56,886 nucleotides of DNA from Clostridiales bacterium (GTDB taxonomy: Bacteria > Bacillota > Clostridia > Tissierellales > GPF-1): the NCBI GenBank assembly GCA_013619125.1, contig JABXKS010000052.1, positions 1-56,886 on the forward strand. The letters run 5' to 3'. Below are positions 1 to 56,886 of this stretch, in pieces. Every line of letters begins with the position of its first letter. Position 1 is the first letter of the stretch. A model generated the notes under the pieces. It saw only the letters and a list, made by a program, of their open reading frames with translations, searched no databases and had not been told where the DNA came from. The translations under genes and the position numbers were made by a program.

Positions 1-44
1 GATCTTGATATACTGAAACCATCGCAAAACAAGGAGGAAAACAT

Positions 45-599
45 ATGAACGCAATGACAGCTGATAATCTACGATCTGCATTTGGGGGCGAGAGCCAAGC
101 CCATATGAGATATTTACTTTGGGGACAAGAAGCGGCAAAAGAGGGATTTTCGAAGGTTGCCAATCTATTTTCTGCGATTGCCTATGCAGAGCAGGTTCAT
201 GCCCACGGTCATTTTAGGGTTTTGAAAAATGAAACGGGTGATTTTCTGGTTCCGGCCGGCGCAGGGTTTGGAATCTCAAAAACATCGGATCATTTGGAAT
301 GGGCGCGTAATGGAGAATTGCATGAAGTGGAGCAAATGTATCCAGCCTTTCTTTCTGTAGCGGAAGCGCAGGAAGAAAAACAAGCGATTCGTTCCATGAA
401 ATTTGCCATTGAGGCGGAAAAAACCCATGCCGAGTTGTTTTTAGCAGCGAAAGTAGCTGTTGATCAAGGTGCTGATTTTGAATCGGCAGCGGTTGTGTCG
501 GTTTGTCCCGTCTGCGGACACACCCTAGCGGGAGAAGCAAAAGAGGCTTGTCCGGTCTGTGGCGTAAAGGCTGAAAAATACGAAAAATTTAAAGCGTAA
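45..599 (+). CDS. rbr: Rubrerythrin
   Basis: This is a 184-residue cytoplasmic non-haem diiron protein that in anaerobes reduces hydrogen peroxide with electrons from rubredoxin or NADH systems. The N-terminal ferritin-like four-helix domain carries GESQAHMRY near residue 15 and AEQVHAHGH near residue 48, which supply the diiron Glu/His ligands. The C-terminal rubredoxin-like domain has the two pairs CPVCG near residues 153 and 168. The start is set by AAGGAGG at 31-37, 7 nt before ATG 45. A terminator follows, so this is a single-gene unit or the last gene of an upstream operon lying outside the window. Its presence supports a strict anaerobe coping with oxygen. Confidence 0.95.
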   Translation: MNAMTADNLRSAFGGESQAHMRYLLWGQEAAKEGFSKVANLFSAIAYAEQVHAHGHFRVLKNETGDFLVPAGAGFGISKTSDHLEWARNGELHEVEQMYPAFLSVAEAQEEKQAIRSMKFAIEAEKTHAELFLAAKVAVDQGADFESAAVVSVCPVCGHTLAGEAKEACPVCGVKAEKYEKFKA

Positions 600-607
600 T
601 TCGAGCA

Positions 608-637
608 GAACCCCTCAATTTGAGGGGTTCTTTTTGA
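608..637 (+). terminator. Rho-independent terminator after rubrerythrin
   Basis: A perfect stem GAACCCCTCA / TGAGGGGTTC with a two-base AT turn is followed by TTTTT. It separates rubrerythrin from the fatty acid operon promoter. Confidence 0.9.
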
Positions 638-667
638 TTGTTAACAAAAAATTCATTCTGAAATTCG

Positions 668-696
668 TTGACACACCCTTAGAACGACCGTATACT
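668..696 (+). promoter_or_regulatory. Sigma-A promoter of the fatty acid synthesis operon
   Basis: A consensus -35 TTGACA (668-673) and a near-consensus -10 TATACT (691-696) are separated by exactly 17 nt. The position is 48 nt upstream of accB, with nothing else between it and the operon. It is the strongest promoter match I see in the window. Confidence 0.9.
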
Positions 697-707
697 TATA
701 AAGTCGA

Positions 708-728
708 ATAGTTAGACAGACTAAATAA
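708..728 (+). promoter_or_regulatory. Possible operator just downstream of the acc/fab promoter
   Basis: An imperfect inverted repeat ATAGTTAG-ACAGA-CTAAATAA (core TTAG-N5-CTAA) lies about 12 nt after the -10 box, over or just past the expected transcription start. A MarR-type regulator is encoded at the end of the same operon (9836-10303), so this is a plausible autoregulatory site. It is not the FapR consensus. The assignment is inference only. Confidence 0.35.
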
Positions 729-743
729 AAATGCGGAGAGAGA

Positions 744-1208
744 ATGATGAAAATAGAAGAGCTTCAAAAATTGCTTCAAACCATTGATTCGCTATCTCTA
801 ATTCGAGTGGAAATTGAAACAGACGGATTGCGATTGATCACGGATAAGTCCGAGCGGCCAGCTTTGACGCAAAGCGGTAGCGCGCCAACAGTAGAGAGAA
901 TTCAGCAATCCCTAGGAAAAAGAGAAGAAACGGTTGAGCCGTTTGTGGAAGAGACAATAGAAGTAGAAGGCAGCACCTTTACATCACCCATTATTGGAAC
1001 CTATTACGCAGCACCGGGTCCAGATGCGGACAACTACGTAGAGGTTGGCGCAAAGGTGAAAAAGGATCAAACAATATGTATTGTGGAAGCGATGAAATTG
1101 ATGAATGAAGTGACAGCGGAAGAGGACTGCGAAATCCTTGAGTGTTTGATCGAAGATGGACAGCCTGTTGAATATGGACAGCCATTATTCCGTGTGAAGA
1201 AGGTGTAA
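744..1208 (+). CDS. accB: Biotin carboxyl carrier protein of acetyl-CoA carboxylase
   Basis: This is the carrier subunit (154 aa) of acetyl-CoA carboxylase, which makes malonyl-CoA for fatty acid synthesis. The C-terminal biotinyl domain (about residues 80-154) begins SPIIGTYY and carries EAMKLMNEV, with Lys118 as the biotin acceptor. The N-terminal half is a variable helix and linker, as usual. GGAGAG at 735-740 precedes two adjacent ATGs (744 and 747), either of which could start translation. It is the first gene of the acc-fab operon, and accC starts 2 nt after its stop. Its partner, the biotin carboxylase encoded next, is interrupted. Confidence 0.95.
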   Translation: MMKIEELQKLLQTIDSLSLIRVEIETDGLRLITDKSERPALTQSGSAPTVERIQQSLGKREETVEPFVEETIEVEGSTFTSPIIGTYYAAPGPDADNYVEVGAKVKKDQTICIVEAMKLMNEVTAEEDCEILECLIEDGQPVEYGQPLFRVKKV

Positions 1209-1210
1209 CC

Positions 1211-2378
1211 ATGAAAAAAGTATTGGTAGCGAATCGCGGAGAAATTGCTGTACGCATTATCCGCGCCTGTCGTCAATTGGGGATCGAGACCGTAGCGGTG
1301 TATTCCGATGTGGATCGCGATAGTCTGCATGTGCAACTGGCGGATGAGGCGTTTTGCATTGGGTCAAAGGATCTCAAAGACAGTTATTTGAATATGAATA
1401 ATATTTTGGTTGCGGTAGGGTTATCCCAGGCGGATGCCGTACATCCTGGATTCGGTTTTTTATCGGAGAATCCCGAGTTTGCACGCCTTTGCGAGCAGGT
1501 TGGGGTGAAATTCATTGGCCCGTCTGCCTCGGTGATTGAAAAGATGGGTGACAAATCTGTGGCACGTGAAACCATGATCGCCGCGGGAGTGCCGGTAGTA
1601 CCGGGTTCCGATGGCTTGATAGAGTCGGCAACTGATGGAAAAGAGGTTGCAAAAAAATTGGGTTATCCCGTTTTGGTCAAGGCGGCAGCTGGTGGCGGCG
1701 GTCGAGGCATGCGGGTTATTCAAGCGGAAGAAGAATTTGAGCTTCATTTCCAAGCGGCGAAGCAAGAGGCTGATTTAGCCTTTGGCGACGGGCGCATGTA
1801 TTTCAGCGGCGGCCGTCAAGGCAGCTTCTGTTGTGAATTATGAGAATGCAGGCACCATTGAATTTGTTGTCAGCAACGATTTTTCCTTTTACTTTATTGA
1901 AATGAATACGAGAATCCAGGTCGAGCATCCGGTGACGGAAATGGTGACAGGGATCGATTTGATACAAGCACAATTACTCATTGCACAAGGAGAACCCTTT
2001 GACATTGAACAAGAAAAAATTGAAATTCAGGGACATTCCATTGAATGTCGATTGAATGCGGAAGATCCAGCCCATCAATTTCGGCCTTCACCCGGGCTTA
2101 TTACAAGCCTAAGAGTGCCAGGTGGTTTTGGTGTGCGTATGGATAGCGCTGTTTATGCCGGATATGAAGTGCTGCCTTACTATGATTCCATGGTAGGGAA
2201 GCTGATTGTCCATGCAGAGACACGGGAGTTGGCGATTGCAAAGATGTTGCAAGCCCTTTCAGAGCTGGAGATCGGGGGACTTAAAACCAACCGAGCCTTC
2301 CATTTGGAGATCCTGAATCATCCGGATTTCTTGGAACAGCGGATTCATACGAAGTGGTTGGAGACGGATTGGAAATAG
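1211..2378 (+). pseudogene. accC: Biotin carboxylase gene with internal deletion and frameshift
   Basis: AccC carboxylates biotin on AccB using ATP and bicarbonate. Two overlapping reading frames are seen. The first (1211-1843) follows AccC from KVLVANRGEIAVRI through the ATP-grasp loop AAAGGGGRGM up to Tyr197 at about 1801, then runs into a short foreign tail and stops. The second resumes AccC near 1803 in another frame (AAAVKAASVVNYENAGTIEF, then FIEMNTRIQVEHPVTE) and runs to the normal C-terminus at 2378. Against the roughly 449-residue E. coli protein, about residues 200-257 are absent. That stretch includes ATP- and bicarbonate-contacting residues of the family (Glu201, His209, Gln233, His236, Lys238). 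The remaining 1168 nt is 1 modulo 3, so the lost length must be 2 modulo 3, about 170-176 nt. As read, no active enzyme can be made. It is either a real deletion or an assembly error. Confidence 0.9.
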
Positions 2379-2390
2379 GGGGAATCGATT

Positions 2391-3266
2391 ATGCTTTTTA
2401 AGAAACGGACCTATGCGACCATACAATTGCCGAAATCCAAAGAACCGTACGTGCAGACGGAGGCGGATCCCATTACAAGGGGAGAAGTGATTCCAGAAGG
2501 CGATTTTCATAAATGCCCCAATTGCGGAGAGATTTTTTATGCGGAGATCTTAAGGACGACGGAGGGGGTTTGCCAGAAGTGTGGACAGCATTTACGTTTG
2601 GGCGCCAGAGAACGAATTGCTCAAATCACCGATGCCTTCGACGAGTTCCATCATCAGATGGAAGAAACGAATCCTTTGGATTTTCCAGGATACGAGAAGA
2701 AATTGGCAAGCAATCGAGAGCGAAGCCAAGAGGCGGAAGCTGTGGTTACTGGGCTTGCAACAATAGGGGAACAGCCGTGTGTTTTAGCGGTAATGGACGC
2801 CGGATTTATGATGGGCAGTATGGGAAGCGTTGTTGGGGAGAAGATTACCCTGGCTGTTGAACGTGCGAAGGAAGAAGCCTTGCCTTTGATTATTTTTTGT
2901 GCTTCCGGGGGTGCCCGCATGCAAGAAGGAATTTATTCTTTGATGCAGATGGCGAAGATCAGTTTGGCTGTTGAGGCATTTTCCAAGGTTGGTGGTCTTT
3001 ATGTATCGGTATTGACGGATCCGACAACCGGTGGTGTTACCGCAAGTTTTGCGATGCAGGGAGACCTGATTGTCGCGGAACCAGGTACGCTGATCGGATT
3101 TGCGGGTCGTCGCGTGATTGAACAGACGATACGACAGACCTTGCCGGAGGGATTCCAACGCGCGGAGTTTTTGCTGGAAAAAGGATTCTTGGATCAAATC
3201 ATTCCCCGTAATGAGATGAAGGAGACCTTAACAAGGGTCCTAAAGCTTCATGGAGGGAAAAGATGA
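2391..3266 (+). CDS. accD: Acetyl-CoA carboxylase carboxyltransferase, beta subunit
   Basis: This is the 291-aa beta subunit of the carboxyltransferase half-reaction, which moves CO2 from carboxybiotin to acetyl-CoA. A four-cysteine zinc ribbon (Cys42, Cys45, Cys61, Cys64) precedes the crotonase-like domain. That domain has GGARMQEGI near residue 173 and, further on, VLTDPTTGGVTASFA, typical of acyl-CoA carboxyltransferases. GGGGGA lies upstream of ATG 2391. The stop overlaps the accA start by 4 nt (ATGA), so alpha and beta subunits are translationally coupled, which fits their equal stoichiometry in the tetramer. Confidence 0.96.
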   Translation: MLFKKRTYATIQLPKSKEPYVQTEADPITRGEVIPEGDFHKCPNCGEIFYAEILRTTEGVCQKCGQHLRLGARERIAQITDAFDEFHHQMEETNPLDFPGYEKKLASNRERSQEAEAVVTGLATIGEQPCVLAVMDAGFMMGSMGSVVGEKITLAVERAKEEALPLIIFCASGGARMQEGIYSLMQMAKISLAVEAFSKVGGLYVSVLTDPTTGGVTASFAMQGDLIVAEPGTLIGFAGRRVIEQTIRQTLPEGFQRAEFLLEKGFLDQIIPRNEMKETLTRVLKLHGGKR

Positions 3267-4204
3267 GAGAAGAAATAAAACGTGTAGAGAGCGAACTGAA
3301 GCGTCTTGAAGCACTGCAGGCGGACGGGATCGATGTGTCGGAAGCGATAAACAAGCGAAAGCAAGAAGTAAAGGCCATGAAAGCGGAATTTCCGATGGAT
3401 GCCTGGGATCGCGTGACAAAAGCACGGGATGCCAAACGGCCGGTTGCTTCACAATATATTGAAGGCCTTGTGGATGATTTTATGGAATTTCATGGAGATC
3501 GACGATTTGGTGATGACCCGGCATTAATCGGCGGGGTTGGCTGGATTGGGGATACGGCTTTTACGATTCTGGGACAGGAAAAGGGAGTCGGCACCAAGGA
3601 ACGCGTCAAGCGAAACTTTGGCATGTTGAACCCCGAGGGCTATCGAAAGGCGCAGCGGCTGATGAAGCAGGCTGAGAAGTTTAATCGTCCGATCCTCTGT
3701 CTGGTGGATACGCCAGGTGCATTTTGCGGCCTGGGCGCGGAAGAACGCGGCCAAGGACAGGCAATTGCTGAAAGCCTTACACTAATGGCTGGGCTTCAAG
3801 TGCCGGTGATCACTATTGTAATTGGTGAGGGTGGATCCGGAGGCGCTTTGGCGATGGCTGTAGCGGATGAAGTATGGATGATGGAAAACAGCATCTATTC
3901 GATTCTGTCGCCAGAAGGATTTGCTACGATTTTATGGAAAGACGCGAGTCGAGCGCAGGAAGCTTCGGAGGTGATGAAGATCACCGCCAATGATTTAGAA
4001 TCCTTTGGGATGGTGGATCGCGTGGTGAGAGAACCGGATGAATTTTGTGTTGAAACCTTGCCAGCTGTGATTGAGTCTATGCGGGAAATCATTTTGAAAA
4101 CCGTATCGGATTATCAAAAATTGCCTGTTGAATCGCTTCTGAAGAAGCGGTATGAGAAGTTTAGAGCAATGGGAAGAGTAAGCGAAAAGGAGGGAACGGA
4201 ATGA
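3263..4204 (+). CDS. accA: Acetyl-CoA carboxylase carboxyltransferase, alpha subunit
   Basis: This 313-aa alpha subunit pairs with AccD to form the malonyl-CoA-producing carboxyltransferase. The N-terminal helix is followed by the crotonase-fold core, with DTPGAFCGLGAEERGQ near residue 153 and GEGGSGGALAMAVAD near residue 192, both family hallmarks. It overlaps accD by ATGA at its start and fabH by ATGA at its end (4201), so accD-accA-fabH is a coupled translational block. Length is normal for the bacterial family (about 315-320 aa). Confidence 0.96.
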   Translation: MREEIKRVESELKRLEALQADGIDVSEAINKRKQEVKAMKAEFPMDAWDRVTKARDAKRPVASQYIEGLVDDFMEFHGDRRFGDDPALIGGVGWIGDTAFTILGQEKGVGTKERVKRNFGMLNPEGYRKAQRLMKQAEKFNRPILCLVDTPGAFCGLGAEERGQGQAIAESLTLMAGLQVPVITIVIGEGGSGGALAMAVADEVWMMENSIYSILSPEGFATILWKDASRAQEASEVMKITANDLESFGMVDRVVREPDEFCVETLPAVIESMREIILKTVSDYQKLPVESLLKKRYEKFRAMGRVSEKEGTE

Positions 4205-5169
4205 TCCATGCAGAGATTCTGGGAATTGGCTCCTACGCACCGGAAGCGGTGATGTCGAATGTCGATTTGGAGAAAATTGTAGAAACATCGGATGAATGGA
4301 TTCAATCGCGAACCGGGATTGTGAATCGTCATATATCTGAAGGGGAAAACACCTCTGACCTGAGCGTGAAAGCAGCCTTGGCGGCATTGAAAGATGCGGG
4401 CATGGAAGCGGAAGAACTCGATATGATTTTATTGGCGACAACCTCGCCAGATCATTTGTCCCCAAGCACTGCGGCGCTGGTTCAAAAAAAGATTGGCGCA
4501 AAGAATGCCGTGGCGATGGATGTTTCTGCGGGATGTACGGGATTCATTTATTTGCTTGATTTGGCGAGAAATCTGATCGCATCGGGCTCTTATCAAAAGA
4601 TTCTGGTTATTGGGGCAGAGGTTTTGTCGAAGCATATTGACTGGACCGATCGAAACACCTGTATTCTCTTTGGGGATGGCGCGGGTGCAGCGATTATTTC
4701 AAAAAGCGAAAGAAATGGCATTCAAGACACCAATATTTATACCGATGGCGATATGAACGATCTAATTGTTATTCCGACAAAGTCGGTGAAAAATCCCTTG
4801 GGAGCGATTGAAGCCGAGTATCACGCCCTCGCTATGAAGGGGCAAGATGTTTTCAAGTTTGCCACCAAGGTGGTTACAAAAAGCCTGAAGGAAATCATGA
4901 AGGCACACGAACTGACCAATGATGACATCCGATGGGTTGTTCCCCATCAGGCAAATAAAAGAATTATCGATTTTGCCGCTTCGAAATTGAAGATGGATCC
5001 AGAAAAATTCTATATGAACCTGGATGAATATGGAAACACCTCCGCAGCGAGTATTCCCCTTGCTTTATCAGAGATGAAGCAAAAAGGATTGCTGGTTAAG
5101 GGAGATAAAATTTTGCTCGTTGGCTTCGGCGCGGGTTTAACGTGGGGCACAGCCCTGATTGAATGGTAA
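4201..5169 (+). CDS. fabH: Beta-ketoacyl-ACP synthase III
   Basis: FabH starts fatty acid synthesis by condensing an acyl-CoA primer with malonyl-ACP; in Firmicutes it often sets straight- versus branched-chain composition. The 322-aa thiolase-fold protein has the Cys-His-Asn triad at Cys112 (SAGCTGFIY), His249 (VPHQANKRI) and Asn279 (YGNTSAAS). The start ATG overlaps the accA stop. Primer preference cannot be read from sequence. The isobutyryl-type acyl-CoA that could come from the oxidoreductase operon at 22003-24593 would be a natural branched primer (inference). Confidence 0.96.
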   Translation: MIHAEILGIGSYAPEAVMSNVDLEKIVETSDEWIQSRTGIVNRHISEGENTSDLSVKAALAALKDAGMEAEELDMILLATTSPDHLSPSTAALVQKKIGAKNAVAMDVSAGCTGFIYLLDLARNLIASGSYQKILVIGAEVLSKHIDWTDRNTCILFGDGAGAAIISKSERNGIQDTNIYTDGDMNDLIVIPTKSVKNPLGAIEAEYHALAMKGQDVFKFATKVVTKSLKEIMKAHELTNDDIRWVVPHQANKRIIDFAASKLKMDPEKFYMNLDEYGNTSAASIPLALSEMKQKGLLVKGDKILLVGFGAGLTWGTALIEW

Positions 5170-5203
5170 TTATTAACGGATAATTCTAAGGAGGAAAAAA
5201 ACA

Positions 5204-5431
5204 ATGATTGAAAAATTAAAAGAAATTTTGGTGGAAGAACTTGATGTGGAAATGGAAGCGGTAACTCTTGAGGCGAAATTTAAAGAGGACCTGGAAGCGG
5301 ATTCACTGGATATGATGCAATTGGTAATGGAAATTGAAGAAGAGTTTGAAATTGAAGTGGAAACGGAAGAGTTAGCAACCATCCTTACGGTTGGTGATTT
5401 GGTCGCTTACATCGAGAAGAAACAAGCATAG
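5204..5431 (+). CDS. acpP: Acyl carrier protein
   Basis: This is the 75-aa acidic carrier of growing acyl chains in type II fatty acid synthesis. The phosphopantetheine attachment site is Ser34 in the motif [10 protein letters not shown], inside a four-helix acyl carrier fold rich in Glu. AAGGAGG at 5188-5194 precedes ATG 5204. The gene sits between fabH and fabK, with 34 nt before it. After it lies a strong inverted repeat (5442-5480) that may set its expression apart from the downstream enzymes. Length is typical. Confidence 0.96.
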
Positions 5432-5441
5432 GGAAACAGGA

Positions 5442-5484
5442 AGAATCTAACGCGGCGAGGTTTGCATAACGTTAGATTCTTTTG
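5442..5484 (+). promoter_or_regulatory. Intercistronic hairpin between acpP and fabK
   Basis: A perfect 11-bp inverted repeat, AGAATCTAACG (5442-5452) and CGTTAGATTCT (5470-5480), with a 17-nt loop ends in only four Ts. It lies 10 nt after acpP and just before the fabK ribosome binding site (AAAGGAGG, 5487-5494). It looks like a partial terminator or a 3'-end stabiliser that would let ACP be made in excess of FabK-FabZ (inference). Confidence 0.65.
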
Positions 5485-5501
5485 CTAAAGGAGGAACGCC
5501 C

Positions 5502-6437
5502 GTGATACAAGAAATTTTAAACATTCAGTACCCGGTCATTCAAGGGGGAATGGCGTGGATTTCCGATGCAAGTCTTGCGGCAGCTGTTTCTAATGCAGGC
5601 GGACTCGGCGTGATTGCCTGTGGGAATGCGCCGGGAAGCTATGTGCGAGAGCAGATAAAAAAAATTCGTGAATTAACAGACAAGCCCTATGGCCTGAACG
5701 TTATGCTTCTCAGTCCCTATGTCGAAGAGGTGGCTTTGATTGCGACGGAGGAAAAAGTGCCTGTTGTGATTACAGGAGCCGGAGACCCCAGTCGTTTTAT
5801 CAAGGCGTGGCAGAGTAATGGCACGAAGGTGATCCCTGTGGTTGCCAGCGTTGCCTTGGCGAAGCGTATGGTACGTTTAGGCGTCGATGCGATTATCGCG
5901 GAGGGGGGAGAAGCCGGTGGTCATGTGGGTGAATTAAATACCATGACGCTAGTTCCTGCTGTTGTTGATGCGATTGATCTGCCTGTGATTGCCGCAGGAG
6001 GGATTTTTGACGCCCGTGGCGTTTTGGCTTCTTTTGCTTTGGGAGCTTCCGGGGTGCAAGTCGGTACGCGATTTATCTTGGCGGAAGAATGCACGGTTCA
6101 TGAGAACTATAAGAAAAAGGTCATAAAAGCCAAGGATATCGATTCCTTTGTAACAGGACGAAACACGGGTCATCCCGTTCGGGTTTTAAGAAACCCCTTG
6201 TCCAAGGAATTGAAAAAGATGGACCATGCCGGAAAGACTGCTGAAGAGATTGAGGCATTTTCTGCCGGTTCTCTGTATCGGGCTGCAATTGAAGGCGATC
6301 TGAAGACGGGTTCTTTTATGGCGGGACAATGCGCATGCATGGTGGATGAAATTGAACCAGCGGCAAAAATATTGGAATCCTTACTGGCCTTGTCAGAGCC
6401 ATTTGCTCGATTGAAACAACAAGTGGAGGCATTGTAA
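5502..6437 (+). CDS. fabK: Enoyl-ACP reductase II (FMN-dependent)
   Basis: FabK reduces trans-2-enoyl-ACP in the last step of each elongation cycle. It is a flavin (FMN) TIM-barrel enzyme unrelated to the triclosan target FabI. The 311-aa protein begins IQEILNIQYPVIQGGMAWI and has the FMN phosphate-binding region AAGGIFDARGV followed by GVQVGTRF. The only sensible start is GTG 5502, 7 nt after AAAGGAGG. The stop overlaps the fabD start as TAATG. No fabI lies in this operon, so FabK is the enoyl reductase encoded here. Confidence 0.95.
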   Translation: MIQEILNIQYPVIQGGMAWISDASLAAAVSNAGGLGVIACGNAPGSYVREQIKKIRELTDKPYGLNVMLLSPYVEEVALIATEEKVPVVITGAGDPSRFIKAWQSNGTKVIPVVASVALAKRMVRLGVDAIIAEGGEAGGHVGELNTMTLVPAVVDAIDLPVIAAGGIFDARGVLASFALGASGVQVGTRFILAEECTVHENYKKKVIKAKDIDSFVTGRNTGHPVRVLRNPLSKELKKMDHAGKTAEEIEAFSAGSLYRAAIEGDLKTGSFMAGQCACMVDEIEPAAKILESLLALSEPFARLKQQVEAL

Positions 6438-7363
6438 TGGGAAAAACAGTATTTTTATTCCCGGGTCAAGGCGCTCAAAAACTTGGTATGGGAAAGGAAT
6501 TCTACGATGAATATACAGAGGCGCGACTGGTCTTTGAGGAGGCATCTGAAGCCTTGTCCATGGATATGAAAAGCCTTTGTTTTGATGATCCTGAGGATAA
6601 GCTGAACTTGACGGAATTTACACAGCCAGCAATCCTGACGACTTCCATCGCAATTTTACGGGTTTTGGAAGCGCAGGGAGTCAAAGCGGATTGTACGGCC
6701 GGATTGAGTTTAGGAGAATATGCCGCCCTGGTGTATGCCAAGGCTTTTGATTTTCGAACAGCGGTTCAATTGGTTCGTGTTCGAGGCCGCTTGATGCAGG
6801 ATGCTGTTCCGGCTGGAATTGGCGGCTTGGCCGCGGTTGTGGGTCTTCCTATTGAGACGATCGAAACCCTAGTGAGTGAAACAAAAGATGGGTTTTTGGA
6901 AATCGCAAACTACAATACGCCGATGCAGACGGTTGTGGGGGGGGAGATTCAAGCCTTGGAAAAATTTGCATTGCGTGCAAAGGAATCCGGCGCAAAGATC
7001 GCTTCTCTGTTGCCGGTGAGTGCGCCTTTTCATACGGAGATGCTGAAGCCTGCGCAAGTTGGCTTGGCGGGAGAATTGGCGTCTATCACAGTCAATAGGT
7101 TGGAAGTGCCGGTATATGCCAATGTATTGGGCGATTTGTATCCGGGGGCAGATGAAGTGAAACGTCTTTTGGCGGAACAGGTTGCAAGTCCAGTACGTTG
7201 GGTTTCCATTATGAACGCCTTGCTGGCGAATGATGTGGACACCTTTATAGAAATCGGTCCTGGCAAAACCTTGACAGGATTTGTTAAGCGATTCGACAAG
7301 AGCAAGAACGCCTTTGCGATCGAGAACCTCAAGGGGCTTTCGAAGTTGATGAAAGCGATATAA
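6437..7363 (+). CDS. fabD: Malonyl-CoA:ACP transacylase
   Basis: FabD moves malonyl from CoA to ACP to provide the elongation unit. The 308-aa alpha/beta hydrolase-like protein starts with FLFPGQGAQ. It has the nucleophile Ser91 in GLSLGEYAAL, a conserved Arg in VRVRGRLMQ, and catalytic His199 in APFHTEML. ATG 6437 shares one base with the fabK stop, which indicates translational coupling. fabG follows after 11 nt with its own AAGGAGG. Confidence 0.96.
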   Translation: MGKTVFLFPGQGAQKLGMGKEFYDEYTEARLVFEEASEALSMDMKSLCFDDPEDKLNLTEFTQPAILTTSIAILRVLEAQGVKADCTAGLSLGEYAALVYAKAFDFRTAVQLVRVRGRLMQDAVPAGIGGLAAVVGLPIETIETLVSETKDGFLEIANYNTPMQTVVGGEIQALEKFALRAKESGAKIASLLPVSAPFHTEMLKPAQVGLAGELASITVNRLEVPVYANVLGDLYPGADEVKRLLAEQVASPVRWVSIMNALLANDVDTFIEIGPGKTLTGFVKRFDKSKNAFAIENLKGLSKLMKAI

Positions 7364-7374
7364 GGAGGAAACCC

Positions 7375-8112
7375 ATGGAAAATAAAGTAGCGATTGTAAC
7401 GGGCGGGAGCCGCGGGATTGGCCGAGCCATTGCCGAAAAGCTTTCAGAATCTGGTTATGATCTGATATTGAACTACCGAAGCCGGGAAGAAGAAGCCTTG
7501 GCGGTCAAGGAAATGCTGGAAGCCAAGGGCGGAGTCGTTGAAATTGTGCAGGCGGATGTCAGTCAATTTGACGATGCAAAGAAGTTGATTCAATTCGCCA
7601 AGAAGCGCTTTGGCAGACTTGATGTATTGGTGAACAATGCTGGGATTACCAAAGATGCCCTCTTGCCGCTGATGAAGGAAGATGCCTTTGATCAGGTGAT
7701 TGAGGTCAATCTGAAGGGGACGTTCAATTGTATGAAGCATGCGATGCGTGTCATGATGAAGCAGAAATCTGGCGTGATGATCAACATCTCATCGGTGGTT
7801 GGCTTGATGGGCAATATCGGTCAGACAAATTACGCGGCTTCAAAAGCTGGCGTGATCGGAATGATGAAATCTGTGGCTAAGGAAGGCGGTTCTTTCGGGA
7901 TTCGCGCCAATGCCATAGCGCCGGGATTTATTAAAACGGCCATGACGGAGAATTTGCCAGAGAATGTTCGCGAGGAGATGTTGAAGGCAATTCCACTGAA
8001 GGATTTTGGAACCGCAGAAGATGTTGCCAATCTAGTGAAATTTTTGGCGTCGGACGATGCAAAATACATTACAGGTCAAGTCATCAATGTTGATGGCGGC
8101 ATGGTGATGTAA
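7375..8112 (+). CDS. fabG: 3-oxoacyl-ACP reductase
   Basis: FabG is the NADPH-dependent reductase of beta-ketoacyl-ACP, a 245-aa short-chain dehydrogenase. It shows the nucleotide-binding TGGSRGIG at residues 9-16, NNAG at 87-90, and the catalytic Ser140, Tyr153 and Lys157 (YAASK). The C-terminus ends with GQVINVDGGMVM, usual for FabG. AAGGAGG precedes ATG 7375. It lies between fabD and fabF, the common Firmicute order. Confidence 0.96.
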   Translation: MENKVAIVTGGSRGIGRAIAEKLSESGYDLILNYRSREEEALAVKEMLEAKGGVVEIVQADVSQFDDAKKLIQFAKKRFGRLDVLVNNAGITKDALLPLMKEDAFDQVIEVNLKGTFNCMKHAMRVMMKQKSGVMINISSVVGLMGNIGQTNYAASKAGVIGMMKSVAKEGGSFGIRANAIAPGFIKTAMTENLPENVREEMLKAIPLKDFGTAEDVANLVKFLASDDAKYITGQVINVDGGMVM

Positions 8113-8122
8113 GGAGGAGCGC

Positions 8123-9358
8123 ATGAAAAGAGTAGTGGTAACAGGAGTTGGAGCGATTACGCCCTTGGGGCTGAACGTTGAAGATACATGGGAGAAAATA
8201 AAAGCGGGAGAATGCGGGATCAGCCCCATCTCTGTCTTTGATACGGAAAATTTCGAAGTAAAGGTAGCGGCTGAAGTTAAAGGCTTTGATGTTACGGCTT
8301 ATATGAAAAAGAAGGAAGCAAAGAAGATGGATCGTTTTATTCAATTTGCTGTAGCTGCCGGAAAGGAAGCAATGGCGGATTCGGGATTGGATCTTGCTGC
8401 GATCAACCCGGAGGAATTCGGTGTGATCTTGGGCAGTGGAATCGGCGGATTGACAGCGATTCGCGACGAGAGTCTAGTGCTTCAGGAAAAAGGCGACAAG
8501 CGAGTATCTCCCTTCTTTATTCCGAAATCGATTATCAATATTGCTCCAGGCAAGCTCGCCATCGAGTATGGTGCCAAGGGTCAATGTTATGGTGTTGTAA
8601 CGGCTTGTGCCTCGGGTACAGACGCCGTAGGGCAAGCCTTTAAGGCCATTCGTTATGGAGAGCAGACCCTTGTTCTAACGGGGGGGACGGAAGCATCCAT
8701 CAATAAGTTGGCTGTGGCTGGTTTCAATCAAATGACGGCGCTTTCTCGCACAGTGGACCCAATGCGTGCGTCGATTCCTTTTGACGCAAATCGAAACGGG
8801 TTTGTTATGGGGGAAGGAGCGGGTCTCCTTCTTTTGGAGGAATTGGAGCACGCGCAAAAACGAGGTGCGAAAATCTATGGCGAAGTGGTCGGCTATGGCC
8901 AGACCTGCGATGCATTCCATATTACGGCACCGGCTGACGGCGGCGAAGGCGCGGCTCGCGCCATGAAATTGGCGATAAAACAGGCGGAGATTCGTGTGGA
9001 AGATGTCGGATACATCAATGCCCATGGAACGAGTACGCCGGCTAACGACAAGAACGAATCTATGGCGATAGTTTCGGTGTTTGGTGAAGATTCCCAGGTT
9101 GCTGTCAGTTCAACAAAATCAATGACGGGTCACTTGCTGGGCGCGGCGGGCGCCGTTGAATCGATTTTTTGTTTGCGCGCTCTGCAGGAGCAGATCTTAC
9201 CGCCTACCATTGGTCTTGAAACGCCGGATGAGGCTTGTACCTTGGACTATGTACCGGGGAAAGCGCGGGAAGCCAAGATTCAATACGCCATGAGCAATTC
9301 GCTTGGATTTGGCGGACACAATGGATGTTTGGTCTTTAAACGATGGGAGGAAAACTAA
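8123..9358 (+). CDS. fabF: Beta-ketoacyl-ACP synthase II
   Basis: This elongating condensing enzyme (411 aa) joins malonyl-ACP to acyl-ACP. The Cys-His-His triad is visible: Cys162 in TACASGTDA, His301 in NAHGTSTPAND, and His337 in KSMTGHLLGAAG. AAGGAGGAGCGC precedes ATG 8123. Its stop shares a base with the fabZ start (TAATG). No fabB or fabA is present in the operon, so this is the only elongation synthase seen in the window. Confidence 0.96.
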   Translation: MKRVVVTGVGAITPLGLNVEDTWEKIKAGECGISPISVFDTENFEVKVAAEVKGFDVTAYMKKKEAKKMDRFIQFAVAAGKEAMADSGLDLAAINPEEFGVILGSGIGGLTAIRDESLVLQEKGDKRVSPFFIPKSIINIAPGKLAIEYGAKGQCYGVVTACASGTDAVGQAFKAIRYGEQTLVLTGGTEASINKLAVAGFNQMTALSRTVDPMRASIPFDANRNGFVMGEGAGLLLLEELEHAQKRGAKIYGEVVGYGQTCDAFHITAPADGGEGAARAMKLAIKQAEIRVEDVGYINAHGTSTPANDKNESMAIVSVFGEDSQVAVSSTKSMTGHLLGAAGAVESIFCLRALQEQILPPTIGLETPDEACTLDYVPGKAREAKIQYAMSNSLGFGGHNGCLVFKRWEEN

Positions 9359-9783
9359 TGCTGTCTTATGATGAAATTCAAAACATTATTCCACATCGTG
9401 CACCTTTTTTGTTGATTGATCGTGTGGATGAATTGGAGCCGGGGGTTTTTGCCAAGGGCGTGAAGATGGTCAGCGGAAACGAGTTCTATTTTCAGGGCCA
9501 TTTTCCAGCTGAAAAAGTGATGCCAGGGGTATTGATCATTGAAGCCTTGGCGCAGATGGGTGCCGTTGCCATTCTTTCTTTGGAAGAAAACAAGGGGAAA
9601 ATTGCATACTTTGGTGGAATCAATCAGGCTAAGTTTAAGAAGAAAGTAGTGCCAGGCGATGTTTTGGAATTGGAAACGAGAATTGTGAAATCGAAGGGAA
9701 GCGTTGGTATCGGTGAAGCGATTGCACGAGTCAACGGGAAGATTGCTGTTAAAGCGGAATTGGTTTTTGCTATTGGTCAATAG
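9358..9783 (+). CDS. fabZ: 3-hydroxyacyl-ACP dehydratase
   Basis: FabZ dehydrates beta-hydroxyacyl-ACP to the trans-2-enoyl form. It is a 141-aa hot-dog-fold enzyme with IIPHRAPFLLIDRV at the N-terminus and catalytic His48 and Glu62 in the GHFP...MPGVLIIEALAQ block. I start it at ATG 9358, which overlaps the fabF stop by one base and sits 7 nt after GGGAGG. An in-frame ATG at 9343 would put the ribosome binding site inside the gene. No FabM- or FabA-type isomerase follows, so the route to unsaturated fatty acids is not visible here. Confidence 0.95.
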   Translation: MLSYDEIQNIIPHRAPFLLIDRVDELEPGVFAKGVKMVSGNEFYFQGHFPAEKVMPGVLIIEALAQMGAVAILSLEENKGKIAYFGGINQAKFKKKVVPGDVLELETRIVKSKGSVGIGEAIARVNGKIAVKAELVFAIGQ

Positions 9784-9835
9784 ATTTCCTTGCATCGACA
9801 AGAAATTCTGGATAATATAGGAAGAAGAAAGCAAA

Positions 9836-10303
9836 GTGGGTGAGGCTATGTCGAAAGACAGCACAAAAACCCTGATCAATCAGATCTTGGTGGAGTTGTT
9901 TCGTGATATCTTGGAAATTGAAGAGCAATCGATTACAACTCGAACCAAGCCGTCGATTACGGTAAACGAGATGCATATTATTGAAACTATTGGTTTAAAT
10001 CAAGCCAGGTCCATGGGAGAAGTAGCGCGAGATTTAGGGATTACCATGCCGTCTTTGACGTCTGGAATCAATCGTCTGGTGAAGAAGGGCTATGTAGAGA
10101 GAAAGAGAACGGAAGAGGATCGTCGCGTGGTGAAGGTGGAATTGACCAAACCGGGCCGACAAATCTTTCGCGCGCATGAATTGTTCCATGAGCAAATGGT
10201 GGAAGCACTGATCCATGATTTGGAGATTGAAGAGTTGCCGCTGTTAATGAATTCCTTGGCGCAGCTACGTGATTTTTTCCGAGAACGGTATTTCCAAAAA
10301 TAA
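9836..10303 (+). CDS. MarR-family transcriptional regulator (probable fatty acid operon regulator)
   Basis: This 155-aa winged-helix regulator belongs to the MarR family. The central helix-turn-helix reads SMGEVARDLGITMPSLTSGINRLVKKGYVERKR in two halves of the wing region, and the DRR wing motif follows (EEDRRVVKVEL). It lies 52 nt after fabZ on the same strand, before a terminator, so it is probably the last gene of the acc-fab operon. In lactic bacteria a MarR protein, FabT, controls such operons, usually from the front; a similar role here is inference. The start is uncertain: GTG 9836 (AGGAAG 11 nt upstream) or ATG 9848. Confidence 0.85.
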   Translation: MGEAMSKDSTKTLINQILVELFRDILEIEEQSITTRTKPSITVNEMHIIETIGLNQARSMGEVARDLGITMPSLTSGINRLVKKGYVERKRTEEDRRVVKVELTKPGRQIFRAHELFHEQMVEALIHDLEIEELPLLMNSLAQLRDFFRERYFQK

Positions 10304-10340
10304 AAGCTACAGCTTGTGAAAACAGGCTGTAGCTTTTTCT
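10304..10340. terminator. Bidirectional terminator between marR and lepB
   Basis: A stem built from AAAGCTACAGC and GCTGTAGCTTT is followed by a T run on the plus strand and by an A-rich flank that gives a weaker U tract on the minus strand. It separates convergent marR and lepB. Confidence 0.85.
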
Positions 10341-10898
10341 TTAGGACTGAACGTTGCCAATTCTTGAGAGGGGCCAGAATCGGAAGGTGACGTGCCCCTT
10401 GACGGAAGTCTGATCGATAAATCCGACATCCTCGCTTCGGCTATCCTTTGAAACGGGCCGATTGTCGCCGAGGACGAAGAGGGTGCCGTCTGGAACGACG
10501 CCAAAGTCACGGTACATTTCTGTGGCTTGATGAGAAATATAGGTTTCTTCCAGTCTGTTTCCATTGATGAATACCCGTCCCTCGATCATTTCTACGCGCT
10601 CTCCTGGAAGAGCAATGACGCGTTTCACCAGATTCATATTTTCGCCAACGGTTAACCGTTGAAACCAATTGAGTTGGCTCAGGTGATACTCATCAATTTT
10701 CATATTGGATTGAAATTGAATAATATCTCCGCGTTCTACGTTATGCGATCGTCTCAGCATCAGAATATCACCGTCGATCAGGGTCTCGTTCATGGACGAG
10801 CCGATGGTGGTGAGGGGAGCAAAAAAACCGAAAAACAATACCATCACAAGGATGAATACCCCATACTCTTTTGCAAAGGATTTAAGCCATTGTTTCAT
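10341..10898 (-). CDS. lepB: Signal peptidase I
   Basis: This membrane-anchored serine protease removes signal peptides from secreted proteins. The 185-aa protein has one N-terminal transmembrane helix (about residues 12-30). Ser35 lies in the SSMNETL box and Lys92 in VKRVIALPGE, forming the Ser-Lys dyad, and GDNRPVSKDSR lies near the C-terminus. AAGGAGGT precedes the ATG. It is a single gene on the minus strand with its own promoter, divergent from the GlpA-like operon. Size fits the small Gram-positive SipS-type enzymes. Confidence 0.95.
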   Translation of the reverse strand: MKQWLKSFAKEYGVFILVMVLFFGFFAPLTTIGSSMNETLIDGDILMLRRSHNVERGDIIQFQSNMKIDEYHLSQLNWFQRLTVGENMNLVKRVIALPGERVEMIEGRVFINGNRLEETYISHQATEMYRDFGVVPDGTLFVLGDNRPVSKDSRSEDVGFIDQTSVKGHVTFRFWPLSRIGNVQS

Positions 10899-10929
10899 GT
10901 GTACCTCCTTAAGATGAAATCCTGTTCTT

Positions 10930-10958
10930 ATTGTAATTCATCGAAAGGCCAAATTCAA
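10930..10958 (-). promoter_or_regulatory. Promoter of lepB
   Basis: On the minus strand, -35 TTGAAT (10953-10958) and -10 TACAAT (10930-10935) are separated by 17 nt, about 30 nt upstream of the lepB start codon. Confidence 0.75.
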
Positions 10959-10963
10959 ATCCC

Positions 10964-10992
10964 TTGCGCATAATTAATAAATATGTTACACT
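10964..10992 (+). promoter_or_regulatory. Possible promoter of the GlpA-like operon
   Basis: TTGCGC (10964-10969) and TACACT (10987-10992) are 17 nt apart, upstream of the leader terminator. The -35 match is weak. The site is back to back with the divergent lepB promoter. Confidence 0.45.
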
Positions 10993-11025
10993 ACCATTAA
11001 TTGAAAATAAGCTTGAGAAGATGAG

Positions 11026-11071
11026 AAGCTACACGAAAGCCCTTTTGGGGTATTTCTGTGTGGCTTTTTTT
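11026..11071 (+). terminator. Leader terminator (attenuator candidate) upstream of the GlpA-like operon
   Basis: AAGCTACAC (11026-11034) pairs with GTGTGGCTT (11058-11066), with an inner GAAA/TTTC and CCC/GGG extension and a run of seven Ts. It ends only 12 nt before the ribosome binding site of the first gene, so it must be read through for expression. In Bacillus, glp transcripts are controlled at such leader terminators by the antiterminator GlpP; no glpP is in this window, so regulation is inferred. Confidence 0.75.
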
Positions 11072-11096
11072 GTTGAAGCGAATAGGAGGAGTTAAT

Positions 11097-12554
11097 ATGT
11101 TAGATGTATGTATCATCGGTGGTGGCGTGATTGGGACAGCGATTTCACGCGAATTGTCTCGTTACCAATTGCAGGTGCGTCTGGTTGAAAAGAACGAAGA
11201 CGTTGGTACTGAAACAACAAAAGCGAATAGTGGCATTGTTCATGGTGGGTATGACGCGAAACATGGAAGTCTAAAAGGATTTTTCAGCGCGAAGGGGAAT
11301 GCCATGTATCCGCAACTGGAAGAGGAATTGCACTTTGGGTACCGTCAAACCGGATCTTTTGTTGTTGCATTTAACGAGACTCAGGAAATAGAATTGGATC
11401 GTCTTTTGGAAAATGGTACCAAAAATGGTGCAAGAGGTCTTTCGATTATTTCTGGCGATGAGGCAAGAGAGATGGAGCCGCATTTAAGCAAGAGTATTAC
11501 AAAGGCGCTTTTGTGCGCCACGGCCGGCGTTACCTCTCCGTATGAATTGGCGGTAGCCTTGGCGGAAAACGCGGTGAAAAATGGTGTTGAGTTTTCTTTC
11601 CATACTGAAGTGAACGGGGTTGAAAAGACGGATGATCATTTCGTCTTGCATACCAATCAAGGTCCTATTGAAGCAAAGATTGTTATCAATGCAGCGGGAT
11701 TGTACGCGGATCGTGTTTCTGCCATGATCGGCGAAGACAATTTTACGATCACACCGCGTCAGGGACAATATGTGCTTTTAGATAAGGATCAATCCTTTAT
11801 GACCGATACGGTGATTTTTCAGGCGCCGGAGAATGGATCCAAAGGCGTGTTGGTTACACCGACGGTGCATCACAATATTTTGGTGGGACCAAACTCCGAT
11901 TATATCGATGAAAAAGGCGATGTTGCCACGACCAGCGAGGTGATTTCGCGCATTATGGAAGCGGGCAGAAAGAGCATTGATGCCATCAATACAAGAAAAG
12001 TCATCCGATCTTTTGCAGGGAACCGTGCGACCAGCTCCAAACATGACTTTAGTATCGGTGAGACAGCTGTAAAAGGGTTTGTCAATGTGGCGGGAATCGA
12101 ATCTCCAGGTCTGACATCGGCACCAGCAATCGCGGTTCATGTGGCGGATATTTTGAAGGAGATGGGCGTGGAAATGGTCGCGGATCCAAACTTCGATCCG
12201 ACTCGAAAGGCTTATCAGCGCATTGCGGGAATGTCTGGATCGGAGTTGAAGAACTTGATCGCGGAAGACCCGGCTTATGGCCGAGTGATCTGTCGTTGTG
12301 AAACCATCTCGGAAGGCGAGATTGTGGATGCGATTCATCGCGGATTGCCGATTACCTCCGTTGATGCAGTGAAGAGAAGAACGCGTGCCGGCATGGGACG
12401 CTGCCAAGGTGGCTTCTGCGCACCGCGCGTGATGGAAATCATTTCGCGGGAAACGGGACTATCCATGGAAGAGATTGAAAAGCAGGGCAAGGGTTCTTAC
12501 CTGCTGACGAAACGAACGAAAGATGCTTTGGAAAGAGGTGGTCAAGATGCTTAA
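11097..12554 (+). CDS. FAD-dependent oxidoreductase of the GlpA (glycerol-3-phosphate dehydrogenase) type
   Basis: This 485-aa flavoenzyme has an N-terminal FAD-binding GGGVIGTAISREL, a DAO-type core, and a C-terminal BFD-like [2Fe-2S] domain (CRCE... near residue 400, GRCQGGFC near 437). The layout matches anaerobic glycerol-3-phosphate dehydrogenase GlpA and its L-2-hydroxyacid-type relatives. The start is ATG 11097, 7 nt after AGGAGG; an upstream in-frame ATG lies in the leader terminator and is rejected. It is the first gene of a conserved Firmicute trio with the FAD oxidoreductase and DUF1667 protein that follow. Glycerol 3-phosphate is the likely substrate but is not proven by sequence. 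Confidence 0.85.
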   Translation: MLDVCIIGGGVIGTAISRELSRYQLQVRLVEKNEDVGTETTKANSGIVHGGYDAKHGSLKGFFSAKGNAMYPQLEEELHFGYRQTGSFVVAFNETQEIELDRLLENGTKNGARGLSIISGDEAREMEPHLSKSITKALLCATAGVTSPYELAVALAENAVKNGVEFSFHTEVNGVEKTDDHFVLHTNQGPIEAKIVINAAGLYADRVSAMIGEDNFTITPRQGQYVLLDKDQSFMTDTVIFQAPENGSKGVLVTPTVHHNILVGPNSDYIDEKGDVATTSEVISRIMEAGRKSIDAINTRKVIRSFAGNRATSSKHDFSIGETAVKGFVNVAGIESPGLTSAPAIAVHVADILKEMGVEMVADPNFDPTRKAYQRIAGMSGSELKNLIAEDPAYGRVICRCETISEGEIVDAIHRGLPITSVDAVKRRTRAGMGRCQGGFCAPRVMEIISRETGLSMEEIEKQGKGSYLLTKRTKDALERGGQDA

Positions 12555-13803
12555 ATATGAATTAGTAGTTGTTGGCGGAGGTCCTGCCGGGCTGTCTGCA
12601 GCCGTTGAGGCATACGAGCAAGGTGTTCGTAAGATATTGATTTTGGAACGCGATAAGGAATTGGGTGGCATTTTGAATCAGTGTATCCATAATGGCTTTG
12701 GCCTTCATCGATTCAAAGAGGAATTGACTGGACCGGAATACAGCCGTCGCTATATCGATATGTTGGATGAGACAACGATTGAAATCTTGAAAGAGACCAT
12801 GGTATTGGAGATTTCAGAGACAAAAGTTGTTCGCGCCATCAGCGCGGAGCGTGGATATATGGAGATTGAAGCGGAAGCCATTGTCTTCTCCATGGGTTGC
12901 CGGGAAAGAACGAGAGGCGCCATTCAATTGCAGGGCGACCGTCCATCGGGTGTATTTACGGCGGGAACAGCGCAACGCTTTATCAATATGGAAGGCTATA
13001 TGCCAGGAAAGCGTGTTGTGATTCTGGGTTCCGGCGATATCGGATTGATTATGGCGCGCCGCATGACATTGGAAGGCGCCAAGGTGGAAGCGGTCTGTGA
13101 ATTGATGCCATATTCCAACGGCTTGACAAGAAATATTGTACAGTGCTTGGAAGATTACGATATTCCGCTGATGCTTTCCCATACCGTTGTCAAGGTGCAT
13201 GGAAAGTCTCGTGTGGAGGGGGTCACCATCGCGAAGGTGGATGAAAACCTACGCCCGATTCCAGAGACATTCCAGCGAATTGATTGCGATACGGTCTTGT
13301 TGAGCGTCGGTTTGATTCCAGAAAATGAGATTACACAAAACGCGGGAATTATGGTTGATACTAGAACCAACGGACCAAAGGTCGGCGAGCTTCGTCAAAC
13401 GGAAATGCCGGGCGTATTCGCTTGTGGAAATGTGGTTCACGTTCATGACCTAGTGGATTTCGTAAGCGAAGAGGGCGCGCTTTCAGGCCTGGGCGTTGCG
13501 AAATACCTGAAGGGCGAGTTGGAAACGGCAAGCAACTTTACAACAGCCAATGGCGACGGAATCGGATATGTGGTGCCGCAGACGGTAACCATGTCCAATG
13601 TGGATGATCAGGTGACCTTCTATATGCGTGTCCGCAGTGTATATGATCGCCATATTGTTCGCGCTTACCAGGGAGACACCCTGGTTGCCGAGAAAAAGGA
13701 GCGCAAGTTCCTGCCAGCTGAGATGGTGAACTTCAAGATCAAAAAAGATGTGCTGGCGAATTTGGGAGATGGCGAAATTCGATTCGTTGTCGAGGAGGTA
13801 TAG
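12547..13803 (+). CDS. FAD/NAD(P)-dependent oxidoreductase, partner of the GlpA-like protein
   Basis: This 418-aa pyridine-nucleotide-disulfide-type oxidoreductase has an N-terminal FAD motif GGGPAGLSAAVEA and a second dinucleotide site, GSGDIGLIMARR, near residue 166. The late segment PGVFACGNVVHVHDLVDFVSEEG ends in the usual FAD-contact region. It begins inside the end of the upstream gene (8-nt overlap, GAGGTGG as ribosome binding site), so the two are co-translated. It likely transfers electrons between the GlpA-like flavin/Fe-S unit and NAD(P)H or a membrane acceptor (inference). Confidence 0.85.
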   Translation: MLKYELVVVGGGPAGLSAAVEAYEQGVRKILILERDKELGGILNQCIHNGFGLHRFKEELTGPEYSRRYIDMLDETTIEILKETMVLEISETKVVRAISAERGYMEIEAEAIVFSMGCRERTRGAIQLQGDRPSGVFTAGTAQRFINMEGYMPGKRVVILGSGDIGLIMARRMTLEGAKVEAVCELMPYSNGLTRNIVQCLEDYDIPLMLSHTVVKVHGKSRVEGVTIAKVDENLRPIPETFQRIDCDTVLLSVGLIPENEITQNAGIMVDTRTNGPKVGELRQTEMPGVFACGNVVHVHDLVDFVSEEGALSGLGVAKYLKGELETASNFTTANGDGIGYVVPQTVTMSNVDDQVTFYMRVRSVYDRHIVRAYQGDTLVAEKKERKFLPAEMVNFKIKKDVLANLGDGEIRFVVEEV

Positions 13804-13807
13804 AGAA

Positions 13808-14158
13808 ATGACAAAAGAAATGACATGTATCGTATGCCCGATCGGATGTCAATTGACATTGGAACCGCAAGGCGACACATTCGCGGTTTCCGGCAATAAA
13901 TGTCCGAGGGGACAAAAATACGCCATCGAAGAAATGACGGCGCCAAAGCGAGTCGTTACTTCAACGGTTGCCGTTGATCAGGGGATGTACCCGGTGATTT
14001 CCGTCAAGACGGAAGCGCCAGTGCCGAAAGAGTTGATCTTCGAGGTAATGAAGGATATTTCCAAGGTGATGATGCCTGCGCCAGTTGTGATCGGCGATGT
14101 GGTAATCGAGAATGTGCAAGGCACCGGCATCAATGTTGTTGCCACACGAAACGCATAA
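13808..14158 (+). CDS. DUF1667 protein (four-cysteine partner of the GlpA-like enzymes)
   Basis: This 116-aa protein starts MTKEMTCIVCPIGC and places further cysteine at NKCPRG, giving Cys-X2-Cys-X3-Cys plus a distal Cys near residue 38. That arrangement can bind an Fe-S cluster or metal. It is the third gene of the trio and begins 4 nt after the oxidoreductase stop. DUF1667 proteins are regularly found next to GlpA/GlpB-like oxidoreductases in Clostridia, and a role as a small electron-transfer subunit is an inference. A terminator follows directly. Confidence 0.85.
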   Translation: MTKEMTCIVCPIGCQLTLEPQGDTFAVSGNKCPRGQKYAIEEMTAPKRVVTSTVAVDQGMYPVISVKTEAPVPKELIFEVMKDISKVMMPAPVVIGDVVIENVQGTGINVVATRNA

Positions 14159-14169
14159 GATGGTTTTTC

Positions 14170-14209
14170 AAAAAGACTTCTAGTATAATAATGCTAGAAG
14201 TCTTTTTTT
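14170..14209 (+). terminator. Terminator after the GlpA-like operon
   Basis: A perfect stem AAAAAGACTTCTAG / CTAGAAGTCTTTTT has a ten-base loop and a run of seven Ts. The loop contains TATAAT (14184-14189), which could act as a -10 box for the next gene, but no good -35 is seen. The GGAGGG ribosome binding site of the hydrolase follows at once. Confidence 0.9.
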
Positions 14210-14219
14210 GGAGGGTAAA

Positions 14220-15134
14220 ATGCGGACAGAATGGTTGAAAATGTCGGATGGTACAGATATTTACATACGAATTTGGGAGGCGGAAAATCCCAAGGCAGCG
14301 GTGCAATTGGTTCATGGCATGGCAGAGCACGCCGGTCGATATGAACGCTTTGCCAAGAAGTTAAACCGTTGTGGATATACAGTGATCGCCAATGATCATC
14401 GGGGACACGGTGAAACCGGGAAGCACGGGAAAACCCTGGGTGATTTTCCTTCTTCGGGGGGATGGAATCGCGTGGTGGAAGATTTAGCAGAGGTGCGCAA
14501 TTTCCTGGAGGGACAGTTCGACCCCAAGGGGGTCTATTTGGTTGGACACAGCATGGGTTCCTTCTTATCAAGAAGCTTGATTGCGGAGGCAGGAGAGCAA
14601 TACAGGGGTGTGATTCTCTCTGGTACAGCTGGAGACCCTGGCGTCCTGGGACGCCTTGGACAAGGGCTGGCGGCCGTACAGATGCCATTTTTAGCGGCGC
14701 AACCCAATGGCTTGATGGATCGATTGAGCTTCGGCTCTTATAATCGTGCCTTTGAACCCAATCGAACAAATTTTGACTGGCTGAGCCGTGATGTGGAAGA
14801 GGTGGATAAATATATTGACGATCCCTTATGTGGATTCATTTGCACCACTAGATTCTATCGAGATTTGTTAGGCGGGTTGCTGGCAGTCAATTCGAAAGCC
14901 AATATCGCTCGGATCCCGAAAGACCTGCCGATTTGTTTGATGTCTGGGGAACAGGATCCTGTGGGTGAGTTTGGACAGGGTATTTTGGCCATTACATCCA
15001 AGTACCGGGAGGAAAATTTGCCGGTTTCTACGCGACTCTTTCCGGGAGCGCGCCATGAAATACTGAATGAAATCAATCGCGATGAAGTGATGAACGCGAT
15101 GATAGATTGGATGAATCAACATGATGAAAAATAA
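14220..15134 (+). CDS. Alpha/beta hydrolase, monoacylglycerol lipase-like
   Basis: This 304-aa serine hydrolase has an HGMAEHAGRY oxyanion region near residue 38, nucleophile GHSMGSF near residue 112, and a likely catalytic His late in PGARHEILNE. This layout matches bacterial lysophospholipase/monoacylglycerol lipase-like proteins. It has no signal peptide, so it is probably cytoplasmic. ATG 14220 follows GGAGGG by 5 nt. It overlaps the DUF881 gene by 14 nt. The substrate is unknown. Confidence 0.85.
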   Translation: MRTEWLKMSDGTDIYIRIWEAENPKAAVQLVHGMAEHAGRYERFAKKLNRCGYTVIANDHRGHGETGKHGKTLGDFPSSGGWNRVVEDLAEVRNFLEGQFDPKGVYLVGHSMGSFLSRSLIAEAGEQYRGVILSGTAGDPGVLGRLGQGLAAVQMPFLAAQPNGLMDRLSFGSYNRAFEPNRTNFDWLSRDVEEVDKYIDDPLCGFICTTRFYRDLLGGLLAVNSKANIARIPKDLPICLMSGEQDPVGEFGQGILAITSKYREENLPVSTRLFPGARHEILNEINRDEVMNAMIDWMNQHDEK

Positions 15135-15855
15135 GAAGTGGGAGCTCTTCTTCGTTGCGCTGGTGCTGACCGCCCTGTTGGTTCAGGGATGGACGAGCCG
15201 TACGGCGGAAACGATAGAAACGGATTCGGAACTGGAAGTGCAGCGCTTGGAATTGCAAATTGCAGGTCTGCAGGAGCAATTGGATCAATTGAATCAAGAG
15301 ATTGCGGAGATCGATCAAGACATAGAGACGGAAAAAACCAGAATCTCCAGGATTGATTCTGAACGGGAAGGCTTGTTAAATCAGATTGAAGCGGAGGAGA
15401 AAGTGGCAGGGCTTCGCGAAATTGAGGGAGAAGGCTTGATCATTCGAATTACCGAGCCGGAACGACCCTATGTACAGGGGGAAAAGACAGCGTTTTTGGT
15501 GTATAACCCGGAATATATTTTGAGTCTGATCAGTGAGATCAATCAAGCGAATGTGGAAGGGATTGCGATAAACGATATTCGTTTCACCAATTATTCTTCC
15601 CTGAGACGCAATCAGGATTGTCTGATTTTGGATCAAAATTTATTGTGCGACTTGGATGGCAGTGCCTTGACGACGGTTACGCTGACCATGGTGGGTTCGG
15701 CGGAAGAAATTATGGATCGGATCGATTTTCAGGGATCCACCCTGGGATATTTGAGGGATTCCATAGGACTGAGCATTGTCTTGGAGAGTGGACAGGTTCA
15801 CTTGCAAAAGGTTGATCGTTTGCCGGAACCGGAATATGTGGAAGCATTGGAGTAA
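15121..15855 (+). CDS. DUF881 family membrane-anchored coiled-coil protein
   Basis: This 244-aa protein has an N-terminal membrane helix (about residues 9-24), a coiled coil rich in Glu, Gln and Leu (about 37-95), and a DUF881-like domain (about 95-235) starting GLREIEGEGLIIRI. Relatives such as YlxW/YlxX in Firmicutes lie near division genes, with function unsettled. The start may be the second ATG (15124). Its first bases overlap the end of the hydrolase gene, and the CapA-like gene follows after 4 nt. The probable location is anchored in the membrane facing outwards. Confidence 0.8.
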   Translation: MMKNKKWELFFVALVLTALLVQGWTSRTAETIETDSELEVQRLELQIAGLQEQLDQLNQEIAEIDQDIETEKTRISRIDSEREGLLNQIEAEEKVAGLREIEGEGLIIRITEPERPYVQGEKTAFLVYNPEYILSLISEINQANVEGIAINDIRFTNYSSLRRNQDCLILDQNLLCDLDGSALTTVTLTMVGSAEEIMDRIDFQGSTLGYLRDSIGLSIVLESGQVHLQKVDRLPEPEYVEALE

Positions 15856-15859
15856 AAAA

Positions 15860-17047
15860 ATGAAGCGAATTGGAATGATGTACCTTATCGGATTATTGAT
15901 TATCCCTGGGTTTATCGGTTTTGCTCAAGAAACGAAGGAAGCAGATATGCTTCCTTTTTCAGCGATTGTCCTGTCACAAAATGAGAATGAATTGAATCAA
16001 TTGATGGCGTGGCAGGAGCAGGCAGAATTCTTGTTTACCGGGGATATGATGTTTCATATGCCCCAGATCGAAGGCGCAGAGAGCAGCGAAACGGAGGACT
16101 ATGATTTTTCATATTCATTTTCTGCCATTGAACCCCTGGTAGCGGATGTGGATGTGGCCGTTGCAAATCTGGAAACCACCCTTGCTGGGGAGCGGCTGCC
16201 TTATCGGGGATATCCGCAATTCAATACCCCGGATCAAGCGGCACTGGCTATCAAGGCCGCTGGGTTCGATGTCTTGATGACAGCAAATAACCATAGCGTG
16301 GACAGCGGAAGAAAGGGATTGCTTCGCACTTTGTCTGTATTGGATGACCTCGGATTTCAACACACCGGTACAAAATCGGAAGAGGATGATTCCGTCTTGA
16401 TTGTCGAGGTGAATGGAATCAGGGTTGCGATGATTAACGGCACCTATGGATTGAACGGATTGGAATCTTATCTGACCGCCGAAGAGAGGGTCAGTTTGAT
16501 CCGTATGATCGGGGATGGATCACGAATCGAATCCGAGATTGAAGCGATCAAGGAAGAGGTTGATTTTGTGATTGTTCTGCCCCATTGGGGGCAGGAATAT
16601 CAGCGTCAGCCAAGCAATAAGCAAAAGGGGTTGGCAGAAAACTGGTTTGTTGCCGGAGCCGATGCCATTATTGGGTCGCATCCCCATGTGATTCAACCCA
16701 TGGAGTGGCGCGAGGATGGTCAGTTTATCGCCTATTCCTTGGGGAATGCCATATCCAATCAGCGAGAGCGACCAGGCAAGCCAGCCTATTGGCGGTTTAC
16801 AGAGGATGGGGTTTTGCTGTTTATGACCCTTGTCAGAAATCCATGGACGGGAAAAACGGAGATTGCGGATCTGCGCGCACAGCCCACCCACGTGGAGCGA
16901 ATTTGGACCGGTGAGAAATGGAGTCATCGAATTGTTCCTGCTTCCCCTGAGGATTTGATCACGAGTCCATCCTGGGAGAGGACAAAGGAACAGGTACCGG
17001 GCTCTCAAGATTCACAGAAATTGTCAGAAATCGTAATGAACGTGTAA
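15860..17047 (+). CDS. CapA family protein (poly-gamma-glutamate-capsule-type metallophosphatase fold)
   Basis: This 395-aa exported protein has a signal sequence MKRIGMMYLIGLLIIPGFIGFA. The CapA/PGA_cap domain shows FTGDMMF near residue 59, VANLETTL near 102, ANNHSVDSGRKG near 142, LPHWGQEY near 238 and GSHPHVIQP near 272. These are the metal-binding-like motifs of calcineurin-type phosphoesterases. ATG 15860 is chosen because an upstream in-frame extension has no signal peptide logic. No capB/capC genes are near, so a role in polyglutamate capsule is not supported here; an envelope function is likelier. Confidence 0.85.
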   Translation: MKRIGMMYLIGLLIIPGFIGFAQETKEADMLPFSAIVLSQNENELNQLMAWQEQAEFLFTGDMMFHMPQIEGAESSETEDYDFSYSFSAIEPLVADVDVAVANLETTLAGERLPYRGYPQFNTPDQAALAIKAAGFDVLMTANNHSVDSGRKGLLRTLSVLDDLGFQHTGTKSEEDDSVLIVEVNGIRVAMINGTYGLNGLESYLTAEERVSLIRMIGDGSRIESEIEAIKEEVDFVIVLPHWGQEYQRQPSNKQKGLAENWFVAGADAIIGSHPHVIQPMEWREDGQFIAYSLGNAISNQRERPGKPAYWRFTEDGVLLFMTLVRNPWTGKTEIADLRAQPTHVERIWTGEKWSHRIVPASPEDLITSPSWERTKEQVPGSQDSQKLSEIVMNV

Positions 17048-17075
17048 TTCAAAAGACCTTGTAATATGATACAAT
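17048..17075 (+). promoter_or_regulatory. Possible promoter of cdaA-cdaR
   Basis: TTCAAA (17048-17053) and TACAAT (17070-17075) are separated by 16 nt, about 28 nt before the cdaA start. The -35 is weak, and read-through from the CapA-like gene is also possible because no terminator is seen between them. Confidence 0.5.
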
Positions 17076-17103
17076 ATAGACAGAAAAACAAGGTGGGATG
17101 ACA

Positions 17104-17967
17104 ATGGATTATATACAGATTTTTATGAATATTAGCTTGACCGATGTGATTGACATCGCAATCGTTGCGTTCATTATTTATAAAGCTTTGATGTTGTTGG
17201 AAGGAACGAGGGCTTTGCAATTATTCAAGGGGATTGCTGTGATATTGGCATTGGTTCCTCTTTCTAGTCTTGCGCGGCTTTATATGTTAAATTGGCTGTT
17301 AGAACGGGCGATGACGGTATTCTTTGTTTTTATTATCGTTGTTTTTCAACCGGAATTGCGCCGAGCTTTGGAGTATATCGGTAGAAACAACCTGTTTTCA
17401 AAGCGCCTATTCACAGTGGATCGCGGCGGTATGCAGTCCTTGGATTCTCTGGTGGCCTCTATTGCAGAAGCGACGGTTTCCTTGGCGCGGCAACGAATTG
17501 GTGGATTGATTGTAATCAAGGGAAGAACCGGTCTCAACGAGGTGGTTGACACGGGAACGAGGCTTGACTCCATAGTGACGAGTGAACTGTTGATTAATAT
17601 CTTCATTCCGAACACGCCATTGCATGATGGCGCGGTTGTGATCGAAGAAGGGCGAATTACCGCGGCGGCTTGTATTTTGCCGCTTTCATCCAATACCGCG
17701 ATTTCAAAAGAGCTGGGGACGCGTCATCGGTCAGCCTTGGGCATATCAGAGAATTCCGATGCCATGACGATTGTTATTTCTGAAGAAACCGGTGCGATCT
17801 CGATGACGAAAGAAGGGCGCATGACTCGGTATATGGATCTGGATCAATTAAAAACCAGAATGACTGCATTTCTGAAGGAAGAAGGCATTTATGGTTCCAG
17901 CGAGGGTGATGATCTCTTTTCGAAAGTGAATCAATGGAGGAAACAGCATGAACGACGGAGTGAATAA
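17104..17967 (+). CDS. cdaA: Diadenylate cyclase CdaA
   Basis: This 287-aa membrane enzyme makes cyclic di-AMP from two ATP. Three N-terminal transmembrane helices (about residues 14-32, 41-57, 65-82) precede the DAC domain. That domain has the catalytic LHDGAVV (Asp-Gly-Ala at 175-177) and the nucleotide-binding GTRHRSALG (Arg-His-Arg at 207-209). AAGGTGGG lies against an earlier ATG (17098), so ATG 17104 has proper spacing. Its end overlaps cdaR by 20 nt. c-di-AMP controls potassium and cell-wall homeostasis in Firmicutes. glmM, often third in this cluster, does not follow. Confidence 0.95.
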   Translation: MDYIQIFMNISLTDVIDIAIVAFIIYKALMLLEGTRALQLFKGIAVILALVPLSSLARLYMLNWLLERAMTVFFVFIIVVFQPELRRALEYIGRNNLFSKRLFTVDRGGMQSLDSLVASIAEATVSLARQRIGGLIVIKGRTGLNEVVDTGTRLDSIVTSELLINIFIPNTPLHDGAVVIEEGRITAAACILPLSSNTAISKELGTRHRSALGISENSDAMTIVISEETGAISMTKEGRMTRYMDLDQLKTRMTAFLKEEGIYGSSEGDDLFSKVNQWRKQHERRSE

Positions 17968-19195
17968 TCAAAAACGAACGGTCTATTTGATCGTTTCCAT
18001 ATTTTTGGCGATTGTGATTTGGTTTTATATGATGATTATCGTCAATCCCATTGTTCGAACTACCATTGTCAATGTGCCGGTCTCATTTCTGAATGAAGAG
18101 CTCTTGGCCAATGAACAGGTGATGTTGATGGAACCCTCCTCGGCAATGATTGATGTGGAGGTTTCCGGACGCCAGAGTGATGTGTATGGATTAAAGGCTG
18201 AAGATCTGATGGCGTCAGTGGATCTGAAGGGCTATGGATCTGGCGGGTATCAGATTCCTGTTGAGGTAGCAAAGGGGAGCACCTTTGCCATTCAAAATTA
18301 TTCTCCGAAGACGATCTATTTTGTTTTGGATTCGGTGATCGAAAAGCAGGTACCTGTTACGGTTGAATTCCAAGGGACGCCGATTGCCCAGTATCGTGTC
18401 TTGCAGCCAGTGATTGAGCCAGAAATGGTTACCATCGAAGGTCCATCCAAAATTGTCGCAACCGTTAGGCGCGCCGTCGCGCGGGTGGATGTAGACGGGA
18501 AACAAAAGGACTTTCAATCCGTGGTCACCTACTCAGTTGTGGATGAGGCGGGAATTGAAATCCTAGGCGTAAGCCATGCGCCATCAACCGTACGCGTAAG
18601 CGCAGGGGTTGAATTGACAAAAGAAGTTCAAATTGAGGCCATATTGTCTGGAACATTATTGGAAGGCTATGCCTTGTCTGGGGTTCAATTGATACCTGAT
18701 ACGATTTTGATTCAAGGAGATGCCGCCAAGGTGAGCTTGATGGAGCGGGTTGAAACGATGCCGATCGATATTGATCTCTTGTCACAAACAACGGAGCGGG
18801 AAGTGAAATTGAGTCTGCCGGATGGGATTCATCCAGCCAATGGCGACCGTGTTGTTGCGCGAGTTGAAATCGAACCATTGGAGGAATCAGTGATCGAGGT
18901 TCCAAGTGAACGCGTTGAGTTTTATCAAGTGGATGAGGGCATGCGTGCTTTTACGAATCCCCACACCATTGCCGTAACGATTCAAGCGCCACAGTCCGTG
19001 ATTCAGGATTTGGATCAGCGGGACCTTCGTCTTTATGTGAATCTACAGGGATTTGCTCCCGGGGTTTACAAGGTGCCCATTGAAGGCGTTTTATTGGTTG
19101 ATGGAGAGATCATCAGTCTTTTGCCCAATGAAATGGAGGTTGTTGTAATTGATGAGGCACAAGAGGTTCCAGTGGAAGATGAAAATCAAGAATAA
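17948..19195 (+). CDS. cdaR: CdaR (YbbR-domain) regulator of diadenylate cyclase
   Basis: This 415-aa protein has an N-terminal membrane anchor (about residues 10-28) and tandem YbbR repeats on the outer face, recognisable by recurring segments such as PVTVEFQGTP and EVQIEAILSGT. CdaR binds CdaA in the membrane and adjusts its activity. The gene begins inside cdaA (20-nt overlap), so the two are co-translated. Length allows about four YbbR repeats. A terminator follows immediately. Confidence 0.93.
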   Translation: MNDGVNNQKRTVYLIVSIFLAIVIWFYMMIIVNPIVRTTIVNVPVSFLNEELLANEQVMLMEPSSAMIDVEVSGRQSDVYGLKAEDLMASVDLKGYGSGGYQIPVEVAKGSTFAIQNYSPKTIYFVLDSVIEKQVPVTVEFQGTPIAQYRVLQPVIEPEMVTIEGPSKIVATVRRAVARVDVDGKQKDFQSVVTYSVVDEAGIEILGVSHAPSTVRVSAGVELTKEVQIEAILSGTLLEGYALSGVQLIPDTILIQGDAAKVSLMERVETMPIDIDLLSQTTEREVKLSLPDGIHPANGDRVVARVEIEPLEESVIEVPSERVEFYQVDEGMRAFTNPHTIAVTIQAPQSVIQDLDQRDLRLYVNLQGFAPGVYKVPIEGVLLVDGEIISLLPNEMEVVVIDEAQEVPVEDENQE

Positions 19196-19205
19196 TTAAT
19201 TAATC

Positions 19206-19246
19206 ATGCGAAGTTTTTTACAAAAACTTCGCATTTTCTTTTTTTT
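19206..19246 (+). terminator. Terminator after cdaR
   Basis: A stem ATGCGAAGTTTT / AAAACTTCGCAT is followed by a long T-rich tract. A -10-like TATAAT for the ptb operon follows at 19264-19269, but its -35 would fall in the T tract. Confidence 0.9.
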
Positions 19247-19349
19247 ACGGACAAAATTCGGTTTATAATAAGAATAGGTATTCAAAGTGTTATTTTTTTT
19301 GAGCAGAAACAACAAGAAAAGGTTTTCAATGGAATATGGAGGGCGAAAA

Positions 19350-20261
19350 ATGAAAGATTTTAAAGCATTGGTAAAACTTGCGCAAAAGAGGGGTCCAAAA
19401 CGAATTTCAGTTGCAATCGCCCATGACGAAGATGTATTGCTAGCCATCAAAGAGGCCCATGATCTGGGGATCATTGAGGGTATCTTGGTGGGGGATGAGC
19501 AGATGATTCGCGAATTGTCCAGACGAATCGGCTTGTCTTTAAAGCGTTTTACCATTATAAACGAGCATGATTTGATTCGAGGCAGTGAAATTGCAGTCGA
19601 TGAAATTGTAAAAGGAAATGCGGATATTTTGATGAAGGGATTGGTTGATACTTCGATCCTTCTCAAGGCAATGCTGAAGCGATCGGAATTGCGGGGGGAT
19701 ACCTTGTTATCTCATGTCGCCGTATTTGAGATTCCGACTTATCACAAGCTCTTGATTATGAGCGATGCCGCGATGGTGATTGCGCCAACCTTGGAACAAA
19801 AAGTAGCGATCATTAATAATTCAGTTGCGGTTGCACGGTCTTTGTCCATCGAAATGCCAAAGGTTGCGATTCTTTCCGCTAAGGAAAAGGTGTATGAAAA
19901 GATGCCATCGACGGTGGATGCCGGCAAGTTGGTCGAAATGGGAGAGCGTGGGGAGATACAAAATTGTATCCTGGGCGGTCCTTTCGCATTGGACAATGCG
20001 ATTTCGAAAAAAGCAGCTGCGCACAAAGGAATTTCCCATCCCGTTGCGGGAGACGCCGATATCTTGATTGTCCCACAGATTGAATCCGGCAATATTCTAT
20101 ACAAAGCATTGAATTTCTTGGCCAATGCCACCAGCGCCGGTTTGATTGTTGGTGCCAAGGTGCCGATTGTATTAACCAGCCGCGCGGATCAGCCGATTTC
20201 GAAGCTGAATTCTATCGTTTTGGCGGCTTTGTCTGTAAAGGGAAAGGGGACGAAAGTATGA
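19350..20261 (+). CDS. ptb: Phosphate butyryltransferase (phosphotransbutyrylase)
   Basis: Ptb converts butyryl-CoA or branched acyl-CoA plus phosphate into acyl phosphate. The 303-aa protein belongs to the phosphate acetyl/butyryltransferase family; KDFKALVKLAQ opens it, and the C-terminal NATSAGLIVGAKVPIVLTSRA is characteristic. ATG 19350 follows GGAGGG by 7 nt; an earlier in-frame ATG (19287) lacks a site. It overlaps buk by ATGA. Together they make one ATP per acyl-CoA by substrate-level phosphorylation. Confidence 0.93.
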   Translation: MKDFKALVKLAQKRGPKRISVAIAHDEDVLLAIKEAHDLGIIEGILVGDEQMIRELSRRIGLSLKRFTIINEHDLIRGSEIAVDEIVKGNADILMKGLVDTSILLKAMLKRSELRGDTLLSHVAVFEIPTYHKLLIMSDAAMVIAPTLEQKVAIINNSVAVARSLSIEMPKVAILSAKEKVYEKMPSTVDAGKLVEMGERGEIQNCILGGPFALDNAISKKAAAHKGISHPVAGDADILIVPQIESGNILYKALNFLANATSAGLIVGAKVPIVLTSRADQPISKLNSIVLAALSVKGKGTKV

Positions 20262-21325
20262 ATCAGAAGCAATTGCTAGTGATCAACCCGGGATCGACAT
20301 CCACGAAAATTGCGATTTATCAAGAAGAGAAGGTTTTGTATGAAGAGACCTTACGACATACGGCAGAGGAGCTTGCCGCTTTTGCAACGATCTTCGAGCA
20401 ATTCGATTTTCGCCGAAAGATGATTGAAGCAGCTATCGAAAAAGCGGGCTTGCGTTTGGAAGACTTGGATGCTGTTGTGGGTCGAGGCGGATTATTAAAA
20501 CCCATCACCAGCGGAACTTATCGCGTAAATGACGCCATGCTGAAAGATTTGAAGGTTGGCGTTTTGGGACAGCATGCCTCAAATCTGGGCGGCGTTCTTG
20601 CCTATGAAATCGCCGAGCCCATGGGGAAACCTTCTTTTATTGTAGATCCTGTCGTTGTAGACGAGATGGAACCCTTGGCACGATATACGGGACTTCCTGG
20701 CGTAGAGCGTCGATCAATTTTTCATGCTCTTAATCAGAAGGCGATTGCACGGCTGGCTGCCAAGCAATTGAATCATCCCTATGAAGCGGTTAATCTTGTT
20801 GTGGTTCATTTGGGAGGCGGCATTACAATTGGCGCCCATACTGAAGGCCGTGTGGTGGATGTAACCAATGGCTTGGATGGAGAGGGACCCATGACTCCTG
20901 AACGTTCCGGTGCCTTGCCAGCTCGTGAGGTGATGAAGTTGGCGCTTACGACTGACACGGAAGAATTGAAGAAACAAATTTCCGGTCGAGGAGGACTTGT
21001 GGCGCATCTGGACACAAACGATGTCAGAGAGGTGATTAAGCGAATTGATGAAGGCGATCAGAAAGCGGAAGAAACCCTGCAGGCCATGGCTTATCAGGTT
21101 GCAAAATCCGTTGGTGCCATGGCGACCGTTCTGGAGGGAAAGGTTGATGGGATCGTGATTACCGGAGGCATTGCATACAACGATCGATTTGTTTCCTGGA
21201 TCGAGAATAGAACGAAATTTATCGCGCCAATCTTTGTCTTCCCTGGGGAAGATGAGTGTAAAGCCCTGGCAGATGGGGCGTTGCGTGTGCTACATCATAT
21301 GGAAGAAGCGAAGAGTTATGAGTGA
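20258..21325 (+). CDS. buk: Butyrate kinase
   Basis: Buk makes ATP from ADP and butyryl (or isobutyryl/isovaleryl) phosphate. The 355-aa ASKHA-fold kinase has the phosphate-binding INPGSTSTK at residues 9-17, HLGGGITIG near residue 183, and GGIAYNDRF near residue 304. It is coupled to ptb by an ATGA overlap and to the ATPase gene after it by an 8-nt overlap. With the 2-oxoacid oxidoreductase downstream, it would complete oxidative decarboxylation of an amino-acid-derived keto acid to free acid. Confidence 0.94.
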   Translation: MNQKQLLVINPGSTSTKIAIYQEEKVLYEETLRHTAEELAAFATIFEQFDFRRKMIEAAIEKAGLRLEDLDAVVGRGGLLKPITSGTYRVNDAMLKDLKVGVLGQHASNLGGVLAYEIAEPMGKPSFIVDPVVVDEMEPLARYTGLPGVERRSIFHALNQKAIARLAAKQLNHPYEAVNLVVVHLGGGITIGAHTEGRVVDVTNGLDGEGPMTPERSGALPAREVMKLALTTDTEELKKQISGRGGLVAHLDTNDVREVIKRIDEGDQKAEETLQAMAYQVAKSVGAMATVLEGKVDGIVITGGIAYNDRFVSWIENRTKFIAPIFVFPGEDECKALADGALRVLHHMEEAKSYE

Positions 21326-21989
21326 TCGCAGAATCCGGGTCATTACCGGGCATTATGGGAGCGGCAAGTCTGAGTTTGCCGTGAATTATGCGGTTGCTTT
21401 GGCGAAGCAAGGCAAACAGGTATGTCTTGTGGATTTGGATGTGGTCAATCCCTATTTTCGACCAAGGGAAAAGGTAGAAGAGTTGAAGGAATTGGGGGTT
21501 GAGGTAATCTCCAGCTCCATTGGCGGTGCGGCGATTGATGTGCCGGCCGTGTCGGCATCAATCCTTAAACCGTTGCATCAAAAGGAACTTGACGCGGTGA
21601 TCGATTTGGGCGGAGACCCAATAGGAGCGCGGGTCTTGAGTCGTTTTTACAAGGATCTTCAAGATGAAGAGATTGATGTTTTCTTTGTGGTGAACGCCTA
21701 TCGGCCGGAAACGGCGGATTTGTCGGGAGCCTTGTCCTATCTTCGGCGAATCGAAGAGACTGCTAGGCAAACCGTGACGGGACTGATCAACAACACACAC
21801 CTTATGAAAAGTACCAAGGTGGAAGATGTTTTGCTCGGACAGGAATTGACGCAAGCGTTATCAAAGGAGACACAAATCCCGATACGATTTGTATCTTGCT
21901 TGGAGACTATTGCAGGCGAATTGCCAAACGACATCGAAGGGGAAATTTTTCCGCTTCAATTATATTTACGAGAACAATGGATGCTATAA
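21318..21989 (+). CDS. MinD/ParA-superfamily P-loop ATPase
   Basis: This 223-aa protein has a deviant Walker A motif, GHYGSGKSEFAVN, near residue 10, a switch region DLDVVNPYFRPRE, and DLGGDP as Walker B-like. It lacks cysteines of Mrp/Nbp35 scaffolds, so an Fe-S scaffold role is not supported by visible motifs. The gene starts 8 nt inside buk and is followed by the 2-oxoacid oxidoreductase genes; such an ATPase recurs beside these enzymes in Clostridia. A role in assembly or regulation of the complex is possible, but the function is unknown. Confidence 0.8.
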   Translation: MSDRRIRVITGHYGSGKSEFAVNYAVALAKQGKQVCLVDLDVVNPYFRPREKVEELKELGVEVISSSIGGAAIDVPAVSASILKPLHQKELDAVIDLGGDPIGARVLSRFYKDLQDEEIDVFFVVNAYRPETADLSGALSYLRRIEETARQTVTGLINNTHLMKSTKVEDVLLGQELTQALSKETQIPIRFVSCLETIAGELPNDIEGEIFPLQLYLREQWML

Positions 21990-22002
21990 AGGAGGAAAGA
22001 GC

Positions 22003-22233
22003 ATGGGTAAAGCAAAAGGTACGGTCATTTTTGATTCTGATGCGTGCAAGGGTTGTGGACTCTGTATTTCGGTATGTCCGGTCAATATTTTAGCCCTTGA
22101 TACGTCTAGTGTCAACAACAAGGGATATCATCCCGCGACGGCGATTGAACCGGAGAAATGCATCGGTTGTGCAAATTGTGCAACGATTTGTCCGGATACC
22201 GTAATTACAGTTTACCGAACCATGGAAGAGTAG
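22003..22233 (+). CDS. vorD: 2x[4Fe-4S] ferredoxin, delta subunit of 2-oxoacid:ferredoxin oxidoreductase
   Basis: This 76-aa ferredoxin has two CX2CX2CX3CP clusters (CKGCGLCISVCP and CIGCANCATICP). It is the electron-carrying delta subunit placed before alpha, beta and gamma subunit genes of the complex, and receives electrons from the thiamine pyrophosphate/Fe-S core. AAAGGAGG lies before ATG 22003; longer in-frame versions would overlap the ATPase gene and have no site. Symbol follows the branched-chain-specific complexes by context only. Confidence 0.88.
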   Translation: MGKAKGTVIFDSDACKGCGLCISVCPVNILALDTSSVNNKGYHPATAIEPEKCIGCANCATICPDTVITVYRTMEE

Positions 22234-22244
22234 GAGGAGAGCGA

Positions 22245-23300
22245 ATGGCTAAGGTTTTGATGAAGGGAAACGAAGCGATCGGCGCAGCAGCAATTAAAGC
22301 GGGCTGCAAATACTTCTTCGGTTATCCCATTACCCCACAAAATGAAATCCCTGAATATATGTCTCGGGAATTACCAAAGGTCGGCGGTGTATTTTTGCAG
22401 GCCGAGAGTGAGATCGCAGCAATCAATATGGTTTATGGTGCAGCCGGATGCGGCGTTCGCGTGATGACATCCTCGTCTTCACCGGGGATTGCCTTGAAGC
22501 AGGAAGGAATCTCTTACATTGCAGGAGCGGAACTTCCCTGCGTGATTGTTAATATCTCTCGAGGCGGTCCGGGACTTGGCAGTATTCAACCGGCGCAATC
22601 GGATTATTATCAATCCACCAGGGGTGGCGGAAACGGTGACTATTTCCATCCAGTCTATGCCCCAGCCAGCATTCAGGAAACAGTTGATTTGATGCAGGAA
22701 GCCTTTGACGTGGCGGATAAATATCGAACACCGGTGATGGTGTTGGGCGATGGTATGATCGGTCAGATGATGGAACCGGTTGAGTTCTTTGAACGGGAGC
22801 CGTTGAAGGTTGAAAAACCGTGGGCAACCAATGGTACAAAGGGAAAACGAAAGCCGAATATCATCAACTCTTTATTTATTGATCCGCAAGCATTGGAAGA
22901 TCATAACCATCGACTTGAAGAAAAATTTGAATTGATGAAGAAAAATGAAACGCGTGTTGAAACCTTTAACATGGAAGCGGCTGAAGTGGTTTGCGTTGCA
23001 TATGGAACAACGGCTCGCATTGTAAAGAATGCCATTGAAAATTGTAAAAAGGAAGGCATTGAAGTTGGTCTGATTCGTCCGATTACCTTGTGGCCATTCC
23101 CAGAGGCTGCTTTTGATGAGATATCTGATACAACCAAGGTATTTTTAAGTGTGGAAATGAGCATGGGTCAAATGATCGATGATGTGAAAATTGCAGTAGC
23201 GGGAAGACGACCGGTAGAATTCTACGGAAGATCTGGCGGCATGATCCCAACACCAGAAGGTGTTGTACAAAAAATCAAATCAATTTTGGGGAGGGAATAA
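22245..23300 (+). CDS. vorB: 2-oxoacid:ferredoxin oxidoreductase, alpha subunit (VorB-like)
   Basis: This is the 351-aa pyrimidine-binding/transketolase-C-type subunit. It begins VLMKGNEAIGAAAIKAGC, then FFGYPITPQNEIPEY, and later AQSDYYQSTRGGGNGDYF, all typical of the separate alpha subunit of four-subunit 2-oxoacid oxidoreductases. It acts with beta to decarboxylate a keto acid and form acyl-CoA plus reduced ferredoxin. ATG 22245 follows TAGGAGGAG. Branched-chain keto acids are the likely substrate because ptb-buk precede it; 2-oxoglutarate cannot be ruled out. Confidence 0.88.
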   Translation: MAKVLMKGNEAIGAAAIKAGCKYFFGYPITPQNEIPEYMSRELPKVGGVFLQAESEIAAINMVYGAAGCGVRVMTSSSSPGIALKQEGISYIAGAELPCVIVNISRGGPGLGSIQPAQSDYYQSTRGGGNGDYFHPVYAPASIQETVDLMQEAFDVADKYRTPVMVLGDGMIGQMMEPVEFFEREPLKVEKPWATNGTKGKRKPNIINSLFIDPQALEDHNHRLEEKFELMKKNETRVETFNMEAAEVVCVAYGTTARIVKNAIENCKKEGIEVGLIRPITLWPFPEAAFDEISDTTKVFLSVEMSMGQMIDDVKIAVAGRRPVEFYGRSGGMIPTPEGVVQKIKSILGRE

Positions 23301-23301
23301 G

Positions 23302-24048
23302 ATGGCTGTCGTATTTCAAAAAACAAAGGGATTGACGGATAAACCTTTTTCCTATTGTCCAGGTTGTACCCATGGAATCATCCATCGTCTGGTTGCTGAA
23401 TCATTGGAAGAATTGGGCTTGTTGGACGAAGTCATTGGCGTTGCACCGGTTGGATGCTCCGTCTTTGCCTACGAATTCTTCAATTGTGATATGCATGAAG
23501 CTGCCCATGGACGCGCGCCGGCGGTAGCAACAGGTATCAAACGGGTTCATCCGGATCATCCGGTATTTACCTATCAGGGCGATGGTGACTTGGCATCGAT
23601 TGGAACTGCAGAAATCGTACATGTTGCTCATCGTGGAGAGAAGATCACAACGATTTTCGTAAATAACGCAATTTATGGGATGACCGGTGGACAGATGGCG
23701 CCGACTACCCTTGTGGGACAAAAAGCAACCACAGCGCCATATGGCCGTGATGCGGCCCTTTGCGGGAATCCAATTCGGATCTCCGAAATGCTGGCGACCA
23801 TTGATGGAGCAGTTTTTGTTGAACGCGTTGCCGTCAATACACCGGCAAATATTCGGAAAGCAAAAAAAGCGATCAAAAGAGCCTTTGAGGTGCAATTGCA
23901 GGGCTTGGGATTTGGCATTGTCGAAGTCTTGTCAACCTGCCCAACGAACTGGGGACTGACACCGGTTGAATCCCTTGAGTGGCTGGAAAAGAATATGATT
24001 CCATACTATCCATTGGGGAACTTTAAATCACCAAAGGAGGAAAAATAA
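23302..24048 (+). CDS. vorA: 2-oxoacid:ferredoxin oxidoreductase, beta subunit (thiamine pyrophosphate-binding)
   Basis: This 248-aa subunit holds thiamine pyrophosphate and the core Fe-S cluster ligands. It shows FSYCPGCTHGIIHRL near residue 16 and the TPP motif GDGDLASIG followed by NNAIYGMTGGQMAPTT. GGGGAGGG lies before ATG 23302; the stop shares a base with the gamma start (TAATG). The short form without a fused C-terminal ferredoxin fits the separate delta gene upstream. Substrate assignment is by gene context. Confidence 0.88.
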   Translation: MAVVFQKTKGLTDKPFSYCPGCTHGIIHRLVAESLEELGLLDEVIGVAPVGCSVFAYEFFNCDMHEAAHGRAPAVATGIKRVHPDHPVFTYQGDGDLASIGTAEIVHVAHRGEKITTIFVNNAIYGMTGGQMAPTTLVGQKATTAPYGRDAALCGNPIRISEMLATIDGAVFVERVAVNTPANIRKAKKAIKRAFEVQLQGLGFGIVEVLSTCPTNWGLTPVESLEWLEKNMIPYYPLGNFKSPKEEK

Positions 24049-24593
24049 TGCAAGAGAGAGCGATATTTGCTGGATTTGGCGGACAAGGCGTTATGTCCAT
24101 GGGGAAATTATTGACCTATGCCGGCATGATTGAAGGGAAAGAAGTCTCTTGGCTTCCTTCTTACGGACCAGAGATGCGTGGTGGAACGGCGAATTGCCAT
24201 GTGACTGTTTCCGATGCGGCCATCGGCTCGCCGGTTATTACCAATGATGCAACCTGCCTAATTGCCATGAACCTTCCTTCATTAGTGAAGTTTGAAGGTG
24301 ATGTGGTAGCGGGAGGCGTGATCTTCATCAACAGTACATTGATTGATATAAAGACTGATCGTGATGACGTGCATGCCTATTATGTACCTGCCAATGATAT
24401 TGCCAATGATTTGGGCAATTTGAAGGTGGCGAACATGGTGATGCTGGGCGCATACTTGAAAGTGATGCATCCTGTAAAAGAGGAATCGGTTGTTGAGACC
24501 TTTCATAAATTGTTCACGGGCGCAAAAGAAAAATTAATTCCCATGAATGAGGAAGCATTAAAGCGCGGTGCGGATAGCATTGTAATTGCATAA
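24048..24593 (+). CDS. vorC: 2-oxoacid:ferredoxin oxidoreductase, gamma subunit
   Basis: This is the 181-aa gamma subunit, with FAGFGGQGVMSMGKLL at the N-terminus and SYGPEMRGGTANCHVTVS, the signature of the catalytic-gamma domain that helps bind CoA. It is the last gene of the ptb-buk-ATPase-vor operon. The start ATG overlaps the beta stop. A terminator follows within 25 nt. Confidence 0.9.
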   Translation: MQERAIFAGFGGQGVMSMGKLLTYAGMIEGKEVSWLPSYGPEMRGGTANCHVTVSDAAIGSPVITNDATCLIAMNLPSLVKFEGDVVAGGVIFINSTLIDIKTDRDDVHAYYVPANDIANDLGNLKVANMVMLGAYLKVMHPVKEESVVETFHKLFTGAKEKLIPMNEEALKRGADSIVIA

Positions 24594-24614
24594 AAGAGTT
24601 TCACTTTGTTGATA

Positions 24615-24656
24615 AACCCTGCTGATGGACGGAAACGTTGATTGGCGGGGTTTTTT
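24615..24656 (+). terminator. Terminator after the ptb-buk-vor operon
   Basis: AACCCTGC (24615-24622) pairs with GCGGGGTT (24645-24652, one G-U) across a 22-nt loop with a small inner stem, followed by TTTTTT. Confidence 0.75.
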
Positions 24657-24669
24657 GATGCTGGAATCC

Positions 24670-24683
24670 AGAACAAATGTTTG
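24670..24683 (+). promoter_or_regulatory. LexA (SOS) box upstream of dinB
   Basis: AGAACAAATGTTTG matches the Gram-positive LexA consensus CGAACRNRYGTTYC at 12 of 14 positions. It lies 24-37 nt before the dinB ATG, between a weak -35 (CTGGAA, 24661-24666) and -10 (TAGACT, 24685-24690). Control of an error-prone polymerase by LexA is the expected arrangement. Confidence 0.8.
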
Positions 24684-24706
24684 GTAGACTAAGAATGGAG
24701 GATAAG

Positions 24707-25750
24707 ATGGAGCGACTAATTTTTCATGTAGATATGGATGCGTTTTTCGCATCTGTCGAACAATTGGATCACCCGGAATACCGCGGGTTGCCTGTGATTA
24801 TCGGCGGGGTAAGTGAGAGAGGCGTTGTTTCGACCTGTTCCTATGAAGCCCGTGTTTTTGGCGTGCATTCCGCCATGTCATCGGTCATGGCAAGGAAGTT
24901 ATGCCCGGAAGGCATTTTTTTGCGAGGGAATATGCATCGCTATAGCGAATGCTCGCAGCAGGTATTTGAGGTGCTTCGCCAGTTTACCGACCAAGTTGAA
25001 CCGGTTTCCATTGACGAGGCTTATTTGGATTTTACAGGGACGGCGCTGGATCCTGTGCGCCTTGCCTGGCAGATCAAGGATCGGATCAAAGAAGAGACGG
25101 GTCTGACGATTTCCGTTGGAATCAGCAGCAACAAGTTTCTTGCGAAGTTGGCATCCGACTGGCTGAAGCCCGATGGATTGAAGTGGATTCGAGAGGAAGA
25201 AGCCGAAGAATTATTGGCGCCTTTGCCTGTATCCCGGATCCATGGAATCGGCAAAAAAACTGTTGAGAAGCTAAATCGAATCGGGCTCCATACGGTGGCG
25301 GATTTGAGACGGCTCAAGCGAGATGAGATGGCCTTGTTTTTTGGAAAATCCGGTACCATGTTTTATGATCGTATTCGGGGAATTGATCATCGTGAACTGA
25401 GTTTTGACCATCAGCGAAAATCAATCGGTCATGAACGAACCTTTGAAACCTCCATTAAGACAAAGGCAGAAGCCTTGAGTTATTTAAAGTATTTCTCCTA
25501 TCGATTGGAACAGGATTTGAAGGCCAAAGGTCTGTCGGCGAAGACCGTAACCGTTAAAATTAAATACGATGACTTTCAGGTGACGACAAAGCGAATGACC
25601 TTCGAGCATCCGGTGCAGCGGGAAGAAAAGTTTTATGAAGCATGCATATATTTAGTAGAGAAAATTTCTTTTCGCAATACGATTCGACTGATCGGATTGA
25701 GCGCGGAAAACTTGGCGTCTTTTGCAGGAGAACAGTTGACGCTCTTGTAG
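24707..25750 (+). CDS. dinB: DNA polymerase IV
   Basis: This 347-aa Y-family translesion polymerase has the catalytic HVDMDAFFASVEQ at the N-terminus and SIDEAYLDFTG near residue 103, which provide the metal-binding Asp/Glu residues. Helix-hairpin-helix IHGIGKKTVEKL lies near residue 180 and a little-finger domain follows. ATG 24707 is 5 nt after GGAGG; earlier in-frame ATGs lie on or before that site. It carries a LexA box. I do not see a clear QLxLF clamp-binding motif, but the C-terminus ends EQLTLL, which is close to it. Confidence 0.95.
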   Translation: MERLIFHVDMDAFFASVEQLDHPEYRGLPVIIGGVSERGVVSTCSYEARVFGVHSAMSSVMARKLCPEGIFLRGNMHRYSECSQQVFEVLRQFTDQVEPVSIDEAYLDFTGTALDPVRLAWQIKDRIKEETGLTISVGISSNKFLAKLASDWLKPDGLKWIREEEAEELLAPLPVSRIHGIGKKTVEKLNRIGLHTVADLRRLKRDEMALFFGKSGTMFYDRIRGIDHRELSFDHQRKSIGHERTFETSIKTKAEALSYLKYFSYRLEQDLKAKGLSAKTVTVKIKYDDFQVTTKRMTFEHPVQREEKFYEACIYLVEKISFRNTIRLIGLSAENLASFAGEQLTLL

Positions 25751-25824
25751 AATTTTGAAAACAATGACATTTATGATAAACTTAAGAAGACGATCAAGTC
25801 AAATTCATGCCAAGGAGGCAATTC

Positions 25825-26931
25825 ATGAAAATGGAAACCCCTTCTGGTTGGATGACTCGGATCGAACAGATACCGAATGTATCTACCTTGCGACGTGACG
25901 ATCGAGAGAAACTAGCGTGTGTTATTCAAAAATATCCTATGCGTGTCACGGATTATTATTCTTCGTTGATCGATTGGGAAGATCCTAAAGATCCCATTCG
26001 AAAGTTGTCCCTGCCGTCTCTATTTGAGACAGATGAGGCAGGAGAATTGGATACAAGTGGTGAAGCCTCCAATACGAAATTTGAAGGACTTCAACACAAA
26101 TACAAAACGACTGCACTCGTACTCTCGACAAATGTTTGCTACATGTATTGTCGCCATTGTTTTCGAAAACGGATGGTTGGCACCTCGCAGGAAGAGATTA
26201 ATCGGAGACTGGACGAAACGGTTCATTACATCCAGATACACAAGGAAATCAACAATGTACTCATTACAGGAGGCGATGCATTCGCCCTCTCGAACCAACA
26301 GATCAGGCGATATCTAGCGGCGTTAACCGAGGTCGAAACCCTCGATTATATTCGCTTTGGGACTCGGACGCCAGTGGTGTTCCCGTCTCGAATTACTGAT
26401 GATTTGGAGCTTTTAGGGATTTTACGCACCTATCGGAAAAAGAAGGCGATTTGGGTTGTGACCCAATTCAATCACCCTCGAGAATTGACTCCTGAGGCGA
26501 TTGGAGCCATTGAGGCACTGCTCGCTTGTGGCGTACAGATCAACAATCAAGCCGTGTTGCTCAAGGGCGTCAATAACGATCCGACAATTTTGGCGGAACT
26601 GATGAAGCGTTTGATACACCATGGCGTCAATCCGTACTACGTTTTTCAATGTCGCCCGGTAAAAGCTGTTAAAAATCAATTTCAAGTGTCTTTGGCGGAA
26701 ACCAGCCAAATTGTGGAAGCGGCAAAATTGCAATTGGATGGATTCTCAAAACGTTTTAAGCTGATTATGTCTCATCCAAGAGGCAAAATTGAAATTTTGG
26801 GTGAATTGGAAGAGCGTATGCTGTTTCGATTTCATCAAGCGAAGCGCGAAGAAGATCAGGGACGTTTTTTTTCTACGGAGATAAGCAAGACTGCACGCTG
26901 GCTAAATGAAGAGTTGGAACCGATCGAATAA
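25825..26931 (+). CDS. KamA-family radical SAM protein (lysine 2,3-aminomutase-like)
   Basis: This 368-aa radical SAM enzyme has the cluster motif Cys105-X3-Cys109-X2-Cys112 (NVCYMYCRHCF). TGGDAF near residue 148 contacts S-adenosylmethionine. Lys321 in SHPRGKIEI aligns with the pyridoxal-phosphate lysine of lysine 2,3-aminomutase. It is shorter than clostridial lysine 2,3-aminomutases (about 416 aa) and nearer in size to EpmB. No other lysine-fermentation genes are near, so the substrate is unclear. ATG 25825 follows AAGGAGG by 6 nt, and a terminator follows the stop. Confidence 0.85.
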   Translation: MKMETPSGWMTRIEQIPNVSTLRRDDREKLACVIQKYPMRVTDYYSSLIDWEDPKDPIRKLSLPSLFETDEAGELDTSGEASNTKFEGLQHKYKTTALVLSTNVCYMYCRHCFRKRMVGTSQEEINRRLDETVHYIQIHKEINNVLITGGDAFALSNQQIRRYLAALTEVETLDYIRFGTRTPVVFPSRITDDLELLGILRTYRKKKAIWVVTQFNHPRELTPEAIGAIEALLACGVQINNQAVLLKGVNNDPTILAELMKRLIHHGVNPYYVFQCRPVKAVKNQFQVSLAETSQIVEAAKLQLDGFSKRFKLIMSHPRGKIEILGELEERMLFRFHQAKREEDQGRFFSTEISKTARWLNEELEPIE

Positions 26932-26954
26932 CCGGATAATTTCCGGTTTTTTCT
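26931..26954 (+). terminator. Terminator after the KamA-like gene
   Basis: ACCGGA-TAATT-TCCGGT is followed by TTTTTTC and begins at the last base of the stop codon. A TATAAT (26977-26982) downstream is a probable -10 for the acetyltransferase gene, without a good -35. Confidence 0.85.
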
Positions 26955-27004
26955 TTTGTTCGGAAAACAGACGGGATATAATAATAAGCAAGGGGGAATT
27001 TCAG

Positions 27005-27559
27005 ATGAAAATATTAGAAGGAAAGTTGGTCAGATTGCGAGCGATTCGCAACGAAGATCTCGATGAGATGCTTGAGATGTTTTCCGATTTTGAAAGTGTG
27101 CGGCAATTTGTTTTTCCGGGACCGCCGTTTCCACCCACGAAAAAGGATGAACAAAACTTTATTGATGGAAATTCCATGATGAAAGAGACCTATAATTTTG
27201 CCATAGAAACGCTGGATGGCGAGTATATCGGCGGTTGCGGGCTTCCAAAGATCGGCTGGGTCAGTCGCGTGTCTATGGTGGGCATCTGGATTGGACGGGA
27301 AGAATTTCAAGGGAAGGGATATGGCACCGATGCCATGCGAATTCTTTGCCAATTTGTCTATGAGCAGCTCAATATGCGAAAAATTGCCTTAACGGTGTAT
27401 GGGTTTAACGAAAGAGCGATTCGGTCGTACGAGAAGGTTGGATTTCAAGTTGAGGGTCGATTGAGGGAAGGCATGTACCGCAACGGCGCGTATCATGATG
27501 TGGTTTGGATGGGGATGTTTCACGATGAGTTTATTGGGAGTACAGGTGAAAAAGAATGA
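27005..27559 (+). CDS. GNAT-family acetyltransferase (RimJ/RimL type)
   Basis: This 184-aa N-acetyltransferase has an N-terminal KLVRLRAIRNEDLDEMLEM, the acetyl-CoA pyrophosphate loop WIGREEFQGKGYGTDA near residue 98, and a C-terminal YEKVGFQVEGRLREGMYRNG, as in RimL/ribosomal-protein or aminoglycoside-like acetyltransferases. The acceptor is unknown. ATG 27005 follows AGGGGGA. The last bases overlap the next gene by ATGA, so it is co-transcribed with the cyclo-ligase, cls and pgeF. Confidence 0.85.
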   Translation: MKILEGKLVRLRAIRNEDLDEMLEMFSDFESVRQFVFPGPPFPPTKKDEQNFIDGNSMMKETYNFAIETLDGEYIGGCGLPKIGWVSRVSMVGIWIGREEFQGKGYGTDAMRILCQFVYEQLNMRKIALTVYGFNERAIRSYEKVGFQVEGRLREGMYRNGAYHDVVWMGMFHDEFIGSTGEKE

Positions 27560-28122
27560 AGCGTGAATTGAGGCAAGAGATGATTCGACTTCGCTCGGCG
27601 CTTTCAAAAACAGAAGTGAAGCAAAAAACAGAGAAAATTCATCAGAATCTCATGCAGCATGAGGCTATGAAGCAGGCGCAAACCATTTTGGTATATTTGA
27701 ATTTTGGCGATGAAATCGATACCCGTTCCTTGATCGATACATGGTTGAGGGACAATCGGAAGGTTTATGTGCCGGTGATGAAGCCAAAAACCAGAATCCT
27801 TGTCCCGGTGCGTATCGATGGCGGATTTCGAGAGCTGCCGACCAACAGTTACGGGATTCAGGAGCCGTCCTTAAAAGGGGCGGAGACCGCATTGTACGAA
27901 GAGTTGGATCTGGTACTTGTACCGGGACTTGCCTTCGATCGACGAGGGAATCGCTTGGGGTATGGCGGCGGGTACTACGATCGTTTGCTGCCTCAACTGC
28001 GAAGTGATGCGCAGACCATAGCGATGGCATATGCGTTTCAAGTGATTGAACAGGTGCCGATTGAACCCTTTGACTGTCCGATTCATACCCTGATTACAGA
28101 ATGTTTGGAGGAACAACCATGA
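27556..28122 (+). CDS. 5-formyltetrahydrofolate cyclo-ligase
   Basis: This 188-aa MTHFS-family enzyme uses ATP to convert 5-formyltetrahydrofolate to 5,10-methenyltetrahydrofolate, returning a dead-end folate to one-carbon metabolism. It starts KRELRQEMIRLRSAL and has DLVLVPGLAFDRRGNRLGYGGGYYDRLL split over the nucleotide-binding loop near residue 115, which is characteristic. It overlaps the acetyltransferase gene upstream and cls downstream by 4 nt each. Confidence 0.92.
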   Translation: MKRELRQEMIRLRSALSKTEVKQKTEKIHQNLMQHEAMKQAQTILVYLNFGDEIDTRSLIDTWLRDNRKVYVPVMKPKTRILVPVRIDGGFRELPTNSYGIQEPSLKGAETALYEELDLVLVPGLAFDRRGNRLGYGGGYYDRLLPQLRSDAQTIAMAYAFQVIEQVPIEPFDCPIHTLITECLEEQP

Positions 28123-29588
28123 CCTTATTGGCACCCTTATCGCCCTTGTTTTTTACTAGTTCATACGCCTTATATGCCGTCATTAACTTTATCTTTTTGG
28201 CGATTGTAATCTTTTCAGAACGGAAAAATCCAACCTCAGCATTGGCTTGGATTATGGTCAGCATGCTTCTGCCCGGTGTCGGATTTATTTTTTACTTTTT
28301 TTTCGGACGGAATTTATCCCGTCGCAAGATCTTTAATCTACCGGACAATGAGCAAAAAGCCTTGCAGGCTTTTTATCAAGGGCAGGCAGAGGCCATAAAA
28401 ATGGGAGAATGGACCATTGCGGAAGACAATGCAAAGGCCTATGCCGATCAGATCCTTTTGCACTTGAGCAATAGCAATTCCCTATACTTTGAACAAAACG
28501 AGGTGGAGCTTTTTACGGATGGAGTAGAGAAGTTTCAAGCGCTCTTCGCGGATTTGAAGGCGGCAACCAAGCACATTCATTTGGACTATTATATTTTGAA
28601 CAACGATCAATTGGGAAATGAATTAATCACAATTTTGGAAGAAAAAGCAAAAGAAGGGGTTGAAGTTCGTTTGCTTTTTGATGACTTGGGGGGAAGAACC
28701 CTTAGAAAGAAAAAGTTTAAAGTGTTGTTGGAAAATGGCGGGCAATATGCACGTTTCTTTTCCAGCTCATTCCGATTGATCAATCCACGCATCAACTACC
28801 GCAATCACAGAAAGATTGCGGTAATCGATGGGAAGATTGGTTATATAGGAGGCTTCAATATTGGAGACGAGTATATTGGGAAGAGCAAGAAATTTGGATA
28901 CTGGCGCGACTCGGCACTTAGGATCCAAGGGGAGAGCGTCTACGAGCTTCAAACACGGTTTATGCTCGACTGGCGCGCCGCTTCCAAGGAAGATCTGTTG
29001 CCGGATGGCAGCACATTTCCTTACCTTTCCTCACAAAAGGTTTGCGGCATGCAGATCGTAAGCAGCGGCCCTGATGAAGAGTGGGAGCAGGTAAAATCAG
29101 GATATATCAAGATGATTCAATCGGCGAAGGAATCGGTTTATATTCACACCCCATACTTTATTCCCGATGAGGCGGTGCTGGAAGCCTTGAGAATCGCGTC
29201 TTTTTCTGGCGTGGATGTTCGTTTGATGATCCCCAACAAGCCGGATCATCCCTTTGTCTATTGGGCGACGACCGCATGGGCCAGCGAACTTTTAAAGGCT
29301 GGCGGTCGTGTCTACACATATGAGAATGGATTTCTGCATTCAAAAACTATGGTGGTGGATTCTAGAATATCGTCCTGTGGAACGGCAAATTTCGACTATC
29401 GATCCTTTAAATTGAATTTTGAAGTGGTGGCATTTCTTTATAATCAAGAGATTGCCCTGAAAATGGAGGATGCTTTTTTTCAGGATTTAAAAAAATGCAA
29501 GGAAATCACAACGGAAGTCTATGCACAGCGCGGATGGAATATTCGATTTAAAGAGCAGGTGTCGAGGCTTTTGTCTCCATTGCTCTAG
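28119..29588 (+). CDS. cls: Cardiolipin synthase
   Basis: This 489-aa membrane enzyme makes cardiolipin from two phosphatidylglycerols. Two N-terminal membrane helices (about residues 12-33 and 41-62) are followed by two phospholipase-D HKD motifs: His230-X-Lys232-X4-Asp237 and His407-X-Lys409-X4-Asp414. The DYYILNNDQLGNE segment near residue 156 is typical. ATG 28119 overlaps the cyclo-ligase stop by 4 nt. pgeF follows after 9 nt. Confidence 0.95.
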   Translation: MTLLAPLSPLFFTSSYALYAVINFIFLAIVIFSERKNPTSALAWIMVSMLLPGVGFIFYFFFGRNLSRRKIFNLPDNEQKALQAFYQGQAEAIKMGEWTIAEDNAKAYADQILLHLSNSNSLYFEQNEVELFTDGVEKFQALFADLKAATKHIHLDYYILNNDQLGNELITILEEKAKEGVEVRLLFDDLGGRTLRKKKFKVLLENGGQYARFFSSSFRLINPRINYRNHRKIAVIDGKIGYIGGFNIGDEYIGKSKKFGYWRDSALRIQGESVYELQTRFMLDWRAASKEDLLPDGSTFPYLSSQKVCGMQIVSSGPDEEWEQVKSGYIKMIQSAKESVYIHTPYFIPDEAVLEALRIASFSGVDVRLMIPNKPDHPFVYWATTAWASELLKAGGRVYTYENGFLHSKTMVVDSRISSCGTANFDYRSFKLNFEVVAFLYNQEIALKMEDAFFQDLKKCKEITTEVYAQRGWNIRFKEQVSRLLSPLL

Positions 29589-29597
29589 GAGGAAAAG

Positions 29598-30356
29598 ATG
29601 GCGGGGAACAAAACAAGTGTAAAAATAGGGATCTCAACCCGCAGAACGGCGAGTGGGAAGCGATGGGATTTTAACCTTCATAGCGAGGAAACCTTTCAGG
29701 CGGCGATCAGTGAGTTGGCTGATGGCTTACAGGTTGAACCCCGACAGATTATTTGTGGAAAGCAACCCCACGGCACCAAAGTTTGCAGGATTGAGAAAAC
29801 GGGAAAAACATTTCAGTTGTTGGAAGGATATGACGCCTTGATGACCGATCGAACCGATCTCATTTTGGCAACCTTTCATGCTGATTGCGTGCCGATCTAT
29901 CTATATGATCCCGAACATCATGCGATTGCCATGGTGCACGCAGGATGGCGGGGAACTGCAAATGGAATTGCTGGTATATCGGTCGAGGCCATGGGTCTCG
30001 CATACGGAACAAAACCAGAAGATCTTTGTGTTTGGATCGGTCCATGTATCTCTCAAGAGGGGTATGAAGTAAACGGTCCTGTGATTAAAGCGTGCGAGGC
30101 AATCACGGGCAGAGTTGGAATTCAGCCGTCGAAGTCAGGGCACGCTAAGCTGGACTTGGCTGCAATCAACCGAGAGATTCTTATGATAAATGGAGTGAGA
30201 ATCGATAAAATTCAGGAGGATTCGAGGAAAACGGATCAAAATCCGAATTTGTTTTATTCTCATCGAAGAGAAGGGAAAATGGCGGGACGCATGCTCGCTT
30301 GGATTTATCTGGCTCCCAGAGAGATGAAAGAACCAGTCGTAGAATTAATTGATTGA
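29598..30356 (+). CDS. pgeF: Laccase-domain purine nucleoside phosphorylase (PgeF/YfiH family)
   Basis: This 252-aa multicopper-polyphenol-oxidase-fold protein has ATFHADCVPIYLYD near residue 92 and VHAGWRGTANGIA near residue 114, plus a late Cys/His site (YSHRREGKMAGRML). Family members act as purine nucleoside phosphorylases or peptidoglycan editing factors. AGGAGGAAAAG precedes ATG 29598. It is the last gene of the acetyltransferase-cyclo-ligase-cls run. I see no terminator, only AT-rich sequence before the hydrogenase promoter. Confidence 0.88.
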   Translation: MAGNKTSVKIGISTRRTASGKRWDFNLHSEETFQAAISELADGLQVEPRQIICGKQPHGTKVCRIEKTGKTFQLLEGYDALMTDRTDLILATFHADCVPIYLYDPEHHAIAMVHAGWRGTANGIAGISVEAMGLAYGTKPEDLCVWIGPCISQEGYEVNGPVIKACEAITGRVGIQPSKSGHAKLDLAAINREILMINGVRIDKIQEDSRKTDQNPNLFYSHRREGKMAGRMLAWIYLAPREMKEPVVELID

Positions 30357-30385
30357 AAATTTCTAAGAAAACGCGAAAAAACTTC

Positions 30386-30414
30386 GTGAAAGTTTCTACA
30401 ATCTATGGTACGAT
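30386..30414 (+). promoter_or_regulatory. Promoter of the hydrogenase operon
   Basis: GTGAAA (30386-30391) and TACGAT (30409-30414) are separated by 17 nt, with TG just before the -10 (extended -10 character). The likely start of transcription is near 30421, immediately before an inverted repeat. Confidence 0.65.
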
Positions 30415-30426
30415 GATCCTGTGAAA

Positions 30427-30452
30427 AAATAGACAATTGGAGATGTCTATTT
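30427..30452 (+). promoter_or_regulatory. Perfect inverted repeat at the 5' end of the hydrogenase transcript
   Basis: AAATAGACA (30427-30435), 8 nt, then TGTCTATTT (30444-30452). It is placed 12 nt after the -10, so it could be an operator overlapping the transcription start or a 5'-terminal stem-loop. It does not match the Rex consensus (TTGTTAANNNNTTAACAA). Confidence 0.6.
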
Positions 30453-30478
30453 AGATAGAGTTTGAAAGGATGGTGTTT

Positions 30479-31009
30479 ATGTCAGCAGCTAAGCAAGAGA
30501 GAACGACAAGCGCAACGAACTTACCACAAGAAAAGTATGATGAGTTGGGTGCGTATATTCAGTCTCTGGAAACAAAAGAAGGTGCTTTGATCCATGTCCT
30601 GCATCGAGCGCAAACAGTTTTTACGTATCTGCCATTAGAGGTGCAATTGTTTATTGCACGGCAAATGGACCTGCCAGCAGCGGAAGTGTTTGGCGTGGTT
30701 AGCTTCTACTCCTATTTCACAACCAAACCAGTTGGAAAGCATACCGTTTCCGTTTGTATGGGTACCGCTTGTTTTGTTCGTGGATCTGAAGAAGTGTACA
30801 AGGCATTCAAGGAAGAGTTGGGGATTCAACCTGGCGAAATTTCGCCGGATGGATTGTTCTCCATCAAGGATGTTCGATGTATTGGCGCTTGTGGTCTTGC
30901 TCCGGTTGTAACCGTGGGTGAGAAAGTGTATGGCCACGTGAAGCCGGAAGATGTTAAGACGATTCTTGACGAATACCGCGCGGATCATGTGCTGGAAAAC
31001 TTGAATTAG
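30479..31009 (+). CDS. hydC: Electron-bifurcating [FeFe] hydrogenase, NuoE-like subunit
   Basis: This 176-aa thioredoxin-like [2Fe-2S] subunit passes electrons between the flavin subunit HydB and the rest of the complex. Four ligands are seen in CMGTACFVRG (near residue 98) and CIGACGL (near residue 139), matching NuoE/HydC. I start at ATG 30479, 9 nt after AAAGGA; an ATG at 30470 directly abuts that site. It is the first gene of a four-gene hydrogenase operon. Confidence 0.92.
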   Translation: MSAAKQERTTSATNLPQEKYDELGAYIQSLETKEGALIHVLHRAQTVFTYLPLEVQLFIARQMDLPAAEVFGVVSFYSYFTTKPVGKHTVSVCMGTACFVRGSEEVYKAFKEELGIQPGEISPDGLFSIKDVRCIGACGLAPVVTVGEKVYGHVKPEDVKTILDEYRADHVLENLN

Positions 31010-31024
31010 GGGAAGGAGAAAACG

Positions 31025-31414
31025 ATGGCAATCAAATCATTAGATGAATTGAAAAAAATTCGAGAAGCGTCTTTGAAGAAAGTCAGTCTTCGAGAAACTG
31101 GTGAGGCCGTAGGTGAAATCCCTGAAATTCTTGTGGGGATGGCGACTTGTGGAATCGCGGCGGGTGCTCGCGAAACCTTTGCAGCACTTTTGGAAGCAAT
31201 TGAAGCGGAAGGTTTGGAAGTCCGTTTGATTCAGGTTGGATGTCTGGGACTTTGTCATAGCGAACCAACGGTTCAAGTGAATGTTCCTGGAAGCGAGCCT
31301 GTACTTTATGGCAAGGTAGATGCAGCAATGGCCAAGGAAATTGTGAAGAAACATTTGAAAGATGGCGAAATGCTGCAGGATAATGTGTTGATTAACACAT
31401 TCGCGAAGGCGTAA
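31025..31414 (+). CDS. Small (2Fe-2S) ferredoxin-like protein of the hydrogenase operon
   Basis: This 129-aa thioredoxin-fold protein is similar to the N-terminal domain of HydB: EILVGMATCGIAAGARETF then IQVGCLGLCHSEPTVQV. Only three cysteines are present (Cys42, Cys73, Cys77). The position of the first ligand in the related HydB domain (CGGTGC) is Gly/Met here. It may still hold a cluster with another ligand or act structurally. It lies between hydC and hydB with good ribosome binding sites, which indicates a role as an accessory electron carrier or assembly part. Such a gene recurs in clostridial hyd operons. Confidence 0.8.
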   Translation: MAIKSLDELKKIREASLKKVSLRETGEAVGEIPEILVGMATCGIAAGARETFAALLEAIEAEGLEVRLIQVGCLGLCHSEPTVQVNVPGSEPVLYGKVDAAMAKEIVKKHLKDGEMLQDNVLINTFAKA

Positions 31415-31427
31415 GGAGGGGAAACGT

Positions 31428-33221
31428 ATGAGTAAAGTAAGAAGTCATATCCTCGTCTGCGGCGGTACGGGTTGTGTTGCATCGCAGAGTGAAGATATTA
31501 TTAAAAACTTAGAAAAGGAAATCGCGAAAATTGGATACCAAGACGAAGTGAAGGTTGTAAAAACCGGATGTTTTGGATTCTGTGGACAAGGTCCAATTGT
31601 CAAGATTCAACCGGATAATGTCATTTATGTCATGGTAAAGCCGGAAGACGCTGAGGAAATTGTTTCAGAACATATTGTCAAAGGTCGCAAGCTTGATCGA
31701 TTGTTGTATGATGAGCCTTTGCTTCAACAAAAAATAGAAATGCATCACGATATGCCATTTTACAAGAAGCAATATCGAATTGCCCTTAGAAACTGCGGAA
31801 TGATCAATCCAGAAGACATCAATGAATACATTGCATTTGAAGGATATCAGGCATTGGGTATGGCATTGACAGAAATGACGCCTCAAGAGGCGATACAGAT
31901 TGTCAAAGATTCTGGTCTTCGTGGCCGTGGCGGTGGTGGATTCCCAACCGGTTTAAAATGGGAATTAGCTGCAAAATCTGTATCTGATAAGAAGTATGTG
32001 GTTTGTAATGCTGACGAGGGGGATCCTGGCGCATTTATGGATCGTTCGATCCTTGAAGGCGATCCGCACAGTGTGATTGAAGCCATGGCAATTTGCGGGT
32101 ACTGCATGGGCGCAGATGAAGGCCTTGTATACATACGTGCGGAATATCCATTGGCAATTCACCGTTTGGAAGTTGCGCTTGCGCAGGCTCGAGAGACGGG
32201 TTTGTTGGGTGAAAACATCTTCGGCACGGATTTCTCTTTTGATATTACTTTGAAATTGGGAGCAGGTGCTTTTGTATGTGGCGAGGAAACCGCTCTGATT
32301 CATTCCATGGAAGGGATGCGTGGTGAGCCGACGAAAAAGCCGCCATATCCTGCAGTGGAAGGATTCAATAAAAAACCGACTAATGTAAACAACGTGGAAA
32401 CCTATGCGAATATCGCACCGATCTTCTTAAAGGGAGCGGAGTGGTTCTCTTCAATCGGAACGGAAAATTCCAAGGGAACCAAGGTATTTGCCTTGGCCGG
32501 CAAGGTAAACAATGTTGGCTTGGTAGAAGTGCCTATGGGCACTACCCTTCGGGAGATCATCTTTGACATCGGCGGTGGAATCCGTGATGGCAAAGCATTC
32601 AAAGCCGTTCAAACCGGAGGTCCGTCTGGAGGCGTCATTACAGTAGCCGATTTGGATACGCCAATTGATTACGACAGCCTGAAAGCCATTGGTTCTATGA
32701 TGGGATCCGGCGGTATGATCGTTATGGATGAAGACAATTGCATGGTGAATATTGCAAAATTCTATTTGGACTTTACCAAAGACGAGTCTTGCGGAAAATG
32801 CACCCCATGTCGTGTTGGAACGAAGCGGATGCTAGAAATGCTGGAACGAATCACGGACGGCGAAGGCCAATCTGGTGATATTGAAAAGCTTCAGCAATTG
32901 GGAGCAGCCATTAAAGATACTGCCCTCTGTGGGCTGGGTCAGACCGCGCCAAATCCTGTTTTGAGCACCATTCATTTCTTCCGTGAGGAGTACGAAGAGC
33001 ATATTAATGACAAGTACTGCCGTACTGGAGAATGTAAAGCCTTAACGAAGTATGAAATCATCACCGACAAATGTGTGGGTTGTACAGCTTGTGCCCGTGT
33101 TTGTCCGGTTAACGCGATTTCTGGTAAGGTGAAAGAGGCTCATGTGATCGATCAAGCGGCTTGTATTTCTTGTGGCGCTTGCTACGAGAAGTGTCGTTTT
33201 GAAGCGATTCGTCGACCATAG
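31428..33221 (+). CDS. hydB: Electron-bifurcating [FeFe] hydrogenase, NuoF-like subunit
   Basis: This 597-aa flavin subunit binds FMN, NAD(H) and several Fe-S clusters. Domains in order are an N-terminal thioredoxin-like [2Fe-2S] domain (CGGTGC, then GCFGFCGQG); a NuoF core with GLRGRGGGGFPTGLKW near residue 164 and GAGAFVCGEETALIHSMEG; the NuoF [4Fe-4S] motif SCGKCTPCRVG near residue 454; and a C-terminal double [4Fe-4S] ferredoxin (CVGCTACARVCP, CISCGACYEKC). This architecture matches bifurcating HydB, which couples NADH and reduced ferredoxin to H2. Confidence 0.95.
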   Translation: MSKVRSHILVCGGTGCVASQSEDIIKNLEKEIAKIGYQDEVKVVKTGCFGFCGQGPIVKIQPDNVIYVMVKPEDAEEIVSEHIVKGRKLDRLLYDEPLLQQKIEMHHDMPFYKKQYRIALRNCGMINPEDINEYIAFEGYQALGMALTEMTPQEAIQIVKDSGLRGRGGGGFPTGLKWELAAKSVSDKKYVVCNADEGDPGAFMDRSILEGDPHSVIEAMAICGYCMGADEGLVYIRAEYPLAIHRLEVALAQARETGLLGENIFGTDFSFDITLKLGAGAFVCGEETALIHSMEGMRGEPTKKPPYPAVEGFNKKPTNVNNVETYANIAPIFLKGAEWFSSIGTENSKGTKVFALAGKVNNVGLVEVPMGTTLREIIFDIGGGIRDGKAFKAVQTGGPSGGVITVADLDTPIDYDSLKAIGSMMGSGGMIVMDEDNCMVNIAKFYLDFTKDESCGKCTPCRVGTKRMLEMLERITDGEGQSGDIEKLQQLGAAIKDTALCGLGQTAPNPVLSTIHFFREEYEEHINDKYCRTGECKALTKYEIITDKCVGCTACARVCPVNAISGKVKEAHVIDQAACISCGACYEKCRFEAIRRP

Positions 33222-33233
33222 GGAGGGATTAAG

Positions 33234-34979
33234 ATGAGTGAAATGGTGAAAGCGACCATTAATGGAAAATCGATCGAGGTTCCTCAAGGAACAACGATCT
33301 TAGATGCAGCAAAAACGATGAGTATTGACATTCCAACACTATGCCATTTGAATCTTCATGATTTTGGCATCGTAAACAAAGTGGCTTCTTGCCGTGTTTG
33401 TGTGGTAGAAGTGGAGAATCGTCCGGCTTTGATGCCATCATGCGCCACTGAAATTACGGAAGGCATGAATGTCAAGACGCATACGGCACGCGCCGTACAA
33501 GGAAGAAGAACCGCTTTAGAGCTATTGCTTTCTGATCATCCGCAAGATTGTCTGTCTTGTGCGAAGAACCAGAATTGCGATTTACAGTCTCTTGCGGGAG
33601 AGATGGGCATTTTGGATATCCGATATGAAGGCGAAAGTCTAGAGTATGAAAAAGATATTTCAAGTGCCTCTTTGGTACGTGATCCCAATAAATGCATCAT
33701 GTGCCGACGTTGTGAAACCATGTGCAACGAGGTTCAAACATGTGGGATTCTTTCCGGTGTAAACCGTGGATTCGATTCCTTTGTGGGAACAGCGTTCAAT
33801 CTGCCTTTAAATGAAACGTCATGTACTTATTGCGGTCAGTGTTTGGCGGTATGTCCGACAGCGGCCATCTCGGAGAAGAACAATATTTCCGAGGTATGGA
33901 ATTCATTGTTGGATCCAACAAAACATGTTGTGGTACAGGTGGCGCCAGCGATTCGTGTTGCAATTGGAGAAGAATTTGGTATGGAGCCAGGCACATTGGT
34001 TACTGGACAATTGGCGGCAGGTCTTCGCACCATGGGATTTGACGGCGTGTTCGATACAGACTTTGCGGCTGACTTGACGATTATGGAAGAGGCAAGTGAA
34101 TTGGTTCACCGCATTCAGTCCGGCGGACCGCTTCCGATGTTGACTTCTTGTTGCCCGGCATGGGTGCGATTTATCGAGGCGAATTATCCGGATCTTCTTG
34201 ATATTCCTTCGACTTGTCGATCACCGCAAATTATGTTTGGTGCCATTGCGAAAACCTATTATGCAAAGAAAAAGAATATCAAGCCTGAAAATATGACGGT
34301 GATTTCTGTGATGCCTTGTGTGGCGAAGAAAACAGAAGCCGAGCGACCAGAATTGGTAAGTGCAGGCGAGTCAGATGTCGATTTCGTGTTGACTACTCGC
34401 GAATTGGCGCAGATGTTCAAGATTGCAGGAATTAACTTTACTGAGCTTCCTGAAGAGGACTTCGATGATGTTTTGGGCGCGTCAACAGGTGCGGCGGTTA
34501 TCTTTGGTGCGACAGGTGGTGTAATCGAGGCGGCAACCCGTACTGCATACGAATGGATTACCGGCGAAGAACTTGAAAAAGTTGATTTCCAACAGCTTCG
34601 CGGCATGGAGGGAATTCGATCTGCTTCTGTCGATATCGGAGATTTAACCTTAAATATTGGAATCGCTCATGGTCTTGGAAATGCGAGAAAATTGCTCGAC
34701 GATATTCGAGCAGGCAAGTCGAATTTCCATGCGATTGAGATTATGGCATGCCCCGGCGGATGTATTGGCGGCGGTGGACAACCATATCATCATGGTGATT
34801 CTGAGATTATCAAAAAGCGTGCGGAAGCGATTTATCGCGAAGATGCGGGCAAGAAAATTCGATCATCTCATAAGAACCCGCAGATCGTTGCTTTGTACGA
34901 TGAGTACCTTGGAAAACCATACGGTGAGAAGGCGCACAAGCTTCTTCATACGACATACAAAAAACGAGATAAGATTTAG
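33234..34979 (+). CDS. hydA: [FeFe] hydrogenase catalytic subunit
   Basis: This 581-aa hydrogenase has an N-terminal [2Fe-2S] domain (Cys37, 53, 56, 70) and a His-ligated [4Fe-4S] site in DHPQDCLSCAKNQNC (about residues 101-115). Two [4Fe-4S] clusters follow (CIMCRRCETMC, CTYCGQCLAVCP), then the H-cluster domain: TSCCPAW (304-310), MPCVAKKTE (360-368) and MACPGGCIGGGGQP (504-517). Cys306 is the expected proton-shuttle cysteine; Cys307, 362, 506 and 510 bind the H-cluster. HydE, HydF and HydG maturases are not in this window. A hairpin array and a terminator follow. Confidence 0.97.
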   Translation: MSEMVKATINGKSIEVPQGTTILDAAKTMSIDIPTLCHLNLHDFGIVNKVASCRVCVVEVENRPALMPSCATEITEGMNVKTHTARAVQGRRTALELLLSDHPQDCLSCAKNQNCDLQSLAGEMGILDIRYEGESLEYEKDISSASLVRDPNKCIMCRRCETMCNEVQTCGILSGVNRGFDSFVGTAFNLPLNETSCTYCGQCLAVCPTAAISEKNNISEVWNSLLDPTKHVVVQVAPAIRVAIGEEFGMEPGTLVTGQLAAGLRTMGFDGVFDTDFAADLTIMEEASELVHRIQSGGPLPMLTSCCPAWVRFIEANYPDLLDIPSTCRSPQIMFGAIAKTYYAKKKNIKPENMTVISVMPCVAKKTEAERPELVSAGESDVDFVLTTRELAQMFKIAGINFTELPEEDFDDVLGASTGAAVIFGATGGVIEAATRTAYEWITGEELEKVDFQQLRGMEGIRSASVDIGDLTLNIGIAHGLGNARKLLDDIRAGKSNFHAIEIMACPGGCIGGGGQPYHHGDSEIIKKRAEAIYREDAGKKIRSSHKNPQIVALYDEYLGKPYGEKAHKLLHTTYKKRDKI

Positions 34980-34980
34980 G

Positions 34981-35101
34981 CCAGGGTATTGTCGAAGACA
35001 ATGCCAAGCCCCGGGTATGCCGAAGGCATGCCAAGAAGAGCCCGGGCTTGCGTTAGCAAGCCAAGCTGCCAGGGTTAAGGTTTGCTAGGGTATTCCGCAA
35101 G
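34981..35101 (+). repeat. Hairpin repeat array, part 1 (3' end of the hydrogenase transcript)
   Basis: Short hairpin units have constant flanks CC(A/G)GGG and GCCAAG and variable stems. Unit 1 is at 34981-35008 (ATTGTC-GAA-GACAAT), unit 2 at 35011-35035 (ATGCC-GAA-GGCAT) and unit 3 at 35042-35065 (GGCTTGC-GTTA-GCAAGCC). A degenerate or truncated stretch at 35069-35101 contains CCAGGG, TAGGGTATTCCGCAAG and no matching right half. The outer GG...CC pairs and a T-G or C-G pair close each stem. Stop codons and the absence of a ribosome site argue against coding. Confidence 0.85.
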
Positions 35102-35138
35102 TGAAAAAAAGAGTCTCACGATTATGTGACAGATTATT

Positions 35139-35170
35139 AAAAAAGTCCCGCAAATTAGCGGGACTTTTTT
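35139..35170 (+). terminator. Terminator of the hydrogenase operon
   Basis: AAAAAGTCCCGC-AAATTA-GCGGGACTTTTTT is a strong symmetrical hairpin that could act in both directions. It lies inside the hairpin array, about 160 nt after hydA. Confidence 0.92.
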
Positions 35171-35195
35171 CATGTCTTCCATTGACAGATATGAT
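35167..35195 (+). promoter_or_regulatory. Possible promoter of mnmA
   Basis: TTTTCA (35167-35172) and TATGAT (35190-35195) are 17 nt apart. Alternatively TTGACA at 35182-35187 serves as -35 with TATCAG (35203-35208) at 15 nt. Either would place the second half of the hairpin array in the mnmA leader. Confidence 0.5.
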
Positions 35196-35207
35196 ACCAT
35201 GGTATCA
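35192..35207 (+). promoter_or_regulatory. Perfect 16-bp palindrome over the mnmA promoter
   Basis: TGATACCATGGTATCA is a perfect palindrome overlapping the likely -10 and transcription start. It has the form of a dimeric repressor operator. I do not recognise the regulator family. Confidence 0.6.
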
Positions 35208-35219
35208 GGGATTTTTCGC

Positions 35220-35344
35220 CCAGGGTTTGCCGAAGGCATGCCAAGAGCAAGCCAAGCCCCGGGCATTCTGTAAGGAATGCCAAGCCAGGGTATTGTCGAA
35301 GACAATGCCAAGACAGGCCAGGGTATTCTGCAAGGAATGCCAAG
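35220..35344 (+). repeat. Hairpin repeat array, part 2 (leader of mnmA)
   Basis: Four further units of the same family are at 35220-35245 (TTGCC-GAA-GGCAT, one mismatch), 35259-35284 (GGCATTC...GAATGCC), 35285-35312 (identical over 28 nt to unit 1) and 35318-35344 (GGTATTC...GAATGCC). An isolated right half AGCAAGCCAAG lies at 35246-35256. The last unit ends 6 nt before the mnmA ribosome binding site, so folding could affect mnmA translation. Confidence 0.85.
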
Positions 35345-35363
35345 CAAAGAAAGGAAGAACAAA

Positions 35364-36455
35364 ATGAAAGCAAAAAACGAGACGCGAATCGTCATCGGAA
35401 TGTCCGGCGGAGTAGACTCCTCGGTCGCCGCTTATCTCTTGCAAAAAGAGGGGTATGACGTGATCGGCGTATTTATGAAAAACTGGGAAGAAAAAGATGA
35501 AGATGGGCATTGTACAGCCCTGGAGGATTTTGAAGACGTGGTGGAGGTTTCTGAGAAACTGGAGATGCCTTACGAGCTTGTAAATTTTGAAAAAGAGTAT
35601 TGGGACCGGGTATTCACCTATTTTCTGGATGAATACAAGCGGGGACGAACTCCGAATCCTGATGTGATGTGCAACAAGGAAATTAAATTCAAGGCATTCT
35701 TGGAGCATGCAGAAAGCATGGGAGCTGATTTTATTGCCATGGGGCATTACGCTGCTACGGATATAAAAGATGACAAGCATCGATTGTTGCGCGCCAAGGA
35801 TCTCAACAAGGATCAGAGTTATTTTCTCTGTGGGCTGAATCAATCGCAGGTTTCCAAGGCGATTTTCCCTTTGGCGGAAATTACGAAACCTGAGGTGCGG
35901 GTAATTGCGGAAGAATTGGAGTTGTCTACGGCGAAGAAAAAGGATTCGACGGGAATCTGTTTTATTGGCGAACGAGACTTCAATGCCTTTTTGGATCGAT
36001 TCTTGCCGGCGCAACCGGGAAAAATAGTGACATTAACTGGAGAAGTGATGGGGGATCATGAGGGTCTCTTGTATTACACAATCGGTCAGCGAAAGGGTTT
36101 GGGGATCGGCGGAAAAGGGTCGGGCGAGCCATGGTTTGTCATCGACAAGAATCTAGAGAATAATGAATTGATCGTGGTGCAAGGCAAGAATAATCCCTTG
36201 CGGTTTAAATCAGCTTTGGAGGCGGAACAGGTCTCTTGGATCGCCGATGAGCCGCCAGCGGAATTCTTCACATGTACAGCGAAGTTCCGATATCGACAGC
36301 CCGATCAAGGGGTGGATGTACGCCGGATTGAAAATGATCGATGGTTGGTGACCTTCCATGAGAAACAAGCGGGTATCGCGCCGGGGCAGATTGTCGCTTT
36401 TTATGATGAGCGTGTCTGTCTGGGCGGAGGCATCATTGACTTTGCGATCGAATAG
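35364..36455 (+). CDS. mnmA: tRNA-specific 2-thiouridylase
   Basis: MnmA adds sulfur to C2 of wobble uridine-34 in Lys, Glu and Gln tRNAs using ATP and persulfide from a cysteine desulfurase. The 363-aa enzyme has the PP-loop MSGGVDSS at residues 13-20, catalytic Cys103 in [12 protein letters not shown], and Cys199 in [12 protein letters not shown]. The start is ATG 35364 after AAAGGAAG; an in-frame ATG at 35277 would run through the hairpin repeats and is rejected. iscS-like genes, frequent neighbours, are absent. Confidence 0.95.
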
Positions 36456-36466
36456 GAGATGACGAG

Positions 36467-37918
36467 ATGAATTGGAGCGAATGGAAAGAGCAGAATCAAT
36501 TTTTACGGATTTTCGAAGAGTTTTCAAAGATTCCTCACTGTTCCCACAATGAAACGGCAGTCAGTAACTGGCTGGCTGAGTTGGCAAGGGGATGGGGTCT
36601 TGAAGTGATGCAGGATCAAAAGATGAATCTGTATATTCGAAAGCCGGCATCACCAGGCTACGAGTCTCGTCCCCCTATTATCCTACAGGGACATATGGAC
36701 ATGGTTTGCGAAAAAAACACGACAACCTGTCATGATTTCATTCAAGAAGGAATCGAAATGATCGTGGACGGGGATTGGCTTCACGCCAAAGAAACAACCC
36801 TGGGCGCGGATAATGGAATAGCCGTTGCGTATATGCTGGCTATTTTGCAGGACAAAGATGCCAAGCATCCGACATTGGAATGCATGATCACGACGGAAGA
36901 AGAGACGGGGATGGGTGGTGCGAGCGCCATCGATGGTACTTGGTTTACTGCCAAGGCCATGATTAACCTTGATTCCGAAGAAGAAGGATACGCCTTGGTT
37001 AGCTGTGCCGGCGGCATGCGAAGCCAGTTCGAAATCCCTTTTAAGCGAGAGCCAGCAGGGTTGAAGAGCAAAGGATTCCGCTTGGAAGTGAAGGGATTGA
37101 AAGGTGGACATTCCGGTGCCGAAATTCATCATGGCCGTGGAAATGCGAATCAGATCCTAGGGCGAGTATTGGGTGCTTTGACAGAAAAATTCACCTTTGG
37201 TGTTAGCGCTGTTTCCGGCGGCAATAAAATGAATGCTATCCCGCGGGAGGCACAAGCCATTTTGATGGTGGAACCTGATGCGCTGGAAAGTATATCAAGT
37301 CACTTGCATTTTTTGGAAGCTGTGATTAATCAAGAAATGCGTGGCAAAGATCAGCTGGAATTGCAGCTTCATTCTATGGAGGAAATGGTTTCGGTTTGGG
37401 ATAGAGAATCGACAGAACGAATCATCTCTGCTTTGGTTTTGTGCCCGAATGGGGTGCAGACCATGAGTGTAAATATTGCTGGACTCGTGGAAAGCTCGAC
37501 GAATCTCGGGGTTGTTTCCACAAACGAGGATACGGTTCTATTTGAAAGTGCCATCCGTAGTTCAATGGGCAGTCTCAAGCGGGAAATTGCAGATCGCGTG
37601 GCGCGTTTGGCGGTTTCTTTGGGTGGAGAACATCGAATCGGCAGTGAATATCCAGCCTGGGAGTATCGGGAGGATTCACCGCTGCGTGACCTTTTGGTGG
37701 AGAGCTATCGGGAGCAAACGCAAAAGGAATTGCAAGTGACCGCGATTCATGCAGGTTTGGAATGTGGCCTTTTGGGACGCACTATGTCAGATCTTGATAT
37801 GATTTCAATTGGTCCAGATATGAAAGACGTTCATACGCCTGAGGAAGCATTGAATCTTCCTTCTGCGGTTAGAACCTATAAATTTTTACTAAATGTCTTA
37901 AAAAATTATAATGATTAA
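36467..37918 (+). CDS. pepD: Beta-Ala-His dipeptidase (aminoacyl-histidine dipeptidase, M20 family)
   Basis: This 483-aa zinc dipeptidase cleaves Xaa-His and other dipeptides. It shows ILQGHMDMVCEKN near residue 75 (first metal-binding His/Asp), LGADNGIAVAYML near 112, TTEEETGMGGA near 142, and a later lid domain of the PepD type. It has no signal peptide, so it is cytoplasmic. ATG 36467 follows TAGGAGATGACG. Together with the M18 aminopeptidase nearby, it supports peptide and amino-acid use. Confidence 0.92.
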   Translation: MNWSEWKEQNQFLRIFEEFSKIPHCSHNETAVSNWLAELARGWGLEVMQDQKMNLYIRKPASPGYESRPPIILQGHMDMVCEKNTTTCHDFIQEGIEMIVDGDWLHAKETTLGADNGIAVAYMLAILQDKDAKHPTLECMITTEEETGMGGASAIDGTWFTAKAMINLDSEEEGYALVSCAGGMRSQFEIPFKREPAGLKSKGFRLEVKGLKGGHSGAEIHHGRGNANQILGRVLGALTEKFTFGVSAVSGGNKMNAIPREAQAILMVEPDALESISSHLHFLEAVINQEMRGKDQLELQLHSMEEMVSVWDRESTERIISALVLCPNGVQTMSVNIAGLVESSTNLGVVSTNEDTVLFESAIRSSMGSLKREIADRVARLAVSLGGEHRIGSEYPAWEYREDSPLRDLLVESYREQTQKELQVTAIHAGLECGLLGRTMSDLDMISIGPDMKDVHTPEEALNLPSAVRTYKFLLNVLKNYND

Positions 37919-37930
37919 AGGAGAATATCA

Positions 37931-38335
37931 ATGACTGAAGAAAAAAAAGGCTGTTGCTGTGGAGAAGAGAAAGAAGAAGTAGGATCATGCTGTGGGGGAA
38001 ACCACGAAAAGGGAAGCTGCTGTGGGGAACATGGAGATCACGATCATGGTCATGATCACGAGCATGATGAAGAGGTTCCAGTTCTTCATTTGGAATTGGA
38101 AGATGGAACAGAGATGCCTTGCTACGTCCTAGAGATCTTGGATATTGAAGATGCGTCTTATATTGCTTTGCTGCCAGAGGACGAAGAAACATTTATGATC
38201 TACAAATATGATGAAGAAGGCGAAGACGTCAAGCTGTCCAATATTGAGAGCGACGACGAGTATTTGCGCATTGCAACAATCTTTGAAGCACATTTCGACG
38301 CGGAAGAAGAGGAAGAAGCGAAAGAAGAGGAATAA
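37931..38335 (+). CDS. DUF1292 protein with a cysteine- and histidine-rich N-terminus
   Basis: This is a 134-aa acidic protein. Residues 1-46 hold seven cysteines (8, 9, 10, 20, 21, 30, 31) in CCCG/CCGG/CCGE pairs and seven histidines (25, 34, 37, 39, 41, 43, 45), several alternating with Asp. This resembles metal-binding tails of nickel or zinc chaperones. Residues about 49-118 match the small DUF1292 fold (VLHLELEDGTEMPCYVLEI, then YIALLPED) seen in Firmicutes. The C-terminus is a run of Glu. AAAGGAGAA precedes ATG 37931. It lies between two peptidase genes, which need zinc or other divalent metals. The function is unknown. Confidence 0.75.
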   Translation: MTEEKKGCCCGEEKEEVGSCCGGNHEKGSCCGEHGDHDHGHDHEHDEEVPVLHLELEDGTEMPCYVLEILDIEDASYIALLPEDEETFMIYKYDEEGEDVKLSNIESDDEYLRIATIFEAHFDAEEEEEAKEEE

Positions 38336-38337
38336 TC

Positions 38338-39615
38338 ATGAGCGGAAAGGAACTACTTCAATGGATTGATGCAAGTCCAACAGCATTTCATGCCGCAAAA
38401 GTTCTAACGAAACATTTAGTGGAAGCTGGATTTGAGGCGCTTCAAATGGAGCAGGCTTGGAAGTTGAAATCGGGCGGGTCTTATTTTGTCACCAAGAATG
38501 ATTCTGCGGTTATCGCTTTTCGCGTCGGAACGGAATCCGTCGCGGAGGCGGGCTTCCGTTTGATCGGTTCCCATACGGACGCGCCAGGATTTCGAATTAA
38601 GCCCAGTGCAGAAACGGTTTCGGGGAAACGATATTTGCGATTGAACACCGAGGTGTACGGTGGTCCCATTCACCATACATGGATGGATCGTCCCTTGACG
38701 ATCGCAGGGCGCGTTATGGTTGCAACAGAGGATGTGATGAAGCCGTCTTCGCGATTGGTTCGCTTTAAACGGCCAATGGCGATTATTCCAAACCTTGCCA
38801 TTCATATGAATCGGGAAGTCAATCAGGGAGCGACGTTCAATCCGCAAACACAATTGTTGCCGTTGGTTGCACTGACTGAAAATGGAGAGGCGACGGATGG
38901 CTGGCTTCTCAATCTTTTGGCTGGGGAGTTGAAAATTGAAAAAGAGCAGATCTTGGATTGGGATCTTTTCTTGGCAGATGCGCAACCCGGTTGTTTGATT
39001 GGGGAAGCGGAGAATTTGATCTCGGTCGGACGCCAAGACAATTTATCGATGGTACATGCCTCCTATAAGGCACTGATTGACTCAAAAGCGACTTCAGTGA
39101 CGCAGGTGCTAGTCGCCTATGACAATGAGGAGATTGGAAGCCGTACGATGCAAGGGGCGGACTCTCCTTGGTTGTCTCAGGTTCTGGAACGGATTGCCGG
39201 CAATGAACGCGAAATCTACTTTCGTGCCTTGGCACAGTCCTTTTTGGTATCGGCGGATATGGCCCATGCTTTGCATCCAAATTATCCGGAGAAGCATGAC
39301 CCGACCAATCAACCAGTCCTTGGAAAGGGACCTGTCATCAAGATCAACGCCAGTTACGCCTATACTTCCAATGCGGCATCGATTGCCGTTTTCGAGAGAA
39401 TCTGCAAAGCTCAGGGAATTCCTGTGCAGCGCTATGTGAATCGATCCGATGCGCGGGGTGGATCAACCATTGGTCCGATCACCATGCGACATCTGCCGAT
39501 TTCAGCTATTGACATTGGTTCTCCAATTATTGGGATGCATGCAATCCGAGAATTGGGAGAGATCAAGGACCATGAGTGGATGATCCAAGCAATGACTGCA
39601 TTTTTTATGGCGTAA
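38338..39615 (+). CDS. M18 family aminopeptidase
   Basis: This 425-aa cytoplasmic metalloaminopeptidase shows SHTDAPGFRIKPS near residue 79 (metal-binding His/Asp), AYDNEEIGSRTMQGADS near residue 260 (catalytic Glu pair), and HALHPNYPEKHDP near residue 310 (metal-binding His). Family members form large tetrahedral dodecamers that remove N-terminal residues from peptides. It starts 2 nt after the DUF1292 stop. ApeB is the Firmicute homologue name, but I leave the symbol empty. Confidence 0.92.
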   Translation: MSGKELLQWIDASPTAFHAAKVLTKHLVEAGFEALQMEQAWKLKSGGSYFVTKNDSAVIAFRVGTESVAEAGFRLIGSHTDAPGFRIKPSAETVSGKRYLRLNTEVYGGPIHHTWMDRPLTIAGRVMVATEDVMKPSSRLVRFKRPMAIIPNLAIHMNREVNQGATFNPQTQLLPLVALTENGEATDGWLLNLLAGELKIEKEQILDWDLFLADAQPGCLIGEAENLISVGRQDNLSMVHASYKALIDSKATSVTQVLVAYDNEEIGSRTMQGADSPWLSQVLERIAGNEREIYFRALAQSFLVSADMAHALHPNYPEKHDPTNQPVLGKGPVIKINASYAYTSNAASIAVFERICKAQGIPVQRYVNRSDARGGSTIGPITMRHLPISAIDIGSPIIGMHAIRELGEIKDHEWMIQAMTAFFMA

Positions 39616-39620
39616 GCACG

Positions 39621-39649
39621 TTTACAGGGAATGCGAGATATGATAGTAT
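39621..39649 (+). promoter_or_regulatory. Promoter of the parvulin-like foldase gene
   Basis: TTTACA (39621-39626) and TAGTAT (39644-39649) are 17 nt apart, about 35 nt before the start codon. Confidence 0.55.
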
Positions 39650-39684
39650 AGATAAGATTATAAGCTGAAAGGAAGAGTAAACAT

Positions 39685-40431
39685 ATGGAAGAAACAAAGG
39701 TATTAGCCGTCGTAGGCGGTTCGGAGATTACAGAGAATGATGTTATGAATTTAATGAATGGCTTGCAGCCTCAACAACAAGCGCAATTTGCGACAGAGGA
39801 AGGCAAAGTTCGTTTATTGGATGAATTGATCAATCAAGAAATGTTCTACTTGGATGCAATGGAATCTGACATGGAAAATGATGATCTGTTCAAGCAAGAA
39901 ATGGAAATTGCACGAAAAACGATCTTAAAACAAATGGCTATGAAACAACTATTGGATTCTGTAAAAGTGGAAGACGAAGATGTGAAGGCATATTTTGAGA
40001 AACATGCTGATCGTTATGTTGAGCAAGGAACGGTTCATGCAAAGCATATTTTAGTGAAAACCAAAGAAGAAGCGGATGCGATTTTGACTGAGATTCAAGG
40101 CGGAGTTGCCTTTGAAGAGGCGGCAAAAGAACATTCTACTTGTCCTTCAAAAGAGCAAGGCGGAGATTTGGGCACATTTGCACGTGGTCAAATGGTTCCA
40201 GCTTTTGAAGATGCAGCTTTTGCGTTGGAAATTGGTGTAATTTCAGAGCCTGTTGAAACATCATTTGGCTTCCATTTGATTCGCGTTGAGGAGAAGATGG
40301 AAGAGCAAGCACAAAGCTATGAAGCGGTAAAAGAGCAGATTAGTGGTCAACTTGTGGCGATGGGTCAGAATGAAGCCTATGTGAAAAAAACAGAAGAATT
40401 GCGAAGCAAATTCCAATTTGAGAAAAAGTAG
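39685..40431 (+). CDS. Peptidyl-prolyl cis-trans isomerase (parvulin, PpiC type)
   Basis: This 248-aa foldase has a SurA-N-like helical region (about residues 1-105) followed by a parvulin domain (about 110-210) with AKHILVKTKEEA, CPSKEQGGDLG and FGFHLIRVEE. There is no signal peptide or lipobox, unlike the exported PrsA, so it is probably cytoplasmic and related to trigger-factor-like clostridial parvulins. A compact terminator follows, so it is monocistronic. Confidence 0.9.
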   Translation: MEETKVLAVVGGSEITENDVMNLMNGLQPQQQAQFATEEGKVRLLDELINQEMFYLDAMESDMENDDLFKQEMEIARKTILKQMAMKQLLDSVKVEDEDVKAYFEKHADRYVEQGTVHAKHILVKTKEEADAILTEIQGGVAFEEAAKEHSTCPSKEQGGDLGTFARGQMVPAFEDAAFALEIGVISEPVETSFGFHLIRVEEKMEEQAQSYEAVKEQISGQLVAMGQNEAYVKKTEELRSKFQFEKK

Positions 40432-40434
40432 GAG

Positions 40435-40464
40435 AGATGGGATGCGCAGCATCCCATCTTTTTT
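40435..40464 (+). terminator. Terminator after the foldase gene
   Basis: AGATGGGATGC-GCA-GCATCCCATCT is followed by TTTTT. The hairpin ends just before the ribosome binding site (GAGGTG) of the next gene. Confidence 0.9.
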
Positions 40465-40474
40465 GAGGTGAAGC

Positions 40475-41407
40475 ATGAATCCAGAAAATCAATTTTATCG
40501 TGTGTATTCCGATGCGCTAAGGGAACGATTCGGCGAAAAAGTATATAAGCTGCCGGTGAATCTCCCCTTGACCTGCCCGAACCGGGATGGAACAAAGGGC
40601 CGGGGCGGATGTATTTTTTGCGGAGAAGACGGTGCTGGCCATGAAACCAGAGTGCCAGGTGCTAGTGTTCGAAAGCAATTAACCGAGACGATGGTTTATA
40701 TTCGCAAGCGATACGGAGCAAAGAAATTTATCGCCTATTTTCAGAACTACACCAACACCTATGTGTCCATGGATTTTTTCAAGGAAATGGTGGAGGCAAC
40801 GGTGATGGAAGATGTGGTTGCGATCTCTTTGTCCACAAGGCCGGACTGCGTTTCTGAGGAACAATTGACGTATCTCGATGAATTTCAGTGTCGTACGGGT
40901 ATGGTAGTTTATATAGAGATGGGGTTGCAGAGCGCCAACGATGAAACCCTGATCGCGATTCATCGCGGTCATACCGTTGCAGATTTCATCGATGCCGCCG
41001 AGCGGATCAAAGCCAAAGGTTTTATCCTTTGCACCCATATGATCTTGGACCTTCCATGGGACCGGGACGCGGATATTCTCGCCGGAGCGGTTCTTATGAA
41101 TCGACTGGGCGTGGATGAAGTGAAACTTCATTCTCTCTATGTTGTCAAGGGAACAGAATTGGAACGCATGGTGGATGCAGGCGAGGTGACTCTTTTGGAT
41201 ATGGAGACCTATATCGAGCGAGTGATCTTGTTTTTAAGAGCATTGGATACGGAGATTGTGATTCAAAGGATTATTGGACGCGCACCCAAAGAAAATGTAC
41301 GGAGTTGCAATTGGAACACTAGCTGGTGGAAGATTAAGGATGAGATCATCAAACGAATGGCGGAGAGAAATGTCTGCCAAGGTGATCGGAAGGGAATTGA
41401 ATCATGA
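40475..41407 (+). CDS. Radical SAM protein of the YhcC/TIGR01212 family
   Basis: This 310-aa radical SAM protein has Cys34 in LTCPNRDG and Cys46/Cys49 in GGCIFCGED, the spaced cluster motif of the family. VYIEMGLQSANDETL near residue 146 and HMILDLPW follow as S-adenosylmethionine-binding elements. YhcC-type proteins are widespread but without a settled reaction. The stop overlaps the start of the next hypothetical gene by ATGA. Confidence 0.88.
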   Translation: MNPENQFYRVYSDALRERFGEKVYKLPVNLPLTCPNRDGTKGRGGCIFCGEDGAGHETRVPGASVRKQLTETMVYIRKRYGAKKFIAYFQNYTNTYVSMDFFKEMVEATVMEDVVAISLSTRPDCVSEEQLTYLDEFQCRTGMVVYIEMGLQSANDETLIAIHRGHTVADFIDAAERIKAKGFILCTHMILDLPWDRDADILAGAVLMNRLGVDEVKLHSLYVVKGTELERMVDAGEVTLLDMETYIERVILFLRALDTEIVIQRIIGRAPKENVRSCNWNTSWWKIKDEIIKRMAERNVCQGDRKGIES

Positions 41408-41943
41408 GTGATAATAATTATTTAACAGATTTTTTTGCACATCGAACAAAAAAGATTGAATCTTTGTCGAAAGGCGAGATTACCAAGAAGACCTATATTT
41501 CGGATAATTGCAAGTTTTTGCAGAAGTTGCGAGACCCCTTTTCTCCGGTTACGTCGGTTGAAGAAGCCATGTACAATTATCAGTACTACAACATGTTAGC
41601 GAAAGGGTATTTGATGGACGCAGACGACTGTGACGCGGAGGAGCGATTCGCCCGTCATAAACAGTCCTTTTTGGATAGTGCGCATCAATGCTATCAGGAT
41701 AAGGACAATGCGACACGTCGGCTATTGGAACTCCATGGTCCAAAAAACGTCAGTGCGTATTATGTTAAAACCGATTCAGAGAAGCTATCGGGAAAATTAT
41801 TTGAAATTGTGATCGAAGATTTGGAAGATGCGATTTACCATTCAAAGAATATTCGCATTCAACGTTGGCTGAATGATGCCGGTGTTTTCTTAAAAGGGAT
41901 TCATCCTTCGGTATTAGAAACCTATATTAATGAACGATATTAA
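41404..41943 (+). CDS. Hypothetical protein coupled to the radical SAM gene
   Basis: This 179-aa soluble, largely helical protein has no membrane segment or signal peptide and only three cysteines (near residues 37, 79 and 97). The conserved-looking motifs are FFAHRTKKIESLSKGEITKK at the N-terminus, MYNYQYYNMLAKGY in the middle and IRIQRWLNDAGVFLKGIHPS near the end. I do not recognise a characterised family. The ATGA overlap with the radical SAM gene indicates co-translation, so it may be a partner or substrate protein. A strong terminator follows its stop. Confidence 0.7.
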   Translation: MSDNNYLTDFFAHRTKKIESLSKGEITKKTYISDNCKFLQKLRDPFSPVTSVEEAMYNYQYYNMLAKGYLMDADDCDAEERFARHKQSFLDSAHQCYQDKDNATRRLLELHGPKNVSAYYVKTDSEKLSGKLFEIVIEDLEDAIYHSKNIRIQRWLNDAGVFLKGIHPSVLETYINERY

Positions 41944-41967
41944 CGCGCGGATTCCGCGCGTTTTTTT
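41943..41967 (+). terminator. Terminator after the hypothetical gene
   Basis: ACGCGCGG-ATT-CCGCGCGT is followed by TTTTTTT, starting at the last base of the stop codon. Confidence 0.93.
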
Positions 41968-42016
41968 CTTTGGGAGGGGGGTAGGAAAGGAATAGGAAGA
42001 AATTGGAGGTCAGACA

Positions 42017-42694
42017 ATGAAAAAGTGGATCGGATTGGGAATTGCAGGTTTGGTGATTATTTTCTTTTTGTTTGCCAATCAGTCGGGGAATGTACCGTTG
42101 AAAGCTGTTGAAATTGAAGAATACGAGGGAGAGAAGCTGGGGTCGATCGAAGATTTTAGAGAGAACTCCATTAAAGGTCCACAGTATATCGATATTGAAA
42201 CCTATCAATTGGAGATTACCGGTCTTGTGGATACGCCTTTGAGCCTTAGCTATGAGGAGGTTTTAAAGAAACCGATTTACGAGAAGGTGGTTCAGCTGAA
42301 TTGCGTGGAAGGATGGTCGGTGCGCCTGCTTTGGGAAGGGGTATTGATGGAAGATCTGATTCAAGACGCGGCACCAATGGAAGACGCGACCCATGTGATT
42401 TTCTATGCCGTGGACGGGTACGCCACATCCATTCCTCTGGAAACAATTTTGGAGCGGAAGATGCTTTTGGCCTATAAGATGAATGATACCGTATTGCGGC
42501 CGGATCGGGGCTTCCCTTTTCAATTGGTTGCGGAAGACAAGCTGGGTTATAAGTGGATCAAATGGGTGGAGAAGATTGTACTTTCGGATCAATCGGATTT
42601 TCGCGGATATTGGGAGAAACGAGGGTACGACAATACAGCGGATATCGGGACGCCTGAGGGGCCGTGGGAAGATCCGGGAAAAGTAAAAGACTAG
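42017..42694 (+). CDS. Membrane-anchored molybdopterin-domain oxidoreductase (sulfite oxidase-fold)
   Basis: This 225-aa protein has an N-terminal membrane helix (about residues 4-20) and a single oxidoreductase-molybdopterin domain. Cys96 in VQLNCVEGW matches the molybdenum-ligating cysteine of the SUOX/MsrP fold. HVIFYAVDGYATSIPLE and GYKWIKWVEKI are characteristic. The active domain would lie outside the membrane. It is shorter than MsrP and lacks a haem partner here. Substrate and whether molybdopterin is bound are unknown. ATG 42017 follows TTGGAGG. Confidence 0.82.
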   Translation: MKKWIGLGIAGLVIIFFLFANQSGNVPLKAVEIEEYEGEKLGSIEDFRENSIKGPQYIDIETYQLEITGLVDTPLSLSYEEVLKKPIYEKVVQLNCVEGWSVRLLWEGVLMEDLIQDAAPMEDATHVIFYAVDGYATSIPLETILERKMLLAYKMNDTVLRPDRGFPFQLVAEDKLGYKWIKWVEKIVLSDQSDFRGYWEKRGYDNTADIGTPEGPWEDPGKVKD

Positions 42695-42713
42695 CCGCGG
42701 GTGCGACTAGTCT
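42688..42713. terminator. Hairpin between convergent genes
   Basis: AGACTAG pairs with CTAGTCT across a 12-nt loop between the ends of the Moco-domain gene and the minus-strand MltG-N-like gene. No strong T run follows on either strand, so it is a weak terminator at most. Confidence 0.45.
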
Positions 42714-43405
42714 CTGTGTGCAATTATTTTTACGATCTCTTCAAGCGCCATGCCCTCGTTGAGGGTGTAGGTGCCGGAAAGAAGATAGCGGTCCAGTTTC
42801 ATATTGATTGCGGACCGGATAAAGTCTTGTTTGTTTTCAATTAGTCCCTGATCCTGAAGGATGGAAGCGATGGTATCACCGCTGGATCCTGAAGGAATTG
42901 TAATTTTAACCGGGGTGCCTGTTCCTAGGGATTCCTTGGCGATGCTGGCTGCGTTCTTGCTCATGGCATCGATGATTTCATCAATATCCATGGTCGGTGC
43001 CAACTCATAGGTCCCATAGTTGAGGCGATCGGTAATATTCAGTTCAATCAGTCGATCTATAAAGATGCTGGTATCTTCGATAATTCCATGTTCGAGCAGT
43101 TGATCAGCAATGTCATACGAGGTAACACCCATGGGAATATCCAAGGTTACCAAACCCATTGCATCGATGATTTCAGGTTCATTGAGCTGGTCGGTAGGTT
43201 GGACGGGCTCTTCTTCAATCTTGCCGGAATCTCTTGCTTCTTCCAATTGCGCGGAAACATCGATGTTTGCCAACAATTGCTTCTCCATATTGATTTCAAA
43301 GAGGCTCGAAAACCGGAGATTTAGGACAAGGAACATGGTTCCTATAACCAAGATCATCAATACGCCATCAAAGTGATTATAAAATATGTCTTTTAGTTTT
43401 TCCAT
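42707..43405 (-). CDS. Membrane protein with MltG N-terminal-like domains but no catalytic domain
   Basis: This 232-aa protein has a short cytoplasmic start, one transmembrane helix (about residues 12-30), an acidic linker, then two related LysM-like segments of the kind found at the N-terminus of endolytic transglycosylase MltG. They are IPMGVTSYDIADQLLEHGII (near 92) and IPSGSSGDTIASILQDQGLI (near 170), each followed by a GTYEL/GTYTL element. The YceG catalytic part is absent. It may bind cell wall or sense it. The start at 43405 has AAGGGG 8 nt upstream; a start further upstream is possible. Confidence 0.75.
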   Translation of the reverse strand: MEKLKDIFYNHFDGVLMILVIGTMFLVLNLRFSSLFEINMEKQLLANIDVSAQLEEARDSGKIEEEPVQPTDQLNEPEIIDAMGLVTLDIPMGVTSYDIADQLLEHGIIEDTSIFIDRLIELNITDRLNYGTYELAPTMDIDEIIDAMSKNAASIAKESLGTGTPVKITIPSGSSGDTIASILQDQGLIENKQDFIRSAINMKLDRYLLSGTYTLNEGMALEEIVKIIAHRD

Positions 43406-43436
43406 TGCATACGCCCCTTGTTGTTTTTTCATTTTA

Positions 43437-43465
43437 AGCATACCATAACGCGGAATTGGAAACAA
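43437..43465 (-). promoter_or_regulatory. Promoter of the MltG-N-like gene
   Basis: On the minus strand, TTGTTT (43460-43465) and TATGCT (43437-43442) are 17 nt apart, about 30 nt before the start codon. Confidence 0.55.
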
Positions 43466-43474
43466 TGATTCATC

Positions 43475-43503
43475 TTTTCCAAATCAGCATGTTACAGTAC
43501 AAT
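43475..43503 (+). promoter_or_regulatory. Possible promoter of the nucleoside kinase gene
   Basis: TTTTCC (43475-43480) and TACAAT (43498-43503) are 17 nt apart, with the -10 only 17 nt before the start codon. It is divergent from the minus-strand promoter. Confidence 0.45.
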
Positions 43504-43520
43504 AAGAATGAGGTGAGAAG

Positions 43521-45185
43521 ATGTCATATACAATTAGACTTAACTATCATGAAAATGTTTCACAAATCACAATAGAAAGATCCATGACCATCGATCAGAT
43601 TTTGGAAATGTGGGATTCAGTTAAGAGCAAGGCGATTGTGGGCGCAATTCTCGATAATAAGGTTGTGCATCTGAATACACGCCTGGATCAGGACGCAAGT
43701 CTGGAACTCCTGGATGTTCGTACGCGAAATGGACAATTAATTTATGAACGCACTCTTAGTTTTATTTTTACAACGGCTTGTTATCATTTGTTTCCGAAGC
43801 ATCCAGTTCGAATCGAACATTCACTCAACAATGGATTATATGCGGAATTCGATCAAGCACTGGCCATAGATCAGGGGCGTGCTGAGCTGATCAAGGCAGA
43901 AATGGATCGCCTGATTCAAGCGGATTTGCCGATTCGCAGATTGCGCATCGCCATGAATCAAATGAAAGAAATCTATGAGAAGCAATATCGGGAATTCCAA
44001 TTGGACCTAAATCGAGATCTGGATTTGCAAGAGGTTACCATTTCTGAGTTGGATGGGTATTATGATAAATTTTATGGATACTTGGCCACGCACACGGGCG
44101 CGGTTGGAAAATTTGATTTGATTTTTCATCGTCCTGGCATGATTTTACTCTATCCGCGTGCTGAGTATAACTATGAATTGCCGCCCGGTGTTCGGCATGA
44201 AAAAATCGCTGCAATTTTTCAGGAATCGGAACATTGGGCAAAGATTTTGGAGATCTCTGACGTCTTCAGTTTGAATCGACAAGTGGAGGGAAATCGAATT
44301 GATGAAATCATTCGTATTTCGGAAGCCTTTCACGAGAAGAAGATAGCCCGAATCGCCGATGAGATTTGCAGCCATCCAAAAAGAAGAGTAATTCTGATAG
44401 CGGGTCCATCAGCTTCTGGGAAGACGACTTTTTCCAAGCGATTATTTATTCAATTGCGGGTCAATGAGCGCCGTCCGATGACGATTTCTTTGGACAATTA
44501 TTTTGTAGATCGGGAAAAGACGCCGAAGGATAGTGATGGGAAATACAATTTTGAAGCTCTGGAAGCGATCGATGTTGAATACTTCAATGAGGATCTTAAG
44601 CGATTGTTGGCTGGAGAAGCCGTCACATTGCCGATCTTCGATTTTGTTGAAGGAAGGCGTCATCCGGCGAAAGAGCCAACAATCTTGGAGGAAGGTCAAC
44701 CCATCATCATTGAAGGCATTCACGGCCTTAATGATGCGCTGACTCCTGCGATCCCAACAGAGTGTAAATATAAGATTTATGTCAGTGCATTGACGCAATT
44801 GAATATCGATTCTCACAATCGGATTAAAACGACGGACAATCGATTGATGCGGAGAATGGTGCGGGATGTTCAGTTTCGTGGCGCATCTGTGGAAAAAACA
44901 TTGGATATGTGGCCTTCGGTTCGGCATGGGGAGCAAGTTTTTATTTTCCCCTTCCAAGAAGAGGCGGATGCGGTGTTTAACTCCGCGCTAGTTTATGAAT
45001 TTCTTTTTCTGAAGACACTTTTGGATCCGCAGTTGGAAAAGATCGGACCCGACTCGGTTCATTATGCAGAGGCGAAACGCCTACGAAAGATCCTCTATTA
45101 TTTTCAGACATACACCCGTGAATCCGCAATCCCCAATACCTCGATTCTCAAAGAATTCTTGGGAGGAAGCTGCTTTGAATGCTGA
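43521..45185 (+). CDS. Nucleoside (uridine) kinase with threonyl-tRNA synthetase-like N-terminus
   Basis: This 554-aa fusion has a TGS-like domain (about residues 1-65), a region like the second additional domain of threonyl-tRNA synthetase (about 75-260), and a phosphoribulokinase/uridine-kinase domain from about 285. The kinase domain has Walker A IAGPSASGKTTFSKR and SLDNYFVDREKTPKD. This architecture is known in Clostridia and other anaerobes as a nucleoside kinase. It lacks a tRNA-ligation core. The last 11 nt overlap cca, so the two are co-expressed. Confidence 0.88.
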   Translation: MSYTIRLNYHENVSQITIERSMTIDQILEMWDSVKSKAIVGAILDNKVVHLNTRLDQDASLELLDVRTRNGQLIYERTLSFIFTTACYHLFPKHPVRIEHSLNNGLYAEFDQALAIDQGRAELIKAEMDRLIQADLPIRRLRIAMNQMKEIYEKQYREFQLDLNRDLDLQEVTISELDGYYDKFYGYLATHTGAVGKFDLIFHRPGMILLYPRAEYNYELPPGVRHEKIAAIFQESEHWAKILEISDVFSLNRQVEGNRIDEIIRISEAFHEKKIARIADEICSHPKRRVILIAGPSASGKTTFSKRLFIQLRVNERRPMTISLDNYFVDREKTPKDSDGKYNFEALEAIDVEYFNEDLKRLLAGEAVTLPIFDFVEGRRHPAKEPTILEEGQPIIIEGIHGLNDALTPAIPTECKYKIYVSALTQLNIDSHNRIKTTDNRLMRRMVRDVQFRGASVEKTLDMWPSVRHGEQVFIFPFQEEADAVFNSALVYEFLFLKTLLDPQLEKIGPDSVHYAEAKRLRKILYYFQTYTRESAIPNTSILKEFLGGSCFEC

Positions 45186-46389
45186 ATGGTTACCTTCAAG
45201 AATTCTGGAATTGATGAAACGATTTGATCAGGCTGGTTATGAATTGGTTGTGGTCGGGGGTGCGGTTCGAAGTTTTTATGTCGGTGAGGAGCCGACGGAT
45301 TGGGATCTGTCCACCAGCGCCACGCCGGACGAGATGGTGGGCTTAAGCCGTGAGTGGGGAATTCGAACGATCCCGACGGGGATTCAACATGGAACCATGA
45401 CATGGGTTGTGGACGGACTTCATTTGGAGATTACGACCTATCGCATTGAAGGGACCTATGAGGGCTATCGGAGACCCTTGGAAATGACATTTACAAAGGA
45501 CTTGAATCTGGATTTGGCTCGGCGGGATTTTACAATGAATGCCATGGCGTATTCGTATAAGACGGGAATGATTGATCTCTTTGGCGGTCGAGAAGACTTT
45601 CGAGATAAGATCTTGCGGGCGGTGGGCGATCCGAAAATTCGATTGGCGGAAGACGCTCTTCGAAGCTTCCGTGCCGTGCGATTCGCAACCCGGTACGGAC
45701 TTGCCATAGACGAAAAATTGAGCTTGGCTTTGTCGTCCGAGGGCGAGAAAGTTCGTCACTTAAGCGGCGAACGAGTCAAGCAGGAACTGGATCTGATTTT
45801 GGAGCTGGAAGAGTGGAAGTCCGGTGTTGCCGGGCTGATCAAATATCGTCTATTGAGGGATTGGATTCCGGTTTGGTCGCATCTTTATGAGGAAAAACTG
45901 ATCCATCGACCCTTGGTGGTTCCTGGCCGTTTGGCGCGGTTTGCGGCGTTGATGCTCTTGAGTGACGCTGAGATGGAGGAGAGTGATTGGACCTTGGTGC
46001 GCCTTCGGGCAAGCCGAGAAGAACAAAAAATCATGCAAAGCCTGTTGGCTCACGATCCACGGGTGAAACGGCCGATAGAAACGGCTTATGAAGCGCGACG
46101 CTTTGCTCTCGGCTTGGGGAACCAAGTCTTGGGTATATGGCTTGACCTATATCGGGTCTGGCAGGGAGAGACGACGGAGGCGCGCTTGGTTATGGAAGTG
46201 GCAGGAGATGGTTCTGTGCTTGAACTGAAAGATCTAGCCATCGGCGGGCACGATTTGATCGAGATGGGCGTTCGTCCTGGTCCCTTGGTGGGGGAATTGT
46301 TGGCAATCTGTTTGGATCTTGTTTTGCAGTCGCCAGAGAATAATAGAAGAGATGTGTTGCTTGCAACCATAAAAAAAAGGATCGGCTGA
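45175..46389 (+). CDS. cca: CCA tRNA nucleotidyltransferase
   Basis: This enzyme adds or repairs the 3'-CCA of tRNAs. The 404-aa class II nucleotidyltransferase shows VVVGGAVRSFYVGEEPTDWDLSTSA (metal-binding DWD) split over the first sheet, RRDFTMNAMAY near 116, and DPKIRLAEDALRSFRAVRFA near 150. No in-frame ATG is suitable; TTG 45175 lies 7 nt after GGGAGGA and is chosen. It starts inside the nucleoside kinase gene. Its stop lies within the hairpin of the convergent terminator. Confidence 0.92.
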   Translation: MNAEWLPSRILELMKRFDQAGYELVVVGGAVRSFYVGEEPTDWDLSTSATPDEMVGLSREWGIRTIPTGIQHGTMTWVVDGLHLEITTYRIEGTYEGYRRPLEMTFTKDLNLDLARRDFTMNAMAYSYKTGMIDLFGGREDFRDKILRAVGDPKIRLAEDALRSFRAVRFATRYGLAIDEKLSLALSSEGEKVRHLSGERVKQELDLILELEEWKSGVAGLIKYRLLRDWIPVWSHLYEEKLIHRPLVVPGRLARFAALMLLSDAEMEESDWTLVRLRASREEQKIMQSLLAHDPRVKRPIETAYEARRFALGLGNQVLGIWLDLYRVWQGETTEARLVMEVAGDGSVLELKDLAIGGHDLIEMGVRPGPLVGELLAICLDLVLQSPENNRRDVLLATIKKRIG

Positions 46390-46404
46390 TGAGCCGATCC
46401 TTTT
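46371..46404. terminator. Shared terminator between cca and rodA
   Basis: A perfect 13-bp stem AAAAGGATCGGCT / AGCCGATCCTTTT with loop GATG is followed on the minus strand by a run of eight Ts (strong for rodA) and on the plus strand by only TTTT. The cca stop codon is inside the hairpin. Confidence 0.88.
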
Positions 46405-46409
46405 GAAAT

Positions 46410-47570
46410 CTAGAACAAGAGGGTGTTTTTTCGAAGTCCGACACTTAAGACAAGCCCCATACAAGCGAAACAAGTGAGCAAAAATGTGCCGCCGTAGCTG
46501 ATAAATGGGAGGGGGATCCCAGTGACGGGCATAAGCCCCATGGTCATCCCGATGTTTTCTAATACATGGAAAAATAGCATGGATGTGATCCCAATGACCA
46601 CCATGGAGCCATAGATGTCGCGTGCTCCTTTAGCGATCAAAACAAGTCGAAAGAAGAAAAGGGAAAATAGGGCCAAAAGAATGGCGCCGCCCACAAATCC
46701 AAAGGCTTCTCCAACAACGGAAAAAATAAAATCGGTATGGTTGAATGGGAGATAGCCGCCTTGAATAAACTTGGCATCACTTACACCTCGCCCGGAAAAT
46801 TGACCGGAACCAATCGCAATCTTGGATTGATACACCTGATATCCGGCTCCGCTAATATCGAGGGATGGATTCATAAAGACCAGGATTCGATTTTTTTGAT
46901 ATTGATCGAGTCGGGACCAGAGAATGGGCATGGATAATACGGCGAGGCCGATAAAACCGAAGATATATTTTTTATCCAGTTTTGCTACAAACAACATGGA
47001 AGCCGCAATAATAAAGAAGACAGAGGCGGTTCCCAAATCTCCTTGCTTGTAAACCATCAAAATGGGAATGATGGCCAAAGCCAAAAGTCGCAAAAGCACT
47101 AAGGGCTCATTGAGGGTTTCCTGGGCGCGTTCAATAAATTGGGCATAAGCAAGGATAAAGATGATTTTGACGATCTCGGCGGGTTGAAAGGTAATGCCCA
47201 ATATCGTCAACCAGCTTTTTGAGCCGTTGCGGGTATCACCAAAAACCAGAACGAGCATCAATAAGCCTAAGGCTCCGACGTAGAGAAACTTCGCAAACCT
47301 GCCGAAGTTCCGATAATCAAAAAGGGTCAAAAATACCAAGGTAATAACACCCAGTCCAGCTGCGATGACCTGTGTTTTCAGGTAAATCAAGCTTCTGGTA
47401 GAAAAGAGATTGACGGTGCGCTGTCCCAAAGCAATCTGTACGGTTTCTCCCGTTTCTGTAGTGATGGTTGCCGCATTGATGGCAACAAGCCCAAAGAGGG
47501 TCAGAGCAAGCACGGAAATGAGTAAAAACCAATCTATATTCTTTAAATTTTTCTTTTGTATTTGAAACAC
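46410..47570 (-). CDS. rodA: Rod-shape SEDS glycosyltransferase RodA (FtsW/RodA/SpoVE family)
   Basis: This 386-aa membrane protein has about ten transmembrane helices. It polymerises lipid II with a class B penicillin-binding protein during elongation. Family signatures are AGLGVITLVFLTLFDY, FMVYKQGDLGTASVF-type segments (YKQGDLGTA), SGRGVSDAKFIQGGYLPFNHTDFIFSVVGEAFGF in parts, and PVTGIPLPFISYGGT. The only start with a ribosome site (AAGGA) is GTG at 47570. Longer reading upstream translates the hairpin region and is rejected. The FtsW/SpoVE alternative is possible, but the absence of mur genes favours RodA. Confidence 0.88.
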   Translation of the reverse strand: MFQIQKKNLKNIDWFLLISVLALTLFGLVAINAATITTETGETVQIALGQRTVNLFSTRSLIYLKTQVIAAGLGVITLVFLTLFDYRNFGRFAKFLYVGALGLLMLVLVFGDTRNGSKSWLTILGITFQPAEIVKIIFILAYAQFIERAQETLNEPLVLLRLLALAIIPILMVYKQGDLGTASVFFIIAASMLFVAKLDKKYIFGFIGLAVLSMPILWSRLDQYQKNRILVFMNPSLDISGAGYQVYQSKIAIGSGQFSGRGVSDAKFIQGGYLPFNHTDFIFSVVGEAFGFVGGAILLALFSLFFFRLVLIAKGARDIYGSMVVIGITSMLFFHVLENIGMTMGLMPVTGIPLPFISYGGTFLLTCFACMGLVLSVGLRKNTLLF

Positions 47571-47635
47571 GTGAGGTCCTTCCTTGTCTAAGTGGATTAA
47601 TAAAGATATATTAATAATAGCATACCAGCCAGGGT

Positions 47636-47834
47636 GTGACCACCAAAGACGCACCGCATCAGCCAAAGATGCGCTAGCGTGTCTTTGGCTGATGTGGTTG
47701 TGTCTTGAGCGGGCGCATGAAGTGCGAACGCCCTGAGGGTGGTCACAGAGTGAACACATGCAAACCAAACGCACGGGGTGTGGACGTGAGGACACACAGA
47801 GTGTGTGATGAACAAAGAGGGATGCACGGGGCAT
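47636..47834 (+). repeat. Structured hairpin-rich intergenic region between rodA and a membrane-protein gene
   Basis: The 336-nt gap 47571-47906 holds a dense set of inverted repeats. GTGACCACC (47636-47644) and GGTGGTCAC (47738-47746) close a domain. Inside, 47653-47698 folds into a 22-bp hairpin with three G-T pairs and centre CGCTAGCG, and GGGCG...CGCCC encloses CGCA-TGAAG-TGCG. Following are TCAC-AGA-GTGA, CACAC-AGA-GTGTG and ATGC-ACGGG-GCAT. Several units begin TGAG and end GAAC. The sequence is GC-rich against AT-rich flanks. No ribosome site or coding signal is seen. The remaining gap (47571-47635 and 47835-47906) is AT-rich without a clear promoter. Confidence 0.8.
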
Positions 47835-47906
47835 GTGAGTGAGAACGAGCAGCAACGATAAAAAATTGATTTAAATAGCGTAGAACATTCAAGCTAGGAG
47901 AGCGTA

Positions 47907-48458
47907 ATGCATATAAAAAATGATCATAAAAAGAAACAATCGAAGATAGGAGTATTTTTTATTTTAGTGGGCTTTTTCTTGATCTTTTTCCAGTACTTCT
48001 TTGTCTATACGATCAATGAAAATGATATCAATCAGTATATGAGTCAACGAATTAGCAATGTGATCGAGGACGTAGATATCAAGATAGATGTCATTGATCA
48101 ACTTCGAACGGAATATGGTTTGGTTGTTCTTTTTCAAACAAATGTAGAGGAAAAGCCGATTGGATACGCGGTCTTTGAGAAAGATGCGATTTTTAACCGA
48201 TACGTAAACGAGGACTTTGCGCTGTATAACAATAGAATCACTCACAATTTGGATACGGATGTACTTGTTGACTTGAATTGCGGGTATGTGTTTCAATTTG
48301 TTGATGATAAGATTGTAGTCGTCAATACGCAACCGATGAATAAACCGTTGATCAAATACTATATTTTGATAGTGATAGCAATCCTTGCGATTGCCTATGG
48401 GTTTGTCATTCGACGGAGGAAACGGGGAATAATTAGCAAGCATGATGAGAAAGGCTAA
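47907..48458 (+). CDS. Hypothetical two-helix membrane protein, AT-rich
   Basis: This 183-aa protein has a lysine-rich start, a first transmembrane helix (about residues 14-35), an external domain of about 110 residues, a second helix (about 148-166) and a basic tail RRRKRG. The external part contains YMSQRISNVIEDVDIKIDV and a single Cys in DLNCGYVF. No known family is recognised. Base composition is clearly more AT-rich than its neighbours, and it follows the hairpin-rich region, so horizontal origin is possible. TAGGAGAG precedes ATG 47907. Confidence 0.65.
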   Translation: MHIKNDHKKKQSKIGVFFILVGFFLIFFQYFFVYTINENDINQYMSQRISNVIEDVDIKIDVIDQLRTEYGLVVLFQTNVEEKPIGYAVFEKDAIFNRYVNEDFALYNNRITHNLDTDVLVDLNCGYVFQFVDDKIVVVNTQPMNKPLIKYYILIVIAILAIAYGFVIRRRKRGIISKHDEKG

Positions 48459-48497
48459 AAAACGATGTCTTACATATCGTATAGGAGGAGAATTCAA

Positions 48498-49325
48498 ATG
48501 AAAATAGGATGTCATTTATCAATAGCAAAGGGATACGAAGCAATGTTGGTTGTTGCAGAATCCATAGGAGCCAATACCTTTCAGTTTTTCACAAGGAATC
48601 CAAGGGGTGGGAAAGCAAAGGCCATCGATCCTAAGGATCTGGAAACATTCAAGGAACAATTGGAAAGCGGAGAATGGGGAACCTTGGTGGCGCATGCGCC
48701 TTATACCTTGAATCTCTGCTCCAAAACGGTAGAAACCCGGGAATTTGGGCGCACCATGTTTTTAGATGACATGAACCGCTTGATGAATTTTCCGCCGCTT
48801 TATTATAATTTTCATCCCGGCAGCCATACGGGGCAAGGGGTGGAGACGGGAATTAAGCAGATTGTGGAGGCGTTGAATGATATGCCTTTAGCGAATTTCC
48901 CAGGCTGGGTCCTGTTGGAAGCCATGTCGGGAAAGGGCTCCGAGGTGGGTAGCCGCTTTGAGGAATTGGCCGCTATCATTGACGGGGTTGAACACAATGA
49001 GCGACTGGGAGTTTTAATGGATACCTGTCATGTATATAGCGCAGGATATGACATCATGAACGACTTAAATGGGGTATTGGATGAGTTTGATCGAACAGTC
49101 GGACTCGATCGTCTGAAGGCCATTCATCTAAATGATAGTCTAACTCCATTTGACAGTCATAAGGATCGACATGCCAAGCTAGGGGAAGGAAGCATGAACG
49201 CGGAAGGATTATTACGCTTTGTTTCTCACCCGGTGATTTCATCTCTTCCGATGATCTTGGAGACACCCAATGAGTTGCCGGGATACAAGGAGGAAATTGC
49301 GTGGGTGCGACAGAAGGGGGAATAG
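48498..49325 (+). CDS. nfo: Endonuclease IV (deoxyribonuclease IV)
   Basis: This 275-aa apurinic/apyrimidinic endonuclease belongs to the zinc-dependent TIM-barrel family. Seen are KIGCHLSIAKGYE at the start, VAHAPYTLNL, NFHPGSHTG near residue 106, GVLMDTCHVYSAGYD near residue 174, HLNDSLTPFDSHKDRHAKLGEG in parts near residue 215 and a final ETPNE. These supply the trinuclear zinc ligands. ATG 48498 follows TAGGAGG. The zinc-ribbon gene begins 4 nt after the stop. Confidence 0.94.
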   Translation: MKIGCHLSIAKGYEAMLVVAESIGANTFQFFTRNPRGGKAKAIDPKDLETFKEQLESGEWGTLVAHAPYTLNLCSKTVETREFGRTMFLDDMNRLMNFPPLYYNFHPGSHTGQGVETGIKQIVEALNDMPLANFPGWVLLEAMSGKGSEVGSRFEELAAIIDGVEHNERLGVLMDTCHVYSAGYDIMNDLNGVLDEFDRTVGLDRLKAIHLNDSLTPFDSHKDRHAKLGEGSMNAEGLLRFVSHPVISSLPMILETPNELPGYKEEIAWVRQKGE

Positions 49326-49329
49326 AGAC

Positions 49330-49695
49330 ATGTTTTTTATTGGGGTGTTTGGGATTCAAGATCGCGAAAAAAACATGGGAAATGTATCTGGTACTTGTGG
49401 ATCCTGCGCAAGTGAATCTGGTGTTGTGGTTCGCCGGGAACGGATTTTTCATTTCTTTTTTCTTCCCCTCTTTCATTGGAACAGGAAGTACCGCCTGATC
49501 TGTCAAGGCTGTCGACAAGTGGTAGTGATTACGGAAGAGCGGGCAGAACGCTTGTTGGCGGGAGAGCCTATGGGACCATGGGATCTGCCGAAACAAAATG
49601 CCAGCCGGGAACGACATTGCTCGAATTGCGGAAGTCCTGCAAAGGAGCAAGATCGGTACTGCGCGCAATGCGGTCAGAAATTGGAGGGTCGGTAG
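49330..49695 (+). CDS. Zinc-ribbon protein
   Basis: This 121-aa protein has cysteine pairs at 23/26 and 58/61 forming one ribbon, and at 97/100 and 111/114 forming a second (CSNCG...CAQCG). A hydrophobic stretch FHFFFLPLFHWN lies between the first pairs. Such small clostridial proteins are of unknown function. It starts 4 nt after nfo and ends directly at the queG start, so it is in an operon with both. Confidence 0.75.
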   Translation: MFFIGVFGIQDREKNMGNVSGTCGSCASESGVVVRRERIFHFFFLPLFHWNRKYRLICQGCRQVVVITEERAERLLAGEPMGPWDLPKQNASRERHCSNCGSPAKEQDRYCAQCGQKLEGR

Positions 49696-50811
49696 ATGAG
49701 CTGGAAGCGATTGACGGAAACAACCCACGACCTTTCCCTTGAGATCCTGGGCGCCATGCCGGCAAAGACTTTGGAGGAAACTAGAAAATTTCTTTCTATC
49801 CGAAAGGAAGCGGGCCAAGAGGTGGAGTTTGAGGAAGCCGATTTAAATCGCCGCGTGGATCCGCGCGAAGTCTATGGTTCTTTAGGGACGATCTTGGTGA
49901 TCGGACTGCCATTGAAAAAGCCATCTCGAAAAAACGCAGGGGATCCCCTGCGGGGAAGCGTATCCATTTTTGCCGTGGGTGAGGATTATCATACGGCAAT
50001 GAAGCGGGAGCTTGTGGTATTAATGGAACGGCTTGAGGGCATTGGCTTGAAGGGAAAGATACAAGTCGATACGGGTCCCTTATTGGAGCGAGCCTTTGCG
50101 AAAGAAGCAGGCGCTGGTTTTCAGGGGAAAAACACAACGATGATTCATCCAAAATGGGGATCCTTCTTCTTTTTGGGTTTGATCCTGCTGGAGGAAGAAC
50201 TAGAAGTGAAACGGGACGAAATGGAAGATGGATGCGGAACCTGCACGCGCTGTCAAAGCGCCTGCCCGACTGGAGCGCTGAATCATCCCTATCAAATGGA
50301 CGTGAAGCGATGCTTGTCTTATTGGACCCAAGCGAAAGGAATCGTTCCCTTTTGGATCCGAGAGCGATGGGGGAATCGAATTTATGGCTGCGATGTCTGT
50401 CAGAAGGCATGTCCGTGGAATCGAGAGCGGATGACCGATGTGGCGGATCGAGTATGGGAGGATGCGAATCCAGATCTATTTTCGATCCTTGAGATGGATA
50501 AGAGTGATTTTCGTCAGCGATTTGCGGATACGGCTGCCGGATGGCGAGGGAGAAACATTCTGAGGCGCAACGCGCTATTAGCCTTAGCACGGCCCGAATG
50601 TCTGATGGGTTTTGATCGGGTGAGCCCTGTTCTTAAAGATCCCTCCGCTATGGTTCGAGCATATGCGGCGTGGACATTGATGTGCATGGATGAATTTCGG
50701 GGGAGAACTTTGATTTTGGATTGTTTAGAGACTGAAAAAGATGTTTTTGTGCGTGAAGAATGGACGGCTGTGCTGGCCTGGAAATCATCGGAAAAGATGA
50801 CAGATTGTTAA
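49696..50811 (+). CDS. queG: Epoxyqueuosine reductase
   Basis: QueG performs the last step of queuosine synthesis on tRNA using cobalamin and two [4Fe-4S] clusters. The 371-aa protein has KNTTMIHPKWGSFFFLG near residue 146, the cluster motifs CGTCTRCQSACPTGAL near 177 and YGCDVCQKACPWN near 233, and a C-terminal HEAT-like region. It is cytoplasmic. It starts at ATG 49696 immediately after the zinc-ribbon stop. This fits a tRNA-modification theme with mnmA, trmL and cca. Confidence 0.93.
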   Translation: MSWKRLTETTHDLSLEILGAMPAKTLEETRKFLSIRKEAGQEVEFEEADLNRRVDPREVYGSLGTILVIGLPLKKPSRKNAGDPLRGSVSIFAVGEDYHTAMKRELVVLMERLEGIGLKGKIQVDTGPLLERAFAKEAGAGFQGKNTTMIHPKWGSFFFLGLILLEEELEVKRDEMEDGCGTCTRCQSACPTGALNHPYQMDVKRCLSYWTQAKGIVPFWIRERWGNRIYGCDVCQKACPWNRERMTDVADRVWEDANPDLFSILEMDKSDFRQRFADTAAGWRGRNILRRNALLALARPECLMGFDRVSPVLKDPSAMVRAYAAWTLMCMDEFRGRTLILDCLETEKDVFVREEWTAVLAWKSSEKMTDC

Positions 50812-50890
50812 TGCTTTTCTAGCAATTTAGCGAAAGGTTTTCCTTTGAAATATGCTATCATGAAAGAGAAGAAAACACGGAGGTGACGAG

Positions 50891-52078
50891 ATGAGCAAGA
50901 TTCACGAATTGGGATATTTAGCTGAAAAAGTGGAAGAGTTGAAGAATACGGGGGTTTATCGAAAGCTACCGATATTGGAATCACCATGTGATGCAGAGAT
51001 CATATTAAATGGGAAAAAGGTGATCAACTTATCATCGAACAACTATTTAGGATTTGCTAATCATCCGCGAATCAAAGAAGTGGCCAAACAAGCGATTGAT
51101 ACGTATGGGGTTGGTTCAGGTGCGGTGCGAACCATCGTGGGAAACACGGCCTTGCATGAGGAACTGGATCGAACGATTGCTACCTTCAAGCGTGAAGATG
51201 CGGCGATTGCATTTCAATCAGGATTTAATTGTAACGCGGGCGCCATTCAGGCAATTACTGAAAAAGGGGATTTGATTATTTCGGATTCCTTGAATCATGC
51301 CAGTATTATTGACGGATGCCGATTGTCCCGCGCAGACAAAACAGTATTTCAACACAGCGATATGGAAGATTTAGAACGTGTCTTAAAAGAGCGACGAGAA
51401 AACTATCGCAACGTATTAATTATCACGGATGGGGTTTTCAGCATGGACGGCGATATTGCAAAATTGCCGGAGATCGTTGCCTTGGCGGAAAAGTATGAGT
51501 GTATGACCTATGTGGATGATGCTCATGGTTCCGGTGTGTTGGGAGAAAGCGGTCGAGGAACGGTTGATCATTTTGGTCTTCATGGACGCGTTGATTTTAG
51601 CATGGGTACCCTATCAAAGGCGATTGGATCCATTGGTGGATATGTCGCCTGTAACAAAACGGCCTATGAATGGCTGAATCATCGTGGTCGACCCATTCTA
51701 TTTTCTACATCCATCCCGCCTGCATCGGTTGCGGCAGCCATCGAAGCCATCAAAATGTTGATGGAATCAACGGAATATACAGATCGATTATGGAACAATG
51801 CGCGATATTTCAAAGAAAAATTGACAGCATTGGGATTTGATACGGGGAATAGTGAAACACCGATTACACCAGTAATGGTAGGGGATGAAGCGAAGACTAT
51901 GGCGTTCTCTCGCAAGCTTTTGGAGAATGGGGTATATGTATCCGGAATCGTATTTCCAACAGTTCCAAGGGGAGCCGGAAGACTTCGCTGCATGGTAACG
52001 GCCGGACACACCAAGGAACAACTGGATCAAGCGATTACGATCTTTGAAAACACGGCACAAGAAATTGGCATTCTATAA
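50891..52078 (+). CDS. kbl: Glycine C-acetyltransferase / alpha-oxoamine synthase family
   Basis: This 395-aa pyridoxal-phosphate enzyme joins glycine (or another amino acid) with an acyl-CoA. The PLP lysine is Lys243 in [14 protein letters not shown], with [16 protein letters not shown] near residue 131 and [15 protein letters not shown] near residue 209. Kbl (2-amino-3-ketobutyrate CoA ligase) and BioF are close relatives. No tdh or bio genes lie nearby, so the acyl donor is not certain. CGGAGGTGA precedes ATG 50891. A strong terminator follows. Confidence 0.85.
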
Positions 52079-52085
52079 AATTGAG

Positions 52086-52112
52086 AAGCGGCGCGCAAGC
52101 GCCGCTTTTTTT
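52086..52112 (+). terminator. Terminator after the kbl-like gene
   Basis: AAGCGGCGC-GCAA-GCGCCGCTT is followed by TTTTTTC. Confidence 0.94.
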
Positions 52113-52158
52113 CTTTTCATTTGCATGCGACAAGGATAAAATAAGAATGGAGGGGAAA

Positions 52159-52812
52159 ATGAGAAAACGACTGACGAAAAAAGAGAAAGGATCCGTATTG
52201 GAGATCCTGTCGAACCTATATCCCAATCCCAAAACAGAATTGAATTGGAACAGCGAGTATGAACTGCTAGTGGCTGTGATGTTAAGCGCGCAAACAACGG
52301 ATGTCGCGGTCAATAAAGTAACCGCCGCTCTTTTTCCATTGGCAAATACACCGGAAGCCATGATTCAACTGACCCAAGCAGAAGTCGAGTCACATGTCAG
52401 GCGGATTGGTCTGTTTCGAAATAAGACAAAAAATCTGCTCGCCATGAGTCATCTTTTAATAGAAAGGCATGAGGGGTGTGTTCCCAACACGCGAGAAGAG
52501 TTGGAAGCCCTTCCGGGGGTTGGCCGCAAAACCGCCAATGTTGTCTTGAGCAATGCTTTTGAGATCCCAGCCATCGCCGTAGATACCCATGTTTTCCGTG
52601 TTTCCAATCGCATCGGACTTGCCCAGGCGACGAATGTTCGAAAAACGGAAGAGGATTTAATGAAAGTGATTCCTAAAAGCGATTGGAAAGACGCCCACCA
52701 TTGGATTATTTATCACGGTCGGCGTGTCTGTATGGCAAGGAAGCCGGATTGTGCGAATTGTCCCCTTTCCGGGGAAAAGCTTTGCCTGGCTCATCTCAAT
52801 AAATTTCAATAA
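52159..52812 (+). CDS. nth: Endonuclease III
   Basis: This 217-aa base-excision DNA glycosylase/AP lyase acts on oxidised pyrimidines. It shows SAQTTDVAVNKV near residue 48, helix-hairpin-helix LEALPGVGRKTANVVL near residue 115, catalytic Asp in AVDTHVFRVSNRI, and a C-terminal [4Fe-4S] loop CMARKPDCANCPLSGEKLC. The last cysteine spacing is X7 rather than the usual X5. ATG 52159 is chosen because GGAGGGG lies 4 nt upstream; in-frame ATGs further upstream lack a site. Confidence 0.93.
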   Translation: MRKRLTKKEKGSVLEILSNLYPNPKTELNWNSEYELLVAVMLSAQTTDVAVNKVTAALFPLANTPEAMIQLTQAEVESHVRRIGLFRNKTKNLLAMSHLLIERHEGCVPNTREELEALPGVGRKTANVVLSNAFEIPAIAVDTHVFRVSNRIGLAQATNVRKTEEDLMKVIPKSDWKDAHHWIIYHGRRVCMARKPDCANCPLSGEKLCLAHLNKFQ

Positions 52813-52819
52813 TTTTTCA

Positions 52820-52849
52820 TTGCTTCCCGCCATTAGTCTCCTATATAAT
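52820..52849 (+). promoter_or_regulatory. Promoter of the HAD-trmL genes
   Basis: TTGCTT (52820-52825) and a consensus TATAAT (52844-52849) are 18 nt apart, 28 nt before the HAD start codon. Confidence 0.7.
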
Positions 52850-52877
52850 GATTCCTGAAGGCTTAAAGGAGGTTGCG

Positions 52878-53690
52878 ATGAAAAAACTATTGGCCGTCGA
52901 TTTGGACGGAACATTATTGAATTCAGAGCATGAAATTTCAGAAGCTAATTTGAATGCGATTCGTGATTTTCAACATCGCGGAGGTGCGGTTGTTGTAGCG
53001 ACGGGACGAAATTTTCAAGCTGCTGCCATTTATGCAGAAAAGATATCTCCAAATCTTCCGATGATTTGTTTCAATGGCGCATATGTTTATGACCCGGAAA
53101 TCAAAGATTTTTGCCATCGGCGAATCTTGTCCCATGGGCAGATTGAAACGGTGATCTCGATTGCAGAGGCGAACGATGCTTTGTATCGCTACTATGACAG
53201 AGACACCATCTATGCGACTGAGGGCATGCGAGAGGCTTTATCGAAGTATGAAGGCGGAGCTGGTGTGAAACTGTGTTTCCTTTCTGATGAAGCATTGAGA
53301 AGCTATTATCGCGAGAAAAAGTTGGAAGTGCCGAAATTGGTATTCCATTCGCAAGATCCAAAGCAGTTAAAAGCGGTGCGTGTTGCGTTGGAAGAGGCTG
53401 GTGGATTTGCTTTGGCACAGTCTTGGGAAGGCGTACTGGAAGTAATGGCTGATCAGGTCGATAAAGGCACGGCGCTACGCGTTGTATGCCAGCGTTTGGG
53501 GATACCAATGGAAGAGACCGTTGCAGTCGGCGATCAAGAGAATGATATGACGATGATTCAATTTGCAGGATTGGGCATTGCCATGGGAAATGGAGCACAA
53601 GCGCTGAAGGCGTGCGCGGATGCTGTGACCGTATCCAATCATGAGTCGGCGATTGAAAAAGTGATTTATACTTATTGTATGGAGGACTAA
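52878..53690 (+). CDS. HAD-superfamily phosphatase of the Cof type
   Basis: This 270-aa cytoplasmic phosphatase belongs to the HAD IIB (Cof/YidA) group. The nucleophile motif is AVDLDGTLLNS at the N-terminus, motif II ATGRN near residue 44, and motif IV GDQENDMTMIQFAG near residue 221, with a C2 cap between. Sugar phosphates or nucleotide-like molecules are usual substrates; the specific one is unknown. AAAGGAGG precedes ATG 52878. trmL starts 2 nt after its stop. Confidence 0.9.
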   Translation: MKKLLAVDLDGTLLNSEHEISEANLNAIRDFQHRGGAVVVATGRNFQAAAIYAEKISPNLPMICFNGAYVYDPEIKDFCHRRILSHGQIETVISIAEANDALYRYYDRDTIYATEGMREALSKYEGGAGVKLCFLSDEALRSYYREKKLEVPKLVFHSQDPKQLKAVRVALEEAGGFALAQSWEGVLEVMADQVDKGTALRVVCQRLGIPMEETVAVGDQENDMTMIQFAGLGIAMGNGAQALKACADAVTVSNHESAIEKVIYTYCMED

Positions 53691-53691
53691 T

Positions 53692-54162
53692 ATGGCATTA
53701 CATGTTGTTTTGATTGAACCGGAAATTCCACATAATACGGGAGCTATTGCACGGACATGCGCGGCAACCGGATCGGTTTTGCATTTGGTCAAGCCGTTGG
53801 GGTTTTCGATTTCAGATAAATATTTAAAACGAGCCGGATTAGATTATTGGGATCTGGTGGAAGTGGTGGTTCATGAAAGCTTTGATGAGTTGTTGGATAC
53901 GGTCGAGCATGATCGGTTTTTCTATGCGACAACCACAGGGGGACATCGCCATTCTGATTTTTCGTACTTTGATGAATGCTATTTGGTATTCGGAAAAGAA
54001 ACCAAGGGCATTGACAAGGATTTGCTGAAACGTTTTGAAGACCAAAACGTTCGAATTCCCATGCGGAATATCGAACGAGCACGGTCATTGAATTTGGCAA
54101 ATTCGGTTAATATTGTCCTGTACGAAGCGCTTCGTCAGCTGGATTTTCCAGGCTTGCGATAA
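53692..54162 (+). CDS. trmL: tRNA (cytidine/uridine-34 2'-O)-methyltransferase
   Basis: This 156-aa SPOUT methyltransferase methylates the wobble ribose of leucine tRNAs. Characteristic segments are VLIEPEIPHNTGAIARTCAA at the start, FGKETKGIDKDLL near residue 102, and IPMRNIERARSLNLANSVNIVLYEA in the trefoil knot near residue 123. It is in an operon with the HAD phosphatase. An intergenic inverted repeat (54172-54179 with 54184-54191) follows. Confidence 0.93.
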   Translation: MALHVVLIEPEIPHNTGAIARTCAATGSVLHLVKPLGFSISDKYLKRAGLDYWDLVEVVVHESFDELLDTVEHDRFFYATTTGGHRHSDFSYFDECYLVFGKETKGIDKDLLKRFEDQNVRIPMRNIERARSLNLANSVNIVLYEALRQLDFPGLR

Positions 54163-54171
54163 ATACCGTTG

Positions 54172-54191
54172 CAAACACGGAGTCGTGTTTG
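54172..54191 (+). other. Intergenic hairpin after trmL
   Basis: CAAACACG-GAGT-CGTGTTTG is a perfect 8-bp hairpin followed by seven As, not Ts, so it is not a typical terminator in the gene direction. Confidence 0.4.
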
Positions 54192-54217
54192 AAAAAAATT
54201 AAGGTGGGTTAACAATT

Positions 54218-55843
54218 ATGTTTAGCATTCTTGCAGGGGTCTTGGGTGGCTTGGGTCTGTTTTTGTTCGGGATGAATATGATGGGCAACGGTTTGCAGAA
54301 GGCAGCGGGCAATCGCCTGAAGCAAATGATTGGCGCATTGACAACCAATAAATATATTGGTGTGGTTGTAGGTGCGGTTGTAACCATGCTAATTCAGAGT
54401 TCTTCTGCGACCACAGTTATGGTGGTCGGTTTTGTAAACGCTGGATTAATGAGTCTCTACCAAGCAATTGGGGTAATTATGGGTGCCAATATCGGCACAA
54501 CCGTTACCGCACAATTGGTAGCTTTTAAACTTACGGATATCGCGCCATTTGTGATTGCGACAGGGGTTGCTTTGCAATTGGCGTCGAAGAAACGACAGCA
54601 TCAGGAAATAGCAGAGGTTTTAATTGGATTTGGTATTTTGTTCTTGGGAATGAAGATGATGTCCAGTGTTTTGAAACCATTGTCCGCTACACCTGCTTTT
54701 GAGCAGATGATTACGGGATTATCGAATCCGTTTATGGGGATTCTGGTTGGTTTTGTGATTACAGCCATTGTACAAAGCTCCAGTGCGACAACGGGTATTT
54801 TGCTTGCTGTTGCTTCGACGGGCGTTTTGGGACTTGGGGCGGCATTTCCAATTTTGTTTGGCCAGAATATCGGTACCTGTGTAACCGCGATGATTTCATC
54901 GGTTGGCGCAAGCCGAACGGCACGACGGGCTGCATTGATGCATTTATTGTTTAACATCACTGGAACACTACTTTTTATGATTTTACTGTATACATTGCCA
55001 ATTACGGAGTGGATTACTAGTCTATCGGTGGACGACATTCCACGTCAGATTGCAAATGCCCATTCTTTATTCAATATCGCCAACACGCTATTGTTGCTGC
55101 CGTTTTCTATTTTATTTGTGAAGGCAGTGGAGCGTATTATTCCGGTTCGGGATGATGAATATCAATTTAAAACGGTCAAATACTTGGATCGTCGGATTAT
55201 CGAAGAGACACCAGAAATCGCCCTTGGATTGGCTGGAAAAGAAGTTTTGCGAATGGGAAAAATTGTACGAGACAATCTGAGCTTGTCTATGGAGGCTGTT
55301 CAAGAAGTTAACGCAGAGAAGATTCGTCTGGTTATAGAGAATGAAAAAATCATCAACAATTTGAATCACGATATTACCACCTATCTGATCGATCTATCGC
55401 AACAATCGGTATCCGATCAATCACAGGTCCGAATTCAAGCCTTGATGAATGCGATTACCGATATTGAGCGGGTTGGTGATCACGCGGAGAATATCTCAGA
55501 GTTGGCGCAATACCGTATCGATTACGACGTCGCATTCTCGGAATCGGCGCAAAAGGAATTGAAGCATATTTATGATATGGTATTTATGACCTACCGTACC
55601 TCCCTTGACGCCATCAAGACTGTCGATCGATCGTTGATGGAACAGGTCGAGGTTGTGGAGGCGCAAGTTGACCAATTGGAGAAAGAGTACCGCAAGGCGC
55701 ATATCAGCCGCTTGCACAAGGGCACTTGCGAACCGCGTGCCGGCATTATTTTCTTGGAATTGATCAGCAACTTGGAGCGTGTTTCGGATCATGCCATGAA
55801 TATCGCGTCTTTGGTGGATGAGTCAGAACACACAGTTGCATAA
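54218..55843 (+). CDS. Na+/phosphate cotransporter family protein with PhoU-like domain
   Basis: This 541-aa membrane protein has about eight to nine helices in the first 310 residues, arranged as two repeats each carrying the signature QSSSATT (IQSSSATTVMVV and VQSSSATTGILLA). A cytoplasmic PhoU-like helical domain (about 335-530) follows, with RIQALMNAITDIERVGDHAENISE and LISNLERVSDHAMNIA in parts. The family imports phosphate with sodium. AAGGTGGG lies before ATG 54218. Confidence 0.92.
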   Translation: MFSILAGVLGGLGLFLFGMNMMGNGLQKAAGNRLKQMIGALTTNKYIGVVVGAVVTMLIQSSSATTVMVVGFVNAGLMSLYQAIGVIMGANIGTTVTAQLVAFKLTDIAPFVIATGVALQLASKKRQHQEIAEVLIGFGILFLGMKMMSSVLKPLSATPAFEQMITGLSNPFMGILVGFVITAIVQSSSATTGILLAVASTGVLGLGAAFPILFGQNIGTCVTAMISSVGASRTARRAALMHLLFNITGTLLFMILLYTLPITEWITSLSVDDIPRQIANAHSLFNIANTLLLLPFSILFVKAVERIIPVRDDEYQFKTVKYLDRRIIEETPEIALGLAGKEVLRMGKIVRDNLSLSMEAVQEVNAEKIRLVIENEKIINNLNHDITTYLIDLSQQSVSDQSQVRIQALMNAITDIERVGDHAENISELAQYRIDYDVAFSESAQKELKHIYDMVFMTYRTSLDAIKTVDRSLMEQVEVVEAQVDQLEKEYRKAHISRLHKGTCEPRAGIIFLELISNLERVSDHAMNIASLVDESEHTVA

Positions 55844-55856
55844 AGAAAGAGTAAAG

Positions 55857-55887
55857 AAAAGGCATAAAGTAAATTTATGTCTTTTTT
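55857..55887 (+). terminator. Terminator after the phosphate transporter gene
   Basis: AAAAGGCATAAA pairs with TTTATGTCTTTT (one G-T) across GTAAA and is followed by a T run; moderate strength. Confidence 0.7.
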
Positions 55888-55908
55888 CATAAGAGAGGAG
55901 ATTGCGAG

Positions 55909-56838
55909 ATGTATGATGTAATCATTATTGGTGCTGGACCTGCGGGATTGACGGCGGGACTCTATGCGGCAAGAGCGAACATGAAAACCTTGATTCTGGA
56001 GAAGGAAGGCGTTGGAGGTTTGATTTCTCAAACAGCAGACGTTGCCAATATGCCGGGTTCAATTCCAGATGCAACGGGTCCTGCTTTGGTTGCGCGAATG
56101 GAAGAACAAGCCAAGAGTTTTGGCGCTGAAATTCAAATTGAAGCGGTAAAAGGATTACGTGTTGAAGACGGTGTTAGAATTGTTGAGGGGGAGAAACAAA
56201 CCTATCGGGCCAAAACTGTGATTTTGGCGGTTGGCGCGCAGCCTCGAAAGCTCAACGTTCCTGGGGAAGCTGAATTTACTGGAAAAGGCGTTGGCTATTG
56301 CGCGACATGCGACGGTCCATTCTTTTCGGGATTGGATATCTATACCGTTGGCGGGGGAGATACAGCTTGTGAGGAATCAATTTTCTTAACGAAATTTGCC
56401 AAAAAAGTGACGATGATCGTGCGCCGTGGGGAATTGCGCGCTGCGAAGTCGATTCAAGAGAAGGTTTTTGCGAATAAGAAAATCGAAATTATGTGGAATT
56501 CAACCATTTCTAAATTTGAGGGTCAAGGTCTTTTGAGCGCAATTGAAGTAACTGATACGCAAAATGGGCAAGTCACTAGAGTGACTCCGGACGAAGGAGA
56601 TATGACCTTTGGCGTCTTTATTTTCGCGGGGTATATTCCCGATACGAAGTCTTTTGAAGGCGCTGTGGAGATGGAACGAGGATATATTCCAACGGATGTA
56701 TTGATGAAAACCAATGTGCCAGGGGTTTATGCAGCGGGCGACTGTCGTGTCAAAACTCTGCGACAAGTTGTAACGGCGACCAATGACGGAGCCATTGCAG
56801 CGGTGGAAGCGGAAAAATTTATCGAAGAAAATTATTAA
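55909..56838 (+). CDS. trxB: Thioredoxin reductase
   Basis: This 309-aa flavoprotein passes electrons from NADPH through FAD and a redox disulfide to thioredoxin. FAD motif GAGPAGLTAGLYAAR is at residues 8-22; the disulfide is Cys131-Ala-Thr-Cys134 in YCATCDGPFF. The NADPH motif is GGGDTACEES with the RRxxxR element VRRGELR, so it looks NADPH-type rather than ferredoxin-type. The C-terminus GVYAAGDCR is the second FAD site. GAGAGGAG precedes ATG 55909. Confidence 0.94.
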   Translation: MYDVIIIGAGPAGLTAGLYAARANMKTLILEKEGVGGLISQTADVANMPGSIPDATGPALVARMEEQAKSFGAEIQIEAVKGLRVEDGVRIVEGEKQTYRAKTVILAVGAQPRKLNVPGEAEFTGKGVGYCATCDGPFFSGLDIYTVGGGDTACEESIFLTKFAKKVTMIVRRGELRAAKSIQEKVFANKKIEIMWNSTISKFEGQGLLSAIEVTDTQNGQVTRVTPDEGDMTFGVFIFAGYIPDTKSFEGAVEMERGYIPTDVLMKTNVPGVYAAGDCRVKTLRQVVTATNDGAIAAVEAEKFIEENY

Positions 56839-56843
56839 AATTG

Positions 56844-56881
56844 ACAAACACAAGATCAAATTCTTGTGTTTGTTTTTTTTT
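56844..56881 (+). terminator. Terminator after trxB
   Basis: ACAAACACAAGA pairs with TCTTGTGTTTGT and is followed by a long T run reaching the end of the window. Confidence 0.92.
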
Positions 56882-56886
56882 GTTTT

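Follow-up and report, generated by a model that had tools for sequence, protein, structure and literature searches.

The window, a stretch of 56,886 nucleotides from a Clostridiales bacterium, contains a row of short hairpin repeats in the spacer between hydA and mnmA, which encode an [FeFe] hydrogenase and a tRNA 2-thiouridine synthase, respectively (Table 1). The units form two blocks, 34981-35065 (with remnants to 35101) and 35220-35344. The first block has the hydA stop codon on one side and a terminator-like hairpin on the other; the second is bounded by a promoter-like palindrome and, on its 3' side, by the ribosome-binding site of mnmA. By eye, the two blocks flank rather than interrupt a terminator- and promoter-like core that is present in all three genomes of the genus, namely the source genome (G000, a 130-contig draft) and the other two, G001 and G002, the latter a single contig. 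A sequence-only reading had reported seven intact units of 24-28 nt together with truncated ones at 34981-35344; the number, the coordinates and the remnants agree with our analysis and the sizes are corrected to 25-28 nt.

Table 1. Features of the hydA-mnmA spacer and its flanking genes (positions in the window).
Feature	Position	Strand	Basis
hydA, [FeFe] hydrogenase group A6, upstream gene	33234..34979	+	ORF; NCBIfam NF040763, 902.3 bits versus cut-off 765
Hairpin unit A1.1, 9-bp stem, GAA loop; hydA stop codon 1 base 5'	34981..35008	+	
Hairpin unit A1.2, 8-bp stem, GAA loop	35010..35035	+	
Hairpin unit A1.3, 7-bp stem, GTTA loop	35041..35065	+	
Degenerate/truncated units, CCAGGG at 35069 and CTAGGG at 35085	35069..35101	+	By eye; not called by the covariance models
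Intrinsic-terminator-like hairpin of the hydA transcript, common to 3/3 genomes	35139..35170	+	Inverted repeat; spacers compared by eye
TTGACA and 16-bp palindrome TGATACCATGGTATCA, putative mnmA promoter/operator	35183..35207	+	By eye
Hairpin unit A2.1, GAA loop on an 8-bp stem containing one T-T mismatch	35220..35245	+	
Orphan 3' half-unit; with the 35220 unit gives a 7-bp stem GGTTTGC/GCAAGCC	35246..35257	+	
Hairpin unit A2.2, GTAA loop	35258..35284	+	
Hairpin unit A2.3, identical in sequence to A1.1	35285..35312	+	
Hairpin unit A2.4, GCAA loop; last before the mnmA ribosome-binding site	35318..35344	+	
mnmA, tRNA 2-thiouridine synthase, downstream gene, ATG at 35364	35364..36455	+	NCBIfam NF001138, 475.6 bits versus cut-off 284

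Each unit consists of C-N-(A/C)-G, a stem that opens with GG and closes with CC, and a final AAG. Unit sizes over all loci range from 25 to 31 nt, with stems of 7-9 bp and 0-22 nt between units within blocks, or one or four identical bases in the regular arrays. The loops in the window had been described as mostly GAA or TGYAAG; both are present, GTTA occurs as well, and TGYAAG can equally be read as a GYAA tetraloop closed by a T-G pair. The left flank, previously given as CC(A/G)GGG, is actually CC(A/C)GGG (the A/G pattern matched only four of the seven units), and the right flank GCCAAG holds in all seven window units. Stem sequences are variable and the unpaired flanks are conserved: the foot C-N-(A/C)-G / AAG recurs throughout 26 unit rows, apart from two decayed 3' sides (AGG and ATG) and one row that starts with T and is one base shorter. 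A T-run directly 3' of the stem, as in an intrinsic terminator, is absent from these rows, as AAG or a decayed AAG follows the stem in 26/26. CsrB-like sponge RNAs carry GGA in exposed loops; this triplet is found in the loop of none of 19 distinct units and spans the loop/stem junction in four of them (G000.A2.2, A2.4, B.1 and G002.B.1). An extension of the outer stem was considered and rejected: two units gain four or five extra outer pairs, but the excess of pairing outside the unit is weak over the 26 rows (mean 0.65 pairs versus 0.39 in shuffles; 227/5000).

The whole hydA-mnmA spacer, terminator hairpin included, folds with a z score of -7.1 relative to shuffled sequences. A simple terminator scan of this spacer returned no terminator, so the hairpin at 35139-35170 is without scan support; a promoter scan returned a single site (35167-35195) with no above-chance signal, and the promoter reading of 35183-35207 is likewise unsupported by the scan. 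TTGACA and the palindrome TGATACCATGGTATCA also occur upstream of mnmA in G001 and G002, with one palindrome base changed, and look like an operator over a promoter. Read together, positions 35220-35256 form a mismatch-free stem of 7 bp (one of its pairs being T-G) with a long loop; since the 35220 unit can pair in this way with the orphan half-unit, the two may be a single recombinant unit. Open reading frames cross the blocks on both strands. A coding reading was rejected, as only 4/26 within-block start-to-start steps are divisible by three and the region is absent in G001. The adjacency of palindromic units to promoter-like sequence would also suit double-stranded sites for a palindrome-binding protein, either cruciform or operator-like, but the stems show no sequence conservation and their departures from Watson-Crick pairing are almost all G-T, which is unexpected for a duplex site; we consider this explanation highly improbable.

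A covariance model (R1) built from eight units of G000, with which the best 150 of 1028 first-look candidates were scored, yielded in that genome nine units at two loci and two weak matches; weak copies may have been missed with this proportion of candidates scored. The weak matches, at C45 and C18 (E values of 0.40 and 6.8), had no feet by eye and were judged to be chance. The second locus, which a looser pattern first revealed, consists of two sense units at C80:90080-90139, flanked by genes for an ABC permease and for an iron alcohol dehydrogenase, whose families are assigned through their orthologues in G002. A broad pattern, GGGYN{9,22}GCCAAG, matched at least 140 places versus 157 for its backward control and was useless as a count, though it revealed the second C80 unit. 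In G002 there are 22 model matches at E<=0.01, distributed over three loci. The hydA-mnmA spacer contains variants beside nine identical 28-nt units that recur every 32 nt; the other two loci are the permease/iron alcohol dehydrogenase spacer and a VTC/DUF4956 spacer, whose units have a 29-nt period. The nine identical copies indicate recent tandem expansion. Overall, units begin one base 3' of a stop codon (hydA, ABC permease) or seven bases 3' of one (VTC gene), or lie in the mnmA leader.

A second model (R2), made from G002 units, recovered all nine G000 units (7/7 in the window and 2/2 at C80) with E values of 3.6e-14 to 8.5e-3 in 89.7 kb, a test that is not wholly independent because the G002 units had been chosen with R1. 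Three further R2 matches were inspected individually, the other listed matches falling at E values of 0.07-0.7. That in G001 (L125, E 0.004) has no full hairpin, that at L129 (E 0.04), the one other match listed in the 89.7 kb, is without flanks and that at L128 (E 0.015) has no feet. L128 of G002 carries at 12896-12916 (minus strand) the hairpin GGTATTGTAAAACAATACC, with A-rich flanks and a stem that resembles the family but without the feet. At L034 3600-3700 of G002 (minus strand), a hairpin that has the family foot (CAAGGG...CCAAG) and an additional outer stem of 5 bp lies 3' of five tandem units, and the DNA beyond it looks repetitive. Across 297,899 bases taken from the three genomes, a generic motif (foot, at least six mismatch-free pairs, AAG) matched 35 times, 29 times in the arrays and six elsewhere.

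The sequence-only reading had named many intergenic copies as a sign of a new repeat family. Further copies exist, as the second G000 locus and G002 demonstrate; many they are not, given nine units at two loci in G000, 22 model matches at three loci in G002, no model match in G001 at E<=0.1 and none at E<=0.001 in the other 246 of 249 genomes of the order, where each genome had a capped number of candidates scored (the best 30 in the search of the order). Among the HydA matches listed, which come from the plasmid collection only, the nearest with a name is that of Acetoanaerobium noterae, 65% identical, and the 11.7 kb around its gene contain no unit. Among one genome each of 84,980 species, a set that may omit near relatives, the pattern CAGGGTATTN{4,10}AATGCCAAG, which arrays with other stems would escape, matched 68 stretches once each, with ~52 expected by our own estimate; R1 gave a second, weak match in four of these stretches (E values of 0.013 to 0.7), and we read the pattern matches as chance, with no array. 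The exact consensus had no match in viral contigs and the gapped consensus had nine single matches there, one with a second weak match. Phage and plasmid records contained nothing matching the G002 array, and the best 20 of 29 matches in an earlier plasmid search were to mnmA.

At the two orthologous spacers shared by G000 and G002 the blocks persist, and units in corresponding positions differ in their stems; in the mnmA leader, for example, the first unit has TTTGCC/GGCATG in G000 and TATTGTT/AACAATA in G002. The G001 orthologues of both spacers are contiguous and empty of units, its hydA-mnmA spacer retaining only the terminator and promoter-like core, from which it follows that the hairpins are dispensable there. 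For the DUF4956 protein encoded at the third locus in G002, a search run without a positive control, which shows little, found no match in G000 or G001. Over 54,580 shared columns, G000 and G001 are 84.3% identical, compared with 81.1% for G000-G002 and 82.0% for G001-G002; over 12,069 columns at the second locus the values are 84.8, 80.7 and 79.9%, respectively. A nucleotide tree of hydA and hydB with Acetoanaerobium as outgroup also places G000 and G001 as sisters (UFBoot 90), at odds with a protein tree, which groups G001 with G002 (73). A sister relation of G000 and G001 would mean that the two shared spacers either lost their units in G001 or gained them twice. Elsewhere in the window, ~640 bases with a 183-residue ORF (47816-48457; ORF 47907-48458) have no counterpart at the corresponding site of G001 and align for the most part in G002.

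Base pairing was assessed in 19 distinct units, comprising 18 sequences from 31 model matches and one unit seen by eye (L035 3889-3915); the window remnants at 35069-35101, the half-unit at 35246-35257 and a decayed unit at L033 4228-4254, which has G-T, A-C and T-G pairs beside four Watson-Crick pairs, were left out. The earlier claim that stems differ with pairing preserved is well founded: 158 of the 159 core pairs are Watson-Crick (139) or G-T (19), none is A-C, in a count that treated G-T and A-C alike, and the single exception is the T-T pair of the unit at 35220. An A-G pair in G002.A2.2 is outermost and lies outside the counted core. Pair 3, described at first as a fixed G facing T or C, is indeed T-G or C-G in most units, with T-G kept in 15/19, but the G is not fixed, as two G002 units have T-A. 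The proposed strand-specific G-T pairing is upheld by the excess of G-T over A-C (19 versus 0), with the limits that pair-3 T-G is largely common by descent, that the remainder, four G-T versus no A-C with pair 3 set aside, is a small number, and that the uncounted L033 unit has one A-C beside two G-T pairs.

Covariation was measured in an alignment of 31 rows (18 distinct) that is fitted to the model, which favors pairing, and by three of the five measures used it is above what shuffling or sliding the structure gives. Paired cells amount to 91.5% versus 75.6% in shuffles, cells with two-sided changes to 15 versus 4.9 and the covariation score to 0.347 versus 0.129 (0/500 shuffles in each case), and slid structures give at most one cell with a two-sided change. 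The number of pairs with a two-sided change (4 versus 3.0; 149/500) and of further pair types (9 versus 7.7; 124/500) is not above that of shuffled alignments. Folding favors the sense strand, both by energy and by z score, in the four blocks covered (sense/antisense z of -4.4/-3.2, -3.7/-1.3, -5.4/-2.1 and -2.8/-2.5), a set that does not contain the large G002 hydA and VTC blocks. The units themselves are sense-oriented in each of the four blocks that make up the three loci, for which our own arithmetic gives p = 0.125 by chance. The structure therefore looks, from its sequence, to be kept on the sense strand and as a single strand.

Pairing of this kind could in principle arise without selection if slippage multiplied tandem palindromes and template-switch (quasi-palindrome) repair kept their arms complementary. 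The nine identical G002 copies and the presence of truncated, decayed and perhaps recombinant units are in keeping with such a process, and the absence of units from G001 argues against a strong need for them. Correction of the arms, however, should erase the pair-3 T-G that 15 of the 19 distinct units retain; A-C pairs are absent from the same units, and the constant unpaired flanks would go unexplained. We regard this neutral origin as rather improbable.

Several known systems offer comparison. CRISPR arrays consist of near-identical short repeats separated by unique spacers of regular size; our units resemble them as short palindromes repeated in a row and differ in that the stems vary and the intervals are 0-22 nt within blocks, or one or four identical bases in regular arrays. 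Rfam gave no match above the gathering threshold in the window or in six loci, and of 14 weak matches (E values up to 5), all but one lie across the terminator (13 matches, best E 0.018), the other (E 2.5) falling over the second block. No named repeat family was thus found to fit, as the sequence-only reading had it, and literature searches of partial coverage turned up no account of this hairpin repeat among the records listed.

REP sequences and REPINs associated with RAYT (TnpA-REP) are described as mostly intergenic hairpins of 20-40 nt that often lie 3' of genes, have conserved bases at the hairpin foot and in some cases occur in tandem clusters (PMC3733652, PMC6006769, PMC3116915); REPs are defined by a tag in the foot, either GTAG (GT[AG]G) or CGTC (PMC3733652, PMC6006769). 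The present units, 25-31 nt palindromes between genes, share these general traits, and also the compensatory stem changes described for REPINs (PMC3116915). They differ in their feet, which are C-N-(A/C)-G and AAG and bear neither tag, in their low copy number (nine units in G000 and 22 model matches in G002, at two to three loci) and in being direct repeats with free stem sequence. The Efa and Ype stem-loop repeats lie near gene 3' ends, are plausibly transcribed and were suggested to be mRNA stabilizers (PMC1590033); position and plausible transcription are shared with our units, but they are reported as larger than REPs, in contrast to the tandem units of 25-31 nt with covarying stems seen here. 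Hairpin elements of sponge and fungal mitochondria are likewise tiny and intergenic, give multiple hairpins by tandem insertion and are often confined to related species (PMC2800124), as the bacterial units are; the sponge elements described there have conserved stems and variable loops, whereas the bacterial repeat has variable stems and constant flanks.

These parallels raise the possibility of a selfish mobile hairpin similar to REPs or IS200 ends, in which the constant C-N-M-G of the 5' foot would be recognized as single-stranded DNA on one strand, units would be copied or excised as such and UTRs would merely tolerate them. Similar units separated by dissimilar spacers (periods of 29 and 32 nt), the conserved unpaired flanks and the empty state of both shared loci in G001, which would require clean loss or double gain if G000 and G001 are the sisters that their identity suggests, all fit, and for REPINs both compensatory changes in the hairpin and excision seen in sequencing reads are described (PMC3116915). 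The arrays are, however, direct and tandem rather than inverted doublets, are limited to two or three loci per genome, lack the GTAG/CGTC tag and are not accompanied by a Y1 transposase: PF01797 exceeds its cut-off in 0/3 genomes, G000 being a draft. The sole sub-cut-off candidate is a 245-residue Y1_Tnp-like ORF in G002 (L117 1060-1797, minus strand; 21-22 bits versus a cut-off of 23), at a distance of over 300 kb from every array. It adjoins an ORF that by eye resembles thioredoxin reductase, seems by eye to have lost the histidine pair of the HUH motif and may be a domesticated relative. We consider a mobile hairpin of this type possible but doubtful, though the weightiest of the alternatives to our preferred reading. 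A further reading, in which the 28-nt unit would be a minimal mobile hairpin that spreads unit by unit and is cleanly lost, using a system other than RAYT/IS200 or an RNA intermediate and requiring only the feet and foldability, appears unlikely to us. The sequence-only reading had left the choice between an RNA hairpin under selection and a mobile palindrome; the repeat family, the covariation and the strand preference that it relied on are confirmed, and the two alternatives are not fully separable by them since strand-specific single-stranded DNA would yield the same G-T bias.

On sequence grounds, this is a real structured repeat family, so far in one genus, and falls within bacterial hairpin repeats, a broad class already known. 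From the copies, their positions, covariation and orientation, and their presence or absence, all of which are direct observations, we infer maintenance for a single-stranded sense function, most likely in mRNA. The reading that we tentatively prefer, at somewhat short of even confidence, is that of a small genus-restricted hairpin family that may be maintained because its sense strand acts as a single-stranded structure, most likely within messages. It draws on the positions 3' of stop codons, the sense orientation of all four blocks and the sense-strand wobble pairs. The rows of units occupy stretches that resemble untranslated parts of transcripts, on the sense strand; a row of stable hairpins 3' of a stop codon or 5' of a ribosome-binding site could slow exonucleases or guide processing and in this way set the relative stability of the neighboring messages. 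Units would multiply locally by tandem duplication or slippage and recombination, and would occasionally seed a new spacer. The conserved unpaired flanks, which a simple stabilizer does not need, count against this reading, as do the G001 spacers without units.

Were the hairpins only a local stabilizer, they would be a modest addition to the known bacterial repeat families. They nevertheless provide 19 different hairpins with constant feet in one compact natural series, in matching spacers of relatives and with empty-site controls, so that two general questions become open to test: do UTR hairpins arranged in rows tune the genes beside them, and can tiny palindromes spread without RAYT?
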